From Cylindrospermum sp. NIES-4074 (GTDB lineage: Bacteria; Cyanobacteriota; Cyanobacteriia; Cyanobacteriales; Nostocaceae), in contig AP018269.1 in the NCBI GenBank assembly GCA_003994795.1, positions 620,001 through 684,000 on the forward strand: a DNA stretch of 64,000 nt, written 5' to 3'. The notes beneath the pieces are model-generated. The model saw only the letters and a list, made by a program, of their open reading frames with translations, did not search any database and was not told where the DNA came from. This document shows, piece after piece, positions 1 through 64,000 of this stretch. Each line of letters begins with the position of its first letter. The first letter of the stretch is position 1. A program made the position numbers and the translations under genes.

Positions 1-296
1 TGCTTCACTTGTTCAGCGGTATTACTTAATTTCAGTAACTTGGCAACTTTTTCGACACCATCAGACTGATTCAACAGATGATGATGATGATGAAATTCAT
101 ACACACCTTTTTGGGCAAGGATACCAATTCGCTGGGGTGCAGTAGTATTTCCCAACAAAGCCCTGACTTGAGGTTCTTGTTGACGTGCCTTCATAAACCC
201 CCGTCTCATCTGGCAATGCCAACGTTCTTGCCCTGTGGCTGGGGCAATTAAAGACCAAAGGTGATAACTAGCAAAAGGTCGATCAGGGGTTGACAT
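1..296 (-). CDS. Hypothetical protein, N-terminal part (runs off the window)
   Basis: On the minus strand an ATG at 296 opens a reading frame that stays open for 98 codons to the window edge. The protein begins MSTPDRPFASYHLWSLIAP and carries a run of five histidines near residue 70, followed by a segment rich in Leu, Lys and Asn. I do not recognise the family and see no signal peptide or membrane segment. It is divergent from the phosphoglucomutase gene, with about 105 bases between the two starts. The 3 prime end lies outside the window, so length and function cannot be judged. Confidence 0.6.
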   Translation of the reverse strand, partial: MSTPDRPFASYHLWSLIAPATGQERWHCQMRRGFMKARQQEPQVRALLGNTTAPQRIGILAQKGVYEFHHHHHLLNQSDGVEKVAKLLKLSNTAEQVK

Positions 297-401
297 CGCT
301 CAGGGGCAGTGGGAGAAAATACCGTGGGATACTTGCGGCTACGCACGCTTTGCGGGAAGCTTCCTAATAGTAACGATCATCGACGGGAAAGAGTGGCAAG
401 T

Positions 402-1829
402 ATGAGCAACCGTAGCAATTCCAACAAAATAAAATTTGGTACTGATGGATGGCGAGGGATTATTGCCGATGATTTTACTTTTCCCAATGTGCGGAAAGTA
501 ACTAGGGCAATAGCTAGCTATCTAGAAACAGCCTATAGTAAAGACAGACCAGTACTTATCGCTTACGATACTCGATTTTTAGCGGATCAGTTTGCCCAGG
601 CTGCTGCTCAAGTGCTGGCAGATTTGGGTTGGACTGTTAAAGTTACTGATCGGGATTGCCCTACACCAGTAATTGCTTACAACGCCCGTCACTTGAATTC
701 TGCTGGGGCGTTAATGTTTACCGCTAGCCATAATCCTGCACCTTACTGTGGGATTAAATATATCCCAGACTATGCTGGGCCTGCCACGCCAGAAATTACT
801 GATACCATTGTGGCAAATATAGAAGGTGCATCGGATGAGTTGCCTGGTAGCAACCCAACAGGTTCAATTTCTACTTTTGATCCAAAACCAGATTATCTGG
901 AATTTATCTATACCCTACTGGATGTAGAAAAAATCAGAAGTGCGAACTTAAAGGTTAAGTATGACGCGCTTTATTCTACTTCTCGCGGTTATTTAGATGA
1001 AGTTTTGCAACATTGTGGCACTCAATTAGAAAGTTTCCACGATTGGCGGGATGTGCTGTTCGGTGGCGGGATGCCAGAACCTAAGGGGGAACAATTAGTT
1101 GAATTGGTGGCAGCAGTCCGCAAGGATCATGCAGATTTAGGTCTAGCGACAGATGGCGATAGCGATCGCTTTGGTATTGTCGATGAACAAGGCACAGTCC
1201 TTACTCCCAACACCGTGCTTTTAGTTCTAGCACGACATTTAATCAAAAATAAAGGTAAAAGTGGGGCGATTGTCCGGACTGTGGCGACAACTCATTTGCT
1301 GGATAATTTCGCGGCTAAATATGGTTTGCCAATTTATGAAACAGCTGTAGGCTTTAAGTACATTGGCGAAAAGATGCGGGAAACTACCGTGCTGATTGGG
1401 GGTGAAGAATCAGGCGGTTTAAGTGTAATTGGGCATATTCCCGAAAAAGATGGCGTTTTAGCCGATATGCTAGTGGCAGAAGCGATCGCCTATGAAGGTA
1501 AACCTCTGAGTCAATTGGTGAAAGAAGCGATCGCTGAAGCTGACGGCCCGCTGTATAATAACCGCCTTGACTTGCACCTCACCGAAGCCCACAAAACCGC
1601 TGTAATCGACGCTTTCACCAAAAACCCACCAACAGAAGTTGCGGGGATTAAGGTGAAGGAAGTCGGGCGCAAAGATGGCATTAAACTCTATTTAGAAGAG
1701 GGTAGCTGGGTGTTGCTGCGTCCTTCCGGTACAGAACCGCTGGTGCGCGTTTACCTGGAAACCAACTCTCCCGAAAAACTCGCCCAAATTGCTCAAGAGT
1801 TGGAGAGTGCGATCGCTAAACTAGAGTAG
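402..1829 (+). CDS. Phosphoglucomutase/phosphomannomutase family protein
   Basis: Alpha-D-phosphohexomutase that would interconvert hexose 1- and 6-phosphates in the cytosol, feeding glycogen and cell-wall sugar pathways. All four family signatures are visible: the phosphoserine loop TASHNP, the metal loop DGDSDR, the sugar-binding loop GEESGG, and the C-terminal phosphate loop RPSGTEPLVR. The frame is open back to 309, but I place the start at the ATG at 402 (MSNRSNSNKIKFGTDGWRG), because the family begins just before the KFGTDGWRG strand and a GGGAAAGAG stretch lies upstream. This gives 475 residues, normal for the family. Substrate (glucose or mannose) cannot be decided by eye. Confidence 0.93.
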   Translation: MSNRSNSNKIKFGTDGWRGIIADDFTFPNVRKVTRAIASYLETAYSKDRPVLIAYDTRFLADQFAQAAAQVLADLGWTVKVTDRDCPTPVIAYNARHLNSAGALMFTASHNPAPYCGIKYIPDYAGPATPEITDTIVANIEGASDELPGSNPTGSISTFDPKPDYLEFIYTLLDVEKIRSANLKVKYDALYSTSRGYLDEVLQHCGTQLESFHDWRDVLFGGGMPEPKGEQLVELVAAVRKDHADLGLATDGDSDRFGIVDEQGTVLTPNTVLLVLARHLIKNKGKSGAIVRTVATTHLLDNFAAKYGLPIYETAVGFKYIGEKMRETTVLIGGEESGGLSVIGHIPEKDGVLADMLVAEAIAYEGKPLSQLVKEAIAEADGPLYNNRLDLHLTEAHKTAVIDAFTKNPPTEVAGIKVKEVGRKDGIKLYLEEGSWVLLRPSGTEPLVRVYLETNSPEKLAQIAQELESAIAKLE

Positions 1830-1847
1830 TCTAGAACCCCACTCCTA

Positions 1848-1880
1848 GCCCCTCCCCGCCAGAAGGGAGGGGAATTATTT
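1848..1880 (+). terminator. GC-rich hairpin downstream of the phosphohexomutase gene
   Basis: CCCCTCCC (1849-1856) pairs with GGGAGGGG (1865-1872), followed by AATTATTTT. It lies 20 bases after the phosphohexomutase stop and just before the next start, so it could end or attenuate transcription between them. The T tract is interrupted, so it may be weak. Confidence 0.5.
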
Positions 1881-1887
1881 TAAAATT

Positions 1888-2166
1888 ATGAAAAATATTA
1901 CCAATTTGCTGATATCTGTAGTTATAGCTGTTTGGGTGGTGGCGATCGCCATTATTTCTGTCCAAAATGCCACCCCTGTATCTTTAAGGTTTTTGGCTTT
2001 TCAATCAATTCAAATACCAGCCGGTTTGGTGTTGGCTTTTAGTGCTGCTGTGGGTTTAATTGGGGTAGCGGTTTTGCAACCTCTCTGGGAACTTGGTGAT
2101 GCTACACAAAGGAATTCCCGGTTGGATGAGGATGCAGAGTTTTTTGTTGATGATGAGGATTTTTAG
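1888..2166 (+). CDS. LapA-domain (DUF1049) small membrane protein
   Basis: A 92-residue protein with two hydrophobic segments (about residues 6-27 and 42-65) separated by the motif QNATPVSLRFL, typical of lipopolysaccharide assembly protein A domain (LapA/DUF1049) proteins, where a QN-x-x-x-V segment joins the two helices. The tail is very acidic and ends DEDAEFFVDDEDF. Presumably an inner-membrane protein; its role in cyanobacteria is not established. It directly follows the phosphohexomutase terminator-like hairpin. Confidence 0.75.
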   Translation: MKNITNLLISVVIAVWVVAIAIISVQNATPVSLRFLAFQSIQIPAGLVLAFSAAVGLIGVAVLQPLWELGDATQRNSRLDEDAEFFVDDEDF

Positions 2167-2259
2167 GGGGTTTGTCTCACGCAAAGACGCAAAGGCGCAC
2201 CAGAGGAAGAGGAGAGCGAAGGGGCTAAAATCTAAATTGTGTGTTTTAATTGAAAACCT

Positions 2260-3078
2260 TTGGCTTACGATAATATTTGCCGCTACCTCACAGACAATTA
2301 CCCATTATCTTTTGTGCAATGGTTAATTGCAGAAGATATCAATAAAATTGAGGTACTACCGACTGAGTTACCTGTTGAACCGATTCGTTCTGATGCTTTG
2401 TTTCTGTTACCGGAACTAAATCGCATTCTGCATTTGGAAATTCAAACTACGCCAAAATCTGATACACCTATGCCAATACGGATGTTAGATTATTGGTTGA
2501 GGATTTATCGTAAATATTCCTGTCCTGTTGAACAGGTGGTGATTTTCCTCAAACAGACAACTTCACCTGATGCTTTTATTGATCAGTTGACAGTGGGGAA
2601 TACACAGCATCAATACCGAGTAATAAGGGTATGGGAACAAGAAAGCGAGCCTCTTTTACAAGTTCCAGCTTTATTACCTTTAGCAGTTTTAGCTAAAACG
2701 GATGAACCAGCTAATTTACTTCAGCAGGTTGCTTTGGCTATAGATAAAATTGAAGAACAACCACAGCAAAAGAATATTGCGGCTTGTGTGGAAGTTTTGG
2801 CTAGTTTGAAGTTTGATAAACAATTAATTCACCAATATCTCCGGGAGGATCTAATGCAAGAAGCACCTATGTATCAAGAAATTATTCAAAGAGGTGTAAA
2901 AAGTGGGAAGTTAGAACTTGTTATCCGCCAGTTGAAACGTCGTGTTGGGGAGATTTCATCAAAAATGGAGTTTCAAGTTCAAGAATTGCCAGTAGAAAAA
3001 CTAGATGCCCTTTCGGAAGCTCTTTTAGATTTTTCACAACCTTCTGATTTGGTAACTTGGATGACTAATCAAAGATAA
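2260..3078 (+). CDS. Rpn-family (PD-(D/E)XK) protein with C-terminal DUF4351
   Basis: A 272-residue member of the cyanobacterial Rpn/putative-transposase-like family. The N-terminal half has the PD-(D/E)XK-like segment LNRILHLEIQTTPKSD with the E-x-Q variant of the active site, then RMLDYWLRIYRKY. The last 70 residues are a DUF4351 domain (about 205-272, LVIRQLKRRVGE to LVTWM). Family members are linked to recombination-promoting DNA cleavage, but activity here is inferred only. The start is TTG at 2260, because no ATG precedes the conserved AYDNICRYLTDNYP segment. The DUF4351 part is repeated in the next gene. Confidence 0.8.
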   Translation: MAYDNICRYLTDNYPLSFVQWLIAEDINKIEVLPTELPVEPIRSDALFLLPELNRILHLEIQTTPKSDTPMPIRMLDYWLRIYRKYSCPVEQVVIFLKQTTSPDAFIDQLTVGNTQHQYRVIRVWEQESEPLLQVPALLPLAVLAKTDEPANLLQQVALAIDKIEEQPQQKNIAACVEVLASLKFDKQLIHQYLREDLMQEAPMYQEIIQRGVKSGKLELVIRQLKRRVGEISSKMEFQVQELPVEKLDALSEALLDFSQPSDLVTWMTNQR

Positions 3079-3087
3079 AATATTTAC

Positions 3088-3318
3088 ATGGGTGGGGTAA
3101 TTGACATGGAAGAAGCGCCGATGTACCAGGAAATTATGAAACGTGGTAAATTAGAGATTATTTTCCGTCAAATCAATCGGCGCTTTGGGGTAATTTCACC
3201 AGAATTAGAGTCACAAATTCAAGAATTATCAAATCAACAGTTAGATGCACTTGTGGATGTATTTTTGGATTTTTCACAAGCATCAGATTTAGTAAATTGG
3301 ATGGCTAATCAAGAATAA
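3088..3318 (+). CDS. Stand-alone DUF4351 domain protein (partial duplicate of upstream gene)
   Basis: A 76-residue protein that is nearly colinear with the C-terminal end of the preceding Rpn gene: both contain EAPMYQEI, a GKLE segment, a short basic R-Q-x-x-R-R stretch and the ending LDFSQ-x-SDLV-x-W. It begins 9 bases after the upstream stop, so the two are probably co-transcribed. It lacks any nuclease part. It may be a remnant of a tandem duplication or an independent DUF4351 subunit that assembles with the full-length protein. A second ATG (residue 7) is an alternative start. Confidence 0.7.
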   Translation: MGGVIDMEEAPMYQEIMKRGKLEIIFRQINRRFGVISPELESQIQELSNQQLDALVDVFLDFSQASDLVNWMANQE

Positions 3319-3329
3319 AGAGTTGTAAT

Positions 3330-3572
3330 TTAATTTGCATTAATTAGCCTTGCAAAGATGGCTTTTACTTCTTCATCAGTGGCAAAATCTCCAGCATCAG
3401 CTTCAGTAATTCCCTTTTGAATTTCTGCGATTTGCCATTGATACATTTCTAAATAAGCAGCTATTGCTTCATTAAGGATATAGCTTCTGTCGCGTTTCAT
3501 TCCTGCTGCAATTTTATCTAGTGCGGCTTTCTTGCTGCTGTCTATGCGAAAGGTGATGTTTTCTTTGGTCAT
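3330..3572 (-). CDS. CopG/ribbon-helix-helix antitoxin-like protein (orphan)
   Basis: Starting at the ATG at 3572 (MTKENITFRIDSSKKAALDK) this gives an 80-residue protein with the RHH DNA-binding pattern: a short strand (ITFRID), helix A (SKKAALDKIAAGM), then RDRSYILNEAIAAYLEM. The C-terminal half (QWQIAEIQKGITEADAGDFATDEEV) is like antitoxins that pair with RelE/ParE toxins. Such antitoxin genes normally overlap or precede a toxin gene, but the minus-strand sequence downstream is occupied by the end of the oppositely oriented DUF4351 gene, so no partner is present. The frame is open back to 3605, but the conserved N-terminus favours 3572. Confidence 0.8.
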   Translation of the reverse strand: MTKENITFRIDSSKKAALDKIAAGMKRDRSYILNEAIAAYLEMYQWQIAEIQKGITEADAGDFATDEEVKAIFARLINAN

Positions 3573-3893
3573 GGTTTTGTGGGAGTAATCTGTCTTGCAT
3601 CGCATTATATTGTACTGCGATGCAATCTACCCTATTCTGTCGGTGCAGAATACCACGGCTATATGGTTAAGGTTTTTTATTTTACAATCAGAGAAAATTC
3701 CTGGGATGTTTATTCAATTGCAAGCTTTTTAGGCAAAAGACAGAATAGAAGCGGGTTACAAGCCATTAATATTTATTTACATATTTTTGTTTAGTTATAC
3801 CTTTACACTTAAGTGTCGAAGCTTTATTATACAAAACAACAACGGGATTAAGACTTAGTTTTTTAGTTACTTAGAAAGCAATAAGGAAGAATT

Positions 3894-4823
3894 ATGCCTT
3901 TAAGCGTGTGCAGAGGAGCTACACTTCAATGTAGCTTGGGGACAATGTTCTCTACTTTAATTCCCACTAAAGCATTGGCTTCACCTATACAGATAGGTAA
4001 CAATACCATAGCGACTATTGACGATCATGTGCCAGGTCAAAACATTTTTCCTTTTGGTGTTTGTAACGCAACGCGTACTCCATGTGTGCCGGCGACTTCA
4101 ACTAAATGGACAATGGGAGTATCTGGTATAGAGTTTACTAAAGGGGCAGATGCCCTCTCGATGGATTCGACACTGCAATGTGGTGTTGGTGGAGTTATCA
4201 GCATTGTTTATTGTGGTCAAAATACAGTTTTTGTTGATGATAATTTTGCTATAAATCAAAAGTATCTTAAAGCTGAAATTGTAAAAACATATTATAAAAA
4301 TCCACAAGGACTTTACGGTGGTTCAAAGGGTGAAATACCACTTTCAGGCTTGGCTCTCATACTAGAATTTGAACAATTTAGGACTGAAGCTTATAAAGCT
4401 ACTGAGAAGGAGAAGTTCTACACTCTCGGTTTTGGATCAACACGAGATAAACAAGGTAATCGTTGGAAAAAGGGTGACACAATTACTCGTAAAGATGCTT
4501 ACGATTTGTTCATCTATAAGATAGAGAATGAATTTTTGCCACAACTAAAAAGAATTCCTGGATGGACGCAATTAAACGCCAATCAACAGGGAGCTTTATT
4601 AGCTTTTTCTTACAACGAGGGCGCATATTTTTATGGGAACAAAAAGTTTAAGTTAATTACTGAAGTATTAAAAAATCAACAATGGGATAAAGTTGCAGAA
4701 ACCATACTTCTATATGATCGTCAAGAGGGTGAGGTTCTTCCTGGATTGACTCGAAGAAAAAAAGCAGAAGCTTTACTGTTTGAGAATGAGGGCATTATAT
4801 TGTATCGCCCTCCCACCTTCTAA
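3894..4823 (+). CDS. PAAR-like (DUF4280) domain fused to GH24-type lysozyme domain
   Basis: A 309-residue two-domain protein. Residues 1-110 match the DUF4280 PAAR-like pattern: MPLSVCRGATLQCSLG start, a central PFGVCNATRTPCVP and ending LQCGVGGVISIVYCGQ, with cysteines C6, C13, C57, C64, C96 and C107. PAAR-like proteins cap the spike of contractile injection systems. Residues about 150-300 resemble phage T4-type lysozyme (GH24): LEFEQFRTEAYK, FYTLGFGST, then QQGALLAFSYNEG. E160 aligns with the catalytic Glu and T177 with the catalytic Thr, but the Asp position appears to be Ala169. No signal peptide is seen. No other injection-system gene adjoins it. Tip-associated peptidoglycan-degrading effector is the best reading; a phage-derived lysin is the alternative. 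Confidence 0.8.
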   Translation: MPLSVCRGATLQCSLGTMFSTLIPTKALASPIQIGNNTIATIDDHVPGQNIFPFGVCNATRTPCVPATSTKWTMGVSGIEFTKGADALSMDSTLQCGVGGVISIVYCGQNTVFVDDNFAINQKYLKAEIVKTYYKNPQGLYGGSKGEIPLSGLALILEFEQFRTEAYKATEKEKFYTLGFGSTRDKQGNRWKKGDTITRKDAYDLFIYKIENEFLPQLKRIPGWTQLNANQQGALLAFSYNEGAYFYGNKKFKLITEVLKNQQWDKVAETILLYDRQEGEVLPGLTRRKKAEALLFENEGIILYRPPTF

Positions 4824-4874
4824 AAAATAATAGCTATTCGTCGGTATGTCAACGGCAAGAATGAATTTCCTAAG

Positions 4875-4898
4875 AAAAAAGCGGGTATAGAACCCGCT
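4875..4898 (-). terminator. Intrinsic terminator downstream of ndhD1
   Basis: On the minus strand GCGGGT (4897-4892) and ACCCGC (4886-4881) form a short perfect stem, followed by six T. It lies about 35 bases past the ndhD1 stop and is oriented to end that transcript. Confidence 0.75.
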
Positions 4899-4933
4899 CC
4901 AAAATAATTTTAATTTCCAGTATCCATCGCTAT

Positions 4934-6511
4934 TTAATTACCAATTATCGGCGCACTCAAAGAAACATTTTGCACTTCTTTTTGTGCTGTCAAAGTCGGC
5001 ACAGAATCACGCAATCTTGCCGTCAATTGTACAGTTGTAGCGTCGTACATTTGAGTCAGCAACTTGGGATAGAAACCAATACCAATAATTGGAATCAACA
5101 AACAAGCAATGATAAAGACCTCGCGGGGTTCAGCATCTATCAGTTGTTGATGAGAAACTAATTCTTCGTTCTCTTGACCGTAGAAAATTTCTCGTAACAT
5201 CGACAACAGATAAATTGGAGTTAAAATCACTCCAACTGCCATCAAAAACACCACAATGACTCTAAATGTAGGGCTATAAGCATCGCTAGTAGCAAAACCA
5301 ACAAACACCATTAATTCTGCCACAAAACCGCTCATTCCTGGCAAAGCTAAAGAAGCCATCGAACAAGTGGTGAACATGGCGAAAATCTTCCGCATTCTCT
5401 TACCAACACCACCCATTTCATCCAACATCAAGGTGTGTGTCCGGTCATAAGTTGCACCCACAAGGAAGAACAAACTCGCCCCTATTAACCCGTGGGAAAC
5501 CATTTGTAACACTGCCCCACTCAATCCCAAATCTGTGAAGGAGGCAATACCAATGAGGACAAAGCCCATGTGGGAAATTGAGGAATAGGCAATTTTTCGC
5601 TTCAGGTTGCGCTGGGCAAAGGATGTCAGGGCAGCGTAGATGATATTCACTACCCCCAAAACCACTAACACTGGTGCAAAATAAGCGTGGGCATCGGGGA
5701 GTAATTGGGCATTCATCCGAATTAAGGCATAACCGCCCATTTTCAAAAGAATACCAGCCAATAACATATGCACGGGGGCTGTAGCTTCACCGTGGGCATC
5801 AGGTAGCCAGGTGTGTAGAGGAATAATGGGTAACTTGACGGCGTAAGCAATCAGGAACCCGGCATAAAGTAACAGTTGGAAATTGAGGGCGAAGTCCTTT
5901 AAAGCCAATGCTCGCATATCAAAGGTGACTGTATCGCCATAAAATCCCATTGTGAGGGCAGACAGCAAAATAAACAGCGACCCGCCAGCAGTGTATAAAA
6001 TGAACTTGGTCGCTGCGTATTGGCGCTTTTTACCTCCCCAAATTGACAGCAGAAAGTATATCGGTACTAGTTCTAGTTCCCACACCAGGAAAAATAACAG
6101 CATATCCTGGACAGCAAACACGGCAATTTGACCGCCATACATTGCCAAAATCAAGAAGTAAAACAGCTTGGGCTTAAACGTCACAGGCCAAGCCGCTAAT
6201 ATCGCCAGGGTGGTAATGAATCCAGTCAAAATAATTAGGGGCATGGACAAGCCATCTGCCCCTACTGACCAATTCAAACCCAATTGCGGTACCCAGGGGT
6301 AACTCTCCACCAGCTGCAAATCGGGATTGGAGAAATCATACCCAGTATAAAAGGCGTAAACAATTAGTGCGAAATCTATCAGCCCTACGATGAGGGAATA
6401 CCAGCGCACTGTTTTGCCTTCTTTATCTGGGATGATGGGAAGCAGTAGTGACGCCGCTATTGGGAACAGAATAATCGTCGTCAGCCACGGGAAATTAGCT
6501 ATATTCATCAC
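4934..6511 (-). CDS. ndhD1: NAD(P)H-quinone oxidoreductase subunit 4 (NDH-1 NdhD1)
   Basis: A 525-residue, strongly hydrophobic proton-pumping subunit of the thylakoid NDH-1 complex. The proton-antiporter core is clear: [38 protein letters not shown] (conserved Lys and His of the channel), [10 protein letters not shown]-like [12 protein letters not shown], and [10 protein letters not shown]. Length and sequence suit the NdhD1 type that joins NdhF1 in the respiratory and cyclic-flow form NDH-1L, rather than the CO2-uptake NdhD3/D4 types. It lies downstream of ndhF1 in the same direction, but a hairpin and a repeat separate the two. Confidence 0.95.
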
Positions 6512-6611
6512 AATCAGTCTGCAATTAAAATCATGTTTGGCAAAAAGTCACTAGCTATTAACTAACAGCTTTTTGGCGTTTTGCTCTCTCTTGTTAGGTT
6601 GATTTAATAAA

Positions 6612-6659
6612 AATAAAGAATGATGAAGGCAGTTAAAATACTGACCCCTGCCTTCATCA
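6612..6659 (-). terminator. Hairpin between ndhF1 and ndhD1
   Basis: TGATGAAGGCAG (6621-6632) and CTGCCTTCATCA (6648-6659) form a perfect 12-bp stem. On the minus strand it is followed by TTCTTTATTTTTATT, so it resembles a terminator for ndhF1, about 100 bases before the ndhD1 start. If active, ndhD1 would need its own promoter in 6512-6611. Confidence 0.55.
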
Positions 6660-6736
6660 AAACTGTTCTGAGTTGAAAATCCTGAGTGCCGAGTCAAAAC
6701 AGTGCCGCATACGCCACTGACTCTGAATTATCTTCT

Positions 6737-6852
6737 TACTCAGCAACGCCAGTCCGACGCCACTTGCTTCAACGGGGGGAACCCCCGCAACGCAGTGGCT
6801 CCTCAAGTCGGGAAACCCGCCCACGCGGCTGGCTCCTCAGCACTCAGCACTT
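6737..6852. repeat. Dispersed ~115-bp repeat, copy 1
   Basis: The stretch from TACTCAGCAACGCCAG to CAGCACTCAGCACTT is repeated essentially base for base at 40556-40678. It is GC-rich, holds several internal inverted GGGG/CCCC and GGCTCCTCA segments, and ends in tandem CAGCACT units. It lies between ndhF1 and ndhD1 and overlaps the last codons of ndhF1 only at its distal edge, if at all. It is not coding. Confidence 0.85.
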
Positions 6853-6876
6853 CAGCCGAAGCATCGAGCACTCAAC

Positions 6877-8970
<2,094 letters not shown>

Positions 8971-9554
8971 TGACGCCTACTTTTAAAATTCTTGACTAAG
9001 TTAGAACAGTAGCAGTCGCGTGCGGGGGTTCCCAAGCCACTGCGTTGGTTTTTGGTGAGTTGTAGGCAGAATGCTGTCCTTAAGGATAGCAACTACCAGA
9101 CGCCCTCCGCAGGGTAGTATATGGCGTCCCGTGGCACGAACTGCGCTGCGGACGGTTGATCAGAGGACTGTGACGGAGAGAAAAATTTAAGCGGTCTCCG
9201 CACCCGGACAGTTACCCGTCCGCAGGTAACTGTCTTGGTCGGAACTGTTAATAATTGTGACACACACCCTTGAGGATAAAATACCCCACCCAAAGGTCAT
9301 TGGGTGGGGTGTTAAGCATAGCTTTATATTTGCCGAGGCTAGTCCTACCGTTACATCAGACCTATCTACAGCAAATATTTAGTCATGGTGCAGGCGGGTG
9401 TAGGGGTCAAGGCTGGATAACCCTTACTCAATTTACAAAGCGAATTAATTAATAAAAAGTATATTCTTCTACACCCCTAAACACCTCAACCCTTACCCCC
9501 CCTACACCCTGCCTGTAGGGCTTTGACGGCAGGATCAAGGAAGACGGCTAGCTT
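8971..9554. other. 584-bp intergenic region upstream of ndhF1 with inverted repeats
   Basis: No convincing gene. It holds: GTGCGGGGGTTCCCAAGCCACTG-type text (about 9018-9046) that echoes the dispersed 115-bp repeat; a hairpin in which TACCCCACCCA (9282-9292) faces TGGGTGGGGTG (9300-9310); and a widely spaced inverted repeat, CAGGCGGGTGTAGGGG near 9392 against CCCCTACACCCTGCCTG near 9499. The ndhF1 promoter and leader should lie in the part nearest 8971. Confidence 0.5.
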
Positions 9555-9920
9555 TTATCCCCGGACTAAAGTCACGGGGTTTTCAGCATTTCTCTTATAA
9601 CTGATTTTTATTTCTTCTAAGGCTAGACGTAGGTCTTCTCTACCGCGAAAACCTTCTAAGCGATGCCGGATTATGCCATTTTCGATCAAAAGTAAAGTTG
9701 GTAGTGATTTAAGTCTATAAGTGTTAGACAGTTTGAAATTTTGATCGGCGTTAACCCCAACTAGTTTAATTTCTTCACCGCATTGAGCTTGAAATTGCAG
9801 CAGCAGTGGGTGAATGACGCGACACAAGCCACACCAAGGGGCTTCAAAATTAACTAAAACAGGAATTGGAGATTCTAAAACTTCTTGAGTAAATGTCCGC
9901 TCACTAACCGACAACACCAT
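9555..9920 (-). CDS. Thioredoxin family protein with WCGLC active site
   Basis: A 121-residue thioredoxin fold: strand VLVNFEAPWCGLC with redox cysteines C30 and C33, then HPLLLQFQAQ, KLVGVNADQNFKLSNTYRLKSLPTLLLIENG containing the cis-proline. It is cytosolic, without signal peptide. The Pro of the canonical WCGPC is Leu, which usually shifts redox potential and partner choice, so it is unlikely to be the main TrxA. It lies between ndhF1 and the NnrU-like gene; this neighbourhood suggests a link to photosynthetic redox control, but that is inference. Confidence 0.88.
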   Translation of the reverse strand: MVLSVSERTFTQEVLESPIPVLVNFEAPWCGLCRVIHPLLLQFQAQCGEEIKLVGVNADQNFKLSNTYRLKSLPTLLLIENGIIRHRLEGFRGREDLRLALEEIKISYKRNAENPVTLVRG

Positions 9921-10058
9921 GACGCCTCTTGAATTATAGGGTTTTTATATGTAACTAGCGACCAGCAGGAGGAATTCGCAAGTCAGTCACTGCCGATAGA
10001 TGTACTCAAGGCACGGTTAATTATGTAAAAATTGAGCCAATTGCATTGTGATACTGAC

Positions 10059-10094
10059 AAAAAAGCCAGCGCGTCATTCACGGTGGCTTTTTTT
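10059..10094. terminator. Strong bidirectional terminator, possible end of a small RNA
   Basis: AAAAAGCCA (10060-10068) pairs with TGGCTTTTTTT (10084-10094), giving a stem with a T tract on the plus strand and an equivalent T tract on the minus strand. On the plus strand no protein gene ends here: the nearest upstream gene (thioredoxin) starts at 9920 and runs the other way. It may terminate a short plus-strand RNA starting after 9920, or the NnrU-like transcript coming from the right. Confidence 0.7.
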
Positions 10095-10292
10095 GGATGT
10101 TCAACTCCTGATTGCCGTTTCCTCTCCAGGAAAGTCAATTGACCAGCAAATACTTGTCCAAAATCTTAACCCGACTTGGGACATTCCCACCGACAGCTGT
10201 TTGATTTCATCGTACATTGATTCGGTAGCAATTGATAAGCTGAAATTTTCTTTGATTGGGAATTTTTTGTTGATATTGGGGATCACCTAATA

Positions 10293-11015
10293 TTACCATT
10301 CTATCCCACTAGTTGCAGCCAGTAACAGGGGGTGCGCCCACCAAAGCAGAGCCACAAAAATGGCAACTCCTAAATAGGCAGGGCGCAGAAATTCTTGCCA
10401 TTTGATTGATTGACGGCCAGCAATAATTGCTTGAAAGGGAAATATTGATGTCCGCTGTTTGACCGATTCAAAGGCTTCACCATAACGGTAGCTCAGGCGG
10501 CGATCGCCATGCCAAACCCCAAACAAATGGTGCAACACCAATCCGATTGAGGTGACAAGGGTAAAGCTAGTGCCTAGCCAGAGAGTATGGGCAACACACC
10601 AAATTACTTGCCCCACCATCTGGGGATGGCGGGTAATACGAATGATTCCTGTCTCATAGAGATGGACTTGGGGCTTTTGAATAGCAGCAATTTCTAGTAG
10701 ATTGAAGGTAGCAGGATATAAAAACAAAAACGAAATCCCTGACAGTACCCAAACTAATGGCCGCACTCCAGGCACACCTTGCACCTGCCAAAGTTGCAAG
10801 CCATCATAACGATGGTTAACAAAGTAAATAATTAATATTACAGCCAAAGGTAAACTGATTAGTGCAAAGAAAATGCGATAAAGCCTTGGCCCGATGTGCT
10901 TCTCTGCCCAAGGGCGCAAGGCAGCACCGCCACTATGAGCGATCGCAAAAGCTAATTGTAACCCCAGCATGACAAAATGACTGGAGGTAAACCAAGGGTT
11001 CAGCATCGTATACAT
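10293..11015 (-). CDS. NnrU family membrane protein (Z-ISO-like)
   Basis: A 240-residue integral membrane protein with about six hydrophobic segments. The NnrU signature is clear: AFAIAHSGGAALR near the start, RHPQMVGQVIWCVAHTLW in the middle and LHHLFGVWHGDRRLSYRYGEAF with conserved His residues that in this family can hold haem. Plant relatives are 15-cis-zeta-carotene isomerases (Z-ISO), so a role in carotenoid isomerisation is possible; the bacterial namesake is tied to nitrite/nitric oxide metabolism. The choice is not settled by sequence alone. Start could be M1 or M4 (11006). It is divergent from pacR. Confidence 0.85.
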   Translation of the reverse strand: MYTMLNPWFTSSHFVMLGLQLAFAIAHSGGAALRPWAEKHIGPRLYRIFFALISLPLAVILIIYFVNHRYDGLQLWQVQGVPGVRPLVWVLSGISFLFLYPATFNLLEIAAIQKPQVHLYETGIIRITRHPQMVGQVIWCVAHTLWLGTSFTLVTSIGLVLHHLFGVWHGDRRLSYRYGEAFESVKQRTSIFPFQAIIAGRQSIKWQEFLRPAYLGVAIFVALLWWAHPLLLAATSGIEW

Positions 11016-11221
11016 AGGTGAAGTAACTTAAAGAAAACTTAATTCAGTACAACCAATACCACAAAGTATTCCAAAGGAGACTTTAGTCAAAATGTTGTGG
11101 TACTGTCTTTTTCGAGTAAAGCGTCCAAGTTCAAGATGCAACAAATCATGCGCGGCAAGCAAGCTGTGACACTTGATTTATTGCCAAAGCCACTCCTTTC
11201 AAAGTTTGTGGGTTGAGCCTT

Positions 11222-12235
11222 ATGTCTGACCTTCCTTTCACTTTAGATCAGTTACGTATCCTGAAAGCGATCGCCGTAGAAGGGAGCTTTAAGCGTGCTG
11301 CTGATAGTCTTTATGTCTCCCAACCTGCCGTGAGTTTACAAGTCCAAAATCTAGAACGGCAGCTGGATGTCCCCTTATTTGACCGTGGAGGACGTCGCGC
11401 CCAATTAACCGAAGCAGGGCATCTACTCTTAAGCTACGGTGAAAAAATACTCAGTCTGTGCCAGGAAACTTGCCGCGCTATCGAGGATTTACAAAACCTC
11501 CAAGGCGGTACTTTGATTGTTGGTGCTTCTCAAACTACTGGGACTTATCTTTTGCCCAGAATGATTGGCATGTTCCGGCAAAAATATCCAGACGTGGCGG
11601 TGCAATTGCACGTCCACTCTACCCGACGGACTGCTTGGAGTGTAGCTAACGGACAAGTGGATTTGGCCATTATTGGTGGTGAAATTCCTGGTGAATTGGC
11701 AGAGTCTTTGGAAATTCTGCCCTATGCGGAGGATGAGTTGGCGCTGATTCTACCCGTATTCCATCCCTTTGCTAAACTCGAAACCATCCAAAAAGAAGAC
11801 CTATATAAATTACAATTCATTTCTCTAGATTCTCAATCTACTATCCGCAAAGTAATTGACCAGGTGCTAGCACGCTGTGAGATTGATACCAGGCGTTTTA
11901 AAATTGAAATGGAGCTAAATTCCATAGAAGCAATTAAAAATGCCGTGCAATCAGGTTTGGGTGCCGCTTTTGTCTCGACAAGTGCGATCGCCAAAGAATT
12001 ACAAATGGGCGTCCTCCATTGTGCCGCTATTGAAGGCGTTGTTGTCAAACGAACATTGTGGCTGATTTTTAATCCCAATCGCTACAGATCCAAGGCGGCA
12101 GAAGCCTTTAGTCAGGAAATTCTGCCCCAGTTTGCTACCCCTGAATGGAATCAAAATGTGTTAAAATTGTCACAAAAAGACTTAGTGGTGAATACATTGG
12201 ATGCAGCAACGCCCAGATCATCTGACGCAGGATAG
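11222..12235 (+). CDS. pacR: LysR-type regulator, RbcR/PacR (Ycf30) type
   Basis: A 337-residue LysR regulator. The winged HTH occupies residues about 2-60 ([20 protein letters not shown], then [20 protein letters not shown]), followed by a co-inducer domain ([20 protein letters not shown] onward). The near-standard chloroplast Ycf30/RbcR N-terminus points to the carbon-assimilation regulator called PacR in Nostoc PCC 7120, which controls carbon metabolism and photosynthesis genes. The frame extends to a TTG at 11213, but the ATG at 11222 (MSDLPFTLD) fits the family. It is convergent toward devH, with an accessory block between them. Confidence 0.88.
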
Positions 12236-12285
12236 CATCTTGTCACTAGTCATTAGTCAAAAACTCGTGACTAATGACCTTCACG

Positions 12286-12478
12286 GGTGATGCTTCCGGT
12301 ACGCCTGACGGCGAACAACAGTCGCTCATAGGGAGCCACTGGGTTAGGTCGCCAGACTTATACCCCTAAGGGGAAGCAAGCTACGCGCAGCGTTACCACA
12401 GTCTTTGCAAGTGGCGTGGAAACCCCCTGTTGTGCGCGCTGGCTCACCAATGACTAATGACTAATGACTAAAAACGAA
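12286..12478. repeat. Repeat-rich spacer before the kinase gene
   Basis: This spacer carries fragments typical of dispersed Nostoc repeats: GGGAAGCAAGCTACGCGCAG, GGGAGCCACTGGGTTAGGTC and a terminal GACTAATGACTAATGACTAA tandem run next to a matching ACTAGTCATTAGTC stretch at 12243-12256. The TAGTCATTAGTC/GACTAATGACTA pairing makes a long-range inverted repeat flanking the spacer (about 12244-12472). No coding potential is seen. Confidence 0.6.
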
Positions 12479-12479
12479 A

Positions 12480-13862
12480 ATGGAAGTTTACTGCACTCGT
12501 CCCAGCTGCCGCCGCCCACAAAACTTTTTTCCAGATTTAGATGATCTGACAACGCTGAAAACTACACAGCAAAAATATTGCACCACCTGCGGTATGCCAC
12601 TGATGTTAGATGGTCGCTATGTGCCTATTAAACTCCTGGGAAGAGGGGGATTTGGTGCAGCTTTTTTGGCAGGCGATCGCCGAATTCCCGGTATGCGTCC
12701 ATGTGTGGTTAAGCAGTTTCAACCGGCGGGAAACTTAAACTCAAATCAACTGCAAGTGGCGCAACAATTGTTTGAGAGAGAAGCAGATGTTTTAGCCCAG
12801 ATAGGCCAAGCAAATGAGCAAATTCCTGAATTGTTTGCTTTCTTTCCAGTGATAGTTCAAAGTTTGCAACCAGGACAGCAAGACCAGTTTTTTTACTTAG
12901 TACAAGAATATATTGATGGGCTAAATCTAGAGGAAGAATCGGTTCAAAATGGTAATTTCTCTGAAGAACAAGTGTTAGAAGTACTCAGAGAAATTCTCAA
13001 AGTCCTCAAGTTTGTCCATGACAGAGGCATTATCCACAGAGATATTAAACCCTCTAACATCATGCGAAATCGGGATGGGAAACTATTCCTACTAGATTTT
13101 GGAGCAGTTAAACAGGTAACAAATGCCCCAGCAGGTTCTGCGGGTTCTTCCACAGGAATTTATTCTCTGGGGTTTGCACCACCTGAGCAGATGACAGGGG
13201 GTCAAGTATTCCCATCCACAGATTTATACTCTTTGGCGGTAACAGTTTTGGTATTGCTCACTGGTAAGGACACAACTCAGCTATTTGATGCCTATAGTAA
13301 CCAGTGGAAATGGCGCTCACAAGCGAATGTCAACCCCCGTTTGGCTGAGATTTTAGATAAAATGCTCCTGCCTGCTGCTAATCAACGCTTTCAATCAGCA
13401 CCAGAAGTTCTGGAAGCCCTGACCCAGCTTTTAGCGCCGCCAACAGTCTTACCACAATCACAACTACAGCCACAGCCACAACCGCCACCAAAACCACAAC
13501 CTCGACCACAACCACAATTTTCTACATGGGAATTGTTAGGTGGTGCGGCATTTAGTGGATTTGAGGGTGCCTTAATAGCGATCGCTCTTTTAGGTCTAGT
13601 AAAAAACCCTATAGTTACTCTGGGTATTTCAGCAGTGATTTTGGGGATACTGATTTTTGCCCAAACTAGGCGCTGGCTTGAAAAATTTGATTTATTAATT
13701 ATACCAAGTATCAGCTTTGCACTGGTATTCTTTATTCCCTTATTGCAGGGCGGCCTTGGTATTCAAGAAGTGGTAATTCTAGCACTTGCTGCTAGTTTAA
13801 TAGCCATTGCCCTAACAGCACTATTTCGTCTTATTTATAAATTGTTATCTCTTCTGCTTTAA
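12480..13862 (+). CDS. Zinc-ribbon Ser/Thr protein kinase with C-terminal membrane domain
   Basis: A 460-residue Hanks-type kinase. A four-Cys N-terminal ribbon (C5, C10, C34, C37) precedes the kinase fold: glycine loop GRGGFG (54-59), catalytic K78 in VVKQF, HRDIKPSN with D188, and DFG D206. After a Pro/Gln-rich linker (about 320-347) come three or four hydrophobic segments to the C-terminus, so the kinase should face the cytosol from the membrane. It is followed at once by three tethered binding proteins and a decayed one in the same direction, which suggests they supply or sense its signal. No sensory domain is otherwise present in the kinase. Confidence 0.92.
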   Translation: MEVYCTRPSCRRPQNFFPDLDDLTTLKTTQQKYCTTCGMPLMLDGRYVPIKLLGRGGFGAAFLAGDRRIPGMRPCVVKQFQPAGNLNSNQLQVAQQLFEREADVLAQIGQANEQIPELFAFFPVIVQSLQPGQQDQFFYLVQEYIDGLNLEEESVQNGNFSEEQVLEVLREILKVLKFVHDRGIIHRDIKPSNIMRNRDGKLFLLDFGAVKQVTNAPAGSAGSSTGIYSLGFAPPEQMTGGQVFPSTDLYSLAVTVLVLLTGKDTTQLFDAYSNQWKWRSQANVNPRLAEILDKMLLPAANQRFQSAPEVLEALTQLLAPPTVLPQSQLQPQPQPPPKPQPRPQPQFSTWELLGGAAFSGFEGALIAIALLGLVKNPIVTLGISAVILGILIFAQTRRWLEKFDLLIIPSISFALVFFIPLLQGGLGIQEVVILALAASLIAIALTALFRLIYKLLSLLL

Positions 13863-13981
13863 CAGCGTCATGTTCAGAATATTTAGTGCCTGGGGAAAAT
13901 GCGAGTAAATTTTTAAACTTATACTTTTTAAGTATAATATTTTTATCCACTCTCCAATCCCTTCTAACCTTCCCAAAATAT

Positions 13982-15043
13982 ATGTCTGAGAAAAAGGAAA
14001 CGCTTAACCTTTTCTTAGCTATGCTCATAAGCATTGGCTTAATTTTTGCCGGCTTATGGTTTCTGATGGAACGCTGGGCGCAATTAACTAGAAATCCAGT
14101 TAATACCTCTTCCTCCCTTAACTCCTCAGACAGTGGAAACCAAATTAATTCTTTAAACCCACCAGCGAATAAATGTAATGTGGCAAACCTGCCATCTGGG
14201 ACATTTAACTATGGTGGTAGCACAACATGGGCACCTATCCGTCGAGATGTAGATCAATTACTTACAAGCATCTGCCCTCAATTTAATTTACGCTACATTC
14301 AACCTTTTAATAAAAAGCCAGGATCTGCTACAGGCATTGAAATGTTGATCGATAATCAACTAGCTTTTTCTCATTCTTCCCGCTCAATTAAGGGAGAAGA
14401 AAACCAAAAAGCTCAACAAAAAGGGTTTAGTTTAAAAGAAATTTCAGTAGCGATAGATGGAATTGCGATCGCCGTCAACCCCGACCTAAATATTCCTGGT
14501 TTAACCGTCGCTCAACTCAAAGATATTTACACTGGCAAGATTACCAACTGGCAACAGCTAAGTGGGCCAAATTTACCCATTACACCCTTGTCTCGCAGCA
14601 AAGAAGCTGGAGGTACAGTGGAATTTTTTATCGACAACGTTCTTAATAAAGAAAATTTTAGTACCAACGTTAGTTATATTGGCACTACTACGGAAGCATT
14701 ACGAAAACTAGCTTCGATTCCTGGCGGAATTTACTATGCTTCTGCCCCAGAGGTTGTACCCCAATGTACTATTAAGTCGCTGCCACTGGGGTACACAAGT
14801 GACCAATTAGTCAATCCCTACCAAGCACCTTTGGTATCTTTATCTGAATGTCCCGCTAAACGTAATCAGTTAAATGTTCGAGATTTTCGCAGCGGGAAAT
14901 ACCCTATTACTCGTAATTTATTTGTAATTATCAAACAAAATGGTCAAACAGACCAGCAAGCAGGGGAAGCTTATGCAAATTGGTTATTGACACCTCCAGG
15001 TCAAGAATTGATCGAAAAGGCTGGATTTGTCAGAATTAAGTGA
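13982..15043 (+). CDS. Membrane-tethered PstS-like (phosphate-type) binding protein 1
   Basis: 353 residues from the ATG at 13982 (MSEKKETLNLFLAMLISIG). One N-terminal transmembrane segment (about 8-28) is followed by a periplasmic PBP-like domain: FNYGGSTTWAPIRRDVD, GIEMLIDNQLAFSHSSR, IAIAVNPDLNIPGLTVAQLK, DIYTGKITNWQQLSGP and a C-terminal GQELIEKAGFV. The GSTT loop and the DIYTGKITNW block are PstS family features that would bind an oxyanion. There is no lipobox and the first segment is followed by WFLMERW, so it likely stays anchored. No PstCAB genes adjoin. The frame runs back to 13886, but the paralogues fix the start here. Confidence 0.85.
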   Translation: MSEKKETLNLFLAMLISIGLIFAGLWFLMERWAQLTRNPVNTSSSLNSSDSGNQINSLNPPANKCNVANLPSGTFNYGGSTTWAPIRRDVDQLLTSICPQFNLRYIQPFNKKPGSATGIEMLIDNQLAFSHSSRSIKGEENQKAQQKGFSLKEISVAIDGIAIAVNPDLNIPGLTVAQLKDIYTGKITNWQQLSGPNLPITPLSRSKEAGGTVEFFIDNVLNKENFSTNVSYIGTTTEALRKLASIPGGIYYASAPEVVPQCTIKSLPLGYTSDQLVNPYQAPLVSLSECPAKRNQLNVRDFRSGKYPITRNLFVIIKQNGQTDQQAGEAYANWLLTPPGQELIEKAGFVRIK

Positions 15044-15105
15044 TGAAGATTTGTAACTAATGCTGGTGTTTAGATTTGGCAAAATCTCCTTATTAAAATT
15101 TTCTT

Positions 15106-16548
15106 ATGTCACAAAAAAATGAAACAGTGGTTTTAGCCTTAGCCTTGCTGCTGACAGCTGGGATAGCAGGTATTGGTATGTGGTGGTTTGCTAATAGTTC
15201 TGGGGCTAAATTTGGTAATACCATCACTGAAAATCAGAAAAATGGCAGCAATCTATCAACGGCAGAACGCATTAGTTTCGGGGAAAAAATTTTTACTCCG
15301 GGTGATGTGACTCCAGCCAAAAAAGAGGCTGTGCAATCTATAGGTGATAAAAATTATGAAAACGCGATCGCCAAGTTGACAGCAGCTCTAAAACTCAAGC
15401 AAAACGATCCAGAAGCGCTGATATATCTTAATAATGCCCGCATTGGCTCTAGTAAAAGTTATACCATTTTTGCATCTGTACCAATGGGCACTGACCCCAA
15501 TACTGCCTTAGAAATTTTACGTGGCATTGCTCAAGCCCAAAATGAAATTAACGCTTCTGGAGGAATTCAGGCAGTACCCTTGAAGGTTGGTATAGCTAAC
15601 GATGACGACAACCCAGAAATATCTCAGCAAATCGCTACAACCTTAGTCAAAAATCCTCAAGTATTGGGTGTAGTCGGCCCTTATAGCAGCGATACTACCT
15701 TAGCCGCAGGCGCTATCTATACTTCAGGACAACTAGTAGCTATTTCTCCTACCAGTACATCAGTAAAAATTTCCAACTTTAGCCGCTATGTTTTTCGGAC
15801 GATTCCCAGTGATTTCATGGCTGCTAGAAGTTTAGCTAACTACATGGTAAAAACCTTGCAGAAAAAAAATGCAGTGGTTTTCTTCAATTCCCAAAGTAAC
15901 TATAGCCAGTCCCTCAAATCCGAGTTTGTTTCATCTGTTTCCCTGGAAGGTGGACAAGTACCCAGTGAATTTGATTTGTCTAAAGCAGATTTTAGTGCAG
16001 CTAAAAGCATAGAACAAGCTACTAAACAAGGATCTGAAGTGTTGATGTTAGCTGCTGATAATGAAACTCTAGACAAAGCGCTGCAAGTAGTTCAGGTAAA
16101 CCAGAAACGGTTAACTCTGTTGGGGGGAGATGTTGCTTACACCGTCAAAACTTTAGAAGTTGGTAAGGAACAAGCTACGGGGATGCTAGTGGCAGTTCCT
16201 TGGCATATTGATAGCGATCCTAAATCAGATTTTCCTCAGAAGTCCCGGCAGTTGTGGGGTGGTGATGTGAGTTGGCGTACTGCTCTGGCCTATGACGCCA
16301 CAAATGCCTTTATTGCCGCCTTAAAGGGCAATCCCACCCGTTCTGGAGTACAACAAGCACTTTCCTCTCCTAGCTTTTCTACCATCGGCGCGTCTGGCAC
16401 GATTCGGTTTTTACCATCAGGCGATCGCAATGCCCCAGTCCAACTTGTAAAAATCGTTTCCGGTAATCGCTCTCGTACTGGGTACGACTTTGAGCCAATA
16501 TCACAAATTGATTTAGTCAACCAAAAGCAAATCTTAGTTAAACCTTAA
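15106..16548 (+). CDS. Membrane-tethered LivJ-type (Peripla_BP_6) binding protein
   Basis: 480 residues. The N-terminus (MSQKNETVVLALALLLTAGI) is the same anchor as in the two PstS-like neighbours, but the outer part is a different fold: a short TPR-like stretch (about 85-115, NYENAIAKLTAALKLKQNDPEA) and then a branched-chain amino-acid-type receptor domain (FASVPMGTDPNTALEILRGI, GVVGPYSSDTTLAAG, YDATNAFIAAL). The ligand is unknown; in this superfamily amino acids, urea or short amides are common. It sits 62 bases after binding protein 1. No permease or ATPase genes are nearby. Confidence 0.88.
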   Translation: MSQKNETVVLALALLLTAGIAGIGMWWFANSSGAKFGNTITENQKNGSNLSTAERISFGEKIFTPGDVTPAKKEAVQSIGDKNYENAIAKLTAALKLKQNDPEALIYLNNARIGSSKSYTIFASVPMGTDPNTALEILRGIAQAQNEINASGGIQAVPLKVGIANDDDNPEISQQIATTLVKNPQVLGVVGPYSSDTTLAAGAIYTSGQLVAISPTSTSVKISNFSRYVFRTIPSDFMAARSLANYMVKTLQKKNAVVFFNSQSNYSQSLKSEFVSSVSLEGGQVPSEFDLSKADFSAAKSIEQATKQGSEVLMLAADNETLDKALQVVQVNQKRLTLLGGDVAYTVKTLEVGKEQATGMLVAVPWHIDSDPKSDFPQKSRQLWGGDVSWRTALAYDATNAFIAALKGNPTRSGVQQALSSPSFSTIGASGTIRFLPSGDRNAPVQLVKIVSGNRSRTGYDFEPISQIDLVNQKQILVKP

Positions 16549-16653
16549 CCTGAAGCCATCCTCAAGATGCTATTGAATAACCATCTAGCTCGGTTAAACA
16601 CGAGGTAAAAGGGTGGGGCTTTACACGCCAAAAATATTTAGGGTGATTAATAG

Positions 16654-16867
16654 GCGATCGCAGTTAACCTCGCCTAACTCTAAGATATCTACACTGGCAA
16701 GGTTACTAACTGGCTATAGGTTGGTGGTTAAAACTAAGAACTTATTTGTATTTTTTAAACATAATGGACAACCCGACCAGGAAGCAGAATAAACTCACGC
16801 TAACTTACTGCTGAGGGATCAAGTTCAGAAAATAATTTTTCAAGCTACTTTTGTCAAGATTCCCTAA
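16654..16867 (+). pseudogene. Decayed PstS-like binding protein gene
   Basis: Reading one plus-strand frame gives AIAVNL, two stop codons, then DIYTGKVTNW, matching the AIAVNPDLN and DIYTGKITNW blocks of the neighbouring genes. After a large internal deletion, another frame reads KNLFVFFKHNGQPDQEAE, a stop, then THANLLLRDQ and FVKIP-stop, matching RNLFVIIKQNGQTDQQAGE and the C-terminal ANWLLTPPGQE and FVRIK. It is therefore the remnant of a third phosphate-type paralogue in the same array, missing its N-terminus and middle. Confidence 0.85.
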
Positions 16868-16942
16868 CAAAACACCTACTCTTAGACTCAACTCTCAACT
16901 AGTAAACACTTGTATTCAAAGAATCAGGGGGAATAATTTGCT

Positions 16943-17989
16943 ATGTCCCAAAAGAACGAAATACCTATTCTTGTCTTATCCCTTCTGATTACAATTGGGC
17001 TAATAGGTGGCGGTTTTTGGTGGTTTACCAGAAAGTCTGGTCTTAACCTGAATCAAATTAGTTCTGTGAAGACCAACACATCCCAGAGAATATCGGCACA
17101 ATCTAGCGGCAAGAATTTTGCCTCTGTGCAAAATGTTCCCACAGGATTATTTAGCTACGGAGGTAGTACCTCTTGGGCACCAATCCGCTTACAAATTGAC
17201 TCAGAAATTCAAGCAGCGCGACCAGAGTTTCGGTTGCGTTATCTCCAAACCAGCGGAGAGACACCTGGTTCTGGTGCTGGTATAAAGTCTTTAATCGACG
17301 GACAATTAGCCTTTGCCCAGTCCTCGCGACCAGTTTCAGATCAAGAATTAAGCCGTGCCCAACAGCGTGGGTTTAGCCTCAACCAAATTCCCATAGCAAT
17401 TGATGCTTTGGCAGTAGCAGTTAACCCCAACCTCAAAATCCCAGGATTGACGGTAGACCAAATTAAGTCTATTTACACTGGCAAGATCAACAATTGGAGC
17501 CAGGTGGGCGGCCCCAATCTCCCGATCAAGCCTTATTCCCGCCGCATCATTGATGGCGGCACAGTGGAACTTGTTGTCCAAGACATCTTGGGTGGTCAGC
17601 CTTTCGGTTCCCAAGTGGAGTTTGTCTCCACAACCACCCAAGCCTTGCAAAAATTGGCTGGTAGTCCTGGTGGCATCTATTACGCTTCTGCCCCAGAGGT
17701 TGTTCCTCAATGTTCAGTCAGAGCCTTGCCGTTGGGGCGAACTCAAGGGCAATATGTTGCTCCCTACCAAGAACCATTTGTCCTCCCGTCTAAATGTCCT
17801 GATAAACGGAACAAATTGAACATTGAGGCTTTTCAATCAGGAAAGTACCCAATTACCCGTAACCTGTTTGTGGTGGTCAAACAGAATGGTCAAACCGAAC
17901 AGCAAGCAGGTGTTGCTTACTCCAACTTACTGCTGACTGAGCAGGGACAAGAACTGATTAACCAGACTGGGTTTGTCAAAATCCGCTGA
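16943..17989 (+). CDS. Membrane-tethered PstS-like binding protein 2
   Basis: 348 residues, paralogue of the gene at 13982 over the whole length. Anchor MSQKNEIPILVLSLLITIGL with GGGFWWF, then the PBP domain: FSYGGSTSWAPIRLQID, GIKSLIDGQLAFAQSSR, ALAVAVNPNLKIPGL, SIYTGKINNWSQVGGPNLP, and GGIYYASAPEVVPQC shared exactly with its partner. The ligand-loop GSTS replaces GSTT. It closes the kinase/binding-protein block and is followed by the oppositely oriented devH. Expression is probably shared with the kinase gene, although spacers of several hundred bases leave room for separate promoters. Confidence 0.85.
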   Translation: MSQKNEIPILVLSLLITIGLIGGGFWWFTRKSGLNLNQISSVKTNTSQRISAQSSGKNFASVQNVPTGLFSYGGSTSWAPIRLQIDSEIQAARPEFRLRYLQTSGETPGSGAGIKSLIDGQLAFAQSSRPVSDQELSRAQQRGFSLNQIPIAIDALAVAVNPNLKIPGLTVDQIKSIYTGKINNWSQVGGPNLPIKPYSRRIIDGGTVELVVQDILGGQPFGSQVEFVSTTTQALQKLAGSPGGIYYASAPEVVPQCSVRALPLGRTQGQYVAPYQEPFVLPSKCPDKRNKLNIEAFQSGKYPITRNLFVVVKQNGQTEQQAGVAYSNLLLTEQGQELINQTGFVKIR

Positions 17990-18075
17990 CACTTGCTATT
18001 TATGGCACAAGACAGCAGTGACTCCCAACTTAGATCCTTCGAGGGTGGTTTCTCGAAAGCAATCAAAACTGCATT

Positions 18076-18846
18076 TTAGCTGGCTCGATTAATCGACTCT
18101 GCTGGCAAGCAAATAAGATTATCCCCTTGGGTGAGAATCAAGCCGCGTTGACGCAACTTGCCCATCAAGCGGGTGACGGTGACACGAGTCGAACCAATCG
18201 CGCTACCAATTTGGGCATGGGTGAGGGGGAAGGGCAGACAATAGCCACGAATTACATCAGGATCGGTTTCGCTCATTGCCGGCTCTCCATATTCCTCAAT
18301 CAGCAGTGTGAGAAATCCTAAGAGTCGGTCAATTGTGCGCCGTTGTCCCAAGGCACTCAGCCACAGCAGCTTGCGCTGGTGCTGATATCTAAAGGCGTCC
18401 ATAACTTCGCGGCGGAAGTGAGGCCAGTTGTCTAGGTCGTGCCAGTACATCCACAGCACTGCTGTTTGATCAACGTGGGCGTAAGCCTGGAGTGTGAATG
18501 GTGACTGGGCAACAATTTCAAATGGCTGTCCCGCGCCTACAAAACCTAAGAAAGCTTCTTCAGGGGTTCTGTTGATGCGACGAGACGTTAGCTGACTGGC
18601 AGTAGCACTTACTTGGGCGGTTCCTACCATACGGATCGCACCCCTTTGCACCAAATATAGCAATCCAGGTCTAGCTGGAATGCGCTCATCTTTGCTGAAG
18701 GTGCGGCAGCGGTAGTGTTCTTGGGCCCAATCAAGAATTCGTTGCCAAGTTAAGAAAGGGCGTGATGCCTCAGAGAAGGAGGATGGAGATTGCATAGGTA
18801 ACAAAGAGCGTTCGGCTGAAGACAAAGACGTCATAAAAAGGTGCAA
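18076..18846 (-). CDS. devH: Crp/Fnr-family regulator, DevH-like
   Basis: A 256-residue regulator: an N-terminal beta-roll sensor domain (about 60-175, LLYLVQRGAIRMVG to the QHQRKLLWL linker) and a C-terminal winged HTH (LPFPLTHAQIGSAIGSTRVT, VTRLMGKLRQRG). The signature arginine/serine for cAMP binding is not evident. Nostoc PCC 7120 DevH, needed for heterocyst glycolipid-layer formation, is a Crp-family protein whose locus number (alr3952) is next to that of pacR (all3953), as I recall; the convergent arrangement here agrees. The assignment rests on that synteny and family, so the exact name is moderate confidence. Confidence 0.75.
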   Translation of the reverse strand: MHLFMTSLSSAERSLLPMQSPSSFSEASRPFLTWQRILDWAQEHYRCRTFSKDERIPARPGLLYLVQRGAIRMVGTAQVSATASQLTSRRINRTPEEAFLGFVGAGQPFEIVAQSPFTLQAYAHVDQTAVLWMYWHDLDNWPHFRREVMDAFRYQHQRKLLWLSALGQRRTIDRLLGFLTLLIEEYGEPAMSETDPDVIRGYCLPFPLTHAQIGSAIGSTRVTVTRLMGKLRQRGLILTQGDNLICLPAESINRAS

Positions 18847-18952
18847 GGAGTGTCTTTGTGGCGGGGCAGGCTAAACGCCTAACAGCGCCAGCCATCTAAA
18901 GTGTAGAAGGCAAAATTGCTCTCTACTCTTCTGTTATACTTCTTACTGTACA

Positions 18953-19963
18953 ATGAGGGTAGTAAAGTTTACTCACTATTCATCGATTATTCATCAAATT
19001 TTATCCTACTCTCATTTTTCTTTATCTAGATTAAACTTCTATCCGTGGACAGATGAAACCGGATCAAATGATCTGGGGTACAGATTTTTTACCAAGGAAC
19101 ACGTGCATCAGAGGCTACTAGTTAACCAATATACAGCAATCAAGCAGTTAATATACAATCAATTAGTGCTTGCCCTAAATATTTATACCAGTAACGGGGT
19201 TATTTTATGCATGGGAGATAGAAAAATTCCTCTACATAAAGTTAGAGATGATGGACGAATTTTATATATTTCGGGTGTAGCGTTGCAGCTATCAAAATCT
19301 CAGAATTCAACAGCTATGGAGATAGCTGGTGAGATTACCGCTCACTTATTAGCAACCTGTAGCCACGTTTTTAGCGTCCAAATAGTTCCCCCTGGTTGGA
19401 TTCATTTAGAATTAACTCACTCTACTTTAGCGGCTTGGCTGCAAAGTTTAACAGCAAGTAGTGCAAAGGGAAATCAAATAATCCATAAACCACATACCAC
19501 AAATCACAATTTTTCCAGTTTGTTTGCTATTCAATATGCCCATGCACGCTGTTGCTCATTAATACAACTAGCTCACCGAGAGGGATTGATTAAACTTAGC
19601 CAAGCCAATACCGGTCTAGATGTTTGGAGCGTCGTCTCCCTACAGCCTATACCTTGGCTCAACTGTGAGCAAAAACTTCGCCTCAATCACCCAGATGAGA
19701 TGTGTCTAATTGGTGAGTTAGTACAAGTGGTAGACGACTGGGAAATTATGGATTTTGGTAGCTCGGTTAACTGGAAAAAAATAGCCATGAATTTGAGCCA
19801 AGCTTTTGAAAATTTCTGGTGTAAATGCCGTATTTGGGGTGAAGTGAAAATTACTTCACCAGAGCTAGCCCAAGCCAGAGTTGGATTGCTTATGGCTACT
19901 CAGTTTGTACTCAGAGCTTTGCTAGAAGAAAAACTGGGGGTTGTTGCCCTATGGGAACTGTAA
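18953..19963 (+). CDS. ArgRS-derived protein: Add-1-like and DALR domains, no catalytic core
   Basis: A 336-residue protein built from the two ends of arginyl-tRNA synthetase. Residues about 60-165 resemble the ArgRS N-terminal additional domain (GVALQLSKSQNSTAMEIAGE matches the VALQLAKKLGKNPREIAEE type, then VQIVPPGWIHLEL matches VAGPGFINFFL). Residues about 190-336 are a DALR anticodon-binding helix bundle (FAIQYAHARCCSLIQLAHRE). The whole class I catalytic core with HIGH and KMSKS is absent. It may bind tRNA-Arg or act as a regulator. The first 50 residues look poorly conserved; a GTG at 19103 preceded by AAGGA is a plausible true start. Divergent from devH. Confidence 0.8.
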   Translation: MRVVKFTHYSSIIHQILSYSHFSLSRLNFYPWTDETGSNDLGYRFFTKEHVHQRLLVNQYTAIKQLIYNQLVLALNIYTSNGVILCMGDRKIPLHKVRDDGRILYISGVALQLSKSQNSTAMEIAGEITAHLLATCSHVFSVQIVPPGWIHLELTHSTLAAWLQSLTASSAKGNQIIHKPHTTNHNFSSLFAIQYAHARCCSLIQLAHREGLIKLSQANTGLDVWSVVSLQPIPWLNCEQKLRLNHPDEMCLIGELVQVVDDWEIMDFGSSVNWKKIAMNLSQAFENFWCKCRIWGEVKITSPELAQARVGLLMATQFVLRALLEEKLGVVALWEL

Positions 19964-20130
19964 ATCTGGTGCTGCAAATTTTGGGTTTTAGATTTGGGCT
20001 GGATCAAAAATTCCCCATTCAAAATGTAAGATTGCTTCAGCCAGTGGTGCTGAGGACAAGCTAAAAACTTTGATCACACCTATTGACTGAATGCATCACC
20101 TCGGCTATATTGGCAGGTGTGTGAGGAGCG

Positions 20131-20182
20131 AACCAGCAAGGGCACCGAGACGAAACACGGCCAGTCGTCGGTGTCCTTTCTG
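20131..20182. other. Structured intergenic hairpin
   Basis: GGGCACCGAGACG (20140-20152) pairs with CGTCGGTGTCC (20166-20176) around an AAACACGGCCAGT loop, then TTTCTGATGATT. It could terminate the ArgRS-like gene on the plus strand. On the minus strand the adjacent text contains CTCCTCACAC, the short motif of the Yfr1 RNA, but no matching terminator follows. Confidence 0.45.
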
Positions 20183-20213
20183 ATGATTATGGGTCTGGTA
20201 TGAAAGACTACTC

Positions 20214-21089
20214 TTAAAACAGCAAAAACTTTTCAATTGCTACTGCCGCACCATCTTTCTCTACATTAGGAGCCACCCAGTTAGCGATCGCTTGAACTTC
20301 TGCTGGTGCGTTACCCATAGCTACACTAATGCCAGCATATTCCAGCATTTCCACATCGTTAAAGTTATCGCCAATAGTCATAACGTTTTTACTTTGTAAT
20401 CCCAGCATTTCTTCAGCTAGGTAACGTACAGCAGTTCCCTTGTTAACAAGGGCGTTAGTGGCTTCCATGAAGGTGGCAACAGATGTTGTGAGATAAAGTT
20501 CGGCTGGTGTGTATTGGCGGCGTAAATTACCCAAAAGTTTGTTGATGACATCTGTGTCATCACACAAAGCCAGAACTTTAGTTGGTTCATTTGTCAAGAC
20601 TTGACGCAAATCACCCACGGGAATCGGGCTAATACCAGAACGTTCAGCATAAAGTTGGGTTTCTCTGGTTAACTCTCGCACATAAAGCTGGTCATTGATA
20701 TAGAAGTGGATAGAAAGGAGCGATCGCCATTCTGGCTGTTCAAAATAGTCCAGTAATTGCTGGGCAATATCCCTAGAAACAGCTAAATGGCGATGAATTT
20801 TTTGGGTGTTTGGGTCTTGAATCCAGGCTCCCTGATAAGCCATTAATGGTAGGGTAGAGCTAATTTCTTGGTGAAAACGCAAGGCTGAACGGTACATTCG
20901 ACCAGTGGCGATCGCTACTTGAATACCATGAGCTTGCACCGCTGCGATCGCTTGCTTTACAGGTTCGCTCAGGGTGTTAGACTGCCCAGCGATAGTACCA
21001 TCTATATCTACAACTAGTAGCTTAATATCTGTTCTAGCTTTAGCCTGATGAAGAGTGGATGGCAAGTCAGTAGCAGATAGTTTGTGCAT
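20214..21089 (-). CDS. Cof-type HAD-superfamily phosphatase
   Basis: A 291-residue HAD hydrolase of the Cof (IIB cap) class. Motif I is LLVVDIDGTIAG with the nucleophilic Asp, motif II is VAIATGRMYRSA, motif III is the Lys in ALVNKGTAVRYLAEE, and motif IV is TIGDNFNDVEMLEYAG. The C2-type cap lies about residues 110-215. Such enzymes dephosphorylate sugar phosphates, flavin or pyridoxal phosphates; the substrate here is unknown. It is a single cytosolic gene convergent with the ArgRS-like gene. Confidence 0.92.
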   Translation of the reverse strand: MHKLSATDLPSTLHQAKARTDIKLLVVDIDGTIAGQSNTLSEPVKQAIAAVQAHGIQVAIATGRMYRSALRFHQEISSTLPLMAYQGAWIQDPNTQKIHRHLAVSRDIAQQLLDYFEQPEWRSLLSIHFYINDQLYVRELTRETQLYAERSGISPIPVGDLRQVLTNEPTKVLALCDDTDVINKLLGNLRRQYTPAELYLTTSVATFMEATNALVNKGTAVRYLAEEMLGLQSKNVMTIGDNFNDVEMLEYAGISVAMGNAPAEVQAIANWVAPNVEKDGAAVAIEKFLLF

Positions 21090-21398
21090 AAATTCCCCAG
21101 ATTTAAGTTCCCAGTAAGAGATTAACAGGCTCTAACAGGCACTGGGTAGGGGGAAAAAAAGTACGTTGAATAGTAACAGCGATTTATCGCATCTTACAGC
21201 CGGGCAAAAAAACTGGATTTTTAGATAATCTGGCTGATGAAATGGGGAACAACCCATCCAGATAACTTTAAGCGGGTTACCACTTAAAATTTGATAGTCT
21301 GACTGGGATGAACGCCCAAATAAACCTACTGCCAAAGTTAACTCAGGAAAGAGTGATGTGATGAATTGGGTGGAGAAAAACCACCCATGATGGAAAGT

Positions 21399-22097
21399 CT
21401 ATTGCTTAGAAATATGGAGCCAACTTTTTTTGCCTTGTGACAGCAGACCAAACCCTGCAATTAGACCGATTCCCAGCATAGCGGAGGGTTCAGGTACTGA
21501 TTTAGTAGGTGTGTAGTTATAGGTCACTGCAAGACTCCCTTTAGCATTGGTCTGAATTTGGGAAATAATATTGCCTGATCCTGTAACCTTCGATCCTGAT
21601 ATAGCTGAAAGCAAGAAGTCCACATTACCAGTACCAATAAATGACTGTAAGTTACTAGTCAAAGTTTGAGTACCAGACTTTGTATCACCTATGGAATTAA
21701 TAGTCTTTCCGGAACTGCCACCAAAATCAAGGCTGTTATCAAATCCAGTAACTTGGTAAGTGGTAACATTGGCTGGATTTAGTGACAAAAGAGTCTGATT
21801 ATTTAGGCTTAAACTGACGTTACTAGAGAGATCCACTGTTGGTGAAGACTGAGAGTTACCGAGGTTTTCAAACTTGGAACTTCCAGTTATATCAGCTATA
21901 AAATCTAAGACTACGCTGTCGAGGATACCGAGAGACGAGTCAAACTTTTGAACGCTGAGAAGAGATGTGAAATCCGTAGGCTGATAGGCTATGGCAGCAG
22001 TGTAGCCTAGAGAAGCGGCATTAGCAGATCCACTTGCTAAAATTACCCCTGCTAAGGTGCTAGTAGCCACCAGGGCATTGAAACATTTTGTGTTCAT
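21399..22097 (-). CDS. PEP-CTERM exported protein (choice-of-anchor E-like)
   Basis: From the ATG at 22097 (MNTKCFNALVATSTLAGVIL) the protein has 232 residues with a signal peptide ending near ASGSANAA. The body is Ser/Asn/Thr-rich beta-type sequence. The C-terminus has the sorting signal: VPEPS, a hydrophobic helix (AMLGIGLIAGFGLL) and basic residues (GKKSW). Such proteins are processed by an exosortase and end up at the cell surface or in exopolysaccharide. An upstream ATG at 22127 is possible but less like a signal peptide. No exosortase is in the window. Confidence 0.85.
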   Translation of the reverse strand: MNTKCFNALVATSTLAGVILASGSANAASLGYTAAIAYQPTDFTSLLSVQKFDSSLGILDSVVLDFIADITGSSKFENLGNSQSSPTVDLSSNVSLSLNNQTLLSLNPANVTTYQVTGFDNSLDFGGSSGKTINSIGDTKSGTQTLTSNLQSFIGTGNVDFLLSAISGSKVTGSGNIISQIQTNAKGSLAVTYNYTPTKSVPEPSAMLGIGLIAGFGLLSQGKKSWLHISKQ

Positions 22098-22127
22098 AAG
22101 AAAGCCGTTGTGTAAAATCTTTTCCAT

Positions 22128-22694
22128 TTACAATTTGTAACCCTTAAAGGCTGTTTATAGGTTTAGTAAATATACTTAATTTTGCTCAATTAAACTTAAG
22201 TTCAAAAAGCACATCTTTCGGAGTTTCTGTAAAGTTGGATTAAAGAATAAAGTTTTTGCTACTTGTAACTGGTATCGCTTCTCTACGAGACGCTACGCAT
22301 TGGCGGAGCCTGCGCTTTGCGCTTACGCGGAATTAAAAATTTAAAATTGAAAGTTAAAAAGTTTACTTTATAAGCTGTTGGCGTATTTTGAATGCTAGCT
22401 TTATTTCCGCCGTAGTGTACTAGTTGTGAGAGTGTCTAGTTTTCTAATTTCATTATTATATTTACGGTGACAGTAATTACACGCTCACCACTCAAAAGAT
22501 TGTTCTACTTAACTTGATATCAAAATAGCGTATTTGCGATCGCGTTTTTGGGGAATAGAACGCACTTTATAAGCGGTTTTTAGCTTGAAGTAGCAATTAG
22601 GATGCTGAAACTACATTGCCGTCGCTAATACAAATTTGAAACTTAAATTTTACTAATTGTGTACTCAATGAAAGCAGGTGGCTAAAATAGGGTT
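22128..22694. repeat. 567-bp intergenic region with dispersed-repeat fragments
   Basis: No gene seen. Around 22268-22325 is a GC-rich fragment with TACGAGACGCTACGCATTGG and GCGCTTTGCGCTTACGCGG, typical dispersed text in Nostoc genomes. At 22383-22425 the sequence ATTTTGAATGCTAGCTTTAT plus CCGCCGT recurs in variant form at 36051-36090, with AT-rich flanks also alike, marking a second dispersed element. The polA promoter should lie in the last hundred bases. Confidence 0.65.
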
Positions 22695-25655
22695 ATGTCC
22701 CCAACTTTTGTTAAACAATTGACTGCTGATTCTTTAACCACAACACGCCCCACGTTCATCCTCGTAGATGGACACTCCCTTGCCTATCGTTCATACTTCG
22801 CTTTTGCCAAAGGCAGAGACGGAGGACTGCGGACAAAAGCGGGGGTTCCTACCAGTATATGTTTTGGCTTTCTGAAGTCACTGCTGGAGGTAATGGCCAC
22901 ACAACAACCACAAGCAATGGCGATCGCCTTTGATTTGGGTGACACAACTTTCCGCCACGAAGCTGATGATGGTTATAAAGCTGATCGTCCGGAAACGCCA
23001 GAAGACTTTATTCCTGACTTAGCCAACTTGCAAGAGTTGCTTCGGGGTTTTAATGTGCCAGTTTTAACCGCTTCAGGTTACGAAGCAGACGATATCTTGG
23101 GAACCTTAGCACAAAGAACTGCCGCTGCTGGCTATAGAGTGAAGATTCTCACAGGCGATCGCGATTTATTTCAACTTATTGACGCTGACAAAGAAATCAC
23201 AGTCTTGTATTTTAGTCCAGATGCGTGGAAGCGCTCCACATCCAGCATTACTGAATTTAGTACAGAACAAGTAAAAGAAAAATTAGGTGTCTTCCCTTCG
23301 CAAGTTGTCGATTTCAAAGCTCTGTGTGGTGATAAATCAGATAATATTCCTGGGGTTAGAGGAATTGGGGAAAAGACAGCAGTACAGCTGCTCAATACCT
23401 ATAATTCCCTAGAAAATATTTATGCTGAATTAGACCAAATTAAAGGAGCCACTCAGAAAAAACTGGCAGAAGGTAAAGAAGATGCCATAAAATCCCGTTA
23501 TTTAGCAAGTATAGTTCTTGAAGTTCCTCTGGAAATCAATTTAGAAGATTGCAAATTAACAGGATTTGACGCCAGCATTCTCACACCAATTTTAGAAAAG
23601 TTAGAATTAAAGAAATTTTTAGACAAAATTAACGAAATTCAGCAACAGTTTGGTGGCACAGTTGCAGAAACTCCATCTGTTGAAATAGCAGCAATACCCA
23701 GCGATCAAAACTCAATAATCAGTACAGATGAAGATCCTGATTTGTGGTTCTTCAGTGCTGCTGATACAGCGGCAGTTGAAAAACAACTTGATTCACCAAT
23801 TCAACCACAAATCATCAACACCGAAGCTAAACTCAATGAATTGGTGAAACTATTAGAAAAATTCACCAATTCAGAAACCCCCGTTGCTTGGGACACTGAA
23901 ACCACTGCTTTAGAACCGAGAGACGCTGCTTTAGTGGGAATTGGTTGTTGCTGGGGAACACAACCAAATGAAGTTGCTTATATTCCCTTAAATCATAAAA
24001 TTGGCGAGAATCTAAATCAAGATTTGGCGTTAACAGCACTACGTCCAATTCTTGAAAATGCTAATTATCCGAAAACTTTACAAAATGCCAAATTTGACCG
24101 TTTAATCTTCCGGTGTCATGGAATTAACTTGGCGGGAGTAGTGTTTGATCCCATGCTGGCAAGTTACCTGTTAAATCCAGATACTACTCATAATTTAAGT
24201 GACTTGGCGCTGCGATATTTAGGATTAAATGCTAAAAGTTATTTAGAATTAGTTCCTAAAGGTAAAACTATCGCTGATATAAGCATTCCCGCCGTAGCAG
24301 ATTACTGTGGTATGGATGTTTATTCTACATTTAGATTAGTACCAAATCTGCGAGAAGCATTAGAGAAAGTTCCCGCTTTGCACAAACTATTACTAGAGGT
24401 AGAACAGCCGCTAGAAGAAGTTTTAGCGGAAATAGAATATACAGGTGTCCGCATTAATTCAGCTTATCTCCAAGAACTTTCACAGCAATTAGAAATAGAG
24501 TTAGCCAAGTTAGAAGAAACAGCCACTGGGATAGCTGGGGAAAAATTTAATCTGGGTTCTCCCAAACAGTTGAGTCAGATTTTATTTGAAAAATTGGGAT
24601 TAAGCACTAAACATTCCCGAAAAATTCAAAGCGGTTATTCTACAGATGCAGCGACCTTAGAAAAACTCCAAGAAGTTGATCAAACTGGTTTTGTTGAAGC
24701 CATCATTGAGTACCGCACCTTAGCTAAACTAAAGTCTACTTATGTGGATGCATTACCAGCGTTAGTACGTCCAGATACTCAGCGGATACATACTGATTTT
24801 AACCAAGCAGCAACATCAACAGGCAGGTTATCTTCTTCTAATCCAAATTTGCAAAATATCCCGATTCGTACAGCGTTTAGTCGTCAAATTCGCAAAGCGT
24901 TTTTACCAGAACCAGGTTGGTTAATGGTAGCGGCTGATTACTCACAAATTGAGTTGCGAATTTTGGCTCATTTGAGCCAAGAACCCGTATTAGTGCAAGC
25001 ATATCAGCAAAATGAAGATATTCACACTGTAACAGCACGGTTAGTTTTTGAAAAAGAAAATGTCACATCAGATGAACGTAGGTTGGCAAAAACCATCAAT
25101 TTTGGGGTCATTTATGGAATGGGAAGTTTAAAATTTGCGCGTTCAACTGGTGTGGATAAAGTGAATGCAAATGAATTTATTAAACGATTTAACAGTCGTT
25201 ATCCCAAAGTTTTTGAATATTTAGAAAGAGTAAAGAAACAAGCAATTACTCAAGGTTATGTAGAAACAATTCTCGGTCGGCGGCGTTATTTTGATTTTAC
25301 TAATAATAGTTTACGCAAGTTACAAAATACCGCCGCAGAAGATATTGATTTGAGTAAATTAAAGAATTTGGGTGCTTACGATGCGGGATTACTACGTTCT
25401 GCGGCTAATGCACCAATTCAAGGTTCTAGTGCTGATATTATCAAAATTGCAATGGTGAGATTGCATGAGATTTTAAAGAAATATCAGGCGCGGTTGTTGT
25501 TGCAAGTTCATGATGAATTGGTGTTTGAGGTTCCCCCCCAAGAATGGGAAGAATTACAACCGCAAATTAAGTCAGTGATGGAAAATGCTGTGCAGTTAAG
25601 TGTGCCTTTGGTGGTAGATGTGCGTGCTGGTGACAACTGGATGGAGATGACTTAA
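22695..25655 (+). CDS. polA: DNA polymerase I
   Basis: A 986-residue family A polymerase with all three domains. Residues 1-300 are the 5 prime flap nuclease (ILVDGHSLAYRSYFAF, GYEADDILGTLA, ILTGDRDLFQL, GDKSDNIPGVRGIGEKTA). Residues about 370-570 are the 3 prime exonuclease with acidic residues intact (AWDTETTAL, NAKFDRLIF, YCGMDVYSTF). The polymerase part has DYSQIELRILAHLS (motif A), RRLAKTINFGVIYGMG (motif B) and QVHDELVFEVP (motif C). An insertion, NTAAEDIDLSKLKNLGAYDA, sits between motifs B and C. Used in replication and repair. It is convergent with the histidine kinase, only 15 bases apart. Confidence 0.98.
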   Translation: MSPTFVKQLTADSLTTTRPTFILVDGHSLAYRSYFAFAKGRDGGLRTKAGVPTSICFGFLKSLLEVMATQQPQAMAIAFDLGDTTFRHEADDGYKADRPETPEDFIPDLANLQELLRGFNVPVLTASGYEADDILGTLAQRTAAAGYRVKILTGDRDLFQLIDADKEITVLYFSPDAWKRSTSSITEFSTEQVKEKLGVFPSQVVDFKALCGDKSDNIPGVRGIGEKTAVQLLNTYNSLENIYAELDQIKGATQKKLAEGKEDAIKSRYLASIVLEVPLEINLEDCKLTGFDASILTPILEKLELKKFLDKINEIQQQFGGTVAETPSVEIAAIPSDQNSIISTDEDPDLWFFSAADTAAVEKQLDSPIQPQIINTEAKLNELVKLLEKFTNSETPVAWDTETTALEPRDAALVGIGCCWGTQPNEVAYIPLNHKIGENLNQDLALTALRPILENANYPKTLQNAKFDRLIFRCHGINLAGVVFDPMLASYLLNPDTTHNLSDLALRYLGLNAKSYLELVPKGKTIADISIPAVADYCGMDVYSTFRLVPNLREALEKVPALHKLLLEVEQPLEEVLAEIEYTGVRINSAYLQELSQQLEIELAKLEETATGIAGEKFNLGSPKQLSQILFEKLGLSTKHSRKIQSGYSTDAATLEKLQEVDQTGFVEAIIEYRTLAKLKSTYVDALPALVRPDTQRIHTDFNQAATSTGRLSSSNPNLQNIPIRTAFSRQIRKAFLPEPGWLMVAADYSQIELRILAHLSQEPVLVQAYQQNEDIHTVTARLVFEKENVTSDERRLAKTINFGVIYGMGSLKFARSTGVDKVNANEFIKRFNSRYPKVFEYLERVKKQAITQGYVETILGRRRYFDFTNNSLRKLQNTAAEDIDLSKLKNLGAYDAGLLRSAANAPIQGSSADIIKIAMVRLHEILKKYQARLLLQVHDELVFEVPPQEWEELQPQIKSVMENAVQLSVPLVVDVRAGDNWMEMT

Positions 25656-25670
25656 CGCGAAACAAACTCT

Positions 25671-28600
25671 TTAAATTAAGCTGGGCATAGGAATTTCTAT
25701 GCAAAATTCACAGCCCTGACCAGGTTCGGAAACACACTTGATTTGACCGCCGTGTTTTTCCACAATAATCTGATAGCTAACAGATAACCCTAAACCAGTG
25801 CCTTGACCAGGTTGCTTAGTGGTAAAGAAAGGTTCAAAAATGCGCGATTCCATGCCTTCTGGAATGCCACAACCATTATCAGCAATGCGAATCTCAATAG
25901 AACTATCATTTACGACTCTTGTCCGAATCCAAATTTGAGGATTATCGGTTATTTCCTCAAACATAACTGAGTTTTCTTGAGCATCGTTCGCGTAGCGTGA
26001 CTCCAAGGAGTCAATCGCATTGTTGAGAACATTCATAAATACCTGATTCATCTGGGCTGCATAGCAAATTACTGGAGGTAAATCACCGTATTCCTTAATT
26101 ACTTCAACCGCTATAGAATTGGTCTGTGGTTGCAGCCGATTTTGTAAAATTAATAATGTACTTTCAATACCTTCATGAAGGTCTATGGGCTTCATTTCTG
26201 CCTCATCAAGTCGTGAAAAAGTCCGTAATGAAAGGACTAATTGACGGATGCGGTCTGCCCCCATCATCATAGAAATGAGAATTTTGGGCAAGTCATCAGC
26301 AATAAAATCTAAATCCAGTTCTGCGGCTAGCTTTTGAATTTCCTCTACTGGCTGGGGATAGTTTTTTTGGTAAAGATGCAGCAATTTAAATAAATTTTCG
26401 GTGTGTTCAGTAACGTAGGTGATGTTGCCATAAATGAAACTAATTGGGTTATTAATTTCATGTGCTACCCCAGCAACTAACTGCCCTAAACCAGCCATTT
26501 TCTCACTTTGAATCAACTGGCTCTGAGTTTGCTGTAATTCTTTAAGAGTTTGGGTGATTTCTTCTTTTTGACGCCGAGTTTTTTCGAGTAATTCGGCTTG
26601 CTGGAGTCCTACCCCCAATTGAGAGCCAATTTGCACCAATAAATCTATCTCATCTTCTTGCCAATCACGGGGTTCAGCATTTTGATATGCTGCTAGTAAT
26701 CCCCAGAGTTTTTCACCTTGAAAAATTGGCACAATCATATACGCCCTGGCCTCCATTTGCTTCACTAGGGCAATATGACGGACAGAACTATTTGTGTTGC
26801 TAGTATCCTTAACAACAAGAATTTGACCATTAGCATAGTCTCCTCCTTGGGTGGTTTGCAGATAATCATCTGCAATTACAGGCACAAGTTCCCGTATTGG
26901 TGTCCAACCATAGGCTAATGACTCAGCTACAAATTCGCCACTCCAATCAGGACGAAAGCGATAGATTGTCACTCGATCAACTTCCAATAGCCGTTGAACT
27001 TCTTGAGTGCTGGTGGCAAAAATAGTATTCAGGTCAAGAGACTGGCGAATTTTCTCCACCGTTGCAGCTAATGCTTTCCCTCTTTCGGTAGCTTTTGCCA
27101 GTTTTTCAGCTTGTATTTGCACTTGCTTCAAAGACTCAGCTTGCTGTAATGCTACACCCAGTTGTACGCCAACTTGAGCCAGCAAGTTGATTTCTTCATC
27201 TTGCCAATAACGAGGTTGGGAGTTTTGATAAGCTACTAGTAATCCCCATAGTTTCTCGCCTTGGGAAATTGGGACAAATATTTCATTCCGCGCATATTTA
27301 CCTGCGTGGGTTCCTTGTAACAAGAGGCGTTCTGTGACTGGTTGGGGCTTAACCATTGGCGTCCAGCCATCAACTATGGAATCTGCTACAAACTCGCCAC
27401 TCCAATCAGGGTAGAAGCGATAAATCGCTACTCGTTCTACTTCTAATAATCGCAGAACTTCTTGAGTAGTTGTTTTAAAGATGGTGTCGATATCAAGAGA
27501 CTGGCGAATTTTCTCTACGGTGTTCGCTAGTCCTCTTTGCCGTTCAGCAGCTTTGCTAATCTCTGCTGCTTGGTCTTGCATTTGCTGTAAATATACCGCT
27601 TGCTGCAAAGCTACACTTAGTTGGCTGCCAACTTGTGTGAGCAAGTACACCTCATCTTCTTGCCAATCACGAGGCCCAGTGTTTTGGTACACTGCTAGCA
27701 AGCCCCAGATTTTTTGATTACAAATAATAGCAATAATTACATAAGCTCTTGCCTGATAGCCCTCTAGGACTTTAATGTAGCAGTCGCTAAAGCCTGTATT
27801 ATAAATATCATTACAAACACGGTAAACTTCACCTCTACTGAAGCGACCACCTGCTGTATCTTGTAAGTAAGTATCTGTGACTGGAGGTTTAACTAAATCT
27901 TGCAACTTACATTCGCTGATATTGTCTCCCAGTTCTGGGTGCTGCAACTGATCTAACATGAGGGCAGACCAACCCTCTGCTAAAGATTCAAACACAAATT
28001 TACCGCTCCAATCTGGATTGAAGCGATAGATAGCCACGCGATCGGCATTGAGTAGATGCCTGAGTTCCTCAGTGCTGGTGCGGAAAATGCTTTCTAAGTC
28101 TAGGGACTGACGAATTTTCTCTACAGTTTTGGCTATGGTTTTCTGCCATTCCGCTGCTTTTTCTCTGGCTTTTGCTTGTGCTAGTTGTGCCGATTGTAGT
28201 TTTACCTGTTCTAGATAATCGGCTTGTTGCAAGGCTACTCCCAGATGTTCGGCGATTAATTGCACAAACTCAATTTCTGATTCTTCCCATTGCCGAGAGC
28301 TACTACACTGATGAATACATAGCAAGCCCCATAAGTCTTTACCTTTCATCAAGGGGGCAGCTATATTGGCGCGTACTTGGAATCTTTCCAGAATTTGGAC
28401 GTGGCAATCACTGGCACTATCTTGATATATATCGGCGATCGCTTTAATTCTACCTTGCTGATATAGTCCGGCAAATTCGGCAGCAAAGCAGTGGTCTCGT
28501 AGTTTAGTTGCTAATGCGGGAACCCATTGAGTTCCCACGTCCTCATAAAGGAATTGTCCTTCCCAGTCCAACTCAGGATAAAAACGAAACACTCCAACCC

Positions 28601-28736
28601 TGTCAGTGTTCAGCAGCTGGCGTACTTCTGTCACTGTAATTTTGAAGATGGTGTCTATATCTAGAGACTCGCGAATGTGGGCAATAACTCTAGACAAGGC
28701 TTTTTGTTTGTCACCCTGACACAGGGATAATGTCAT
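25671..28736 (-). CDS. Four-GAF sensor histidine kinase with a DXCF cyanobacteriochrome-type first GAF
   Basis: A 1021-residue cytosolic histidine kinase: GAF1 (about 20-172), GAF2 (210-395), GAF3 (410-565, shortened), GAF4 (575-740), a coiled-coil stretch, HisKA with phospho-His in GVAHEINNPISF, and HATPase with NVLNNAIDSL, ADNGCGIPEG and GTGLGLSV. GAF1 carries both cysteines of a DXCF cyanobacteriochrome: RDHCF (C83) and SDCHVQILERFQ (C111 followed by His). GAF2 has a Cys (C319) followed by Tyr; GAF3 and GAF4 lack it. GAF1 should bind a bilin and sense blue/green-type light; the rest may be structural or bind other ligands. No response regulator is adjacent. Confidence 0.93.
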   Translation of the reverse strand: MTLSLCQGDKQKALSRVIAHIRESLDIDTIFKITVTEVRQLLNTDRVGVFRFYPELDWEGQFLYEDVGTQWVPALATKLRDHCFAAEFAGLYQQGRIKAIADIYQDSASDCHVQILERFQVRANIAAPLMKGKDLWGLLCIHQCSSSRQWEESEIEFVQLIAEHLGVALQQADYLEQVKLQSAQLAQAKAREKAAEWQKTIAKTVEKIRQSLDLESIFRTSTEELRHLLNADRVAIYRFNPDWSGKFVFESLAEGWSALMLDQLQHPELGDNISECKLQDLVKPPVTDTYLQDTAGGRFSRGEVYRVCNDIYNTGFSDCYIKVLEGYQARAYVIIAIICNQKIWGLLAVYQNTGPRDWQEDEVYLLTQVGSQLSVALQQAVYLQQMQDQAAEISKAAERQRGLANTVEKIRQSLDIDTIFKTTTQEVLRLLEVERVAIYRFYPDWSGEFVADSIVDGWTPMVKPQPVTERLLLQGTHAGKYARNEIFVPISQGEKLWGLLVAYQNSQPRYWQDEEINLLAQVGVQLGVALQQAESLKQVQIQAEKLAKATERGKALAATVEKIRQSLDLNTIFATSTQEVQRLLEVDRVTIYRFRPDWSGEFVAESLAYGWTPIRELVPVIADDYLQTTQGGDYANGQILVVKDTSNTNSSVRHIALVKQMEARAYMIVPIFQGEKLWGLLAAYQNAEPRDWQEDEIDLLVQIGSQLGVGLQQAELLEKTRRQKEEITQTLKELQQTQSQLIQSEKMAGLGQLVAGVAHEINNPISFIYGNITYVTEHTENLFKLLHLYQKNYPQPVEEIQKLAAELDLDFIADDLPKILISMMMGADRIRQLVLSLRTFSRLDEAEMKPIDLHEGIESTLLILQNRLQPQTNSIAVEVIKEYGDLPPVICYAAQMNQVFMNVLNNAIDSLESRYANDAQENSVMFEEITDNPQIWIRTRVVNDSSIEIRIADNGCGIPEGMESRIFEPFFTTKQPGQGTGLGLSVSYQIIVEKHGGQIKCVSEPGQGCEFCIEIPMPSLI

Positions 28737-29023
28737 ATTTGGTTGAGATTTTTGTTGGTAATTTACTGGTATAAGTTCTATGTTAGAAGACTTCTATATT
28801 TTCTGGATGACTTTAAGTGTCCAAAGTCTTCAAACTGATAGTTTATGCATTAACTTGAAAGGGAACAAAGAGATATAAAGTTGTCTATTGTTGATTGATA
28901 GTATCCGCTCAATAAGTCGGGGCGGACTACCCGAACAGAAACGATTTTGCGCCATTTGAGGCTTGTGGCTGAACGATTTACCCCAGATTATTGGGCGCTT
29001 ACGATTGATATATATCAGGGTTT
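28737..29023. other. Intergenic region upstream of the GAF histidine kinase
   Basis: AT-rich sequence between the kinase start (28736) and the hairpins that end the petN transcript. It should hold the kinase promoter and leader. I see no gene and no clear regulatory motif. Confidence 0.4.
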
Positions 29024-29095
29024 AAGGACACTGTAATATAGTGTCCTTAAAAAAACATTTTTGGTCGCAGAAAACAGCGCTATGTCTGCGAACAG
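29024..29095 (-). terminator. Paired hairpins downstream of the petN operon
   Basis: On the minus strand, TCGCAGA and TCTGCGA (29093-29069) form a 7-bp stem followed after nine bases by seven T, and next comes a perfect palindrome AAGGACACT/AGTGTCCTT around 29025-29049. The first hairpin is the likely terminator of the petN transcript. Confidence 0.55.
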
Positions 29096-29099
29096 AGGA

Positions 29100-29261
29100 T
29101 TATCGCCGCTTGGGATTACTGCGTCGGAGTTCGCGTGCTTCGTCTTCTCGACGACGGCGATCGCGCCAATCTGCCAAGGTCAAATATCCAACGCCTCCAG
29201 TAACTGCTAAGAGCAGTAAGACGGCAACCAAAGCTAAAATACTCAGAAATGGACTTTCCAC
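29100..29261 (-). CDS. 53-residue single-pass membrane protein next to petN
   Basis: GTG start at 29261, eight bases after the petN stop and preceded by AGAGG as ribosome site. The protein has one hydrophobic helix (FLSILALVAVLLLLAVTGGV) followed by YLTLADWRDRRRREDEAREL and ends NPKRR. It is predicted to sit in the thylakoid or plasma membrane with a charged cytosolic/stromal-side tail. The tight coupling to petN suggests a function with the cytochrome b6f complex or its assembly; I do not recognise a named family. The opposite strand is also open, but the membrane topology and SD support this frame. Confidence 0.75.
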   Translation of the reverse strand: MESPFLSILALVAVLLLLAVTGGVGYLTLADWRDRRRREDEARELRRSNPKRR

Positions 29262-29268
29262 GATGCCT

Positions 29269-29358
29269 CTATAGTCCGTTACGTCCCCAAACTACCATTG
29301 CAATTGACCAAGTGAACACAACCAACAATGATACCCAACCCAGTGTCAAAATTTCCAT
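29269..29358 (-). CDS. petN: Cytochrome b6f complex subunit VIII (PetN)
   Basis: A 29-residue single-helix peptide, [20 protein letters not shown] then MVVWGRNGL. This is the almost invariant PetN sequence, the small subunit of the cytochrome b6f complex required for its stability in the thylakoid membrane. It is too short for ordinary gene finding but the match is unmistakable. It is followed within 8 bases by the 53-residue membrane protein gene. Confidence 0.96.
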
Positions 29359-29495
29359 AGTCCCACTTTTCAAATAATTACAAAAGGTCTCTAATAGTTA
29401 TCATACCGGGAAAGGGCGGCTGATTGGTCAATAGAGTTAATAGGGATGTTGCACAATTGGATGATGATTTTCTTAATTTAACCTAAAAACGCAAA

Positions 29496-29939
29496 GTGAA
29501 CAGAACTTCCGATATGCAACTGATGGCAGAACGCTTAGAATCCCTCAAAGCTGGGATTATTGGGGGTTTTTCGCTGGGTTTGGCCTTTATCATCACCAGT
29601 TTTGTAAATACTCTAGTGTTAGCCAAGTACCTTCCGGCACTAACCACCGAGCAATTTTTGCTGAGTGGGGCGATCGCAATTTTCTCTGGTTTCCTGTTTG
29701 GTGTCACTTACCGCTATATCATCCGTGTGGATAAAAACCCTCAACTTAAAGCTGGTGGCGTCTTTGCCTTTGGTTTGGTGCGGGGATTAACCCAGATAGA
29801 AGTTGGCTGGAACTTGGCTGAGACAATTGTGCCGCTTCTGGTGCTGGCGCTGGAAAGTGTATTTTGGTTTGCTGTAGCGGCGATCGCGATCGATATCGCT
29901 ATCCAACTTGGTTGGCTCAAACCTTTTCCATCAGTTTAA
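29496..29939 (+). CDS. Conserved four-helix membrane protein of unknown function
   Basis: 147 residues with hydrophobic segments at about 20-43, 52-73, 84-101 and 108-136, so a small integral membrane protein. Highlights are ESLKAGIIGGFSLGLAF, RYIIRVDKNPQLKAGGVFAF and VRGLTQIEVGWNLAET. No catalytic motif or cofactor site is recognised. Start may be at 29496 (MNRTSDMQ) or the Met at residue 7 or 10. It is divergent from petN, with about 140 bases between them. Confidence 0.75.
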   Translation: MNRTSDMQLMAERLESLKAGIIGGFSLGLAFIITSFVNTLVLAKYLPALTTEQFLLSGAIAIFSGFLFGVTYRYIIRVDKNPQLKAGGVFAFGLVRGLTQIEVGWNLAETIVPLLVLALESVFWFAVAAIAIDIAIQLGWLKPFPSV

Positions 29940-30082
29940 ATTAGACATTACATAGATTTAATATTTAGTCAAGTACATGGCTTAATCAATCACCGCTTGT
30001 ATCCAAAATCAGACTTAAAAAGTTTGCTAAGGATATAAAACCTGCTCACAACTTTTTGCAAAATACAAAATCTAAAATTGGT

Positions 30083-30637
30083 ATGGCTCACTATTTTCTT
30101 GTAATCGATCTTGAGGCTACTTGCTGTGATGAAGGTAGTATACCTCGTCACAAAATGGAGATCATCGAAATTGGTGCGGTGATGCTCAATAGAAAAACCT
30201 GGGAAATTGATTCAGAATTTCAACAATTTATCCAACCTGTAATCAACCCTAAATTGACAGCTTTTTGTACAGAACTGACTAGCATTACTCAGCAAGATGT
30301 GAATGATGCACCTCAATTTCCTGAGGCTATATCTACGTTTAAAGAATGGATTGATTTATTCCCTAATCATATTTTTTGCTCTTGGGGTAATTATGACAAA
30401 TCACAATTTATTCAAGATTGTCAGTTTCATAAGATTCCATATCCTTTTAGTTCAGAACACATAAATATCAAAAAGGAATTTTCAGAATATCTTGGTGTAT
30501 CTAAAGGTTTTGGTATGGCAAAAGCTCTCGCTCACCTGGGGATGGAATTGAAAGGTACACACCATAGAGGCATTGACGATGCCCGCAATATTGCAGCTAT
30601 TTACCGACATATGAAAACCCAAAAAATAGCTAAATAA
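30083..30637 (+). CDS. ERI1/KapD-type DEDDh 3 prime exonuclease
   Basis: 184 residues from the ATG at 30083 (MAHYFLVIDLEATCCDEG). The DEDDh exonuclease motifs are: Exo I VIDLEAT with the paired acidic residues, Exo II in CSWGNYDKSQF (Asp), and Exo III HHRGIDDARNIAAIYR with catalytic His and Asp. The spacing and the ATCCDEG insert suit the ERI1/KapD group, which trims structured RNA 3 prime ends in other organisms. It stands alone; the RNA or DNA substrate here is unknown. Confidence 0.88.
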   Translation: MAHYFLVIDLEATCCDEGSIPRHKMEIIEIGAVMLNRKTWEIDSEFQQFIQPVINPKLTAFCTELTSITQQDVNDAPQFPEAISTFKEWIDLFPNHIFCSWGNYDKSQFIQDCQFHKIPYPFSSEHINIKKEFSEYLGVSKGFGMAKALAHLGMELKGTHHRGIDDARNIAAIYRHMKTQKIAK

Positions 30638-30638
30638 C

Positions 30639-30668
30639 GAACAGGGAACAGGGAACAGGGAACAGAGA
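30639..30668. repeat. Short tandem heptamer repeat (AACAGGG)
   Basis: Four consecutive AACAGGG-type heptamers follow directly after the exonuclease stop. Short tandem heptamers (STRRs) are a hallmark of Nostocales genomes. Confidence 0.85.
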
Positions 30669-30718
30669 AAGTAAAGTTATAGGTCGTTTTTTCAAAATTC
30701 AAATATGATTTCTATATG

Positions 30719-32347
30719 CTATTTATTAATCATTTGGGCGAGAATGTTGCGCGTCATAGCTTGGGCATCATTATTCAATACCGAAGGGCGTAATCGAGGT
30801 GCATTGAAATCATCTAGTCCCCAACTCCACTGCATTGAGCCAGTAGCAAATACCTTTGCACCAGACTTTGTAGTGTAAATAGTCATATCAGAATATCTCG
30901 TGCTGCCATTATATTTATAGGGTGAATGGGCTATGCGAACTGTATTAGTTGGAGCATTACCAAACATCCGGTCAACTTCATAACCTAATAGTCCTACAAG
31001 GCGTATTTCTTCCAAAGGTTGTTTATTATTCGCTTTTGCAGATAAGGTATTATTCAGATTCAATTGTGTACCAGCGAGTAACCAATCTGGTGCTGTGCTG
31101 TCTATGACAATATCAGCATTAACTTGAAATGTCTCGAACATGACTCCAAGCAGAGCATCTTCTGGAAGACTCACAGGTTTATTTCGCCAAAGAGTAGTTA
31201 CCAAGTAATCATTTTTGGGGTTATTGTCCCTAGCAAAGGGATCAAGGTCAACACCTTCTTTATAAGCAACAATGGTGCGGTTAATTTCTCTGGTAATTAG
31301 GCTTGGCTCAAAGCGAATTTGCCAATAGCAGGTGTTAGAAGAAAAGAAGCCGAGACTAACACCTTGTTCCCTGGCAGCTTGCACATTTTGCCGCATCTGC
31401 CATGACCAATATTCATCATGACCAACTGAGAGAAATGCTTTATGTAACCAGAGCATTGGTTTACTGCTCTGCACTTCAATGAGATTATTATGTGTATCTA
31501 TGTCGGTGGAGTAGGTGACATCATAACCTTCTCGTTCTAGCCACCGTACCATATTGTATTCCCACCCAGCGCTAGATGTTCTCCTTTTGGGTTGGACATT
31601 TGTTAAAAATTCTCCGGCTCCAATTCCATAAGCGGCTAAACGATTTGGACTAGCGGCATAGGGGCGATTAAAAGATACTTTGGATGCTTGTTTTCCCCGA
31701 CTATTCCAACGATAAAGGGACATACCGCCCCAGTTATTATAAGCTTGATAGGTGGTAACACTGGATTGAAAGAGGATATCAGAAGGACGACTATCATCAC
31801 GGACGACAAAGATGATATAGCTTTGCTTACTACTTTTGCTGGCAGTTAATTTTGCTAAATAAAAACCACTCATCCATTGAGTAGGATCATTGGGGTTGTT
31901 AGGAATTGTTAAAATGTATGGATCTCGCCAATTGCATTCAATTAAACCAGTTGCTTGAGTCACTATTGGTAACGGTTGCTTAACAGCAGTGCGTTTAATT
32001 GCCGATGCCATTTGTCTTCCTCCTGCACCGCCATACCAACCCATACGAAAGATTTCAATGGTGTAGCTTGGCTCTTTCGTATTTACAAAAAACTTGATTT
32101 CTTCGCCACGATTGACGCTAGTCATTGAAGCATAACCTTCAATTTCACGTTGAATAGCAGGATTAGTTAACTGCCATTCAGTAGTGCCGATTTTTTTATT
32201 TTCAATGATTGTGGGATTATTTTTCTGTTGAGGTGTGGGTATATCGATAGTCTGGGCAGATGGCTGTGAAACGATTAAGGTGATGAAAACAAAAAGTGCT
32301 GGCAAGATAACTCTGATAACAAATTTTAATCGCTTTCTGAAAAACAT
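30719..32347 (-). CDS. Exported protein with N,N-dimethylformamidase beta-subunit-like domain
   Basis: 542 residues from the ATG at 32347 (MFFRKRLKFVIRVILPALFV), which gives a clear signal peptide ending near SQPSAQ. After an Ig-like N-terminal part (EGYASMTSVNRGEEIKFFV, YTIEIFRMGWYGG) comes the large-subunit-like region: TYQAYNNWGGMSLY, YDVTYSTDIDTHN, SVGHDEYWSWQMR, LGFFSSNTCYWQIR. This matches the family named after the N,N-dimethylformamidase beta subunit, whose members are mostly of unknown substrate in bacteria. It should act in the periplasm or outside. It belongs to a run of envelope genes on the same strand with the GT-C and GT2 genes. Confidence 0.82.
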   Translation of the reverse strand: MFFRKRLKFVIRVILPALFVFITLIVSQPSAQTIDIPTPQQKNNPTIIENKKIGTTEWQLTNPAIQREIEGYASMTSVNRGEEIKFFVNTKEPSYTIEIFRMGWYGGAGGRQMASAIKRTAVKQPLPIVTQATGLIECNWRDPYILTIPNNPNDPTQWMSGFYLAKLTASKSSKQSYIIFVVRDDSRPSDILFQSSVTTYQAYNNWGGMSLYRWNSRGKQASKVSFNRPYAASPNRLAAYGIGAGEFLTNVQPKRRTSSAGWEYNMVRWLEREGYDVTYSTDIDTHNNLIEVQSSKPMLWLHKAFLSVGHDEYWSWQMRQNVQAAREQGVSLGFFSSNTCYWQIRFEPSLITREINRTIVAYKEGVDLDPFARDNNPKNDYLVTTLWRNKPVSLPEDALLGVMFETFQVNADIVIDSTAPDWLLAGTQLNLNNTLSAKANNKQPLEEIRLVGLLGYEVDRMFGNAPTNTVRIAHSPYKYNGSTRYSDMTIYTTKSGAKVFATGSMQWSWGLDDFNAPRLRPSVLNNDAQAMTRNILAQMINK

Positions 32348-32456
32348 TACTGCTTTATCAATTAAGTAGAGATTACACTTGATGTAGTCATTTTCACAGT
32401 TATTCACCAGTTAAAGCAATAGCAGAAGAGGAATTTTCTCTATAATTTGGTGTGTA

Positions 32457-34178
32457 TTAATTTTTAAAGCAGTGATAAATCTTATATTCGTAACCGTTGA
32501 CTGCTGGCAAGGATTGCGTGTCAGCAGTACATTGTTTCACTGCTTCTGCTACGGGAGCATGAAAATTTACTAACCACAAGTCCAATGGTCTTGGTAACGT
32601 CTTTAAAGTATTTTCTAGGGCGGTGGTAGAAGTATTGGGGTCTTGGTCTTGATGGGCAAGGAGAAATAAGGGAGATGGAAATTTTGGATTTTGGATTTTA
32701 AATTCTCTGGCTACTCCCATCATTTCTCCAATATGTACATGAGTTCTTTGAGTGGTGGCAATCAGCGCTGGTACAGAAGATGTTTGTTTAATGAGTTGTA
32801 CAAACTGGTCAGGACGATAGTATTTTTGATAGCCAAGATTGCTAAAAACTGTGATGGCGCTAACAAATCCCATTAACCAAATTATGATCACGGCTTGTTT
32901 GCCATTGATGCCCCATCTGCTAATTACTTCTTGGGGAGGATGCCAACAAACGGCTAAAGTTGCTCCTAGTAAGACGATAACTGCGGGAAAGTAAACAAAG
33001 TTATAGCGAGCGCCCCGTGTGAGGTCTATGCCCAAGAAGTAGGTAAAGATGAAGAATAATGCGATCGCACCGATAACTACCCCAACATATACCTGAGTCA
33101 TTAAACGGGTTTCTGGTTGCTGTAGCTGAATCTTGAACCCACGAACCATAATTGGTGCTGCCCAAATCAAGAAAATCAGCATGACTAATCCAGAAGCAAT
33201 CATAATCGCAATGTGTGGTGCTTCAACTGGTAACAAATAAAGCATCGTCACCCAGGCGGCAAAAGCTTGAAAAAGTGGGCTTAACCAAGCAAATCCCACG
33301 CGGGGTTGCTGTATCCACTCGGTTAATTTGCTGCCATAGCTGTTTTGTAAAAATATTGGCAACCAAATTATCCCCGCTACACCAGTGCCCACGGCAACAG
33401 CATAGATGCGCTTCCAGGGTGGGGAGATGGGGGGAACTATGCTGCTATTTTGGCGATATTGCCATGCGAGAAAAACCAAAACTAAAGCTTCTGTGCAGAG
33501 GGTGAGGGTGAAGAAGTAATGAGTGGCTATACCCAGAGCATTAATTACTACCCAAGAAAGTGCTATCCAAATTGGTAATTTTGTGCGGTGTTGGATGTGA
33601 TTTGTGGTGATTACCAAACAAGCGAGAGAGGCAATCACCCACAAGATTGCTAAGGTGTAATGACGGGCTTCTTGTGCCAGAAAGATGCCGTAGGGTGAAA
33701 CTGCCATCATGGCAGCAGCTAAATTGCTAGCGGAACGGGAGCGAAAACTGAGCCAGCTTAAGCCATAGATGGCAGGAATCGATGCAGCGCCGAAAATAGC
33801 AGCAAGCGATCGCGCTCCCCACAAAGAAACTAAACCCCCAATTGTGGGAAACAACTGCATCCACCAGTGAGCTAACACAAAGTAAAGTGGGGGATGGTTA
33901 GTTTCATGACTCAAGTGTGCCCAAACGTCTTGGAAAGTAGCGCCGGCTTGGGGTTGTAATGGTTGCAAGAGGATATCTGGGGCGATCGCTTGATCTAGCG
34001 GTACTTGCAAAAAACTATTACCCAAACTAAACACCAAAGTGGAAAATTCATCAGTCCACGGAGGCTTACTAGTCAAGTTGGCTAGACGCAAACCCAGTCC
34101 GATGAGCAACCACATCAGACACGGCAAGAGGTGACACCAGGGGCGAGGGAGTTTAGTATACCAATTATACAAATGCAT
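32457..34178 (-). CDS. GT39/ArnT-like membrane glycosyltransferase
   Basis: A 573-residue polytopic protein with about ten transmembrane helices. The GT-C fold signs are PPWTDEFSTLVF in the first periplasmic loop (acidic D/E for metal or lipid-linked donor) and the HETNHPPLYFVLAHWWMQLF stretch before the second helix. Such enzymes move a sugar from a polyprenyl-phosphate donor onto a protein or lipid on the outer face of the membrane. The next gene upstream can make such a donor. Acceptor unknown. Confidence 0.85.
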   Translation of the reverse strand: MHLYNWYTKLPRPWCHLLPCLMWLLIGLGLRLANLTSKPPWTDEFSTLVFSLGNSFLQVPLDQAIAPDILLQPLQPQAGATFQDVWAHLSHETNHPPLYFVLAHWWMQLFPTIGGLVSLWGARSLAAIFGAASIPAIYGLSWLSFRSRSASNLAAAMMAVSPYGIFLAQEARHYTLAILWVIASLACLVITTNHIQHRTKLPIWIALSWVVINALGIATHYFFTLTLCTEALVLVFLAWQYRQNSSIVPPISPPWKRIYAVAVGTGVAGIIWLPIFLQNSYGSKLTEWIQQPRVGFAWLSPLFQAFAAWVTMLYLLPVEAPHIAIMIASGLVMLIFLIWAAPIMVRGFKIQLQQPETRLMTQVYVGVVIGAIALFFIFTYFLGIDLTRGARYNFVYFPAVIVLLGATLAVCWHPPQEVISRWGINGKQAVIIIWLMGFVSAITVFSNLGYQKYYRPDQFVQLIKQTSSVPALIATTQRTHVHIGEMMGVAREFKIQNPKFPSPLFLLAHQDQDPNTSTTALENTLKTLPRPLDLWLVNFHAPVAEAVKQCTADTQSLPAVNGYEYKIYHCFKN

Positions 34179-34290
34179 CCTTTATGAGATAGAAGTTTTG
34201 CTTGCTGTAGCCACTGAGTAACTAGCATCGGCTTTTCAGCAACCTGATTATCTTCCTACAAAAGTGGAACCCATCCCCAACAGTAGCTGA

Positions 34291-35550
34291 CTATTTCACG
34301 TCAGTTACTCGCCAGCTGAGTTTTAAGTTAACCCAAAAATTCCAAATTGTCGCAATGGCGATCGCGATCAGGTTGGCAATGTAGCGGTTAGGAATTAGGA
34401 AATTAAACACCAAATTCAATACCAGCACATTCAAAACTAATCCAGCAAGGCAAATAATGTTGAATTTAAAAAAGCGCTTGAGGCGTTGATGCCCTTCCTG
34501 TTGTCTCATACTGACATCAGCAAATGTCCAAGCATCATTCCACAAAAAATTATTGAAAATTGCGATTTCACCAGCAATGATTTTACTGCGAGTCAGCGGT
34601 AAAGCGAGGGTTGCGGGATCACTCAGTAAGTAAAGCATGGCCATATCCACAAAAACCCCACTCAGTCCCACCAAACCAAAGCGGAGGAATCGCCCAATGG
34701 GAAAATTGATGTTTTCAGTCAATTTTCCTAACCGCCCTGTGGAAACCCGCAACCGGATGAGATGGTGGATGTAATCGACATATTGCTTCCATGTCACCTT
34801 GCTTTCACCCTCTTTGCGTTCGCAGAAGACATAACCCACTTCGGCAATTTCTTCTACATTCCCCCGCCCGATGACCTCTAGGAGAATTTTATATCCTACA
34901 GGATTGAGGGTTGCGCCTGCGATCGCCTGACGACGTACCATAAAGTAACCACTCATAGGGTCGGTAACTCTTCCCAGTACTCCTGGTAGAATAATCAATC
35001 CCAACACCTGAGCGCCACGGGACAAAAAACGCCTGACAATACTCCAACTACTAACCCCACCTCCTTCTACATGACGACTAGCTACTGCCAAATCTGCTCC
35101 CCCTTCAATTTTGCGGAACAGTTCCATCAGTACCTCTGGTGGATGCTGCAAATCCCCGTCAATGACGCCTAAAACATTTCCCCTAGCTACCTGCCACCCG
35201 CGAATTACTGCCGAAGACAGCCCCCGTTCCTGTTGGCGGCGCATTACCCGCAATTGGGGGTATTCTGCTATTAGGGATTGTGCTACTTCCCAAGTCCGGT
35301 CTGGGCTATCATCGTCTACCACAATCAACTCGTAGTCAATGGCGTAGGCGCAGCCCGTCGTAGACATCGCTTCATCCAACAGCTGGCTCAAAATCCTCAC
35401 TACATTCTGGATATTGTCACGCTCTTTATAAGTGGGAATCACTAGAGAAAGATAGATACCACCTGCATCTACATCGGCAGGCAGAAATTCAGAAATCTGT
35501 AATGGGCCAGTTGGAGGGGCTAAAAGCGAGTCTGTTGAATCGAGATTCAT
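34291..35550 (-). CDS. Polyprenyl-phosphate sugar synthase (GT2) with C-terminal GtrA domain
   Basis: 419 residues from the ATG at 35550 (MNLDSTDSLLAPP). Residues about 35-270 are a GT2 dolichyl-phosphate-mannose-synthase-like domain: LSLVIPTYKERDNIQNV, VVDDDSPDRTWEV, IDGDLQHPPE (DXD) and PMSGYFMVRR. Residues about 285-415 are a GtrA-like four-helix membrane domain (FLRFGLVGLSGVFVDM, AIFNNFLWNDAWTF). It should make a polyprenyl-phosphate-linked sugar at the inner face and help flip it, supplying the GT39-type enzyme downstream. The frame extends to 35598 but the context favours the inner ATG. Confidence 0.88.
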   Translation of the reverse strand: MNLDSTDSLLAPPTGPLQISEFLPADVDAGGIYLSLVIPTYKERDNIQNVVRILSQLLDEAMSTTGCAYAIDYELIVVDDDSPDRTWEVAQSLIAEYPQLRVMRRQQERGLSSAVIRGWQVARGNVLGVIDGDLQHPPEVLMELFRKIEGGADLAVASRHVEGGGVSSWSIVRRFLSRGAQVLGLIILPGVLGRVTDPMSGYFMVRRQAIAGATLNPVGYKILLEVIGRGNVEEIAEVGYVFCERKEGESKVTWKQYVDYIHHLIRLRVSTGRLGKLTENINFPIGRFLRFGLVGLSGVFVDMAMLYLLSDPATLALPLTRSKIIAGEIAIFNNFLWNDAWTFADVSMRQQEGHQRLKRFFKFNIICLAGLVLNVLVLNLVFNFLIPNRYIANLIAIAIATIWNFWVNLKLSWRVTDVK

Positions 35551-36508
35551 AAAGTAAATTTTAAATTGTAGGAGAGGGTCTATGGAGGTTGACGCCAAAT
35601 AGGGTATGGTATTATTTTTCTAGCAGATACTGAGCTTTGTCACTTGCACCATTGGCAACTAACATTTTATAAATGTTTTGATTGTTGTAGTTAGCTGTTG
35701 TCAGGTTAAGTAATTACCCAATATGAAGTATAATACTTGGTTGGTATTTAACTAAGTATTAATTTTTATCAAAAATTATTCTGTAATTCTATTATTTAGT
35801 ACAGCTTGTTTATAAAATCAACAGTAAAACTGAGTAAGACACTATAGATGGATAAAACACACTAGTACCGCTTTCTCGGAATTAACAATTAACAATTAAA
35901 AAAGTAGATTCCACAAGCTTTTGAGTTGAAACTCACTGGTTAGTTATTTTTGCCCCACGACACTAATACTGCTGCTCGCATTAGCGGAGACTGCGATGAC
36001 GCTGAAGTCAAAATTAGAAATTAAAAAAGCTTATGACGTAAGCCTTTGGTCTATTTTGAATAGTAGCTTTATTCCCGCCGTGATCTACTTTTTTTAAAAT
36101 GGGTAGTTAAACAAATCATAGAGTACATCTGTAAGTCTATAAATTTAGAACTTAGGTACTGTGAAATTCAACGTCATGTGTTTTAACACAATTCGGGTGT
36201 TTCTGGTTGTTGATAACTGCCCTTCGATAGATGGAGAACACTCGCCAATCGTGAAAAAATCAGGCTTAGTCTCTGAAAATATCGAAAACATATTTTATTC
36301 TTTATGTCAATGCGTAAATCTTAAAATTCTTTCATCATCTCTAGATTTATTTGCTAAATTATCTACACGAGACGGCAAAAATGCTGAAGCTTGAGAGCTT
36401 TCAAATTCATAAAAATCTTGTAAGCCTTCAGCCCTCATTTAATCTAAGCGTGGTTATTTTAAACTATTCAATAAAAATACTTGTCGTAAATTAATAAGCC
36501 TGCTAAAA
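35551..36508. other. 958-bp intergenic region with a dispersed-repeat copy
   Basis: No convincing gene. At 36051-36090 ATTTTGAATAGTAGCTTTAT and CCGCCGT match the element at 22383-22425, and the AT-rich text on the left (AATTAAAAAAGC...) also resembles it. Short frames at 36161-36394 have no SD, no family resemblance and no codon preference I can support. Promoters for both divergent glycosyltransferase genes must lie here. Confidence 0.5.
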
Positions 36509-38458
36509 ATGTATATTTTATTGCCCCTTATTTCCTTAATGGCGATATTTTCGCTAATTAATAAAACTCGCAATAATTGGCGTGAATCAGTAATACTATC
36601 TTCTATTTATTGGGGAGTTTTACTCACTGTCATTACAGAATTGTTGAGCTTATTTAAACTAGTGACATTCGGCTGGATATTAGGAGTTTGGGCATTGATA
36701 TGCGTCATCTTAATTTGTGCCCTTTTTAGGTTTAATCCTCCAGCTTTATCTACTTCAGAACCATATAATCCTACTCAGGCTAAGGAAAAAGAAAAAATCC
36801 AGCCTTTAATAATTTTCTTGTTGGGTGGTGTCGGCTTTATTGTATTGACAATTGGATTAATAGCTATCATCGCACCCCCAAATAACTGGGATTCTATGGA
36901 CTATCATATGAGTCGTGTTGCTTATTGGATACAAAATCATAGCATTGCTCATTATCCGACAAGTTACACTCCGCAATTATATCAAAATCCTTGGTCAGAG
37001 TTTGCTATTTTGCATTTTCAAATTTTGAGTGGTGGTGACTACTACGCCAATTTAGTTCAATGGTTAAGTATGATTGGCTGCTTAGTCGGAGTCTCATTAA
37101 TTGCAAAACAACTAGGAGCAAATTTACGAGGTCAGGTTTTATCTGCTGTTGTAACTGCAACAATTCCTATGGGAATTTTGCAAGCCTCTAGCACTCAAAA
37201 TGACTATGTAATTGCATTTTGGGTAGTTTGTCTTGCCTACTATACGCTAGTAATGATAAAAGCAGGAAAAAGCAGTAGTTGGACTAATTTATTTAGTGTT
37301 GGTAGCAGTATAGGACTAGCGATTTTGACCAAGGGAACTGCTTATTTTTATGTATTTCCCTTCTTGATTTGGTTGAGTTTATCCCAAATCAAACGCTTAC
37401 GCTGGCAAGTATGGAAACCTGTTTTAATAGTAGGGAGCATATCTTTATCGCTGAATATTAGCCACTATTTGCGTAATTATTATTTATTTGCTTCACCGCT
37501 TGGTGAACCCAGTGACTATAAAAATGAATTGCTTGGTATCAACATACTTTTCTCTAACGTCTTGAGAAATCTTGCTTTACACATAGGTACACCGATTGGT
37601 TTATGGAATGGTCTAGCAAATAGATTAATCCAAATCATACATATCTTCCTGGGTATAGATGTTAATGATCCACGGATAACTTTTTCTCAAACATTTTTTG
37701 TGCCGGGTGGTTGGTCAAGTATTGGGATATATGCTAATGAAAATAGTGCTGGTAACTTAGTGACTTTATTCATAAGTATACTAATAATAATTATTTTTCT
37801 GTTTCAAAAACAAATTCGTCAGCAAAGTTATATTTCTGCTTATTTAATTACTGTCATATCTACTTTTTTGCTGTTTTGCTACTTAGTAAAATGGCAACCC
37901 TGGAATAGTCGTCTTCATTTGCCTTTTTTCGTACTGCTATCTCCATTTATAGGCGTTATCTTATCCAAGATTAAGAAACAAAAACTAGTGATTTCTCTAG
38001 CAATATTTCTGCTTGTATCATCATTGCCCTGGTTGGCATTAAACAGGTTTAGACCTCTAATTAATAACAATAATATATTCCAAGTTAGCAGAGTTGAGCA
38101 GTATTTCACTAATAGACCGTACCTCAAAGGTACTTATGTGGGAGCAGTTGAGTTTTTAAATTCAAAAAATTGCTCAGATATCGGGCTATTAATGGGGAAT
38201 GACCCTTGGGAATATCCTTTGTGGGTAATTTTGCAAAAAGATAAGCAAAAAATGCTGAAAATCCAACATATTAATGTTAATAATATTTCAGCAACCATAG
38301 AGAGAATGTATCCCTATAATGAGTTTGAACCTTGTGGAATTGTGGCGATGGAAACCAAAAAGAGCAAACGAGATAAACTTCAAGAAACTTATTTTAAAAA
38401 TAAAACTTATAAGCGAGCATGGGATTCTTTAGAACTGGGAGTATTTATCAAAAAGTAG
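36509..38458 (+). CDS. Large GT-C-type membrane protein (putative glycosyltransferase)
   Basis: A 649-residue protein with 11-13 hydrophobic segments. The first long loop has PPNNWDSMDYHMSRVAYWIQ, with acidic residues placed as in GT39/PMT-type GT-C enzymes, and SYTPQLYQNPWSEF after it. The C-terminal 130 residues are soluble and periplasmic (VEFLNSKNCSDIGLLMGNDP). This suits a glycosyltransferase using a lipid-linked donor. AT-rich codon use (many AAT, TTA, ATA) is stronger than in flanking genes, hinting at acquisition. Its acceptor is unknown. Confidence 0.75.
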   Translation: MYILLPLISLMAIFSLINKTRNNWRESVILSSIYWGVLLTVITELLSLFKLVTFGWILGVWALICVILICALFRFNPPALSTSEPYNPTQAKEKEKIQPLIIFLLGGVGFIVLTIGLIAIIAPPNNWDSMDYHMSRVAYWIQNHSIAHYPTSYTPQLYQNPWSEFAILHFQILSGGDYYANLVQWLSMIGCLVGVSLIAKQLGANLRGQVLSAVVTATIPMGILQASSTQNDYVIAFWVVCLAYYTLVMIKAGKSSSWTNLFSVGSSIGLAILTKGTAYFYVFPFLIWLSLSQIKRLRWQVWKPVLIVGSISLSLNISHYLRNYYLFASPLGEPSDYKNELLGINILFSNVLRNLALHIGTPIGLWNGLANRLIQIIHIFLGIDVNDPRITFSQTFFVPGGWSSIGIYANENSAGNLVTLFISILIIIIFLFQKQIRQQSYISAYLITVISTFLLFCYLVKWQPWNSRLHLPFFVLLSPFIGVILSKIKKQKLVISLAIFLLVSSLPWLALNRFRPLINNNNIFQVSRVEQYFTNRPYLKGTYVGAVEFLNSKNCSDIGLLMGNDPWEYPLWVILQKDKQKMLKIQHINVNNISATIERMYPYNEFEPCGIVAMETKKSKRDKLQETYFKNKTYKRAWDSLELGVFIKK

Positions 38459-38691
38459 ATTTTTATTGTTTACAAGCTCATATAGCAATCCTATTTGATT
38501 TGTGAACAGTATTTTTTTAACGTTCGCGCCGGTGCGGTCGGCATACCGCCTTCGCGCAGCGTCTCGCAGAGAAGACGCCAAGAACGCCAAGGGAAAGAGA
38601 ATAATGAGAGAGGTTGCAAGTTTCACAAATGATTTAGGATGGCTATAGATTTAAGATTAACTGAGAAAATGAAGAGTAATAGTCTAGTTTT

Positions 38692-39846
38692 TTGAGATGT
38701 AATGTGACGAAAATTGCTGTTGAAACAATCCTTGACCGCACACTAATGGGGTACGATTTATCTCCCTCTGAAGGGGTGGTTTTGTTAAAACAAACCGATC
38801 CAGAGGCTCTTGCAGCTATTCGCGCTACAGCTGACAAACTCCGCCATGCTCAAGCAGGTGATACTGTCACCTACGTCGTTAACCGCAATATTAACTTTAC
38901 TAATATTTGTGAGCAGCACTGTAGTTTTTGTGCATTCCGTCGAGATGATGGTGATGCAGGTGCATACTGGTTAGATTGGGCGCAAATTCTGGAAAAGGCT
39001 AGTGATGGAGTGCAGCGAGGGGCAACGGAAATCTGTATGCAGGGGGGATTAAACCCACAAGCCCAAATCAACGGCAAATCTTTGCCTTATTACCTCAAGC
39101 TAGTGGAAGTTATCAAGCAGGAATTTCCCCAGCTACATCTACACGCTTTTTCTCCCCAGGAAGTGCAATTTATCGCCAGAATTGACGGACTTGCTTATGC
39201 TGAGGTGATTGCTGCTTTGCGGGATGCTGGTGTGGGTTCAATGCCAGGAACAGCAGCGGAAGTGTTAGATGATGAAGTGAGGCGGGTACTTTGCCCGGAG
39301 AAAATTGACACTGCTACTTGGCTAGAAATTGTGAGTACGGCTCACAAATTAGGTTTACACACGACTAGCACCATGTTGTCGGGGCATATTGAAACCCCAG
39401 AACAACAAATTGGGCATTTAGAAAAATTGCGATCGCTCCAACAGACTGCCATCAATCAGGGTTATCCTGCCAAGATTACGGAGTTTATAGTCTTACCGTT
39501 CGTGGGACAAGAAGCTCCCAAATCCTTACGTCGTCGTGTGGGCCGTGACCAACCAATTTTAGCTGATGCGCTGCTACTGGGGGCTGTGGCGCGAATTTTC
39601 TTAGGAAATTGGATATCCAACCATCAACCGAGTTGGGTAAAACTGGGGTTAGCTGGTGCTAAAGAAGCCTTAGTTTGGGGTTGTAACGATATCGGTGGCA
39701 CCTTGATGGAGGAACACATTACCACAATGGCAGGTGCTGTGGGCGGGACTTGTATGGAAGTAGGAACCTTGCAAAATGCGATCGCATCTTTAGGAAGACC
39801 TTCCCAACAACGGGATACTCTTTATCAGCCAGTGGAAAAAACGTAA
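38692..39846 (+). CDS. cofH: 7,8-didemethyl-8-hydroxy-5-deazariboflavin synthase subunit CofH
   Basis: A radical SAM enzyme with the Fe-S motif CEQHCSFC (residues about 75-82) after the NRNINFTNI strand. CofH joins a tyrosine-derived group to the ribitylaminouracil, and with CofG forms the F0 chromophore used by photolyases in cyanobacteria. Other fits are [24 protein letters not shown] and [17 protein letters not shown]. The start is TTG at 38692 or, more probably, GTG at 38704 (first residues [11 protein letters not shown]). CofG is not in the window. Confidence 0.93.
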
Positions 39847-39941
39847 CTCTTGACTTCTTTCACTCACCACTTAACTGATCCCCAATATACCAATCCAAGA
39901 TAGGATGGACGTTGACTTACGTATTGTTTTACTTAATGCAT

Positions 39942-40340
39942 ATGAAGCGTTATTGGTCGCGTCTGCTTGCCCTAGTTTTAGTTGTGACTATCGGCTTAAT
40001 GGGTTGTTCTGGTAGTCCAGATAGTTTAACTGGGGACTATCGCCAAGATACCTTAGCTGTAGTCAATACCATGAGACAAGCTCTAGAGTTAACAAAAGAT
40101 TCACCCAATAAAGCAGAAGTTCAAGCAGAAGTGCGTCAAAAAATTAATGACTTTTCAGCTCGTTATCAACGCGCTAGCTCTGTTTCTACTCTTAGCTCCT
40201 TTACAACCATGCGAACAGCCCTCAACTCTCTAGCGGGACATTACAGTTCTTATCCCAATCGTCCTGTTCCCGAAAAGCTCAAAACTCGTCTAGAGCAGGA
40301 GTTAAAGCAGGTAGAAGCAGCGCTCAAGCGTGGTGGTTAA
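39942..40340 (+). CDS. psb27: Photosystem II assembly lipoprotein Psb27
   Basis: 132 residues from the ATG at 39942 (MKRYWSRLLALVLVVTIG). Lipobox LMGC places the lipidated Cys at residue 22, so it is anchored on the lumenal face of the thylakoid. The four-helix Psb27 body follows: TGDYRQDTLAVVNTMRQAL, AEVRQKINDFSARYQR and PVPEKLKTRLEQELKQVEAAL. It binds CP43 and protects PSII during manganese-cluster assembly and repair. Upstream Met codons at 39912 and 39936 are possible, but the lipoprotein signal fits best from 39942. Confidence 0.93.
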   Translation: MKRYWSRLLALVLVVTIGLMGCSGSPDSLTGDYRQDTLAVVNTMRQALELTKDSPNKAEVQAEVRQKINDFSARYQRASSVSTLSSFTTMRTALNSLAGHYSSYPNRPVPEKLKTRLEQELKQVEAALKRGG

Positions 40341-40370
40341 CTCTCAGCTACTCCGTTGTCGAGAGTCATT

Positions 40371-40445
40371 AACAATTCAAAATTCAAAATTCAAAATTCA
40401 AAATTAAAGACATTTTGAGTCGGAGATTTAAACCCCGACTCAAAA
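40371..40445 (+). terminator. AAAATTCA tandem repeat and hairpin after psb27
   Basis: Four copies of TTCAAAAT (about 40375-40407) precede a perfect stem: TTTTGAGTCGG (40413-40423) and CCGACTCAAAA (40435-40445). The hairpin may stop psb27 transcripts, but no T tract follows. Confidence 0.5.
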
Positions 40446-40490
40446 CATACTACGTGTAAACGTAGAAGTCTTAAACCCTTGAATGTACGA

Positions 40491-40685
40491 TATAGCAACC
40501 TTCTCGGTGGTTAGGACGGTGTTGATTCCTCAAAGCCTTGAAGCAACTAGGTTTATACTCAGCAACGCCAGTCCGACGCCACTTGCTTCAACGGGGGGAA
40601 CCCCCGCAACGCAGTGGCTCCTCAAGTCGGGAAACCCGCCCACGCGGCTGGCTCCTCAGCACTCAGCACTCAGCACTTTGCTATA
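40491..40685. mobile_element. MITE-like element with TATAGCAA terminal inverted repeats, long form
   Basis: The element begins TATAGCAA (40491-40498) and ends TTGCTATA (40678-40685), an 8-bp terminal inverted repeat. The left part (40499-40560) is nearly identical to 42849-42912. Its middle (40556-40678) is the 115-bp block also present at 6737-6852. No transposase is inside. The short copy at 42841-42948 lacks that middle block, so this copy looks like a nested insertion or the other a deletion. Confidence 0.75.
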
Positions 40686-41017
40686 ATTTTGGATTTTTCC
40701 ATATTTGGAACTGCGAGGACTGCTGTACCATTTTTAGATTTTAAATTTTGTCTGATTAATCTAACATCTAAATTTGGTCAAAAGTCCAGAGTTCAAAGTT
40801 TTGACTCTTGATTATTTTGTCAGAACTTTAGCTACATCTGGGTTTAAAATTTGGAATTTTGCATGAGTATGATTAGTGGCAAAACCAGCAACCAGTAGAT
40901 GGGCAAGTTTTGTCAGTATCTCCCATAACTTCACTGATGTACATTCCCCTAACTTCTTCCCAGGAAATTCATAGTTAGGCAATGCTTCAGTAATCAAATT
41001 AGAGGGATAATCTTCCC
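40686..41017. other. Intergenic region before the terminator at 41018
   Basis: Short frames exist on the minus strand (40812-41090, 92 codons), but that frame crosses the terminator hairpin and has no recognisable family, so I do not call it. No other structure is seen. Confidence 0.4.
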
Positions 41018-41044
41018 AAAAGCAGGCTAAGTCTGCTTTTTTTT
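41018..41044 (+). terminator. Intrinsic terminator
   Basis: AAAAGCAG and CTGCTTTT form a stem around GCTAAGT, extended by four more T (to 41044) on the plus strand. Since psb27 ends 680 bases before, it may close an unannotated short transcript from the MITE region or read-through from psb27. Confidence 0.7.
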
Positions 41045-41218
41045 CAGGATTAAACAATTTATATGATATGTTTATCAAAAAATATGGCAACAGAAATAGG
41101 AATTTAGGAGTCTGAAAAAATTAGGCTGCAAAACCTGATTAGTAACCTAGAAAATTCGAGACATATCGTCCCAAATTAAGTTGGGGTTGATATCTGTTGT
41201 GTCAATTTGCTTGTATAT

Positions 41219-42718
41219 ATGTCTAACCCTCCCTTGAATGTTGCAAAACGAATATTATTTTGGCGACGCTTGTTTGCTGTGGTTTTTAGCGGTACTTTGT
41301 TGATTCCCAACGTGGGAAACCAACCAGCAGTGGCGCAATTAACACAGTATTGTCAGTTATCATCAACAGCTGTTCAAGAAAAAGAAAAGTTACGTTTGTC
41401 AGCACTCAGAGGCAATCAAGATGCCCAAAGACAGTACCAAAAACTAATACAAAAACACTCACGAGAATTACAGGCGTGTCGCAATCGGATTTGGCCCCAA
41501 AACCAAGCTCTTTGGTTACGCTTGTATCCTTGTGATGTTCAGCCAGGTGCGATCGCCCAAATTATGGATCGCATTGTTAACCGTGGCTATAACCAAGTTT
41601 ATTTGGAGGTGTTTTACGATGGGCAGGTACTATTACCAGCGTCAGCTAATTCCACGGCTTGGCCTTCTGTAATTCGCACCCCACAAGCAGAAAAGATTGA
41701 TTTGCTAGCCACAGCCATTAAACAAGGGCGAGAACGGGGTTTAAAGGTTTACGCTTGGATGTTTACCATGAATTTTGGCTATACCTATGCCCAGCGTTCA
41801 GATAGGGCAAGTGCGATCGCTCGCAATGGTAAAGGTCAAACGAGCTTATATGTTGTAGATAATAGCTCTCAAGTATTTATTGACCCTTATAACTCCCAAG
41901 CAAAAACCGACTACTACCGCATGGTGCAGGAGGTGGTGCGCCGCCGCCCAGATGGCTTGCTATTTGACTATGTGCGCTATCCCAGGCAAGCAGGACGTGA
42001 TTCCATTGCCACCAAAGTTACAGATTTATGGCTATTTAGTCCAGCAACCCAAGAAGCTTTATTTCGACGCGCCCAAAATAACAAAGGAGCTGATTTGATT
42101 CGGCGCTTTTTGAGTAAGGGATATATCACCGCAGCCGATATCAGTGAAGTTGATAAACTTTATCCTCAAGAAGGTGAACCCCAGTGGCAAGGACGCACTC
42201 CCCCACCAGCAACAAAGTCAATCTTAACTGCAACTAATAGACAACCACTTTTGCAGTTGGAGTTATGGCAATTGGCAGTTGCTCACGCGATGCAAGGTAT
42301 TGTGGATTTTGTAGCTTTAGCTAGTTCCCCAGCACAGCAGCAAGGTATCGCCAGCGGAGTGGTGTTTTTCCCTGAAGCTAACCAAAACTTAGGACAAGGT
42401 TATGATTCTCGCTTGCAACCTTGGGATCGGTTTCCAAGTAATTTGGAGTGGCATCCTATGGCTTATGCAACTTGCAATAACGCCAGTTGTATTGCGGCGC
42501 AAGTAAAGCGGGTTTTGAGCTTTGCCAAACCAGGCACTCAGGTGATTCCTGCTTTAGCTGGCAAGTGGGGCGCACCCATCAGCAATCGTCCATCCCTAGA
42601 AGTGCAAATGCAGGCGCTACGCCAATTTGCCCCCCAACTTAAGGGAGTGAGCCATTTTGCTTATTCTTGGCAATTTCCAGAGCATGATGGCGATCGCAAA
42701 TTCTGCCGCGCTCAGTAG
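41219..42718 (+). CDS. Exported family 10-like glycosidase (GHL10/DUF187 type)
   Basis: 499 residues from ATG 41219 (MSNPPLNVAKRILFWRRLFA). A signal-anchor or signal peptide ends near QPAVAQ. The (beta/alpha)8 barrel of glycosyl hydrolase-like 10 proteins is recognised by ALWLRLYPCD, MDRIVNRGYNQVYLEVFYDG, LKVYAWMFTMNFGY, FIDPYNSQAKTDYYRMV, and RPDGLLFDYVRYPRQ, where the Asp is a candidate catalytic residue. Late motifs are LEWHPMAYATCNNASC and GVSHFAYSWQFPE. It likely acts on a cell-wall or exopolysaccharide glycan. Cys residues in the C-terminal half suggest an extracytoplasmic location. Confidence 0.85.
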   Translation: MSNPPLNVAKRILFWRRLFAVVFSGTLLIPNVGNQPAVAQLTQYCQLSSTAVQEKEKLRLSALRGNQDAQRQYQKLIQKHSRELQACRNRIWPQNQALWLRLYPCDVQPGAIAQIMDRIVNRGYNQVYLEVFYDGQVLLPASANSTAWPSVIRTPQAEKIDLLATAIKQGRERGLKVYAWMFTMNFGYTYAQRSDRASAIARNGKGQTSLYVVDNSSQVFIDPYNSQAKTDYYRMVQEVVRRRPDGLLFDYVRYPRQAGRDSIATKVTDLWLFSPATQEALFRRAQNNKGADLIRRFLSKGYITAADISEVDKLYPQEGEPQWQGRTPPPATKSILTATNRQPLLQLELWQLAVAHAMQGIVDFVALASSPAQQQGIASGVVFFPEANQNLGQGYDSRLQPWDRFPSNLEWHPMAYATCNNASCIAAQVKRVLSFAKPGTQVIPALAGKWGAPISNRPSLEVQMQALRQFAPQLKGVSHFAYSWQFPEHDGDRKFCRAQ

Positions 42719-42840
42719 ACAAGAGTGCAAAAGCCAATTTTAGGAAAATTAAACCACAGATAAACACAGATAAACACGGATAATTTATGAGTGTTTTATA
42801 TGTGGTTTTAAGTTATTGACCAGGTTTTTTGCAAGAAGTA

Positions 42841-42948
42841 TAGTGTAGCAACCTTCTCGGTTGTTAGGACGGTGTTGATTCCTCAAAGCCTTGAAGCAAC
42901 TAGGTTTATACTCAGCACTCAGCACTCAGCACTCAGCACTTTGCTATA
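42841..42948. mobile_element. MITE-like element with TATAGCAA-type ends, short form
   Basis: Left end TAGTGTAGCAACCTTCTCGG (42841-42860, near match to the left end of the 40491 copy), right end TTGCTATA (42941-42948). It carries the same 70-bp left arm and the terminal CAGCACT tandem units, but lacks the 115-bp inner block. It ends seven bases after the stop codon of the convergent hydrolase gene. Confidence 0.7.
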
Positions 42949-42954
42949 AGTGGT

Positions 42955-43923
42955 TCAATTTCGCCAATCACCTAACTGAGTACCCAGAAAATAGCGCACA
43001 TGATCAACGAATGTCGGCCCCCAGTTTCTGTTTCCATGTCCCAAACCAGGAACTACATAACATTCACCATCTGGGAAGCGTTGAGCGCAAATCTGAGCAT
43101 CACGCACGCTAACAATAGGATCGTTAGCACCCACTAAGAAGCGAACCTGACGAGAAGGCTTGACGCTATCAATATAGGTCATGGGGTTACAAGCCAAAGC
43201 ATTCTCGTCAGGGTATTTCAGATTTTTGGCTAGTTGTAAAAGCTTAACTACAGGTTTTAGTTTTGGTTGCACTCGTCCCAGCACCACTTCCACTAGTCCT
43301 CCTAGAGGTGAAGCTGCTAAATCTGGTAAGAGCAAATACCCCCAGCTTTTAGCAAAAGATTGGATATCAGCATGACCAATCACTCCCAGCAACCGCGCCC
43401 CCAAACCATTAGCAGTAAAGGCGTAGGCAGCTTGCAAGACACCCATACTAACTCCAAACATCGCCAATTTATTACTCAGACCGTAGCGATCGCCACAAAA
43501 GTCTTGCACTCTAGAGATATCCCCCGCAGTCTGGCGGAAGATAGACAGAAGTAACTGGGTATCGAAAGCAATTCCCCTATCAACTAACGGCTTAATCTCA
43601 TTTTGCACCACAGCCGTAAAAGTACGTACCAAGCTCCGCTCACCAGCTAAAGGTGTCTCAAATAAAGCTACAGCTATACCCATTTGTGTCAGTGTTGGCA
43701 CAATGAACGCATTCCACCCATAGGGCGCACACATTCCTTGCAAACCAATTACCAGCGGCGTATCCCGTGCAGGTCGATGATGTGGTAGAAAGACAGAAAC
43801 GGGAAAGCCACTTAATCGTTCATCAATATCAGTTATACCAGTGTAAGAATAAGGATTGTGGAACCAATAGCGATCGCCATTTACACCCTCAAAATTAATC
43901 GCATCAGGGCCGTAGATATGCAT
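42955..43923 (-). CDS. Alpha/beta-hydrolase fold protein
   Basis: A 322-residue serine hydrolase-like protein without signal peptide. The nucleophile elbow is FGVSMGVLQAA (Ser in G-x-S-x-G), the acid is probably the Asp in LVGANDPIVSV, and the His is in VPGLGHGNRNWG. The segment RPARDTPLVIGLQGMCAPYG forms the oxyanion strand. The substrate is not evident. The N-terminal 45 residues (INFEGVNGDRYWFHNPYSYT) look family-specific. A MITE-like element lies just downstream. Confidence 0.82.
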   Translation of the reverse strand: MHIYGPDAINFEGVNGDRYWFHNPYSYTGITDIDERLSGFPVSVFLPHHRPARDTPLVIGLQGMCAPYGWNAFIVPTLTQMGIAVALFETPLAGERSLVRTFTAVVQNEIKPLVDRGIAFDTQLLLSIFRQTAGDISRVQDFCGDRYGLSNKLAMFGVSMGVLQAAYAFTANGLGARLLGVIGHADIQSFAKSWGYLLLPDLAASPLGGLVEVVLGRVQPKLKPVVKLLQLAKNLKYPDENALACNPMTYIDSVKPSRQVRFLVGANDPIVSVRDAQICAQRFPDGECYVVPGLGHGNRNWGPTFVDHVRYFLGTQLGDWRN

Positions 43924-44022
43924 AGGATTTTGGCTCGCAAGTCCTGAATAACTAGGATCTTTTATAACTCAGGGTTGCTATTTTTGGCAGTCTCTTGCAA
44001 AAGTCAATTTCATGAGAATCGA

Positions 44023-44160
44023 ACCACAGATAAACACAGATAAACACAGATATAGGACTCAGGCAAAAACTCTCCCTTTCCTCTTATTCCTCTGCGTCCT
44101 CTGTGCCTCTGCGGTTCGTTACTCCAAATCCTGGCTTTTACGCCATGTTTGCGTAAGTCC
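44023..44160. repeat. Dispersed-repeat spacer (CACAGATAAA tandem and GCG-rich fragment)
   Basis: ACCACAGATAAACACAGATAAACAC at 44023-44047 also occurs, slightly changed, at 42752-42780. It is followed by CCTCTGCGTCCTCTGTGCC and GGTTCGTTACTCC, common dispersed text whose reverse counterpart is seen near 2171-2218 (ACGCAAAGACGCAAAGGCGC). Confidence 0.65.
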
Positions 44161-44167
44161 TAACTCT

Positions 44168-46522
44168 CTAATCTAGGGGACTGCGGGCTGTTTGAGTGGC
44201 GATCGCTAAAATAGTATTTAAAGGAACTTCTGCAAAATACTTTTGTTGAAATTGTTCTTCTCTAACTGCGGCTATAAATTGGCTAACAGCAGCATCAGCT
44301 AGAGTTTCTGAAGCGTTATCAGAATTCCAGGTGATTTGCAAATCACGGTCTTGTCGTTGAATTGTAAAGCCTAAATATTTTAAAGCTTTAAACCCTAAAT
44401 GCAAGGTTTGGTCACCAATACCCAGTTTCTCTAAAAGTTGGACGCGGGTAACTTTTTCATTGGTGCGGTTGAGATATTTAGCTAGTCCTACCAAAGTGAG
44501 CCAAATTTGGCTAGGGGGAGGGGTTTGAGGTTTAGACCAGGCTAGTGCTAATTGTTGATGATTATAAAGCGACTTCCTAAACCATGCACGCAAATCATCC
44601 CAGTTTGTAGGACAATCTTCGATAATCAACGCTGTCTCCTGCTGACTATATTCCTGTTTGGGAATCTTCCGCCAATCTAGGATCAATGTTGATTGCTGAT
44701 TGTTAATTGCGGAGTTAACACTAGGACGCACAGCAATTAATCTGATTTCATAGCGTTTTTTAAAGCTGTTAAAGTCCAACTCTGCTATGCAATCACATTT
44801 ACCTATAGGTAATTCATCTTTATAATGTCCCCACCAAATACCGGGAAAAGGGGTTTTACTAACTTCATCCCGAATATCAAACTCGGTTTTAATATACTGT
44901 ACCTTTTTACCTTGCAAATCTTGCTGATTGCGATGCCAAGAATTTTCAAACCAGCAATTTTTAATCAGCAATTTGGGAATAGGATTTCCCATTCCACAAG
45001 GTTCTAGTAATTTGAGTTCTAAAAATAGCTCTTTCCCTAAATCTGCAACTGTTACTATTAAATCTGCTTGCACAGTTGGCGTAAGGTTGACACCACCTAA
45101 AGTTTGCCGCAATCGTTGATTAATTGCATCTGTAAATATAGGAATATTCTCCGCTAACAAACTCAAACCTGCTGCAAAGGGATGTCCCCCAAAACGATGT
45201 AATAAATGTGCTTGGTCTTTCACCAATTGATATAAATCAACCGCATTAATTGAACGGGCAGAACCACGGGCTAGAGTCAGTGTTGAGGGGGTTTCCGAGT
45301 CAGAAAGCGCGTTTTCTGTACTTAATAAAATTGTTGGGCGTCCTGTTTCTTGAGCTATTTGTCCAGCGACTAAACCCAAAACGCCCACAGGCCATTGGGT
45401 ATCTTCTAGGACAATAACGCTAGTAGTTGATAAGTCCAACTGGGTGAGTTTTTGCGCTACTTGGATTTGCACATCTTTTTGTAAAGACTTGCGGCGGCTG
45501 TTAGCTAATTCTGTAACTTCCGCCAATTGATTGCAACGTTTAGCATCTCTGCTAGTCAGCAATTCTACGCAAAAGCTAGCATCACCTTGGATGCGGCTAA
45601 CGGCATTGATACGCGGCCCTAAACCGAAAGAAATATCTGTGGGGCGATCGCCACTTTTCTGGCACAATTCCAATAATCGCCCTACACCTGGACGCCTTCT
45701 GGCTGCTGGTGGTTGTTTAAAATCAGCTTGCAGTTGTTGAATTCCCACTTGCGCTAAATAGCGACAATCTCCTTTTAGCTGCACCAAATCGGCAATTAAC
45801 CCCACCGCCACTAAATCTAATAAATCTGTTAAGGGATTTTGCGGCACTCTAGGCAAAGCTTGATACAAAGCTTCAACCAACTTATAAGCCACCGCCACCC
45901 CAGAAAGATGAAATAGCGGATGTTCGTTAGGTAAATAGCGCGGGTTGATAATTGCTGTAACTGCTGGGCGTTCTAGGGGTAAGGTGTGATGGTCTGTAAC
46001 GATGACATCTATCCCTAACTGTTGGGCATAGATAATTTCACTAATATTTGTGCTGCCCGTGTCGCAAGTAACAATTAATTTGCAACCTTGTTTTGCTAAA
46101 TTATCAATTCCTGGCTCATTCAGTCCGTGAGATTCTGTGAGGCGATTGGGAATGTAGTAAGTTAATTGGGTATTTTGTCGAAAAAACTGTCCTAAACCAT
46201 CCCACAGCACAGATGTAGCGGTGATCCCGTCGGCGTCAAAGTCTCCCCAAATAGCAACTTTCTCTCCAGTTTCCCTGGCTTGTTGCAACCGTGCGATCGC
46301 CAAATCCATTTCTTCCCCAAACTCAAAGGGACTCGCCGGTTGATAAGTTTTATAGTTGACAAAAGCTGCTAATTGTGTTTTGTCTTGAATGCCCCGTTGC
46401 CACAACAATTGCGCCGCATAAAGTCCACCTGCTGGGGGTGCGAACTCTTGCACCGCTTCGATAAACCAGTCTGGGGGTTGTGCAGTTGTTGCCAGAATCC
46501 ATTGCTGTTGTTGTTCAGCCAT
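44168..46522 (-). CDS. recJ: Single-stranded-DNA-specific exonuclease RecJ
   Basis: 784 residues. DHH-family motif I is WGDFDADGITA (D94, D96, D98), motif II DTGSTN, motif III VTDHHTLP (D177, H178, H179), and DHHA1-region GGHPFAAGLSL binds the substrate. An OB-fold follows (about 470-580). The last 200 residues (NWDDLRAWFRKSLYNHQQLA, then a helical end with SQIWLTLVGLAKYLNRTNE) are a cyanobacteria-type extension. RecJ degrades 5 prime ends of single strands in recombination and mismatch repair. Gene is solitary. Confidence 0.94.
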   Translation of the reverse strand: MAEQQQQWILATTAQPPDWFIEAVQEFAPPAGGLYAAQLLWQRGIQDKTQLAAFVNYKTYQPASPFEFGEEMDLAIARLQQARETGEKVAIWGDFDADGITATSVLWDGLGQFFRQNTQLTYYIPNRLTESHGLNEPGIDNLAKQGCKLIVTCDTGSTNISEIIYAQQLGIDVIVTDHHTLPLERPAVTAIINPRYLPNEHPLFHLSGVAVAYKLVEALYQALPRVPQNPLTDLLDLVAVGLIADLVQLKGDCRYLAQVGIQQLQADFKQPPAARRRPGVGRLLELCQKSGDRPTDISFGLGPRINAVSRIQGDASFCVELLTSRDAKRCNQLAEVTELANSRRKSLQKDVQIQVAQKLTQLDLSTTSVIVLEDTQWPVGVLGLVAGQIAQETGRPTILLSTENALSDSETPSTLTLARGSARSINAVDLYQLVKDQAHLLHRFGGHPFAAGLSLLAENIPIFTDAINQRLRQTLGGVNLTPTVQADLIVTVADLGKELFLELKLLEPCGMGNPIPKLLIKNCWFENSWHRNQQDLQGKKVQYIKTEFDIRDEVSKTPFPGIWWGHYKDELPIGKCDCIAELDFNSFKKRYEIRLIAVRPSVNSAINNQQSTLILDWRKIPKQEYSQQETALIIEDCPTNWDDLRAWFRKSLYNHQQLALAWSKPQTPPPSQIWLTLVGLAKYLNRTNEKVTRVQLLEKLGIGDQTLHLGFKALKYLGFTIQRQDRDLQITWNSDNASETLADAAVSQFIAAVREEQFQQKYFAEVPLNTILAIATQTARSPLD

Positions 46523-46643
46523 ATAAGGAATAATAGCTCAGTCTCGCGCCACGGACAGAGTTAGGGGTTGGGGGTTAAGAGTTGGGGGTTAGGCGATCGT
46601 ACTCCCTACACCTTTTTTAACAAAAATTGCATCAGTTATCTAA

Positions 46644-46904
46644 AAGTTCCAAGTTCTGATCTCAGAGTTCCGAGTTCTGATCTCAGAGTTCCGAGTTTTG
46701 ATCTCGAAGTTCCGAGTTCTGATCTCGAAGTTCCGAGTTCTGATCTCGGAGTTCCGAGTTCTGATCTCGGAGTTCCGAGTTCTGATCTCGGAGTTCCGAG
46801 TTTTGATCTCGAAGTGTCGAGTTCTGATCTCGGAGTGTCGAGTTTTGATCTCGAAGTGTTGAGTTCTGATCTCGGAGTGTCGAGTTCTGATCTCGAAGTT
46901 TCTA
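46644..46904. repeat. 21-bp tandem repeat, about 12 copies, each a potential hairpin
   Basis: A minisatellite of unit GTTCCGAGTTCTGATCTCGG (plus one base). Each unit contains CCGAG...CTCGG, which pairs as a 5-bp stem with a TTCTGAT loop. Twelve units are near perfect, with variants TTTTGATCTC and GTGTCGAG in the second half. In one frame it would encode VPSSDLG-type heptads starting from a TTG at 46568, but no SD or other feature supports translation. It precedes the DUF4157-like gene. Confidence 0.9.
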
Positions 46905-47158
46905 GCTCTAGGGTGGAACTGTCAAGCTTTAGGGTCGAAGTGCTGAAACCATTTCTTCTGCCGTCATACCTCCTACCCCCTTCAATTAGCGTGATTATAC
47001 GGAATTTTTGTCAAGGGATTGTTTATAAAACAATAAACTCTGACGGTAGAAAATTTAGCATTAACTTTTAATGCCCTCATTGGTTTTGACTAAAAAATGA
47101 GAGTTGCAGCTAATGTCAAATTCTGTCACTGCCTAAATTTTCCTAAACACAACGTACC

Positions 47159-47695
47159 ATGACATACGAAAGAATCAAGAGACCATCCTCTTGGAGACCT
47201 GAATCTCAGGCAGATACAGAACCTTCTCGGTTTGCTCCTCGACCCTTCCATATCCAAGCTAAACAAGAGTCTGATAATCCTCCTTGGAAACAGAACATTC
47301 AGGACACCAAAGACGCAGCCGAATTAGAAATAAAAGAGCAATCAGGCAACATCACACCGGAGGAAAAAGAAAATCTAGGTATATTGCGGGCGAAGCTAGA
47401 TAACTACAGCGCCCAGCAGAAGCAACAAGATGGAATGATCCGCTGCACATCTTTCTTGATCCCTACACGTCATACTCCCAGAGTGCAGATGAAGCTCAAT
47501 CTTGGCAAGCAGAGAGATAAGGATGAACAGGAAGCCGATAAAGCAGCAGCCGATGTAGTGCAGCAGTCAACTCAGGGTGAGGCTATCCAGCAACGGGAGA
47601 TGCAGGAAAATGAAAAGGAACTGAAGACAACACCCAAGCGGAAGCCAGAAATAGAAGCCACTGACGAGGCAATGAGGGAACGTGTTGTAAGGTGA
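47159..47695 (+). CDS. DUF4157/eCIS-type leader protein, C-terminus apparently frameshifted
   Basis: 178 residues. The start MTYERIKRPSSW and the RPFHIQAKQES segment are the usual leader of cyanobacterial DUF4157 (eCIS core) proteins, as is MKLNLGKQRDKDEQEADKAA, a variant of the conserved KLTIG-x-x-GDKYEQEAD block. The metallopeptidase HExxH part is absent. The frame stops at 47693-47695; the +1 frame continues at once as ENAICIDDTPGKQLWTGFG into the next entry, so one extra base (about 47690-47693) probably broke a single gene of about 320 residues. A separate tail is also possible. Confidence 0.7.
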   Translation: MTYERIKRPSSWRPESQADTEPSRFAPRPFHIQAKQESDNPPWKQNIQDTKDAAELEIKEQSGNITPEEKENLGILRAKLDNYSAQQKQQDGMIRCTSFLIPTRHTPRVQMKLNLGKQRDKDEQEADKAAADVVQQSTQGEAIQQREMQENEKELKTTPKRKPEIEATDEAMRERVVR

Positions 47696-47774
47696 GAACG
47701 CCATTTGCATTGACGATACACCAGGAAAACAACTCTGGACTGGCTTTGGAGTATCTTCTGTAGACGAAAAAACA

Positions 47775-48131
47775 ATGTTGAAAGAGATGCTAAAGGCATA
47801 TAATGCTCGCCGGACTGAGTGGGAGTATGAAACTCTACTTTTAGTGTATGCATCTGATTTTCTCCAAGCCTTTGGAAATGGACAAATAAAAATATCTGCC
47901 CAGTCATACCAAGAGTTGTACAACTATTGTATAACTAATTACAAAGATAAAATCCCTAAGGAGTACCAGGAAGAATCAGGAGTATTTCCTATCGAAATCA
48001 AATCACCAGATGACATCCTAAATGCACCAGCTTACACTCTAAAAACAGACGGTTTTACAAGGAAAGGAGGCTTCGTAATCAGCGCAGGTAAGGCATTAAA
48101 TACAGAGAAAGTTAAAGAACTACGAGATTAA
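47775..48131 (+). CDS. Unknown protein; likely C-terminal part of the frameshifted leader gene
   Basis: 118 residues from the first ATG (MLKEMLKAYNARRTEW). The frame is open from 47691, giving an extra 28 residues (GENAICIDDTPGKQLWTGFG onward) that would join the leader protein across a one-base shift. Mostly helical by look: ASDFLQAFGNGQIKISAQSY, NYCITNYKDKIPKEY, then TDGFTRKGGFVISAGK. I do not recognise a fold. Its stop TAA shares its A with the next gene start (TAATG), so translation is coupled. Could be the cargo part of an injected protein; function is inferred only. Confidence 0.6.
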   Translation: MLKEMLKAYNARRTEWEYETLLLVYASDFLQAFGNGQIKISAQSYQELYNYCITNYKDKIPKEYQEESGVFPIEIKSPDDILNAPAYTLKTDGFTRKGGFVISAGKALNTEKVKELRD

Positions 48132-48796
48132 TGAAAGCACAAATATTAATGCTTGGTGTTTTCTTCACCTACATGAGCATTGCACTGCCCGAATGCAAAG
48201 CACAGTCACTTATCAGTCAGACGAATATCCAAAAGCAGTTGCAGCAAGCTATGACAAAGCAATCAGGAGAACCATCAGTAGAAATAAAATTCGTTGATAT
48301 GATATTCGGAAAACCACCTAAGGCTCAATTGCTAATGGATGTGACACTACACAATCATTACGACCAGCCCTGTTGGTTTCTCCTACCACATGACATCAAT
48401 TCTTTAGCAATAGGACAAGGTGGTGTTAATAGGGTTGAAGCATTCGAGTTTCGTGGTAAGGGGCGTGTTGTTGTTGGTCGATTTCTGGGAACCCCTGATC
48501 TCCGGGCTTTTCTGCTGCCGGCGGGAGCTAAGTTAAAGATACGGCGCTTGCCGATAGAACTTTGGGAGGAAAAAACCGTAGACCAAGTACAGATAGAGGT
48601 AGTGGTAGCTAGCCAGCTGACAATTAACGGTGAGCCAGGGGCAGTTTGGTTTGGTACAAATCCAATGAGTGATATCGAGGCAGATGTCACAGTAGATGAA
48701 AGCGACAGAATAGGCTTAAGAGAAATGCCAAATTTTGATGAGGTTCCTATCTCATTAGTTGAGAAAGAACGTTTTAAGCTAGTAGTACCTTTGTAG
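48131..48796 (+). CDS. Unknown exported protein, copy 1
   Basis: 221 residues with a signal peptide (MKAQILMLGVFFTYMSIALP, cleavage near CKAQS). The body has FVDMIFGKPPKAQLLMDVTL, NHYDQPCWFLLPHDIN, FLLPAGAKLKIRRLPIELW and ASQLTINGEPGAVWFGTNPM, which suggest a beta-rich fold. No known family recognised. It overlaps the previous gene by one base and is duplicated as the next gene. Likely periplasmic or secreted. Confidence 0.7.
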   Translation: MKAQILMLGVFFTYMSIALPECKAQSLISQTNIQKQLQQAMTKQSGEPSVEIKFVDMIFGKPPKAQLLMDVTLHNHYDQPCWFLLPHDINSLAIGQGGVNRVEAFEFRGKGRVVVGRFLGTPDLRAFLLPAGAKLKIRRLPIELWEEKTVDQVQIEVVVASQLTINGEPGAVWFGTNPMSDIEADVTVDESDRIGLREMPNFDEVPISLVEKERFKLVVPL

Positions 48797-48885
48797 ATAA
48801 TGAGTCACAATTAAAGCTAGCCATTAAGCTTGATGGGCGTCATGTAAATTTATATCTGGCATCAAATCTAGAGAGGTTGAAGAAC

Positions 48886-48919
48886 ATTGTAGAGACGTTG
48901 AATGCAGCGTCTCTATATT
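48886..48919. repeat. Imperfect palindrome, TGTAGAGACG family
   Basis: ATTGTAGAGACGTTGAATGC (48886-48905) is followed by its imperfect inverse. Related copies: 54907-54940 (perfect 34-bp palindrome) and 60751-60780. Confidence 0.75.
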
Positions 48920-48955
48920 TATAAATCCAGAGAAAGTTAAAGAACTATGAGATAA

Positions 48956-49639
48956 ATGAAAGCACAAATCTTCATGCTTGGCTTCTTCATAACCTATACG
49001 AGTTTTGCACTACCAGAATACAAAGCACAGTCATCTGTCAATCACGATATCCATAAGCAGTCACAACAAGCTATGACGAAGCAAACAGTAAAGCCATCAG
49101 TAGAGATAAAGTTCATTGACATGATAGGTAGAAAACCACCTATGACTGAATTGTTGATGGATGTGACATTACACAACCATTACGACCAGCCCTGTTGGTT
49201 TCTCCTGCCAGATGACATACCAGATGAGAGCAATTATGTAGCCATAGGACAAGGTGGTGTTCTTGGGGTTTCAGTATATCAGCCTGTTGGTAAGGGGCGT
49301 GTTATATTTGGAAATCTTGTGGGCAGTGCCAACTCCCAGGCTTTTCTGCTACCTGCGGGAGCTAAGTTAAAAATACGGCGTTTGCCAATCACACTCTGGG
49401 GCCGAGAAAACGCACTTAAAGACCAGGTAGAAATAGAGGTAGTTATAGCTAGTCAACTGACAATTAATGGTGAGCCAGCTGAAGCTTGGTTTGGCACAAA
49501 TCCCATGAGTGATTTACAAGCAGATGTCACCGTAGATAAAACCAGCAGGCTAGATTCAAGAAATACAGATAACTTTAAAGAAGTACCTATCTCAATAACT
49601 GAGAAAGAACGCTTTAAGGTGTTAGTTACTTTATTCTGA
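48956..49639 (+). CDS. Unknown exported protein, copy 2
   Basis: 227 residues, paralogue of 48131-48796 through most of its length (same start MKAQI, the block LLMDVTLHNHYDQPCWFLLP and AGAKLKIRRLPI, ASQLTINGEP, WFGTNPMSD). The 30 bases before its ATG repeat the end of the 47775 gene (GAGAAAGTTAAAGAACTA), so the duplicated unit began inside that gene. Signal peptide is kept (LPEYKAQSS). Function unknown. Confidence 0.7.
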   Translation: MKAQIFMLGFFITYTSFALPEYKAQSSVNHDIHKQSQQAMTKQTVKPSVEIKFIDMIGRKPPMTELLMDVTLHNHYDQPCWFLLPDDIPDESNYVAIGQGGVLGVSVYQPVGKGRVIFGNLVGSANSQAFLLPAGAKLKIRRLPITLWGRENALKDQVEIEVVIASQLTINGEPAEAWFGTNPMSDLQADVTVDKTSRLDSRNTDNFKEVPISITEKERFKVLVTLF

Positions 49640-49687
49640 TGAGGTAAAAATTATGGCTCAAAAGCTGACAATGTAAGGATTTTAGGG

Positions 49688-49852
49688 CTTGGCACAAATC
49701 CAATGAGTGATATCGAGGCAGATGTCACTGTAGACGAAAGCGACAGAATAGGCTCAAGAAAAATACCAAATCTTGGCGAGGTTCCTATCTCAGTAGTTGA
49801 AAAAGAACGCTTTAAAGTGAAAGTTATTTTGTTCGGTGATGGTAAAAACTGA
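49688..49852 (+). pseudogene. Truncated third copy of the exported protein
   Basis: The plus strand reads GTNPMSDIEADVTVDESDRI then GEVPISVVEKERFKVKVILF before a stop, matching the C-terminal 50 residues of copies 1 and 2 (closest to copy 1). All upstream parts are missing and there is no start. End coordinate is accurate to about one base. Confidence 0.85.
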
Positions 49853-49880
49853 AGCCAGACATAGCACTCAATTTATAATC

Positions 49881-51107
49881 ATGGCAATATCCCCAAAGCA
49901 ATTACTACTCATTTGCCTGATACCACTAAGTTTGCTTTCAGCTTGTGGTAGCAGTCTAGCAATTTCTGCTAATTGTTCAGAGCAAACCCAAGTTCCAAAT
50001 CAAGTTAAAAATGGAATATCAGAATCAGAACGTTTATTAATCATTAAAAAAAATGGTAAGCTCGGTTTCATAGACACAACAGGGAGAATTGTCATCCAGC
50101 CACAATTTCACTCCCTTGAACCATTTTCAGAAAACCGTGCAGCTTTCGGGGGTAAAAATGGCAGGTGGGGTTTTATTGACCGGACTGGTAAAGTGATAAT
50201 TCCACCTAAATTTGATAACGTTGATCAATTTCACCAACAACGGGCGGCTGTTAAATTAGGTGGCAAATGGGGTTTTATTGACCTTAATGGGAAAATTGTC
50301 GTTCAACCCCAGTTTACCCAAATTTCCTACTTTTCTGAGGGACGAGCAGCAGTACAGGTAGGCTATTTATGGGGCTTTATCGACGAGGAGGGCAAGTTTA
50401 TTGTCAAACCAAAATTTAGTGGATACACGGATTTCTCTGAAGGTTTGGCAGGATTTGAAAGTACTGATACAAGTGGTTTTATTGACCGTAACGGCAAAGT
50501 CGTTATCGAGCTAAAGGATGTCAATTTAAATATTGAGAGCTTGGGTTTTAGAAATGGACTAGCACCTGTATGGGTAAGAAGTCCGGGGATTTGGCAAATA
50601 ATTGATGGGATTTTTGATGATACAGGAAGAGGTAGAAAATTTTGGGGTTTTATTGACCGCACAGGTAGAGTTGCTATTCCACTGAAGTATGATGATGTTA
50701 GAAACTTTGAAAACTGCCTAGCTGCCGTAAAAATAGGAGGTAAATTTGGTTTTATCAATACCTCTGGTGAGATGGTAATTCAGCCTCAGTTTAAAGACAC
50801 TCCTCTTTTTTCTGAAGGGCTTGGTCTTGTCATGATTAATCAAAAATATGGCTATGTTGATCAAACAGGAAAGGTGGTAATTGAGCCAATGTTCGATATG
50901 GCTACAATCTTTTCTGGAGGATTGGCATCTGTGCAGATAAAAAAAGACGGTAAATGGGGTTTTATTGATCGCACAGGAAAAATGGTGATAGAACCACAGT
51001 TTGATGAAACTGGGATTTCTGCTTCGGGAATAAGACAGGTATGGGTTGGTAACAAGTACGGTTATATTGACAAAACCGGAAAATATGTATGGAATCCTAC
51101 TAACTGA
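49881..51107 (+). CDS. WG-repeat lipoprotein
   Basis: 408 residues from the Met at 49881 (MAISPKQLLLICLIPLSLLS). Lipobox LLSAC puts the lipidated Cys at residue 22. The rest is about eight WG (KWG) repeats of the form KWGFIDRTGKVVIEPQFD and F-x-E-G-x-A-x-V, giving a beta-rich rod or propeller. WG-repeat proteins are common at bacterial surfaces; binding partners here are unknown. It ends the duplicated unknown-protein array and is co-directional with it. Earlier Met codons exist but the lipoprotein signal decides this start. Confidence 0.88.
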   Translation: MAISPKQLLLICLIPLSLLSACGSSLAISANCSEQTQVPNQVKNGISESERLLIIKKNGKLGFIDTTGRIVIQPQFHSLEPFSENRAAFGGKNGRWGFIDRTGKVIIPPKFDNVDQFHQQRAAVKLGGKWGFIDLNGKIVVQPQFTQISYFSEGRAAVQVGYLWGFIDEEGKFIVKPKFSGYTDFSEGLAGFESTDTSGFIDRNGKVVIELKDVNLNIESLGFRNGLAPVWVRSPGIWQIIDGIFDDTGRGRKFWGFIDRTGRVAIPLKYDDVRNFENCLAAVKIGGKFGFINTSGEMVIQPQFKDTPLFSEGLGLVMINQKYGYVDQTGKVVIEPMFDMATIFSGGLASVQIKKDGKWGFIDRTGKMVIEPQFDETGISASGIRQVWVGNKYGYIDKTGKYVWNPTN

Positions 51108-51219
51108 TTAACTGTTTTCTCAATTTATTTATTAATCAATATGTCTTCGCAAGCCATACAAGCATTGGAACTCGTTTTGAGCAAAAATCGGCTCAAGTGA
51201 AGCCAGCGTCTAAAAAATA

Positions 51220-52047
51220 TTAGAGTGATACTTCTTGAATGTTGTCGAGATTTGGTAAGGAGTTGGTAGCGATCGCTCCTTCAGTTGCTAAAATACCATC
51301 ACCTGCGGCAGTCTGGAGGCGATCGCACTTTACGGCAAACTGGCAATAATCACAGATTTTTCTCCCTTCAGGCACTTGCGGCAATAGCAGGTTTGTTTTG
51401 TGTCCTTTTAGCCAATTGCCTAACTGGCTTAACAGTTGATGCAATTTCTTTGCAGTTTGCTGGTGCTGGGCTGTACTATAAGTAAATTTAATATTTTGCG
51501 GTTTACCCTGAGATTGGACAAACCAGTAAGTCATAGAAATCTGTTCTGGCAAGTAGACGCTAGTTTCTGCCAAAACGTACATATAAAGCCGTGTTTGCCA
51601 GTTTTTTTCTAACTTACTTTTATTTTGTGGTTTGGGATAAGTCTTCCAGTCGAGGATTTGCGCTTGCTGGGAATCTGCAATCAATAAGTCATAGATTACC
51701 GTCAGCAAGTAATCCTGAACTTGCAAAGTCCGGTAATGTTCACTTTCCCGAAAGGTTTGATCATCAGGTGCAGGCTTTAAAATTTCTGGTGCAGCTTCAG
51801 CAAAACCTGCCATCCAGCTTTGTAGTTGAGTATCTGCTTGCAAAAAGCTATCAATCGGTAAACCCATTTCTCGCTGCTGCATCAGCAAGTGAAAGCGACT
51901 ACCTAAAGTCTGCCGTTCTTCGTGTTCTGGATCTGCGGGAGTATTCAGTTGTTCTAAATAGGTGTGTTGAAACTTACGGGGACAAGCTTCTAGCAAGTTT
52001 AGCTGTCCTTGGGATAGTCGTAATAGTTGGGTGGGAGTTGATAGCAT
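51220..52047 (-). CDS. RecB/Cas4-like PD-(D/E)XK nuclease with probable Fe-S cluster
   Basis: 275 residues. The PD-(D/E)XK core shows in VIYDLLIADSQQAQILDWKT (Asp then D-W-K), with QTRLYMYVLAE (Q-x-x-x-Y motif). Cysteines at LEACPRKFQ near the start and CDYCQFAVKC near the end match the four-Cys Fe-S arrangement of Cas4/AddB nucleases. No CRISPR array or Cas gene is nearby, so a repair-type role is more likely. Function remains predicted only. Confidence 0.85.
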   Translation of the reverse strand: MLSTPTQLLRLSQGQLNLLEACPRKFQHTYLEQLNTPADPEHEERQTLGSRFHLLMQQREMGLPIDSFLQADTQLQSWMAGFAEAAPEILKPAPDDQTFRESEHYRTLQVQDYLLTVIYDLLIADSQQAQILDWKTYPKPQNKSKLEKNWQTRLYMYVLAETSVYLPEQISMTYWFVQSQGKPQNIKFTYSTAQHQQTAKKLHQLLSQLGNWLKGHKTNLLLPQVPEGRKICDYCQFAVKCDRLQTAAGDGILATEGAIATNSLPNLDNIQEVSL

Positions 52048-52072
52048 TATTCTATTTTAGAAGCAATCAGAG

Positions 52073-52112
52073 AGGGTGTGGGGTGTAGGGTGTGGGGTGT
52101 GGGGTTTGGGGT
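52073..52112. repeat. GGGTGTG heptamer run
   Basis: Several GGGTGTG/GGGTGTA heptamers in a row just upstream of the nuclease gene. A typical short tandem repeat (STRR). Confidence 0.8.
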
Positions 52113-52249
52113 GATCAACCTTTTCCATGCCTAGTGATCAAAAAATTTACCTCATTGCCTCATTGCCTCTTGCCTCCCAAAAATAAAAGGTAAAAGAATG
52201 AATTTTGCATTTTTGCTTCATCCCTTTACCTTTTTTATGTACCTGATGC

Positions 52250-52453
52250 TTACTTAATGTTAGCCCTTGCGTCCCTCACTGCGGCAAAGAAAAATAATCC
52301 TGTGAGGGGAATGCTTAATGCTAAGATAATTGCCGTTATTTGGACACCCAAATCCGGTTGTCCAGAACTGAGTTCAAAAACCGAGCCGACAGCGGCGATC
52401 GCACTGACGCAGGAACCACCGAGAAACAAACCGCTTTTTGGAGTTAAATACAC
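52250..52453 (-). CDS. Small two-helix membrane protein in the def operon
   Basis: 67 residues with hydrophobic stretches at about 6-26 and 38-58 (LFLGGSCVSAIAAVGSVF, AIILALSIPLTGLFFFAAV) and a basic end. The gap from the def stop is only 12 bases, so they should share a transcript. No family recognised. Confidence 0.65.
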   Translation of the reverse strand: MYLTPKSGLFLGGSCVSAIAAVGSVFELSSGQPDLGVQITAIILALSIPLTGLFFFAAVRDARANIK

Positions 52454-52465
52454 TACTAGACCACC

Positions 52466-53029
52466 CTATGCTACTGGTTTCACCGCTTGATACGAGAAGC
52501 CATTCTTAGATAGCTCTTGGGCCAAAGTCAAGGAATTTTCTACACGGTCTACAAATACTACCCCATTCAGGTGATCCATCTCGTGCTGAATGCAACGTCC
52601 TAGCAAGTCACTAGCCTTTAATGTCTGGGGACGGCCATACTCATCTTTATAGGCAATTTCTACGACTTGGGGACGTTTCACGTCTAGATATACACCGGGA
52701 ATGCTCAAGCATCCTTCTTGGGCAACGCAGAGGTCACGGCTGACCTGTTTTACAGTGGGGTTAATTAAAATTAACGGTGGATTAGCTGCGTTATCAGGTT
52801 CGCAGTCAATGACAATGAGTTGTTTGTGAACTCCAACTTGGGGTGCAGCCAAACCGATGCCATCTTCGCTGTACATAGTTTGCAGCATTTCCCGCACCAG
52901 TTGGCGGAGTTCGTCATCTACTTTAGCAATGCGCTTTGCAGCTTGACGCAACACGCGATCGCCTAAAAAGTGCAATCCCAAAGGCGGTTTTTTTAATTTT
53001 TTCTTCTCTACAGCAATGTCAGAGGGCAT
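52466..53029 (-). CDS. def: Peptide deformylase
   Basis: 187 residues, metal-dependent removal of the formyl group from new proteins. Motifs are GIGLAAPQVG, EGCLSIPGVY (metal Cys) and QHEMDHLNGVVF (two metal His and catalytic Glu). Begins with MPSDIAVEKKKLKKPPLGLH. Co-directional with the small membrane protein gene; divergent from ftsX. Confidence 0.96.
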   Translation of the reverse strand: MPSDIAVEKKKLKKPPLGLHFLGDRVLRQAAKRIAKVDDELRQLVREMLQTMYSEDGIGLAAPQVGVHKQLIVIDCEPDNAANPPLILINPTVKQVSRDLCVAQEGCLSIPGVYLDVKRPQVVEIAYKDEYGRPQTLKASDLLGRCIQHEMDHLNGVVFVDRVENSLTLAQELSKNGFSYQAVKPVA

Positions 53030-53159
53030 GATTCTTATTCGGCTTGATGGTGAATAATCCTACTACTTCAATTCTATCAATCTCGTTGGTTGTCAGTGGT
53101 AAGTTCTCTGTTGTGCTATTCTTTCATTCTGGATTTGGAATTATCCCTTGAGGTGTGGT

Positions 53160-54059
53160 GTGTTTAAATTTCTCACCAAACTAGACTACCTGTTAAAGGA
53201 AACTTTCCTCGGTTTGCTGCGGGGAGGTTGGATGAATTGGGCTGCTGTCAGTACTGTGACGGTGTTATTATTTCTATTCGGCTTGAGTTTGCAAACCTCC
53301 TGGCAAGTTGAAACACTCCTCAACCAATTTGGTAGTCAGCTGGAGTTATCAGTTTATCTTGAGCCAGATACCCAAGCTGCAACTATTGAACCACTGATAG
53401 CTAAAATGCCAGAGGTGGGGTCAATTCAAATTATTACCAAAGAACAAGCTTGGACTAAATTAGTTAAGGAATTGGGCATTTCTGATATTGAAGGTGCTAC
53501 CCAGCAATTAGGGGAAAATCCGCTAGTTGACGAGATGAAGGTCAAAGCGCGTAATTCTCAAGCTGTACCAATTTTGGCGACACAACTGGCTAAGTTGCAA
53601 GGGGTTGATGTGGTGCAGTACGTAGATGAAGCAGTTAAACGCATTGCCCAGTTACACCAAGGTTTGAACTGGATGACTTTAACAATTACGATTATTCTCA
53701 CTTTAACTGCGATCGCCGTTACTACCACCACTATTCGCCTCATAGTCATGGCCCGACGGCGAGAAATTGAAATTATGCAACTGGTGGGAGCCACTACCGC
53801 TTGGATTTACTTACCATTTATTTTACAAGGAATTACCTTTGGCTTGCTGGGCGGTGCGATCGCTTGGAGTTTTATTATGATCATTCAACAGTTTCTCAGT
53901 CGGTTGTTAGCCACTCAACCTGAGTTTATCCAATTTATTAGCAACGGTGTGCAACTAACTATGGCGCAAACATTACTTTTACCGCTGATTTTACTGTGTT
54001 TCGGTACAGCTGTAGGATTAATGGGTAGCTTATTCGCCGTCCGGCGTTTTGCTAGATAG
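53160..54059 (+). CDS. ftsX: Cell division protein FtsX (ABC permease)
   Basis: 299 residues from the GTG at 53160 (read MFKFLTKLDYLLKE); a TTG at 53148 is in frame. Layout is TM1 (NWAAVSTVTVLLFLFGLSL), a periplasmic loop (LEPDTQAATIEPLIAKMPEV, DVVQYVDEAVKR), then three TM helices including ARRREIEIMQLVGAT, the FtsX coupling segment. With FtsE it would act on peptidoglycan amidase activation. ftsE is not in the window. Confidence 0.9.
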   Translation: MFKFLTKLDYLLKETFLGLLRGGWMNWAAVSTVTVLLFLFGLSLQTSWQVETLLNQFGSQLELSVYLEPDTQAATIEPLIAKMPEVGSIQIITKEQAWTKLVKELGISDIEGATQQLGENPLVDEMKVKARNSQAVPILATQLAKLQGVDVVQYVDEAVKRIAQLHQGLNWMTLTITIILTLTAIAVTTTTIRLIVMARRREIEIMQLVGATTAWIYLPFILQGITFGLLGGAIAWSFIMIIQQFLSRLLATQPEFIQFISNGVQLTMAQTLLLPLILLCFGTAVGLMGSLFAVRRFAR

Positions 54060-54077
54060 TCTTAGTTATTGGTGATT

Positions 54078-54908
54078 ATGGCATCACAATGGGAATGCTT
54101 ACTGCAAAATCTTGGTGAATGGCAAGGTTCATTCACTCGTTTTTCCCCCCAAGGTACACTTTTAGAAGATATCAAAAGTGTTGTTTCTCTAGAAGGGTTG
54201 AACAATAATCAAACAGTCCGCCAAACTATTCGCCAAGGGGGAAGTGAAAGGGTTCTAGAATACAGTAGTCTGGCTAGGAGTGCGTTGTTTTTTGCCAATG
54301 GGTCATTTTCCCAAGGTTCGATACAGCTAGGGCCATTTTCTGAATTTGGGGCGGAACTGGGTTTAATTCATGAAAACCGCCGCTTACGTCTAGTGCAACT
54401 GTATGATAAACAAGGCGATTTAGACACCCTCACCTTGATTCGAGAACATCTAGCTGATAACCCAGCAGCAGAAAACCCACCTTTGCAAGTAGATGACTTG
54501 TTGGGAGAATGGCAGGGTGAAGTAATAACTATCTATCCAGATTGGCGATCGCCTAATACTTACTCTACAACTCTCGAACTCCAACTGGATGCAACTGGCA
54601 GATTAGCGCAAAAGACAAGTTTTGGCGAACGTACAATTACCTCCACAGCTACCATCAAAGGCCCCATCATCCTCTTTGATCAAGATCCCCAAAAGCAAGT
54701 GCAAGTATTACTTCTACCTAATGGTGCTTCTGCAACTTCTCCCTTAAAAGCACAGTTGCGTCAACCCTTCTTTTTAGAAGTAGGTTGGTTAATTGAACCA
54801 AACCTGCGCCAGCGAATGATTCGCAGCTACAGCGACAAAGGCGAATGGGTTAGCCTTTCCCTCGTTACAGAACGTCGAGTCATATCAAGTCCGGCAAATC
54901 ACCGATAA
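54078..54908 (+). CDS. DUF3598 family protein (lipocalin-like)
   Basis: 276 residues from ATG 54078 (MASQWECLLQNLGEWQGSFT). Two similar beta-barrel halves: GEWQGSFTRFSPQGTLLEDI and LLGEWQGEVITIYPDWRSP, as in cyanobacterial DUF3598/CpcT-S-like lipocalin proteins. It may bind a bilin or lipid, but nothing decides the ligand. Follows ftsX closely, in the same direction. Confidence 0.75.
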   Translation: MASQWECLLQNLGEWQGSFTRFSPQGTLLEDIKSVVSLEGLNNNQTVRQTIRQGGSERVLEYSSLARSALFFANGSFSQGSIQLGPFSEFGAELGLIHENRRLRLVQLYDKQGDLDTLTLIREHLADNPAAENPPLQVDDLLGEWQGEVITIYPDWRSPNTYSTTLELQLDATGRLAQKTSFGERTITSTATIKGPIILFDQDPQKQVQVLLLPNGASATSPLKAQLRQPFFLEVGWLIEPNLRQRMIRSYSDKGEWVSLSLVTERRVISSPANHR

Positions 54909-54940
54909 TGTAGAGACGTTACATGTAACGTCTCTACATT
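54907..54940. repeat. Perfect 34-bp palindrome, TGTAGAGACG family
   Basis: Inverted halves AATGTAGAGACGTTACA and TGTAACGTCTCTACATT meet without a loop. The left end touches the DUF3598 stop, so it could be a transcription end; it is related to 48886-48919 and 60751-60780. Confidence 0.9.
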
Positions 54941-54976
54941 GATTTGCTTGGTATATTGGGAATTTAGGAACTAGTT

Positions 54977-55366
54977 ATGAAAAGCTGGAATCAAACATCC
55001 CCTTGGGCAATCTTAGCAACAACTATAGGCACAGCTTCAGTTCTGGCTACCACGCTAGGAATACCTACATCTGCCCTTGCTGCTGGAACAATATTTAGCT
55101 GTAGTGCTGAAGGCGTATTTATTGAAGTCTCGCGGCTAAATAATGGCACACTGCGTTATGAAGCTTATAACATCCCCACTGATCTGAAACGTCCAAATCT
55201 CCGCATTAACGGCGGTACAGTCAGACGTGACAAAAATGGAGATACCCTTTACAGCTTTAAAAATAACAATTACCTTTACGTTGCTATTAAAGATTCTGGT
55301 TACGGTAGGGTTTTAGTTTACAAAAACAATCGACTCATTGCCACAAAGTATTGTGGTGACGTTTAA
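54977..55366 (+). CDS. Small exported protein of unknown function
   Basis: 129 residues with a signal peptide (TIGTASVLATTLGIPTSALA cleaved near LAAG). The mature part begins TIFSCSAEGVFIEVSR and ends ATKYCGDV, so a disulfide may link the two ends. The body is beta-rich (RYEAYNIPTDLKRPNLRING, SFKNNNYLYVAIKD). It resembles small periplasmic inhibitors of the MliC type in overall layout only. No confident family. Confidence 0.75.
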   Translation: MKSWNQTSPWAILATTIGTASVLATTLGIPTSALAAGTIFSCSAEGVFIEVSRLNNGTLRYEAYNIPTDLKRPNLRINGGTVRRDKNGDTLYSFKNNNYLYVAIKDSGYGRVLVYKNNRLIATKYCGDV

Positions 55367-55463
55367 CAATTATCACGGCTGAAAGTCCTTGCTGTACTCT
55401 TAATTTTAGTGAACCTTCATTTCCCTGAACAGAATTTAAGGGATTTCACTGTTGATAATTTCG

Positions 55464-56039
55464 CTAAATTAAGGAACAGGGACTTTGCAGCGCTTGCTTA
55501 AGTAGGGTATTGTATTCTTTATCTTCAATCAGATAAGCACCAAATCTTTCCAAATGGGGGTTCATCATTTGGGCGTCAAACAGCACAAATTGCCTTTGGC
55601 GCAGTCTTTCTATCAACTTTACCATTGCCACCTTTGAGCCGTCAGGAATGCGGTAAAACATCGATTCTCCGATGAAAGCGCCGCCAATGACAATCCCTAA
55701 AATTCCCCCTGCAAGTTCATCACCTTGCCAAGTTTCAAAACTATAAGCATAGCCAGCTTGGTAAAGTAGCCAGTAAATCTTTTGCAATTCCGGGGAAATC
55801 CAAGTGATTTCACGGTTGGCGCACCCAGCAACCACAGACGGGAAGTCACGATTAACCGCCACAGTAAAGCGTTCTTGGTTGAGAACACGCTGTAATGACT
55901 TGGGGTAGCGAAATCGTTCATCCAGAGGAATCAAAGTTCGTTCTTGACTACCATACCAACTCAGGCGATCGCGCTCATCAGCCATGAGAAAATAGCCTTG
56001 AGCATAACCTCGAATAATAGCGGCAATATCATATTGCAT
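55464..56039 (-). CDS. aat: Leucyl/phenylalanyl-tRNA-protein transferase
   Basis: 191 residues. It adds Leu or Phe to proteins with N-terminal Arg/Lys to mark them for ClpAP-type degradation. Family blocks are [59 protein letters not shown] and [16 protein letters not shown]. Slightly shorter than E. coli Aat. A strong terminator hairpin precedes the gene by 17 bases (56056-56117), which could attenuate its expression. Confidence 0.92.
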
Positions 56040-56055
56040 AGTTTAGCGAATAATC

Positions 56056-56117
56056 AAAAAAAAGCCTCAGAGGAAGGCAATTTGCTGTTAGCAGTCACCC
56101 ACTGCCTTCCCCTGAGA
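56056..56117 (-). terminator. Strong hairpin terminator in the aat leader
   Basis: On the minus strand CTCAGGGGAAGGCA pairs with TGCCTTCCTCTGAG around a 22-base loop, then GC and eight T, ending 17 bases before the aat start codon. No upstream gene on this strand would use it, so it fits an attenuator of aat or the end of a small RNA antisense to the 56161 gene leader. Confidence 0.75.
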
Positions 56118-56160
56118 TTACCTTGACAACAAAAATCCGTTTAAACTAAATAAAGCAAAC

Positions 56161-56490
56161 ATGACTGAACCAATTCCATCCATCACCCTACCACCATCTG
56201 CAAATCCCCAACTAGAAGGCGAATGGTTGCAACAGCGCCTACTGCGGTTGTTAGATACCGAATTCATCCCAGAAGCCGTCAATCAAAAGATTGCTCAACG
56301 CACAGCACAGATTTTTGTGCGACAACGGATGGAAGGTGAAAATGACTTGGGTTCTCTGGTGATTGCCATTGTTACAGAGATGCAGTCGTTTGATTTTTCC
56401 AAAAGTTTCTATGGAGAGTTTGCGATCGCCAACGCCGTCAGCGATCTACTCTTAGAAAGTCTGGGTATTGATCGTTGTTGCGGTCAATAA
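56161..56490 (+). CDS. Conserved cyanobacterial hypothetical protein
   Basis: 109 residues: PPSANPQLEGEWLQQRLLRL, EAVNQKIAQRTAQIFVRQR, GSLVIAIVTEMQSFDFSKSF. Soluble and mostly helical, ending CCGQ. No function recognised. Divergent from aat. Confidence 0.75.
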   Translation: MTEPIPSITLPPSANPQLEGEWLQQRLLRLLDTEFIPEAVNQKIAQRTAQIFVRQRMEGENDLGSLVIAIVTEMQSFDFSKSFYGEFAIANAVSDLLLESLGIDRCCGQ

Positions 56491-56508
56491 CTTTTGTCAG
56501 TCGTCAGT

Positions 56509-56811
56509 CTACCAACTAGACTTAACAACACCAGGCAAAAGACCTTCGTGCGCCCATTCCCGCAGGACGTTCCGAGATAGTCCAAAGTCACGATAAACAC
56601 CCCGTGGACGACCAGTTAACCAGCAACGGTTACGGCGGCGGGTAGGCGCACTATTACGAGGTAGCTGTTGAATTTTTCGGTGGATTTCTAGCTTTTCTAG
56701 AGGAGAATCTGCACTTTTGAACTCATCCAGCAAAGCTTCCCGTTTGTCAGCATACTGTTCCACCAACTTGGCGCGTTTTTTCTCGCGCTCAATCATGCTC
56801 TTTTTTGCCAT
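56509..56811 (-). CDS. rpsN: 30S ribosomal protein S14
   Basis: 100 residues of the long, zinc-free S14: [40 protein letters not shown] and the end [18 protein letters not shown] single gene outside the main ribosomal cluster, as in other cyanobacteria. Confidence 0.97.
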
Positions 56812-56880
56812 AAATACTCTAACTTATTTTCAGACAGCATTTTCCATTCTACATCTCTCTAACAATTTTAGGACAATTTG

Positions 56881-57561
56881 TCAATTGTCAATTGTTTTTT
56901 TAGGGCATAAATCAGCCAGTTCACAAGTGTCACAGGAGGGAGAACGGGCTTTACAAACAGCACGACCATGATAAATCAGCCGAATAGACCAATTCTCCCA
57001 ATCTGCTTGAGGTAATAACCCCATTAAATCTTGCTCAATGCGAATCGGATCTGGATGTTCAGTTAAACCCAAGCGTTGGCTAAGGCGCTTGACGTGAGTA
57101 TCTACCGTTACCCCAGCATTAATTCCATAAGCATGAGCTAAGACAACATTAGCCGTCTTCCGCGCCACACCCGGAAGCTTCAATAATAGCTGCATTTCGT
57201 TAGGGACAACAGAGTTAAACTCACTGACAATCATCCGACAAGCGCCTTGAATATTCTTAGCCTTATTGCGATAAAACCCAGTTGAACGCACCAAGTTTTC
57301 TAACTCTTCTAAATCAGCACTAGCCAACCCGGCTGCATCAGGAAACCGACCAAACAACTCTGGCGTCACTTTATTTACACGCTCATCAGTACATTGAGCG
57401 GAGAGAATTGTCGCCACCAGCAATTGCACCGGCGTTGAGTAATTCAAAGAGCAAGTTGCATCTGGATACAGGCCCTTTAGGCGAGTAAGTATTTCTCGGG
57501 CCCGTTGCTTTTTCGACGAAGTTTTGCGAATCACACTCACTGGAACAACTTTTGTACCCAA
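56881..57561 (-). CDS. nth: Endonuclease III
   Basis: 226 residues. The HhH motif LLKLPGVARKTANVVL contains the catalytic Lys, VDTHVKRL the catalytic Asp, and CKARSPSCDTCELADLC holds the four Cys of the [4Fe-4S] cluster. It removes oxidised pyrimidines. It overlaps the 3 prime end of rseP by 25 bases; the first Met may be replaced by a later start. Confidence 0.95.
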   Translation of the reverse strand: MGTKVVPVSVIRKTSSKKQRAREILTRLKGLYPDATCSLNYSTPVQLLVATILSAQCTDERVNKVTPELFGRFPDAAGLASADLEELENLVRSTGFYRNKAKNIQGACRMIVSEFNSVVPNEMQLLLKLPGVARKTANVVLAHAYGINAGVTVDTHVKRLSQRLGLTEHPDPIRIEQDLMGLLPQADWENWSIRLIYHGRAVCKARSPSCDTCELADLCPKKTIDN

Positions 57562-58637
57562 TCCAACTGGCTAGTTAACTGGGTGGTTTCCTTGACGATC
57601 AGAAAAATTCCTAGTCCCAAGAGTAGCACTAAACCAGTTTGCATCACACCTTCTTGAATGCGGTTAGGTAAAGGCTTACCACGCAGACCTTCAATCAACA
57701 GAAAAGCAAGTTGTCCCCCATCCAAAGCTGGTAGAGGCAAAATGTTGATGATTGCCAAGTTAATACTAATAATTGCGGCAAAAGACAACAGATTAGCACT
57801 ATTGTCATCAGCCAACTTTGCACCTATTTTGACAATATTAACTGGCCCCGAAACTTGTCCTACAGTTTGTTGAAAGTTGGTAATTAACTGTCCAAAACCA
57901 CTGAGTGTACCCACAAATAATTCCTGAAACCTAGTCGCAGCAATGCTAAAAATCTCGACAGGATTATGGGGACGACGATAGACTCCTTTTGCATTTGGCC
58001 CCAGTTCAATGCCAATTAACCCTTTGCCATCAGTACCCTCTTTAGGTGTTAATTTAAGGGTTTTTTCTTCGTTTTGATGTTTCACCTTGAGTTCGATTTG
58101 CTGTTGGGGATTGTTTTGAATTTCTTTTGTCAGCAATGCAGTAGAGGTTTTATCAGCAGGAACTTCCTGACCGTTAATAGCCAGAATAATGTCTCCTTCT
58201 CGAATACCTGCTTGATAAGCAATGGATTGTTCATTAACAGGTTTGACAATCACACCTGGTTGATATTGGAAACTCTCTAGTATACCAACGATACCCAGTT
58301 GCAGAGCCAGCACCAAATAGGCAAATATTAAATTTGCTATCACACCAGCACTAATGACGATCGCCCGATCTAAAATTGGACGGTTACGCAGCAGGTTTGG
58401 GTCGTTAGGGGGAACATCGCTATCTGGGTCGTCGTCGGGAAAGCCGACAAAGCCACCCAAAGGAAAGGCACGGATAGCATATTCGGTTTGTGAACCTTGG
58501 TACTTCCAGAGAACTGGGCCGAACCCCAAGGAAAAGCGGTTAACGTAAATGCCTTGAGAACGTGCGGCTATGAAGTGTCCAGCTTCGTGTACGAAAATCA
58601 AAATAGCCAAAACTGCGATCGCTGCTAAAACTGACAT
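57537..58637 (-). CDS. rseP: Site-2 intramembrane metalloprotease (RseP)
   Basis: 366 residues. FVHEAGHFIAAR (H17, E18, H21) is the zinc motif in the first helix, a PDZ domain follows (about 120-205, SIAYQAGIREGDIILAINGQ), and LPLPALDGGQL gives the third metal ligand. It would cut membrane-bound anti-sigma factors or signal peptides. Its end overlaps nth, so both are likely co-transcribed. Confidence 0.93.
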   Translation of the reverse strand: MSVLAAIAVLAILIFVHEAGHFIAARSQGIYVNRFSLGFGPVLWKYQGSQTEYAIRAFPLGGFVGFPDDDPDSDVPPNDPNLLRNRPILDRAIVISAGVIANLIFAYLVLALQLGIVGILESFQYQPGVIVKPVNEQSIAYQAGIREGDIILAINGQEVPADKTSTALLTKEIQNNPQQQIELKVKHQNEEKTLKLTPKEGTDGKGLIGIELGPNAKGVYRRPHNPVEIFSIAATRFQELFVGTLSGFGQLITNFQQTVGQVSGPVNIVKIGAKLADDNSANLLSFAAIISINLAIINILPLPALDGGQLAFLLIEGLRGKPLPNRIQEGVMQTGLVLLLGLGIFLIVKETTQLTSQLDWVQKLFQ

Positions 58638-58753
58638 AGAGCAAGTTAGTCACAATATACGGATATATGCTTTTATTGTAGTTTGGGAAAGGCTGGAGAG
58701 ACGCGAAACAGCCTACAATCTCAGGTGATGCCTGGGTTGGGGTAGCGATCGCA

Positions 58754-58876
58754 CTATTTCATCAAATGAGTATTAAGTTCAGGATATTGAGAGAACAAGC
58801 CATCAATACTGGCTAACTTTGCTTTATATTCGAGTGTTGTAGCAATAATTAAGAGGTTAAATGGATCTTTATGAAA
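58754..58876 (-). pseudogene. Truncated PIN-domain toxin (VapC-type), C-terminal remnant
   Basis: Minus-strand reading gives HKDPFNLLIIATTLEYKAKL and SIDGLFSQYPELNTHLMK-stop, the C-terminal end of PIN toxins with the HxDPF-x-x-L-LIA block. There is no start; about 90 N-terminal residues are missing. It overlaps the antitoxin stop by 8 bases, as toxin genes commonly do. Confidence 0.82.
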
Positions 58877-59090
58877 GACATTCCCACTCTTCTTCGTTCA
58901 CAATAGGACTGATAATATCCCCCAATGTTTTGCCTTTACCAGCAATAGAAGCAGGGGGAGTCCGTCGTTTTTTTGATGGAAAGGTTTCTTCTAAAACAGT
59001 GATAATTACACGAGCAGCACTAACTTGAGGCTGTTCTGACACCCATGTAATTTTACCATTTTCATAAATCGCTTCGTAACTTTTTAGCAT
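58869..59090 (-). CDS. Antitoxin of a VapBC-like pair, partner toxin truncated
   Basis: 73 residues: MLKSYEAIYENGKITWVSEQ, then RVIITVLEE and PPASIAGKGKTLGDIISPI with the ending EEEWECLS. This is a common cyanobacterial antitoxin of PIN toxins. The reading frame is intact, but its toxin survives only as the 58754-58876 remnant. Confidence 0.8.
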   Translation of the reverse strand: MLKSYEAIYENGKITWVSEQPQVSAARVIITVLEETFPSKKRRTPPASIAGKGKTLGDIISPIVNEEEWECLS

Positions 59091-59183
59091 CTTTCTGTGC
59101 CTGTTTAGTGTAAACTAAATTCCAATTCACCAATCTAACTTCCGATCACACTCCTCAATCGGTGTTGCTAGTCCTTCTCGAAA

Positions 59184-59351
59184 TCATTGTGATATCACTA
59201 CTGTCTCCAAGGGAATGGAAATAATCTTTCTTCCACTTACGGCTTGTTGTTTTCTTAAATCAGCACAAATAGCGGCTAAATCATAATTAAATGACTTGGC
59301 TTGTTCATCTCTTATTTTGCGAATTTCTGTCAGTACTTCATCATTCCATAT
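59184..59351 (-). pseudogene. Remnant of a second PIN-associated antitoxin-like gene
   Basis: The minus strand reads WNDEVLTEIRKIRDEQAKSF, NYDLAAICADLRKQQ and VSGRKIISIPLE before a stop, as in the small partner proteins of PIN toxins. ATA (59351-59349) stands where a start ATG would be expected, so it is probably not translated. Confidence 0.7.
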
Positions 59352-59354
59352 AAA

Positions 59355-59824
59355 TTATTCTCCTAACATTTCATAAGGTGTACATATTGTTGGTAATTTA
59401 TACCCTAAACTAGCAGCAATCTGTGAGAGTTTCTTCTGAATGTAAGCGTTAGCAATGTGTTTACAATTCCATGTTAACAGATAATCCAGTCCATAGACCG
59501 TAGCTATAGATGAACGGTATCATAAGCAGCACTAGGTGGTAAATTGCTTTGTTGTTGAAATTGCTGTGCCAAATTTTCAACTGGTTCTGTGATATCAAGA
59601 AGAGGAAAGTTCTTCAAAACTTCTAGTCTTTTATTAACCATTTCTGGATCACCCTTTGCTACTTCTTGCCATACAAGTTGAGAAATGTAAATAGTAAAAG
59701 AGTTTCTCTGAGTGTCCCACCAGTCTCTTGTTAATTCTGCATTAGCAGCAACAATCAGATTTTTACTAGGTCTTGCTGTTAAATAGCCAATGATACTTGT
59801 TTCTATATATATTGTTCTGGCTAT
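59355..59824 (-). pseudogene. Frameshifted PIN-domain toxin
   Basis: Frame 1 reads ARTIYIETSIIGYLTARPSK to PPSAAYDTVHL-stop; after a net two-base insertion near CTATAGCTA a second frame continues ATVYGLDYLLTWNCKHIANA and PTICTPYEMLGE-stop. Together they make a full-length type of PIN toxin with acidic residues still recognisable, but the gene is split and starts with ATA where ATG is expected. Its partner is the 59184-59351 remnant. Confidence 0.85.
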
Positions 59825-60011
59825 CTTATATGAATATGGCCATTTTGCTAGATTTAGCTTACTATATCCTGTTCATAATATTTCTGAATATGAAAAATAT
59901 TTGAATTAGAAATTTAAAAATTTAATGATATACAGGATAAAGATATGAAAATTAATCCTGTTAATCCTTTAATCCTGTTAATCCTGATTCTGACAGTTAA
60001 ATATTAATAGA

Positions 60012-60045
60012 AAACGGTGCGTTACATTTCATTAACGCACCCTAC
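60012..60045. repeat. GGTGCGTTA/TAACGCACC inverted repeat
   Basis: GGTGCGTTA (60016-60024) and TAACGCACC (60033-60041) surround CATTTCAT. The left half recurs at 60700-60710 (GGTGCGTTACATTTCCTTAA) and in a variant at 60668. Typical dispersed repeat, maybe a terminator for the small membrane protein gene. Confidence 0.7.
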
Positions 60046-60057
60046 AAAATGAGCTTA

Positions 60058-60498
60058 TCATCTTGGAAGCCTTAAATTAAAGACATAACCTGCAAATAAT
60101 CCTAAAGCTATAGAAACGCAACATGGAATTGCGACTATAGCAAATGTTTTTGTTTTATTAAGAGATTGAGATAGTTCGTAAATAGCCCAAAATTCAGATG
60201 TTGCAGCAATCAAAGGAATTGTAATAAGTAAAACAAAAGGTAGAACCTTAAGTCCCAGCATAAATACAATAACCATAACAATCACTAATGCTGCTAAAGA
60301 GATACCAACAGCAATAGCACGAACATAACTTAAAAGTCCCAATCCTGCCATACCTGCTGGAAGAAATATGTAATAGGCATTTTGAACAGGTGGTATTCTA
60401 AGATTATAGGTGTTAAAAAGCATTGCAAAAAGCAAGCCTGTACATAAAAAAAACACGCAAGCACCTACTAGCCATAAGGAACCTTTTCTTTTGAACAT
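60058..60498 (-). CDS. Small membrane protein of unknown function
   Basis: 146 residues with four hydrophobic segments (about 8-30, 42-64, 68-100, 118-142). Contains SLWLVGACVFFLCTGLLFAM and FMLGLKVLPFVLLITIPLIA. No family recognised. Lies between repeats, alone on its strand. Confidence 0.65.
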   Translation of the reverse strand: MFKRKGSLWLVGACVFFLCTGLLFAMLFNTYNLRIPPVQNAYYIFLPAGMAGLGLLSYVRAIAVGISLAALVIVMVIVFMLGLKVLPFVLLITIPLIAATSEFWAIYELSQSLNKTKTFAIVAIPCCVSIALGLFAGYVFNLRLPR

Positions 60499-60750
60499 AG
60501 CGTTGTTATTAGATAAATTGCAATATATTATTACTAGCGATAATAATTTTATTACATAAGGTTACATTTTAAAGTTAACGATCGCGTAACGACTGATTAA
60601 ATATGAATATAAAACAGAGAACGGTGTGTTAGAAGAAAGTACAGAATTGGTTATATATCAAGAAAAGATGGTGCGTTATTGCTTAGATATCAATAAAATA
60701 CGGTGCGTTACATTTCCTTAACTTACTACTTAGCTTATACTTTTTAACCA

Positions 60751-60780
60751 GTGTAGAGACGCCCCCCAAACGCCTCTACT
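60751..60780. repeat. TGTAGAGACG family palindrome, degenerate copy
   Basis: GTGTAGAGACGCCCCCC is followed by an imperfect inverse (CGCCTCTACT). It lies just after the serS stop, on the side where a terminator would be. Confidence 0.65.
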
Positions 60781-60793
60781 AAAAACCCCTAAA

Positions 60794-62074
60794 TCACAAA
60801 ACCTCCCTACCCAAATAAACCTGCAACACCTCCGGTATCAACACCGTCCCATCTGGTTGTTGATAATTCTCCAAAATCGCCGCCATTGTCCTTCCCACAG
60901 CCAAACCGGAACCGTTGAGAGTATGGACAAATTGCGTCCCCTTCTTACCCCCTTCCTTAAAGCGAATATCAGCCCGTCGCGCTTGGAAATCAAAACAATT
61001 AGAACAACTGGAAATTTCGCGGTACTTGCCAGATGAAGGTAGCCAAACTTCTAAATCGTAGGTTTTGGTTGCAGAAAAACCTAAATCACCAGTACACAAG
61101 TTGAGGACGCGATAAGGTAACTTTAAAGCTTGTAAAATCGCTTCCGCATTATTTACTAACTTTTCCAATTCCTCAAAAGAAGAACTCGGATGCACAACTT
61201 TCACCAATTCCACTTTATTGAATTGATGCAGACGAATTAAACCCCGCATATCTCGTCCATAACTTCCCGCTTCCCGACGAAAACAGGGAGTATACGCACA
61301 GTGATAAATTGGTAAATCTTCCGCAGTTAGAATTTCTCCCCGGTAAAGGTTGGTAACGGGAACTTCTGCTGTGGGTATTAACCACAATTCATCTTCAGCA
61401 CATTTAAAGCTTTCTTCTGCAAACTTCGGTAACTGACCGGTTCCAGTCAAAGAATCAGTATTTACTAATAATGGCGGACTAACTTCTACATAGCCAGCCT
61501 CAGTTTGCGTCTTCAGCATAAACTGAATTAATGCCCTTTCCAAAGCCGCACCCGCACCGACGAGAGTCACAAACCGACTTTGGGCAACTTTGACAGCACG
61601 CTCAAAATTAAGAATACCCAGCTTTTCCCCAATTTCCCAGTGAGGGAGAATATTTGGGTTTTGAGGCAAGAATTCATCACCCCAACGGCGTATTTCTTGG
61701 TTATCTTCCTCAGTCTTACCCACAGGTGTAGAGTCACTTGGTAAGTTGGGGAGTGCTAGCACAAGTTGGGAAATTTCTGCTTTGATTTCCTTTTCTTGCG
61801 GTTCCAGTTCACTCAATTTAGCCTTGACTGAGTTCCCTTCATCGCGCAAGGCTTGAATTTCTGGGTCTTGAGGATCTATCCCAGATTTTATCTTCTGCCC
61901 GACAATTTTACCGATTTCGTTACTCCGGGCTTGGAGTTGACTGCGTGTCCCCTCCAGTTCCCGTTGCTTTTTATCTAACTCTAATATGGGCTGAATATCG
62001 TATTTACCACTACGATCATTCAACCGTTCCTGAACTAATTGGGGATTTTCCCGAATTTGCTTAAGATCCAACAC
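60794..62074 (-). CDS. serS: Serine--tRNA ligase
   Basis: 426 residues from the GTG at 62074 (read [18 protein letters not shown]). The frame stays open to 62230, but SerRS proteins begin at the [10 protein letters not shown] helix and the length then agrees with the family. Coiled-coil arm (about 30-105), class II motif 2 ([20 protein letters not shown]) and motif 3 ([16 protein letters not shown]) are all present. Downstream of the DUF3611 gene. Confidence 0.96.
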
Positions 62075-62199
62075 AGATTTTTCTTGTATTTTTCGCCTAT
62101 TGTCTTCTAGCCAAAACACCAGCATATACTGATTTTGAGTTGCTGTGAAAGGAATTGCCAACAGAATAATTTGGACAAAGCCTGTTCCCAATCTTTTTG

Positions 62200-62778
62200 T
62201 TAAGGTCTGGTAACGCGATTGAGTAGCCACAGTGACACTACAAGCCCAGCAAAGTGGGCTGAAACAGTGTTAGTGTTTGCTTGCACCACTAGCATATCTA
62301 GACCGCTGATAATTCGGGTAGGGTCAAATAGTTGGGTAGTTACAGCTTGGGGGGATATAGACCTGGCTACTAGTGTACCCACGATTGCTTGTGCCCCCAA
62401 CAGTGTCACGAGGATTCCCCCCAAATTCACCATTACTCCCAAACGCAAGACTTGTACTGTCTCACTCTTGCGGGGGCGGTTGTTAGGGTTAGAAGATTGC
62501 AGTTGGTTGCCAATTCTCGTGTAACGGTAAGCCAAATAAATACCCGCACCCAAAACAACCAGCCCACAAACTGCTAAAAAGACACCAAATCCGGTGCCTG
62601 GATTATTACTGGGGCTGCCACTTCTTTGACTAAAGATAGCAAATAGAAGAACTATGATACCAGAAATTACACCTAGTACTAACTGAATCCAGAAACTAAT
62701 CCAACCTGTAAGGCGAAATGTTTGAGCAATTGCCCGGAGACTAGAGGAAGGCGATGGGGTATCGGGGTTTTGTGACAT
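62200..62778 (-). CDS. DUF3611 family membrane protein
   Basis: 192 residues from ATG 62778 ([20 protein letters not shown]). Four hydrophobic segments include [20 protein letters not shown] and [20 protein letters not shown], and the segment [20 protein letters not shown] lies between helices 2 and 3. Matches cyanobacterial/chloroplast DUF3611 proteins of unknown role. Upstream of serS on the same strand. Confidence 0.8.
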
Positions 62779-63516
62779 ATAGATCACCAATTCACGCTTA
62801 CATTTGATAAGGTTACTATCTCACTTACCAGAGAAAACTAGAATATCTCTAGTCTAGCTAGTCACCAAATTTTAGATTTTAGTCCCCGAATTTTAGATAT
62901 TTAGATTGTCCACAAGGATAAATCCGGAGGAGCTTAACAATAAAATGATTTGGTTAGTCTCCACGACGTTAATTACTGAGATCCAAAAATTTTTATTTCT
63001 ATTTTAAATCCGAAACCCGTAATTTAAAATTACCACTGTCAGTAGAGACTCTTAGCACAACATGGTTCATAGTTATAGCTGCTTTCACCCACAAATTTCC
63101 TTTGGCTAAATCTTTTAGGTCTACAACAGGAAAATTTTCATAAAACACAGTGTTTATTTAAGTTATACAGACAAAATGGCATTTTAACTGTAAAATTTCT
63201 TCGATGGCATTTTATGTTTCAGCAGTTCTAACCAGCTCGGCATCACTCAACACTAAGACACTGGCTTTGCCACTGTCCAATTGCTCCTCACCACTCTGCT
63301 ATGAGCTTGGGTAGAGGCGCTGTTTCTTATGCCCCTAAGGCTTGCAGCCTCATCCCACGACCAAAAAAACGTGGGTGGTTGCTCGTTGTTTGTTTACGCT
63401 TGGGAATACAGCCTAAGTAAAAGTATATACTTACTTGTGCTACCGTAGTGCCATATACTAGAGAGCATGGGTTGCATACTTTACCCTGAGGCATTTTTTT
63501 TAGCCATTCACTAACC
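62779..63516. other. 738-bp intergenic region upstream of the PadR gene
   Basis: I see no credible gene. The short frame on the minus strand at 63327-63518 has no SD and covers the PadR promoter. A string of short direct and inverted fragments is present (for example AGTATATACTTACT near 63424), possibly promoter or operator sites. Confidence 0.4.
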
Positions 63517-63864
63517 ATGAAACTTGAGGATATATATCAATTCTTTGAGAATCCTCCGCCAACTTACCTCTGTCAAGAACTAGCAGTTTGTTATATTCTG
63601 TGCGTTCTACTACATGGGGAATCATACGGTACAGAGATGATTCAGCGACTGGAAACTGAATATCCAACCTATCGGCTTTCGGATACTGTACTTTATAGTG
63701 CGATCAAATTTCTCGAAGATCAAAGAGCAATCAATGGATATTGGAAGAGACTCGAAGGACGGGGACGCCCCAGGCGGATGTACCAAGTTTCTCCAGAATG
63801 GCAAGTTCAATCGCTGGGTTTAGCTCGTCTTTGGCAAGATTACATCAATCAGAGGACAAATTAA
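63517..63864 (+). CDS. PadR-family transcriptional regulator
   Basis: 115 residues with the winged-helix PadR layout: LAVCYILCVLLHGESYGTEM (helix 1-2), LSDTVLYSAIKFLEDQRAI (recognition helix) and the wing WKRLEGRGRPRRMYQVSP. A short version with no second dimerisation helix bundle, as in many cyanobacteria. It is followed by a co-directional gene that starts 50 bases later. Confidence 0.85.
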   Translation: MKLEDIYQFFENPPPTYLCQELAVCYILCVLLHGESYGTEMIQRLETEYPTYRLSDTVLYSAIKFLEDQRAINGYWKRLEGRGRPRRMYQVSPEWQVQSLGLARLWQDYINQRTN

Positions 63865-63916
63865 CCAATAATTGATAATGAATAAATCTCCTCCTGTAAA
63901 ACTGTGACAATTAGTT

Positions 63917-64000
63917 ATGGATACTGCTATTCTGCCATCCACGTTGCTGCTAACCTTGTTGTTATCGGTTGGGCTGTTTTTCTTTATTCGTGCCTCGACC
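63917..64000 (+). CDS. Partial CDS, membrane protein (possibly CCB-type cofactor assembly)
   Basis: The first 28 codons read MDTAILPSTLLLTLLLSVGL then FFFIRAST, up to the window end. One clear membrane segment. It resembles the N-termini of cyanobacterial cofactor-assembly-of-complex-C subunit B proteins (haem attachment to cytochrome b6), but the visible part is too short to be sure. Confidence 0.6.
   Translation, partial: MDTAILPSTLLLTLLLSVGLFFFIRAST

What the first reader, a model, noticed from the sequence alone, without database searches (positions are those of the whole stretch)
12480..17989. Zinc-ribbon Ser/Thr kinase with an array of binding proteins that share one membrane anchor but differ in fold
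Seen: a membrane Ser/Thr kinase is followed by PstS-like, LivJ-like and PstS-like genes, plus a decayed PstS-like copy. All three intact binding proteins begin MS(E/Q)K(K/N)E followed by a hydrophobic helix and a GLWF, GMWWF or GFWWF end, although one outer domain is a type I periplasmic fold and the others are type II. Known: ABC binding proteins normally have their own signal peptides or lipoboxes and sit beside permease/ATPase genes; none occur here. Inference: the common anchor was attached to unrelated ligand receptors, and the array may present several ligands to the kinase as a sensing system rather than import them. If pacR and devH are adjacent in PCC 7120 (consecutive locus numbers, from memory), the block is an insertion.
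Basis: partly seen in the sequence, partly recalled or inferred. Interest (0 to 1): 0.85.

Follow-up and report, generated by a model that had tools for sequence, protein, structure and literature searches.

The report
Plug-in nutrient receptors for a kinase
In this cyanobacterium a membrane enzyme that switches other proteins on or off sits beside a row of outward-facing small-molecule binding proteins that share one membrane anchor, and comparison with many related genomes suggests these are interchangeable receptors telling the enzyme what is outside the cell rather than parts of a nutrient pump.

Summary
In detail: a 4-Cys (zinc-ribbon-like) Ser/Thr kinase is followed by PstS-like, LivJ-like, decayed PstS-like and PstS-like genes. 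The two folds share one membrane anchor (MSQKNET...GGGxWWF; about 51% identity across folds, 15-17% after shuffling). The sensing idea is well supported and extended. The kinase ends in a membrane domain without a Pfam family. In 118 family genomes this domain occurs 36 times away from the pacR locus: 32 lie beside an anchored binding protein, 3 are cut by contig ends, 1 is alone. The anchor follows the kinase, not the sensor fold (0.51-0.53 against 0.25 identity). Outside the family, 41 of 42 genomes with anchored binding proteins carry the kinase (47 of 49 with looser cut-offs; phylogeny not controlled). The sensor modules also occur fused to kinase, CHAT and caspase domains. No permease match was found in 80 named loci. 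The insertion idea is not supported: the pacR-kinase-receptor order reaches other orders, so empty sites look like losses. Ligands, complex and output are undetermined. It is a new variant of binding-protein-controlled kinases (GlnH-GlnX-PknG).

The parts
12480..13862 (+). 4-Cys-prefix Hanks-type Ser/Thr kinase (460 aa): N-terminal Cys motif, intact kinase motifs (GRGGFG, VVK, HRDIKPSN, DFG), proline-rich linker
   Evidence: catalytic residues invariant in an alignment of 33 kinases including this one
13500..13859 (+). C-terminal hydrophobic (4-5 helices by hydropathy) 'receiver' domain of the kinase, no Pfam family; the proposed docking site for anchored receptors
   Evidence: hydropathy; shared with other kinases paired with anchored binding proteins; no Pfam match for this stretch, only stray weak ones among 21 members
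13976..15043 (+). PstS-like (type II) receptor, single N-terminal anchor MSEKKETLNLFLAMLISIGLIFAGLWF, no lipobox seen
15106..16548 (+). LivJ-like (type I) receptor, anchor MSQKNETVVLALALLLTAGIAGIGMWWF, short TPR-like spacer, then Peripla_BP_6 domain
16640..16868 (+). decayed PstS-like copy (remnant of a fourth receptor)
   Evidence: repeat D1; stops in all three forward frames
16943..17989 (+). PstS-like receptor, anchor MSQKNEIPILVLSLLITIGLIGGGFWWF
11213..12235 (+). LysR-type regulator (PacR/RbcR-like), neighbour of the kinase in 103 of 103 family genomes that have the kinase
18076..18846 (-). Crp/Fnr-type regulator (DevH-like), far-side neighbour, convergent; within 9 kb in 84 of 103

Best explanation
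This is a split, multi-input receptor kinase. The kinase has a cytoplasmic catalytic domain and a C-terminal membrane domain but no outside sensor of its own. Each binding protein has its short N-terminus inside, one uncleaved membrane helix, and a ligand-binding domain in the periplasm. The shared anchor helix fits the kinase's membrane domain. Ligand closure of any one receptor is relayed through its anchor to the membrane domain and changes kinase activity. Because the anchor is the adaptor, receptors of different fold and ligand can be added, lost or encoded elsewhere in the genome without changing the kinase. Shown by sequence comparison: genes, folds, shared anchor, linkage, co-occurrence, the match between anchor type and kinase type, and natural fusions. 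Inferred: topology, physical docking, ligand-driven signalling, ligands, and the phosphorylated target (possibly within the carbon/nitrogen control that PacR belongs to).
For: (1) Linkage: 90 of 103 kinase orthologues in 118 family genomes have at least one listed LIV/PST gene on the same strand within 8 kb; 56 of 60 kinase loci in 80 named records, a sample that overlaps the first. (2) Co-occurrence outside the family: 41 of 42 genomes with an anchored LIV or PST have the kinase, expected 7.7; with looser cut-offs 47 of 49, expected 9.0; among 40 kinase loci read, 17 have a receptor adjacent and 16 (looser: 19) have one elsewhere in the genome. (3) The kinase membrane domain, used as a profile, hit 36 places away from pacR; 32 are next to an anchored receptor, 3 are cut by contig ends, 1 is alone; two of the weakest hits, without the Cys motif (L288, L289), also had an anchored PstS-like neighbour. 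(4) The anchor tracks the kinase, not the fold: 0.534 identity across folds at one kinase type against 0.247 within one fold across kinase types; 0.505 against 0.245 without the motif filter, shuffled 0.17. (5) Fusions: 4-Cys kinase + TM + LivJ-like (L015; L120 by Pfam, L121-L123 by similarity), other kinase + LivJ-like (L114), pseudokinase-like + PstS-like (L008). (6) 150 distinct ORFs with the membrane domain and 292 with a receptor domain: none with both. (7) No match to five permease queries in 80 named loci.
Against: 13 of 103 family kinases have no listed receptor within 8 kb; in G010, G015, G100 and G030 the 0.4-0.9 kb left between kinase and devH cannot hold an intact one. In a few genomes the receptors stay by devH while the kinase stays by pacR, or the two are otherwise separated (e.g. 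G004, G057, G021, G089). Of 40 kinase loci read outside the family, 7 have no anchored receptor in my lists (4 with looser cut-offs). Two genomes with anchored receptors lack a kinase hit (G222, G178). Orphan anchored LIV genes exist: of 20 stand-alone LIV loci read, 9 have no kinase next to them. One anchored PstS-like gene (L077) lies divergent from a pst-like operon. Receptor genes with a broken or unlisted kinase exist in family genomes G113, G073, G051. The co-occurrence test does not correct for phylogeny, its cut-offs were set after seeing the lists, and the phylum searches scored only up to 4-6 candidates per genome. No structure or complex was predicted (the job never finished). No ligand, phosphorylation or interaction data exist here.
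Confidence: 0.72

Rival explanations
1. The proteins are orphan substrate-binding proteins that deliver phosphate and amino acids to ABC permeases encoded elsewhere; the membrane helix merely replaces a lipid anchor and the kinase is a neighbour that controls uptake.
For: Both folds are transport-type folds; most of the PstS anion pocket (T10, S38, R135, G140, T141 of E. coli numbering) and of the LivJ amino-acid pocket is kept; one anchored PstS-like gene is divergent from a pst-like operon (L077).
Against: None of 80 named loci matched five permease queries; separate PstS- and LivJ-like genes with permease-looking neighbours (judged by eye) exist in the same genome; the same modules are fused to kinase, CHAT and caspase domains; anchor sequence follows the kinase type.
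Confidence: 0.12
2. The kinase and the anchored proteins are separate units kept together only by inheritance of the locus (a stable neighbourhood beside pacR), without a common mechanism.
For: PacR is the more constant neighbour (103 of 103); several genomes have the kinase without receptors, or separate the two (G004, G057, G021, G089).
Against: Pairing recurs at other loci, without PacR, with different kinases, and persists as co-occurrence when unlinked; natural fusions.
Confidence: 0.1
3. The anchored proteins are substrates, not inputs: the kinase phosphorylates their short cytoplasmic tails (conserved S2/T7) to control them.
For: The tail MSQKNET is conserved and contains Ser and Thr.
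Against: Fused versions place the kinase N-terminal to the helix with no such tail; kinases of the second type pair with tails such as MTNKKEN, in which S2 and T7 are not kept.
Confidence: 0.04

Closest known systems
GlnH-GlnX-PknG of mycobacteria and corynebacteria (PMC6069109, abstract and passages; PMC9769921 seen in a listing)
   Same: A solute-binding protein encoded in the kinase operon controls a Ser/Thr kinase; PknG also carries a rubredoxin domain in mycobacteria. The authors suggest that SBP control of such kinases may be widespread and mention kinase-SBP single polypeptides.
   Different: There the SBP is a putative lipoprotein, a separate membrane protein (GlnX) is thought to link it to a kinase without membrane helices, and there is one SBP. 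Here the membrane part belongs to the kinase, the SBPs carry their own anchor helix, and one kinase has up to three intact SBPs of two folds.
Single-chain cyanobacterial kinase + ANF-receptor proteins (alr0344 of PCC 7120 in PMC2176072; kinase + ANF receptor of Nostoc PCC 7120 in PMC1262709; passages)
   Same: Kinase coupled to a LivJ/ANF-type receptor domain; own-genome example L015.
   Different: One chain; in L015 and L120-L123 no C-terminal receiver domain. No array or interchangeable anchors in the passages read.
Cyanobacterial metacaspase with ANF-receptor (PMC2853523), orthocaspase with PBP-like_2 (PMC8283722) (passages)
   Same: The same receptor folds coupled to another cytoplasmic effector.
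   Different: Single chains, listed as domain architectures; no split form with a kinase in the passages read.
SpkB of Synechocystis (PMC10651672, two passages)
   Different: No receptor partner in the passages read; orthology not tested.

Membership tests
ABC importer substrate-binding proteins (PstS, LivJ) | type II (PstS) or type I (LivJ) binding-protein fold | tested here: met
   PBP_like_2 and Peripla_BP_6 above cut-off; solved relatives by sequence
ABC importer substrate-binding proteins (PstS, LivJ) | cleavable signal peptide or lipobox | tested here: not met
   conserved uncleaved-looking N-terminal helix shared across folds, no lipobox seen; judged by sequence, no signal-peptide program was run
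ABC importer substrate-binding proteins (PstS, LivJ) | encoded with permease and ATPase | tested here: not met
   no match to five permease queries (taken by eye from this genome) in 80 named loci; 9 ORFs with ABC-ATPase-like motifs somewhere in those stretches, not classified; one divergent case L077
ABC importer substrate-binding proteins (PstS, LivJ) | ligand pocket residues | tested here: inconclusive
   PstS-like: S139 replaced by Gly in 60 of 63, T141 kept in 62, R135 in 58, position 56 is Ser in 63. LivJ-like: positions aligned with S79, T102, D121, Y150 kept and E226 replaced by Asp in 19 of 19 aligned sequences. Residue roles recalled, not from a call
4-Cys-prefix Hanks-type kinases | NCBIfam NF045510 prefix plus Pkinase domain with catalytic residues | tested here: met
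   43.2 bits (cut-off 24) and 111 bits (cut-off 31.7); catalytic residues invariant in 33 aligned kinases
4-Cys-prefix Hanks-type kinases | zinc binding or redox response of the Cys motif | not testable with these tools
   needs protein
GlnH-GlnX-PknG system | SBP gene co-conserved with a Ser/Thr kinase gene | tested here: met
GlnH-GlnX-PknG system | separate GlnX-type membrane adaptor; kinase without membrane helices but with a TPR domain | tested here: not met
   no further ORF of 80 aa or more between kinase and devH on the + strand except an 89-aa frame inside the last PstS-like gene; the kinase has its own hydrophobic domain and no TPR match
GlnH-GlnX-PknG system | SBP ligand stimulates kinase output | not testable with these tools
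   bench assay needed

The most novel reading that the evidence does not exclude
Cyanobacteria use a plug-and-socket receptor code: a previously unnamed membrane domain of Hanks kinases (the socket) accepts any binding protein that carries the matching anchor helix (the plug), encoded next door or elsewhere in the genome, so that one kinase reads a changeable set of outside ligands; the same receptor heads are hard-wired by fusion to CHAT and caspase effectors, giving death-receptor-like proteins.
Probability: 0.45. Interest if true: 0.88.

Novelty: new variant of a known kind. Interest (0 to 1): 0.78.

Why it matters
The stimuli of bacterial Ser/Thr kinases are called an outstanding question in the abstract of PMC6069109 (start seen). 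Here the candidate receptors are encoded beside the kinase, conserved across many cyanobacteria, soluble outside the membrane and testable one by one for ligands. The anchor/membrane-domain match also gives a concrete, swappable interface, and it predicts which unlinked binding proteins in a genome report to which kinase.

Tried and rejected
Insertion hypothesis: rejected, because the order pacR-kinase-receptors occurs in other families and orders (15 of 40 loci outside the family have both PacR upstream and a receptor downstream), and genomes with pacR and devH starts 1.0-2.5 kb apart (G016, G039, G099, G064, G035, G104; named: Nostoc parmelioides L160, Nostoc sp. RI_552 L161, Anabaena sp. 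4-3 L189) fit loss; L149 and L151 keep only a PstS-like fragment, and G014 and G063 show block genes with stops.

Ongoing gene conversion of anchors within a locus: not supported (same-locus 0.528 against other-locus 0.512).

Reading the 705-718 aa PstS-like frames as kinase fusions: rejected, L064 is a CHAT fusion by Pfam and L065-L067 look alike. Reading all long LIV frames as kinase fusions: rejected; several are caspase, CHAT or NTPase-like fusions.

Loss of the LivJ amino-binding acid: I first read it as lost; one search shows an invariant Asp there, so this was dropped.

Ligand assignment from pocket residues: inconclusive. Structure prediction: kinase job accepted but unfinished at every poll; LivJ-like job never accepted. 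So no fold search was run.

Literature: ten searches ran; two others failed for syntax and were reworded. In the listings I saw no paper describing a split cyanobacterial kinase with anchored binding proteins; most hits were seen as title and abstract start only, and subscription papers are not in that library.
Full report
WHAT IS THERE. The window lies in a 7.7-Mb genome held as five contigs. Between a LysR-type regulator (11213-12235, +) and a Crp/Fnr-type regulator (18076-18846, -) are a kinase and three intact binding-protein genes, all on the + strand. The kinase has a four-Cys N-terminal prefix (NF045510, 43 bits, cut-off 24), a protein kinase domain (111 bits) and a hydrophobic C-terminus. 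The binding proteins match PBP_like_2, Peripla_BP_6 and PBP_like_2 above cut-off. A fourth copy has decayed. By a simple hydropathy scan each intact protein has one membrane helix, near its N-terminus. The LivJ-like protein has a short segment between the helix and the binding domain; in relatives Pfam TPR models match the equivalent stretch (L116, L118).

ONE ANCHOR, TWO FOLDS. In 80 named loci plus 40 loci from outside the family, 36 LivJ-like and 102 PstS-like anchors that passed a start-motif filter have the consensus MSQKNETTVLVLALLLTVGLVGGGVWWF and MSQKNETPILVLSLLITVGLIGGGFWWF. Cross-fold identity is 0.53 within a locus and 0.51 between loci, against 0.154 (sd 0.040) after shuffling. Without the filter, on the named loci alone (25 and 87 anchors), it is 0.505 against 0.169. 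The anchor is therefore most simply homologous between unrelated folds.

LINKAGE IN THE FAMILY. Of 118 family genomes, 103 have the kinase orthologue at E<=1e-100. All 103 have the LysR gene within 4 kb on the same strand (start to start), 84 have the Crp gene within 9 kb on the other strand, and 90 have at least one listed receptor within 8 kb on the same strand. The PstS list was cut by the tool at about E=1e-109 and I used only the higher LivJ rows, so 90 is a lower bound. Receptor sets vary: (LivJ, PstS) = (0,1) 25, (0,2) 20, (1,0) 17, (1,1) 15, (1,2) 13, (0,0) 13. Six genomes with pacR and devH starts 1.0-2.5 kb apart have neither the kinase nor listed receptors. Among 80 named loci (which overlap this sample), 64 include the LysR gene, 60 the kinase, and 56 of these 60 an intact receptor; none matched five permease queries that I picked by eye from this genome. 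Nine ORFs with ABC-ATPase-like motifs lie somewhere in these stretches; I did not classify them.

BEYOND THE FAMILY. In a 339-genome sample of the phylum the kinase orthologue (E<=1e-90) is in 83, of which 55 are among the 301 genomes outside the family (family membership counted by me from its rows). I read 40 of those 55 neighbourhoods: 17 have a receptor downstream, 24 the LysR gene upstream, 15 both. In 16 more an anchored receptor lies elsewhere in the genome, and in 7 none was listed; with looser cut-offs these become 19 and 4. Of 42 genomes outside the family with an anchored LivJ- or PstS-like protein, 41 have the kinase (expected 7.7, Fisher p=2.4e-37); all 29 LivJ-like genomes do. 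The cut-offs (LivJ-like rows from residue 5 or earlier with E<=1e-115; PstS-like rows from residue 15 or earlier, leaving out G178) were set after seeing the lists. With looser ones (residue 6 or earlier, E<=1e-60, and G178 included) it is 47 of 49, expected 9.0; the exceptions are G222 and G178. The p values ignore shared ancestry, and only up to 4-6 candidates per genome were scored.

A MEMBRANE DOMAIN THAT MARKS RECEPTOR-LINKED KINASES. The last ~115 residues of the kinase recur in a second kinase type that begins mostly MICCLNPDC or MICCLNPEC and sits next to anchored LivJ-like genes. No Pfam family covers them. As a profile they hit 140 places in 105 of 118 family genomes (my sum of its match column), once in this genome although it has 18 matches to the 4-Cys prefix. 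Of the 140, 104 are at the pacR locus and 36 elsewhere. Of the 36, 32 lie beside an anchored receptor (five from coordinates only, 27 read), three are cut by contig ends (G085, G105, G076) and one has none (G110). Two of the weakest hits, kinases without the Cys motif (L288, L289), proved to be next to anchored PstS-like genes, a successful prediction. No ORF in the fetched loci has both this domain and a receptor domain (150 and 292 distinct ORFs).

THE ANCHOR FOLLOWS THE KINASE. LivJ-like and PstS-like anchors of the pacR-type kinase share 0.534 identity (1,694 pairs). LivJ-like anchors of the pacR type and of the second kinase type share 0.247 (418 pairs), although their remaining sequence is 0.38 identical. 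Without the motif filter the values are 0.505 and 0.245, with shuffled anchors at 0.17. This is what a kinase-specific docking helix would give. Anchored PstS-like genes with pacR-type anchors also occur alone, with no kinase or permease match beside them, in six of seven such loci read, L296-L301 (L297 has a kinase about 5.7 kb away; L296 has a lipoprotein-like PstS gene next to it); the seventh, L077, is divergent from a pst-like operon. They may report to the pacR-locus kinase in trans (inference).

FUSIONS. The same modules follow a membrane helix in one-chain proteins: 4-Cys kinase + LivJ-like (own genome L015 and L120 by Pfam; L121-L123 by similarity, where my hydropathy cut-off missed the helix in L122 and L123), another kinase + LivJ-like (L114), a pseudokinase-like protein (kinase match below cut-off) + PstS-like (own genome L008), CHAT + PstS-like (L064 by Pfam; L065-L067 by similarity), CHAT + two LivJ-like (L110), caspase + LivJ-like (L105), AAA-type + LivJ-like (L109; in L118 below cut-off). 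A third split pair, a kinase with one helix and an anchored PstS-like protein, is in L078 and L079. Of 20 stand-alone LivJ-like loci that I selected, 10 have an adjacent kinase, one a kinase fragment and 9 none.

POCKETS. The PstS-like group keeps most anion-binding positions of E. coli PstS but has Gly for S139 in 60 of 63 sequences and Ser at position 56 in all 63. In 19 of 19 aligned LivJ-like sequences the positions aligned with LivJ S79, T102, D121 and Y150 are kept and E226 is Asp, which is compatible with an amino-acid ligand. The residue roles are from memory; no ligand is shown.

MECHANISM. Best supported: outside ligand, receptor closure, anchor helix, kinase membrane domain, kinase activity. 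All signalling steps and the physical contact are inferred. The Cys prefix may add a redox input, as reported for SpkB (PMC10651672, passage). [quoted passage not shown] whether it is a target is open.

COMPARISON. The nearest studied system is GlnH-GlnX-PknG (PMC6069109, passages), whose authors say SBP-controlled kinases may be widespread. Single-chain kinase-ANF proteins were listed in 2005 and 2007 (PMC1262709, PMC2176072; passages). I found no paper on the split array, its anchor or the membrane domain.

Noticed in passing
L064-L067 (e.g. L064:2934-5048, -): CHAT domain + one membrane helix + PstS-like domain, preceded by a DUF1822 gene and a small HTH-type gene (Pfam for L064; similar-looking genes in L065 and L067, and a DUF1822-like one in L066).
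   Followed up: partly
L105, L107, L108, L111, L113: Caspase (Peptidase_C14 by Pfam in L105, the rest by similar N-termini) + membrane helix + LivJ-like receptor: a death-receptor-like layout in cyanobacteria.
   Followed up: partly
L008 (own genome, C1:5457046-5460867), ORF 631-1146 -: The pseudokinase-like + PstS-like fusion lies near an ORF that looks like a phage-tail or contractile-injection tube protein (my reading, no search).
   Followed up: no
L014 (own genome, C3:239438-243457): WD40 repeats fused to a LivJ-like receptor in a 2397-aa open frame on a 261-kb contig.
   Followed up: no
L083:7192-8583 (own genome): A further anchored LivJ-like gene, broken by stops; intact relatives stand alone in L125-L128.
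   Followed up: partly
L283 and L285: Two kinases with the membrane domain flank a single anchored LivJ-like gene.
   Followed up: no
window 12245-12275 and 12443-12470: Short TGACTAA-type repeats between the LysR gene and the kinase.
   Followed up: no
window 18953-19963: A DALR-domain (ArgS-related) gene lies beyond the Crp-type gene in all 80 named loci.
   Followed up: no
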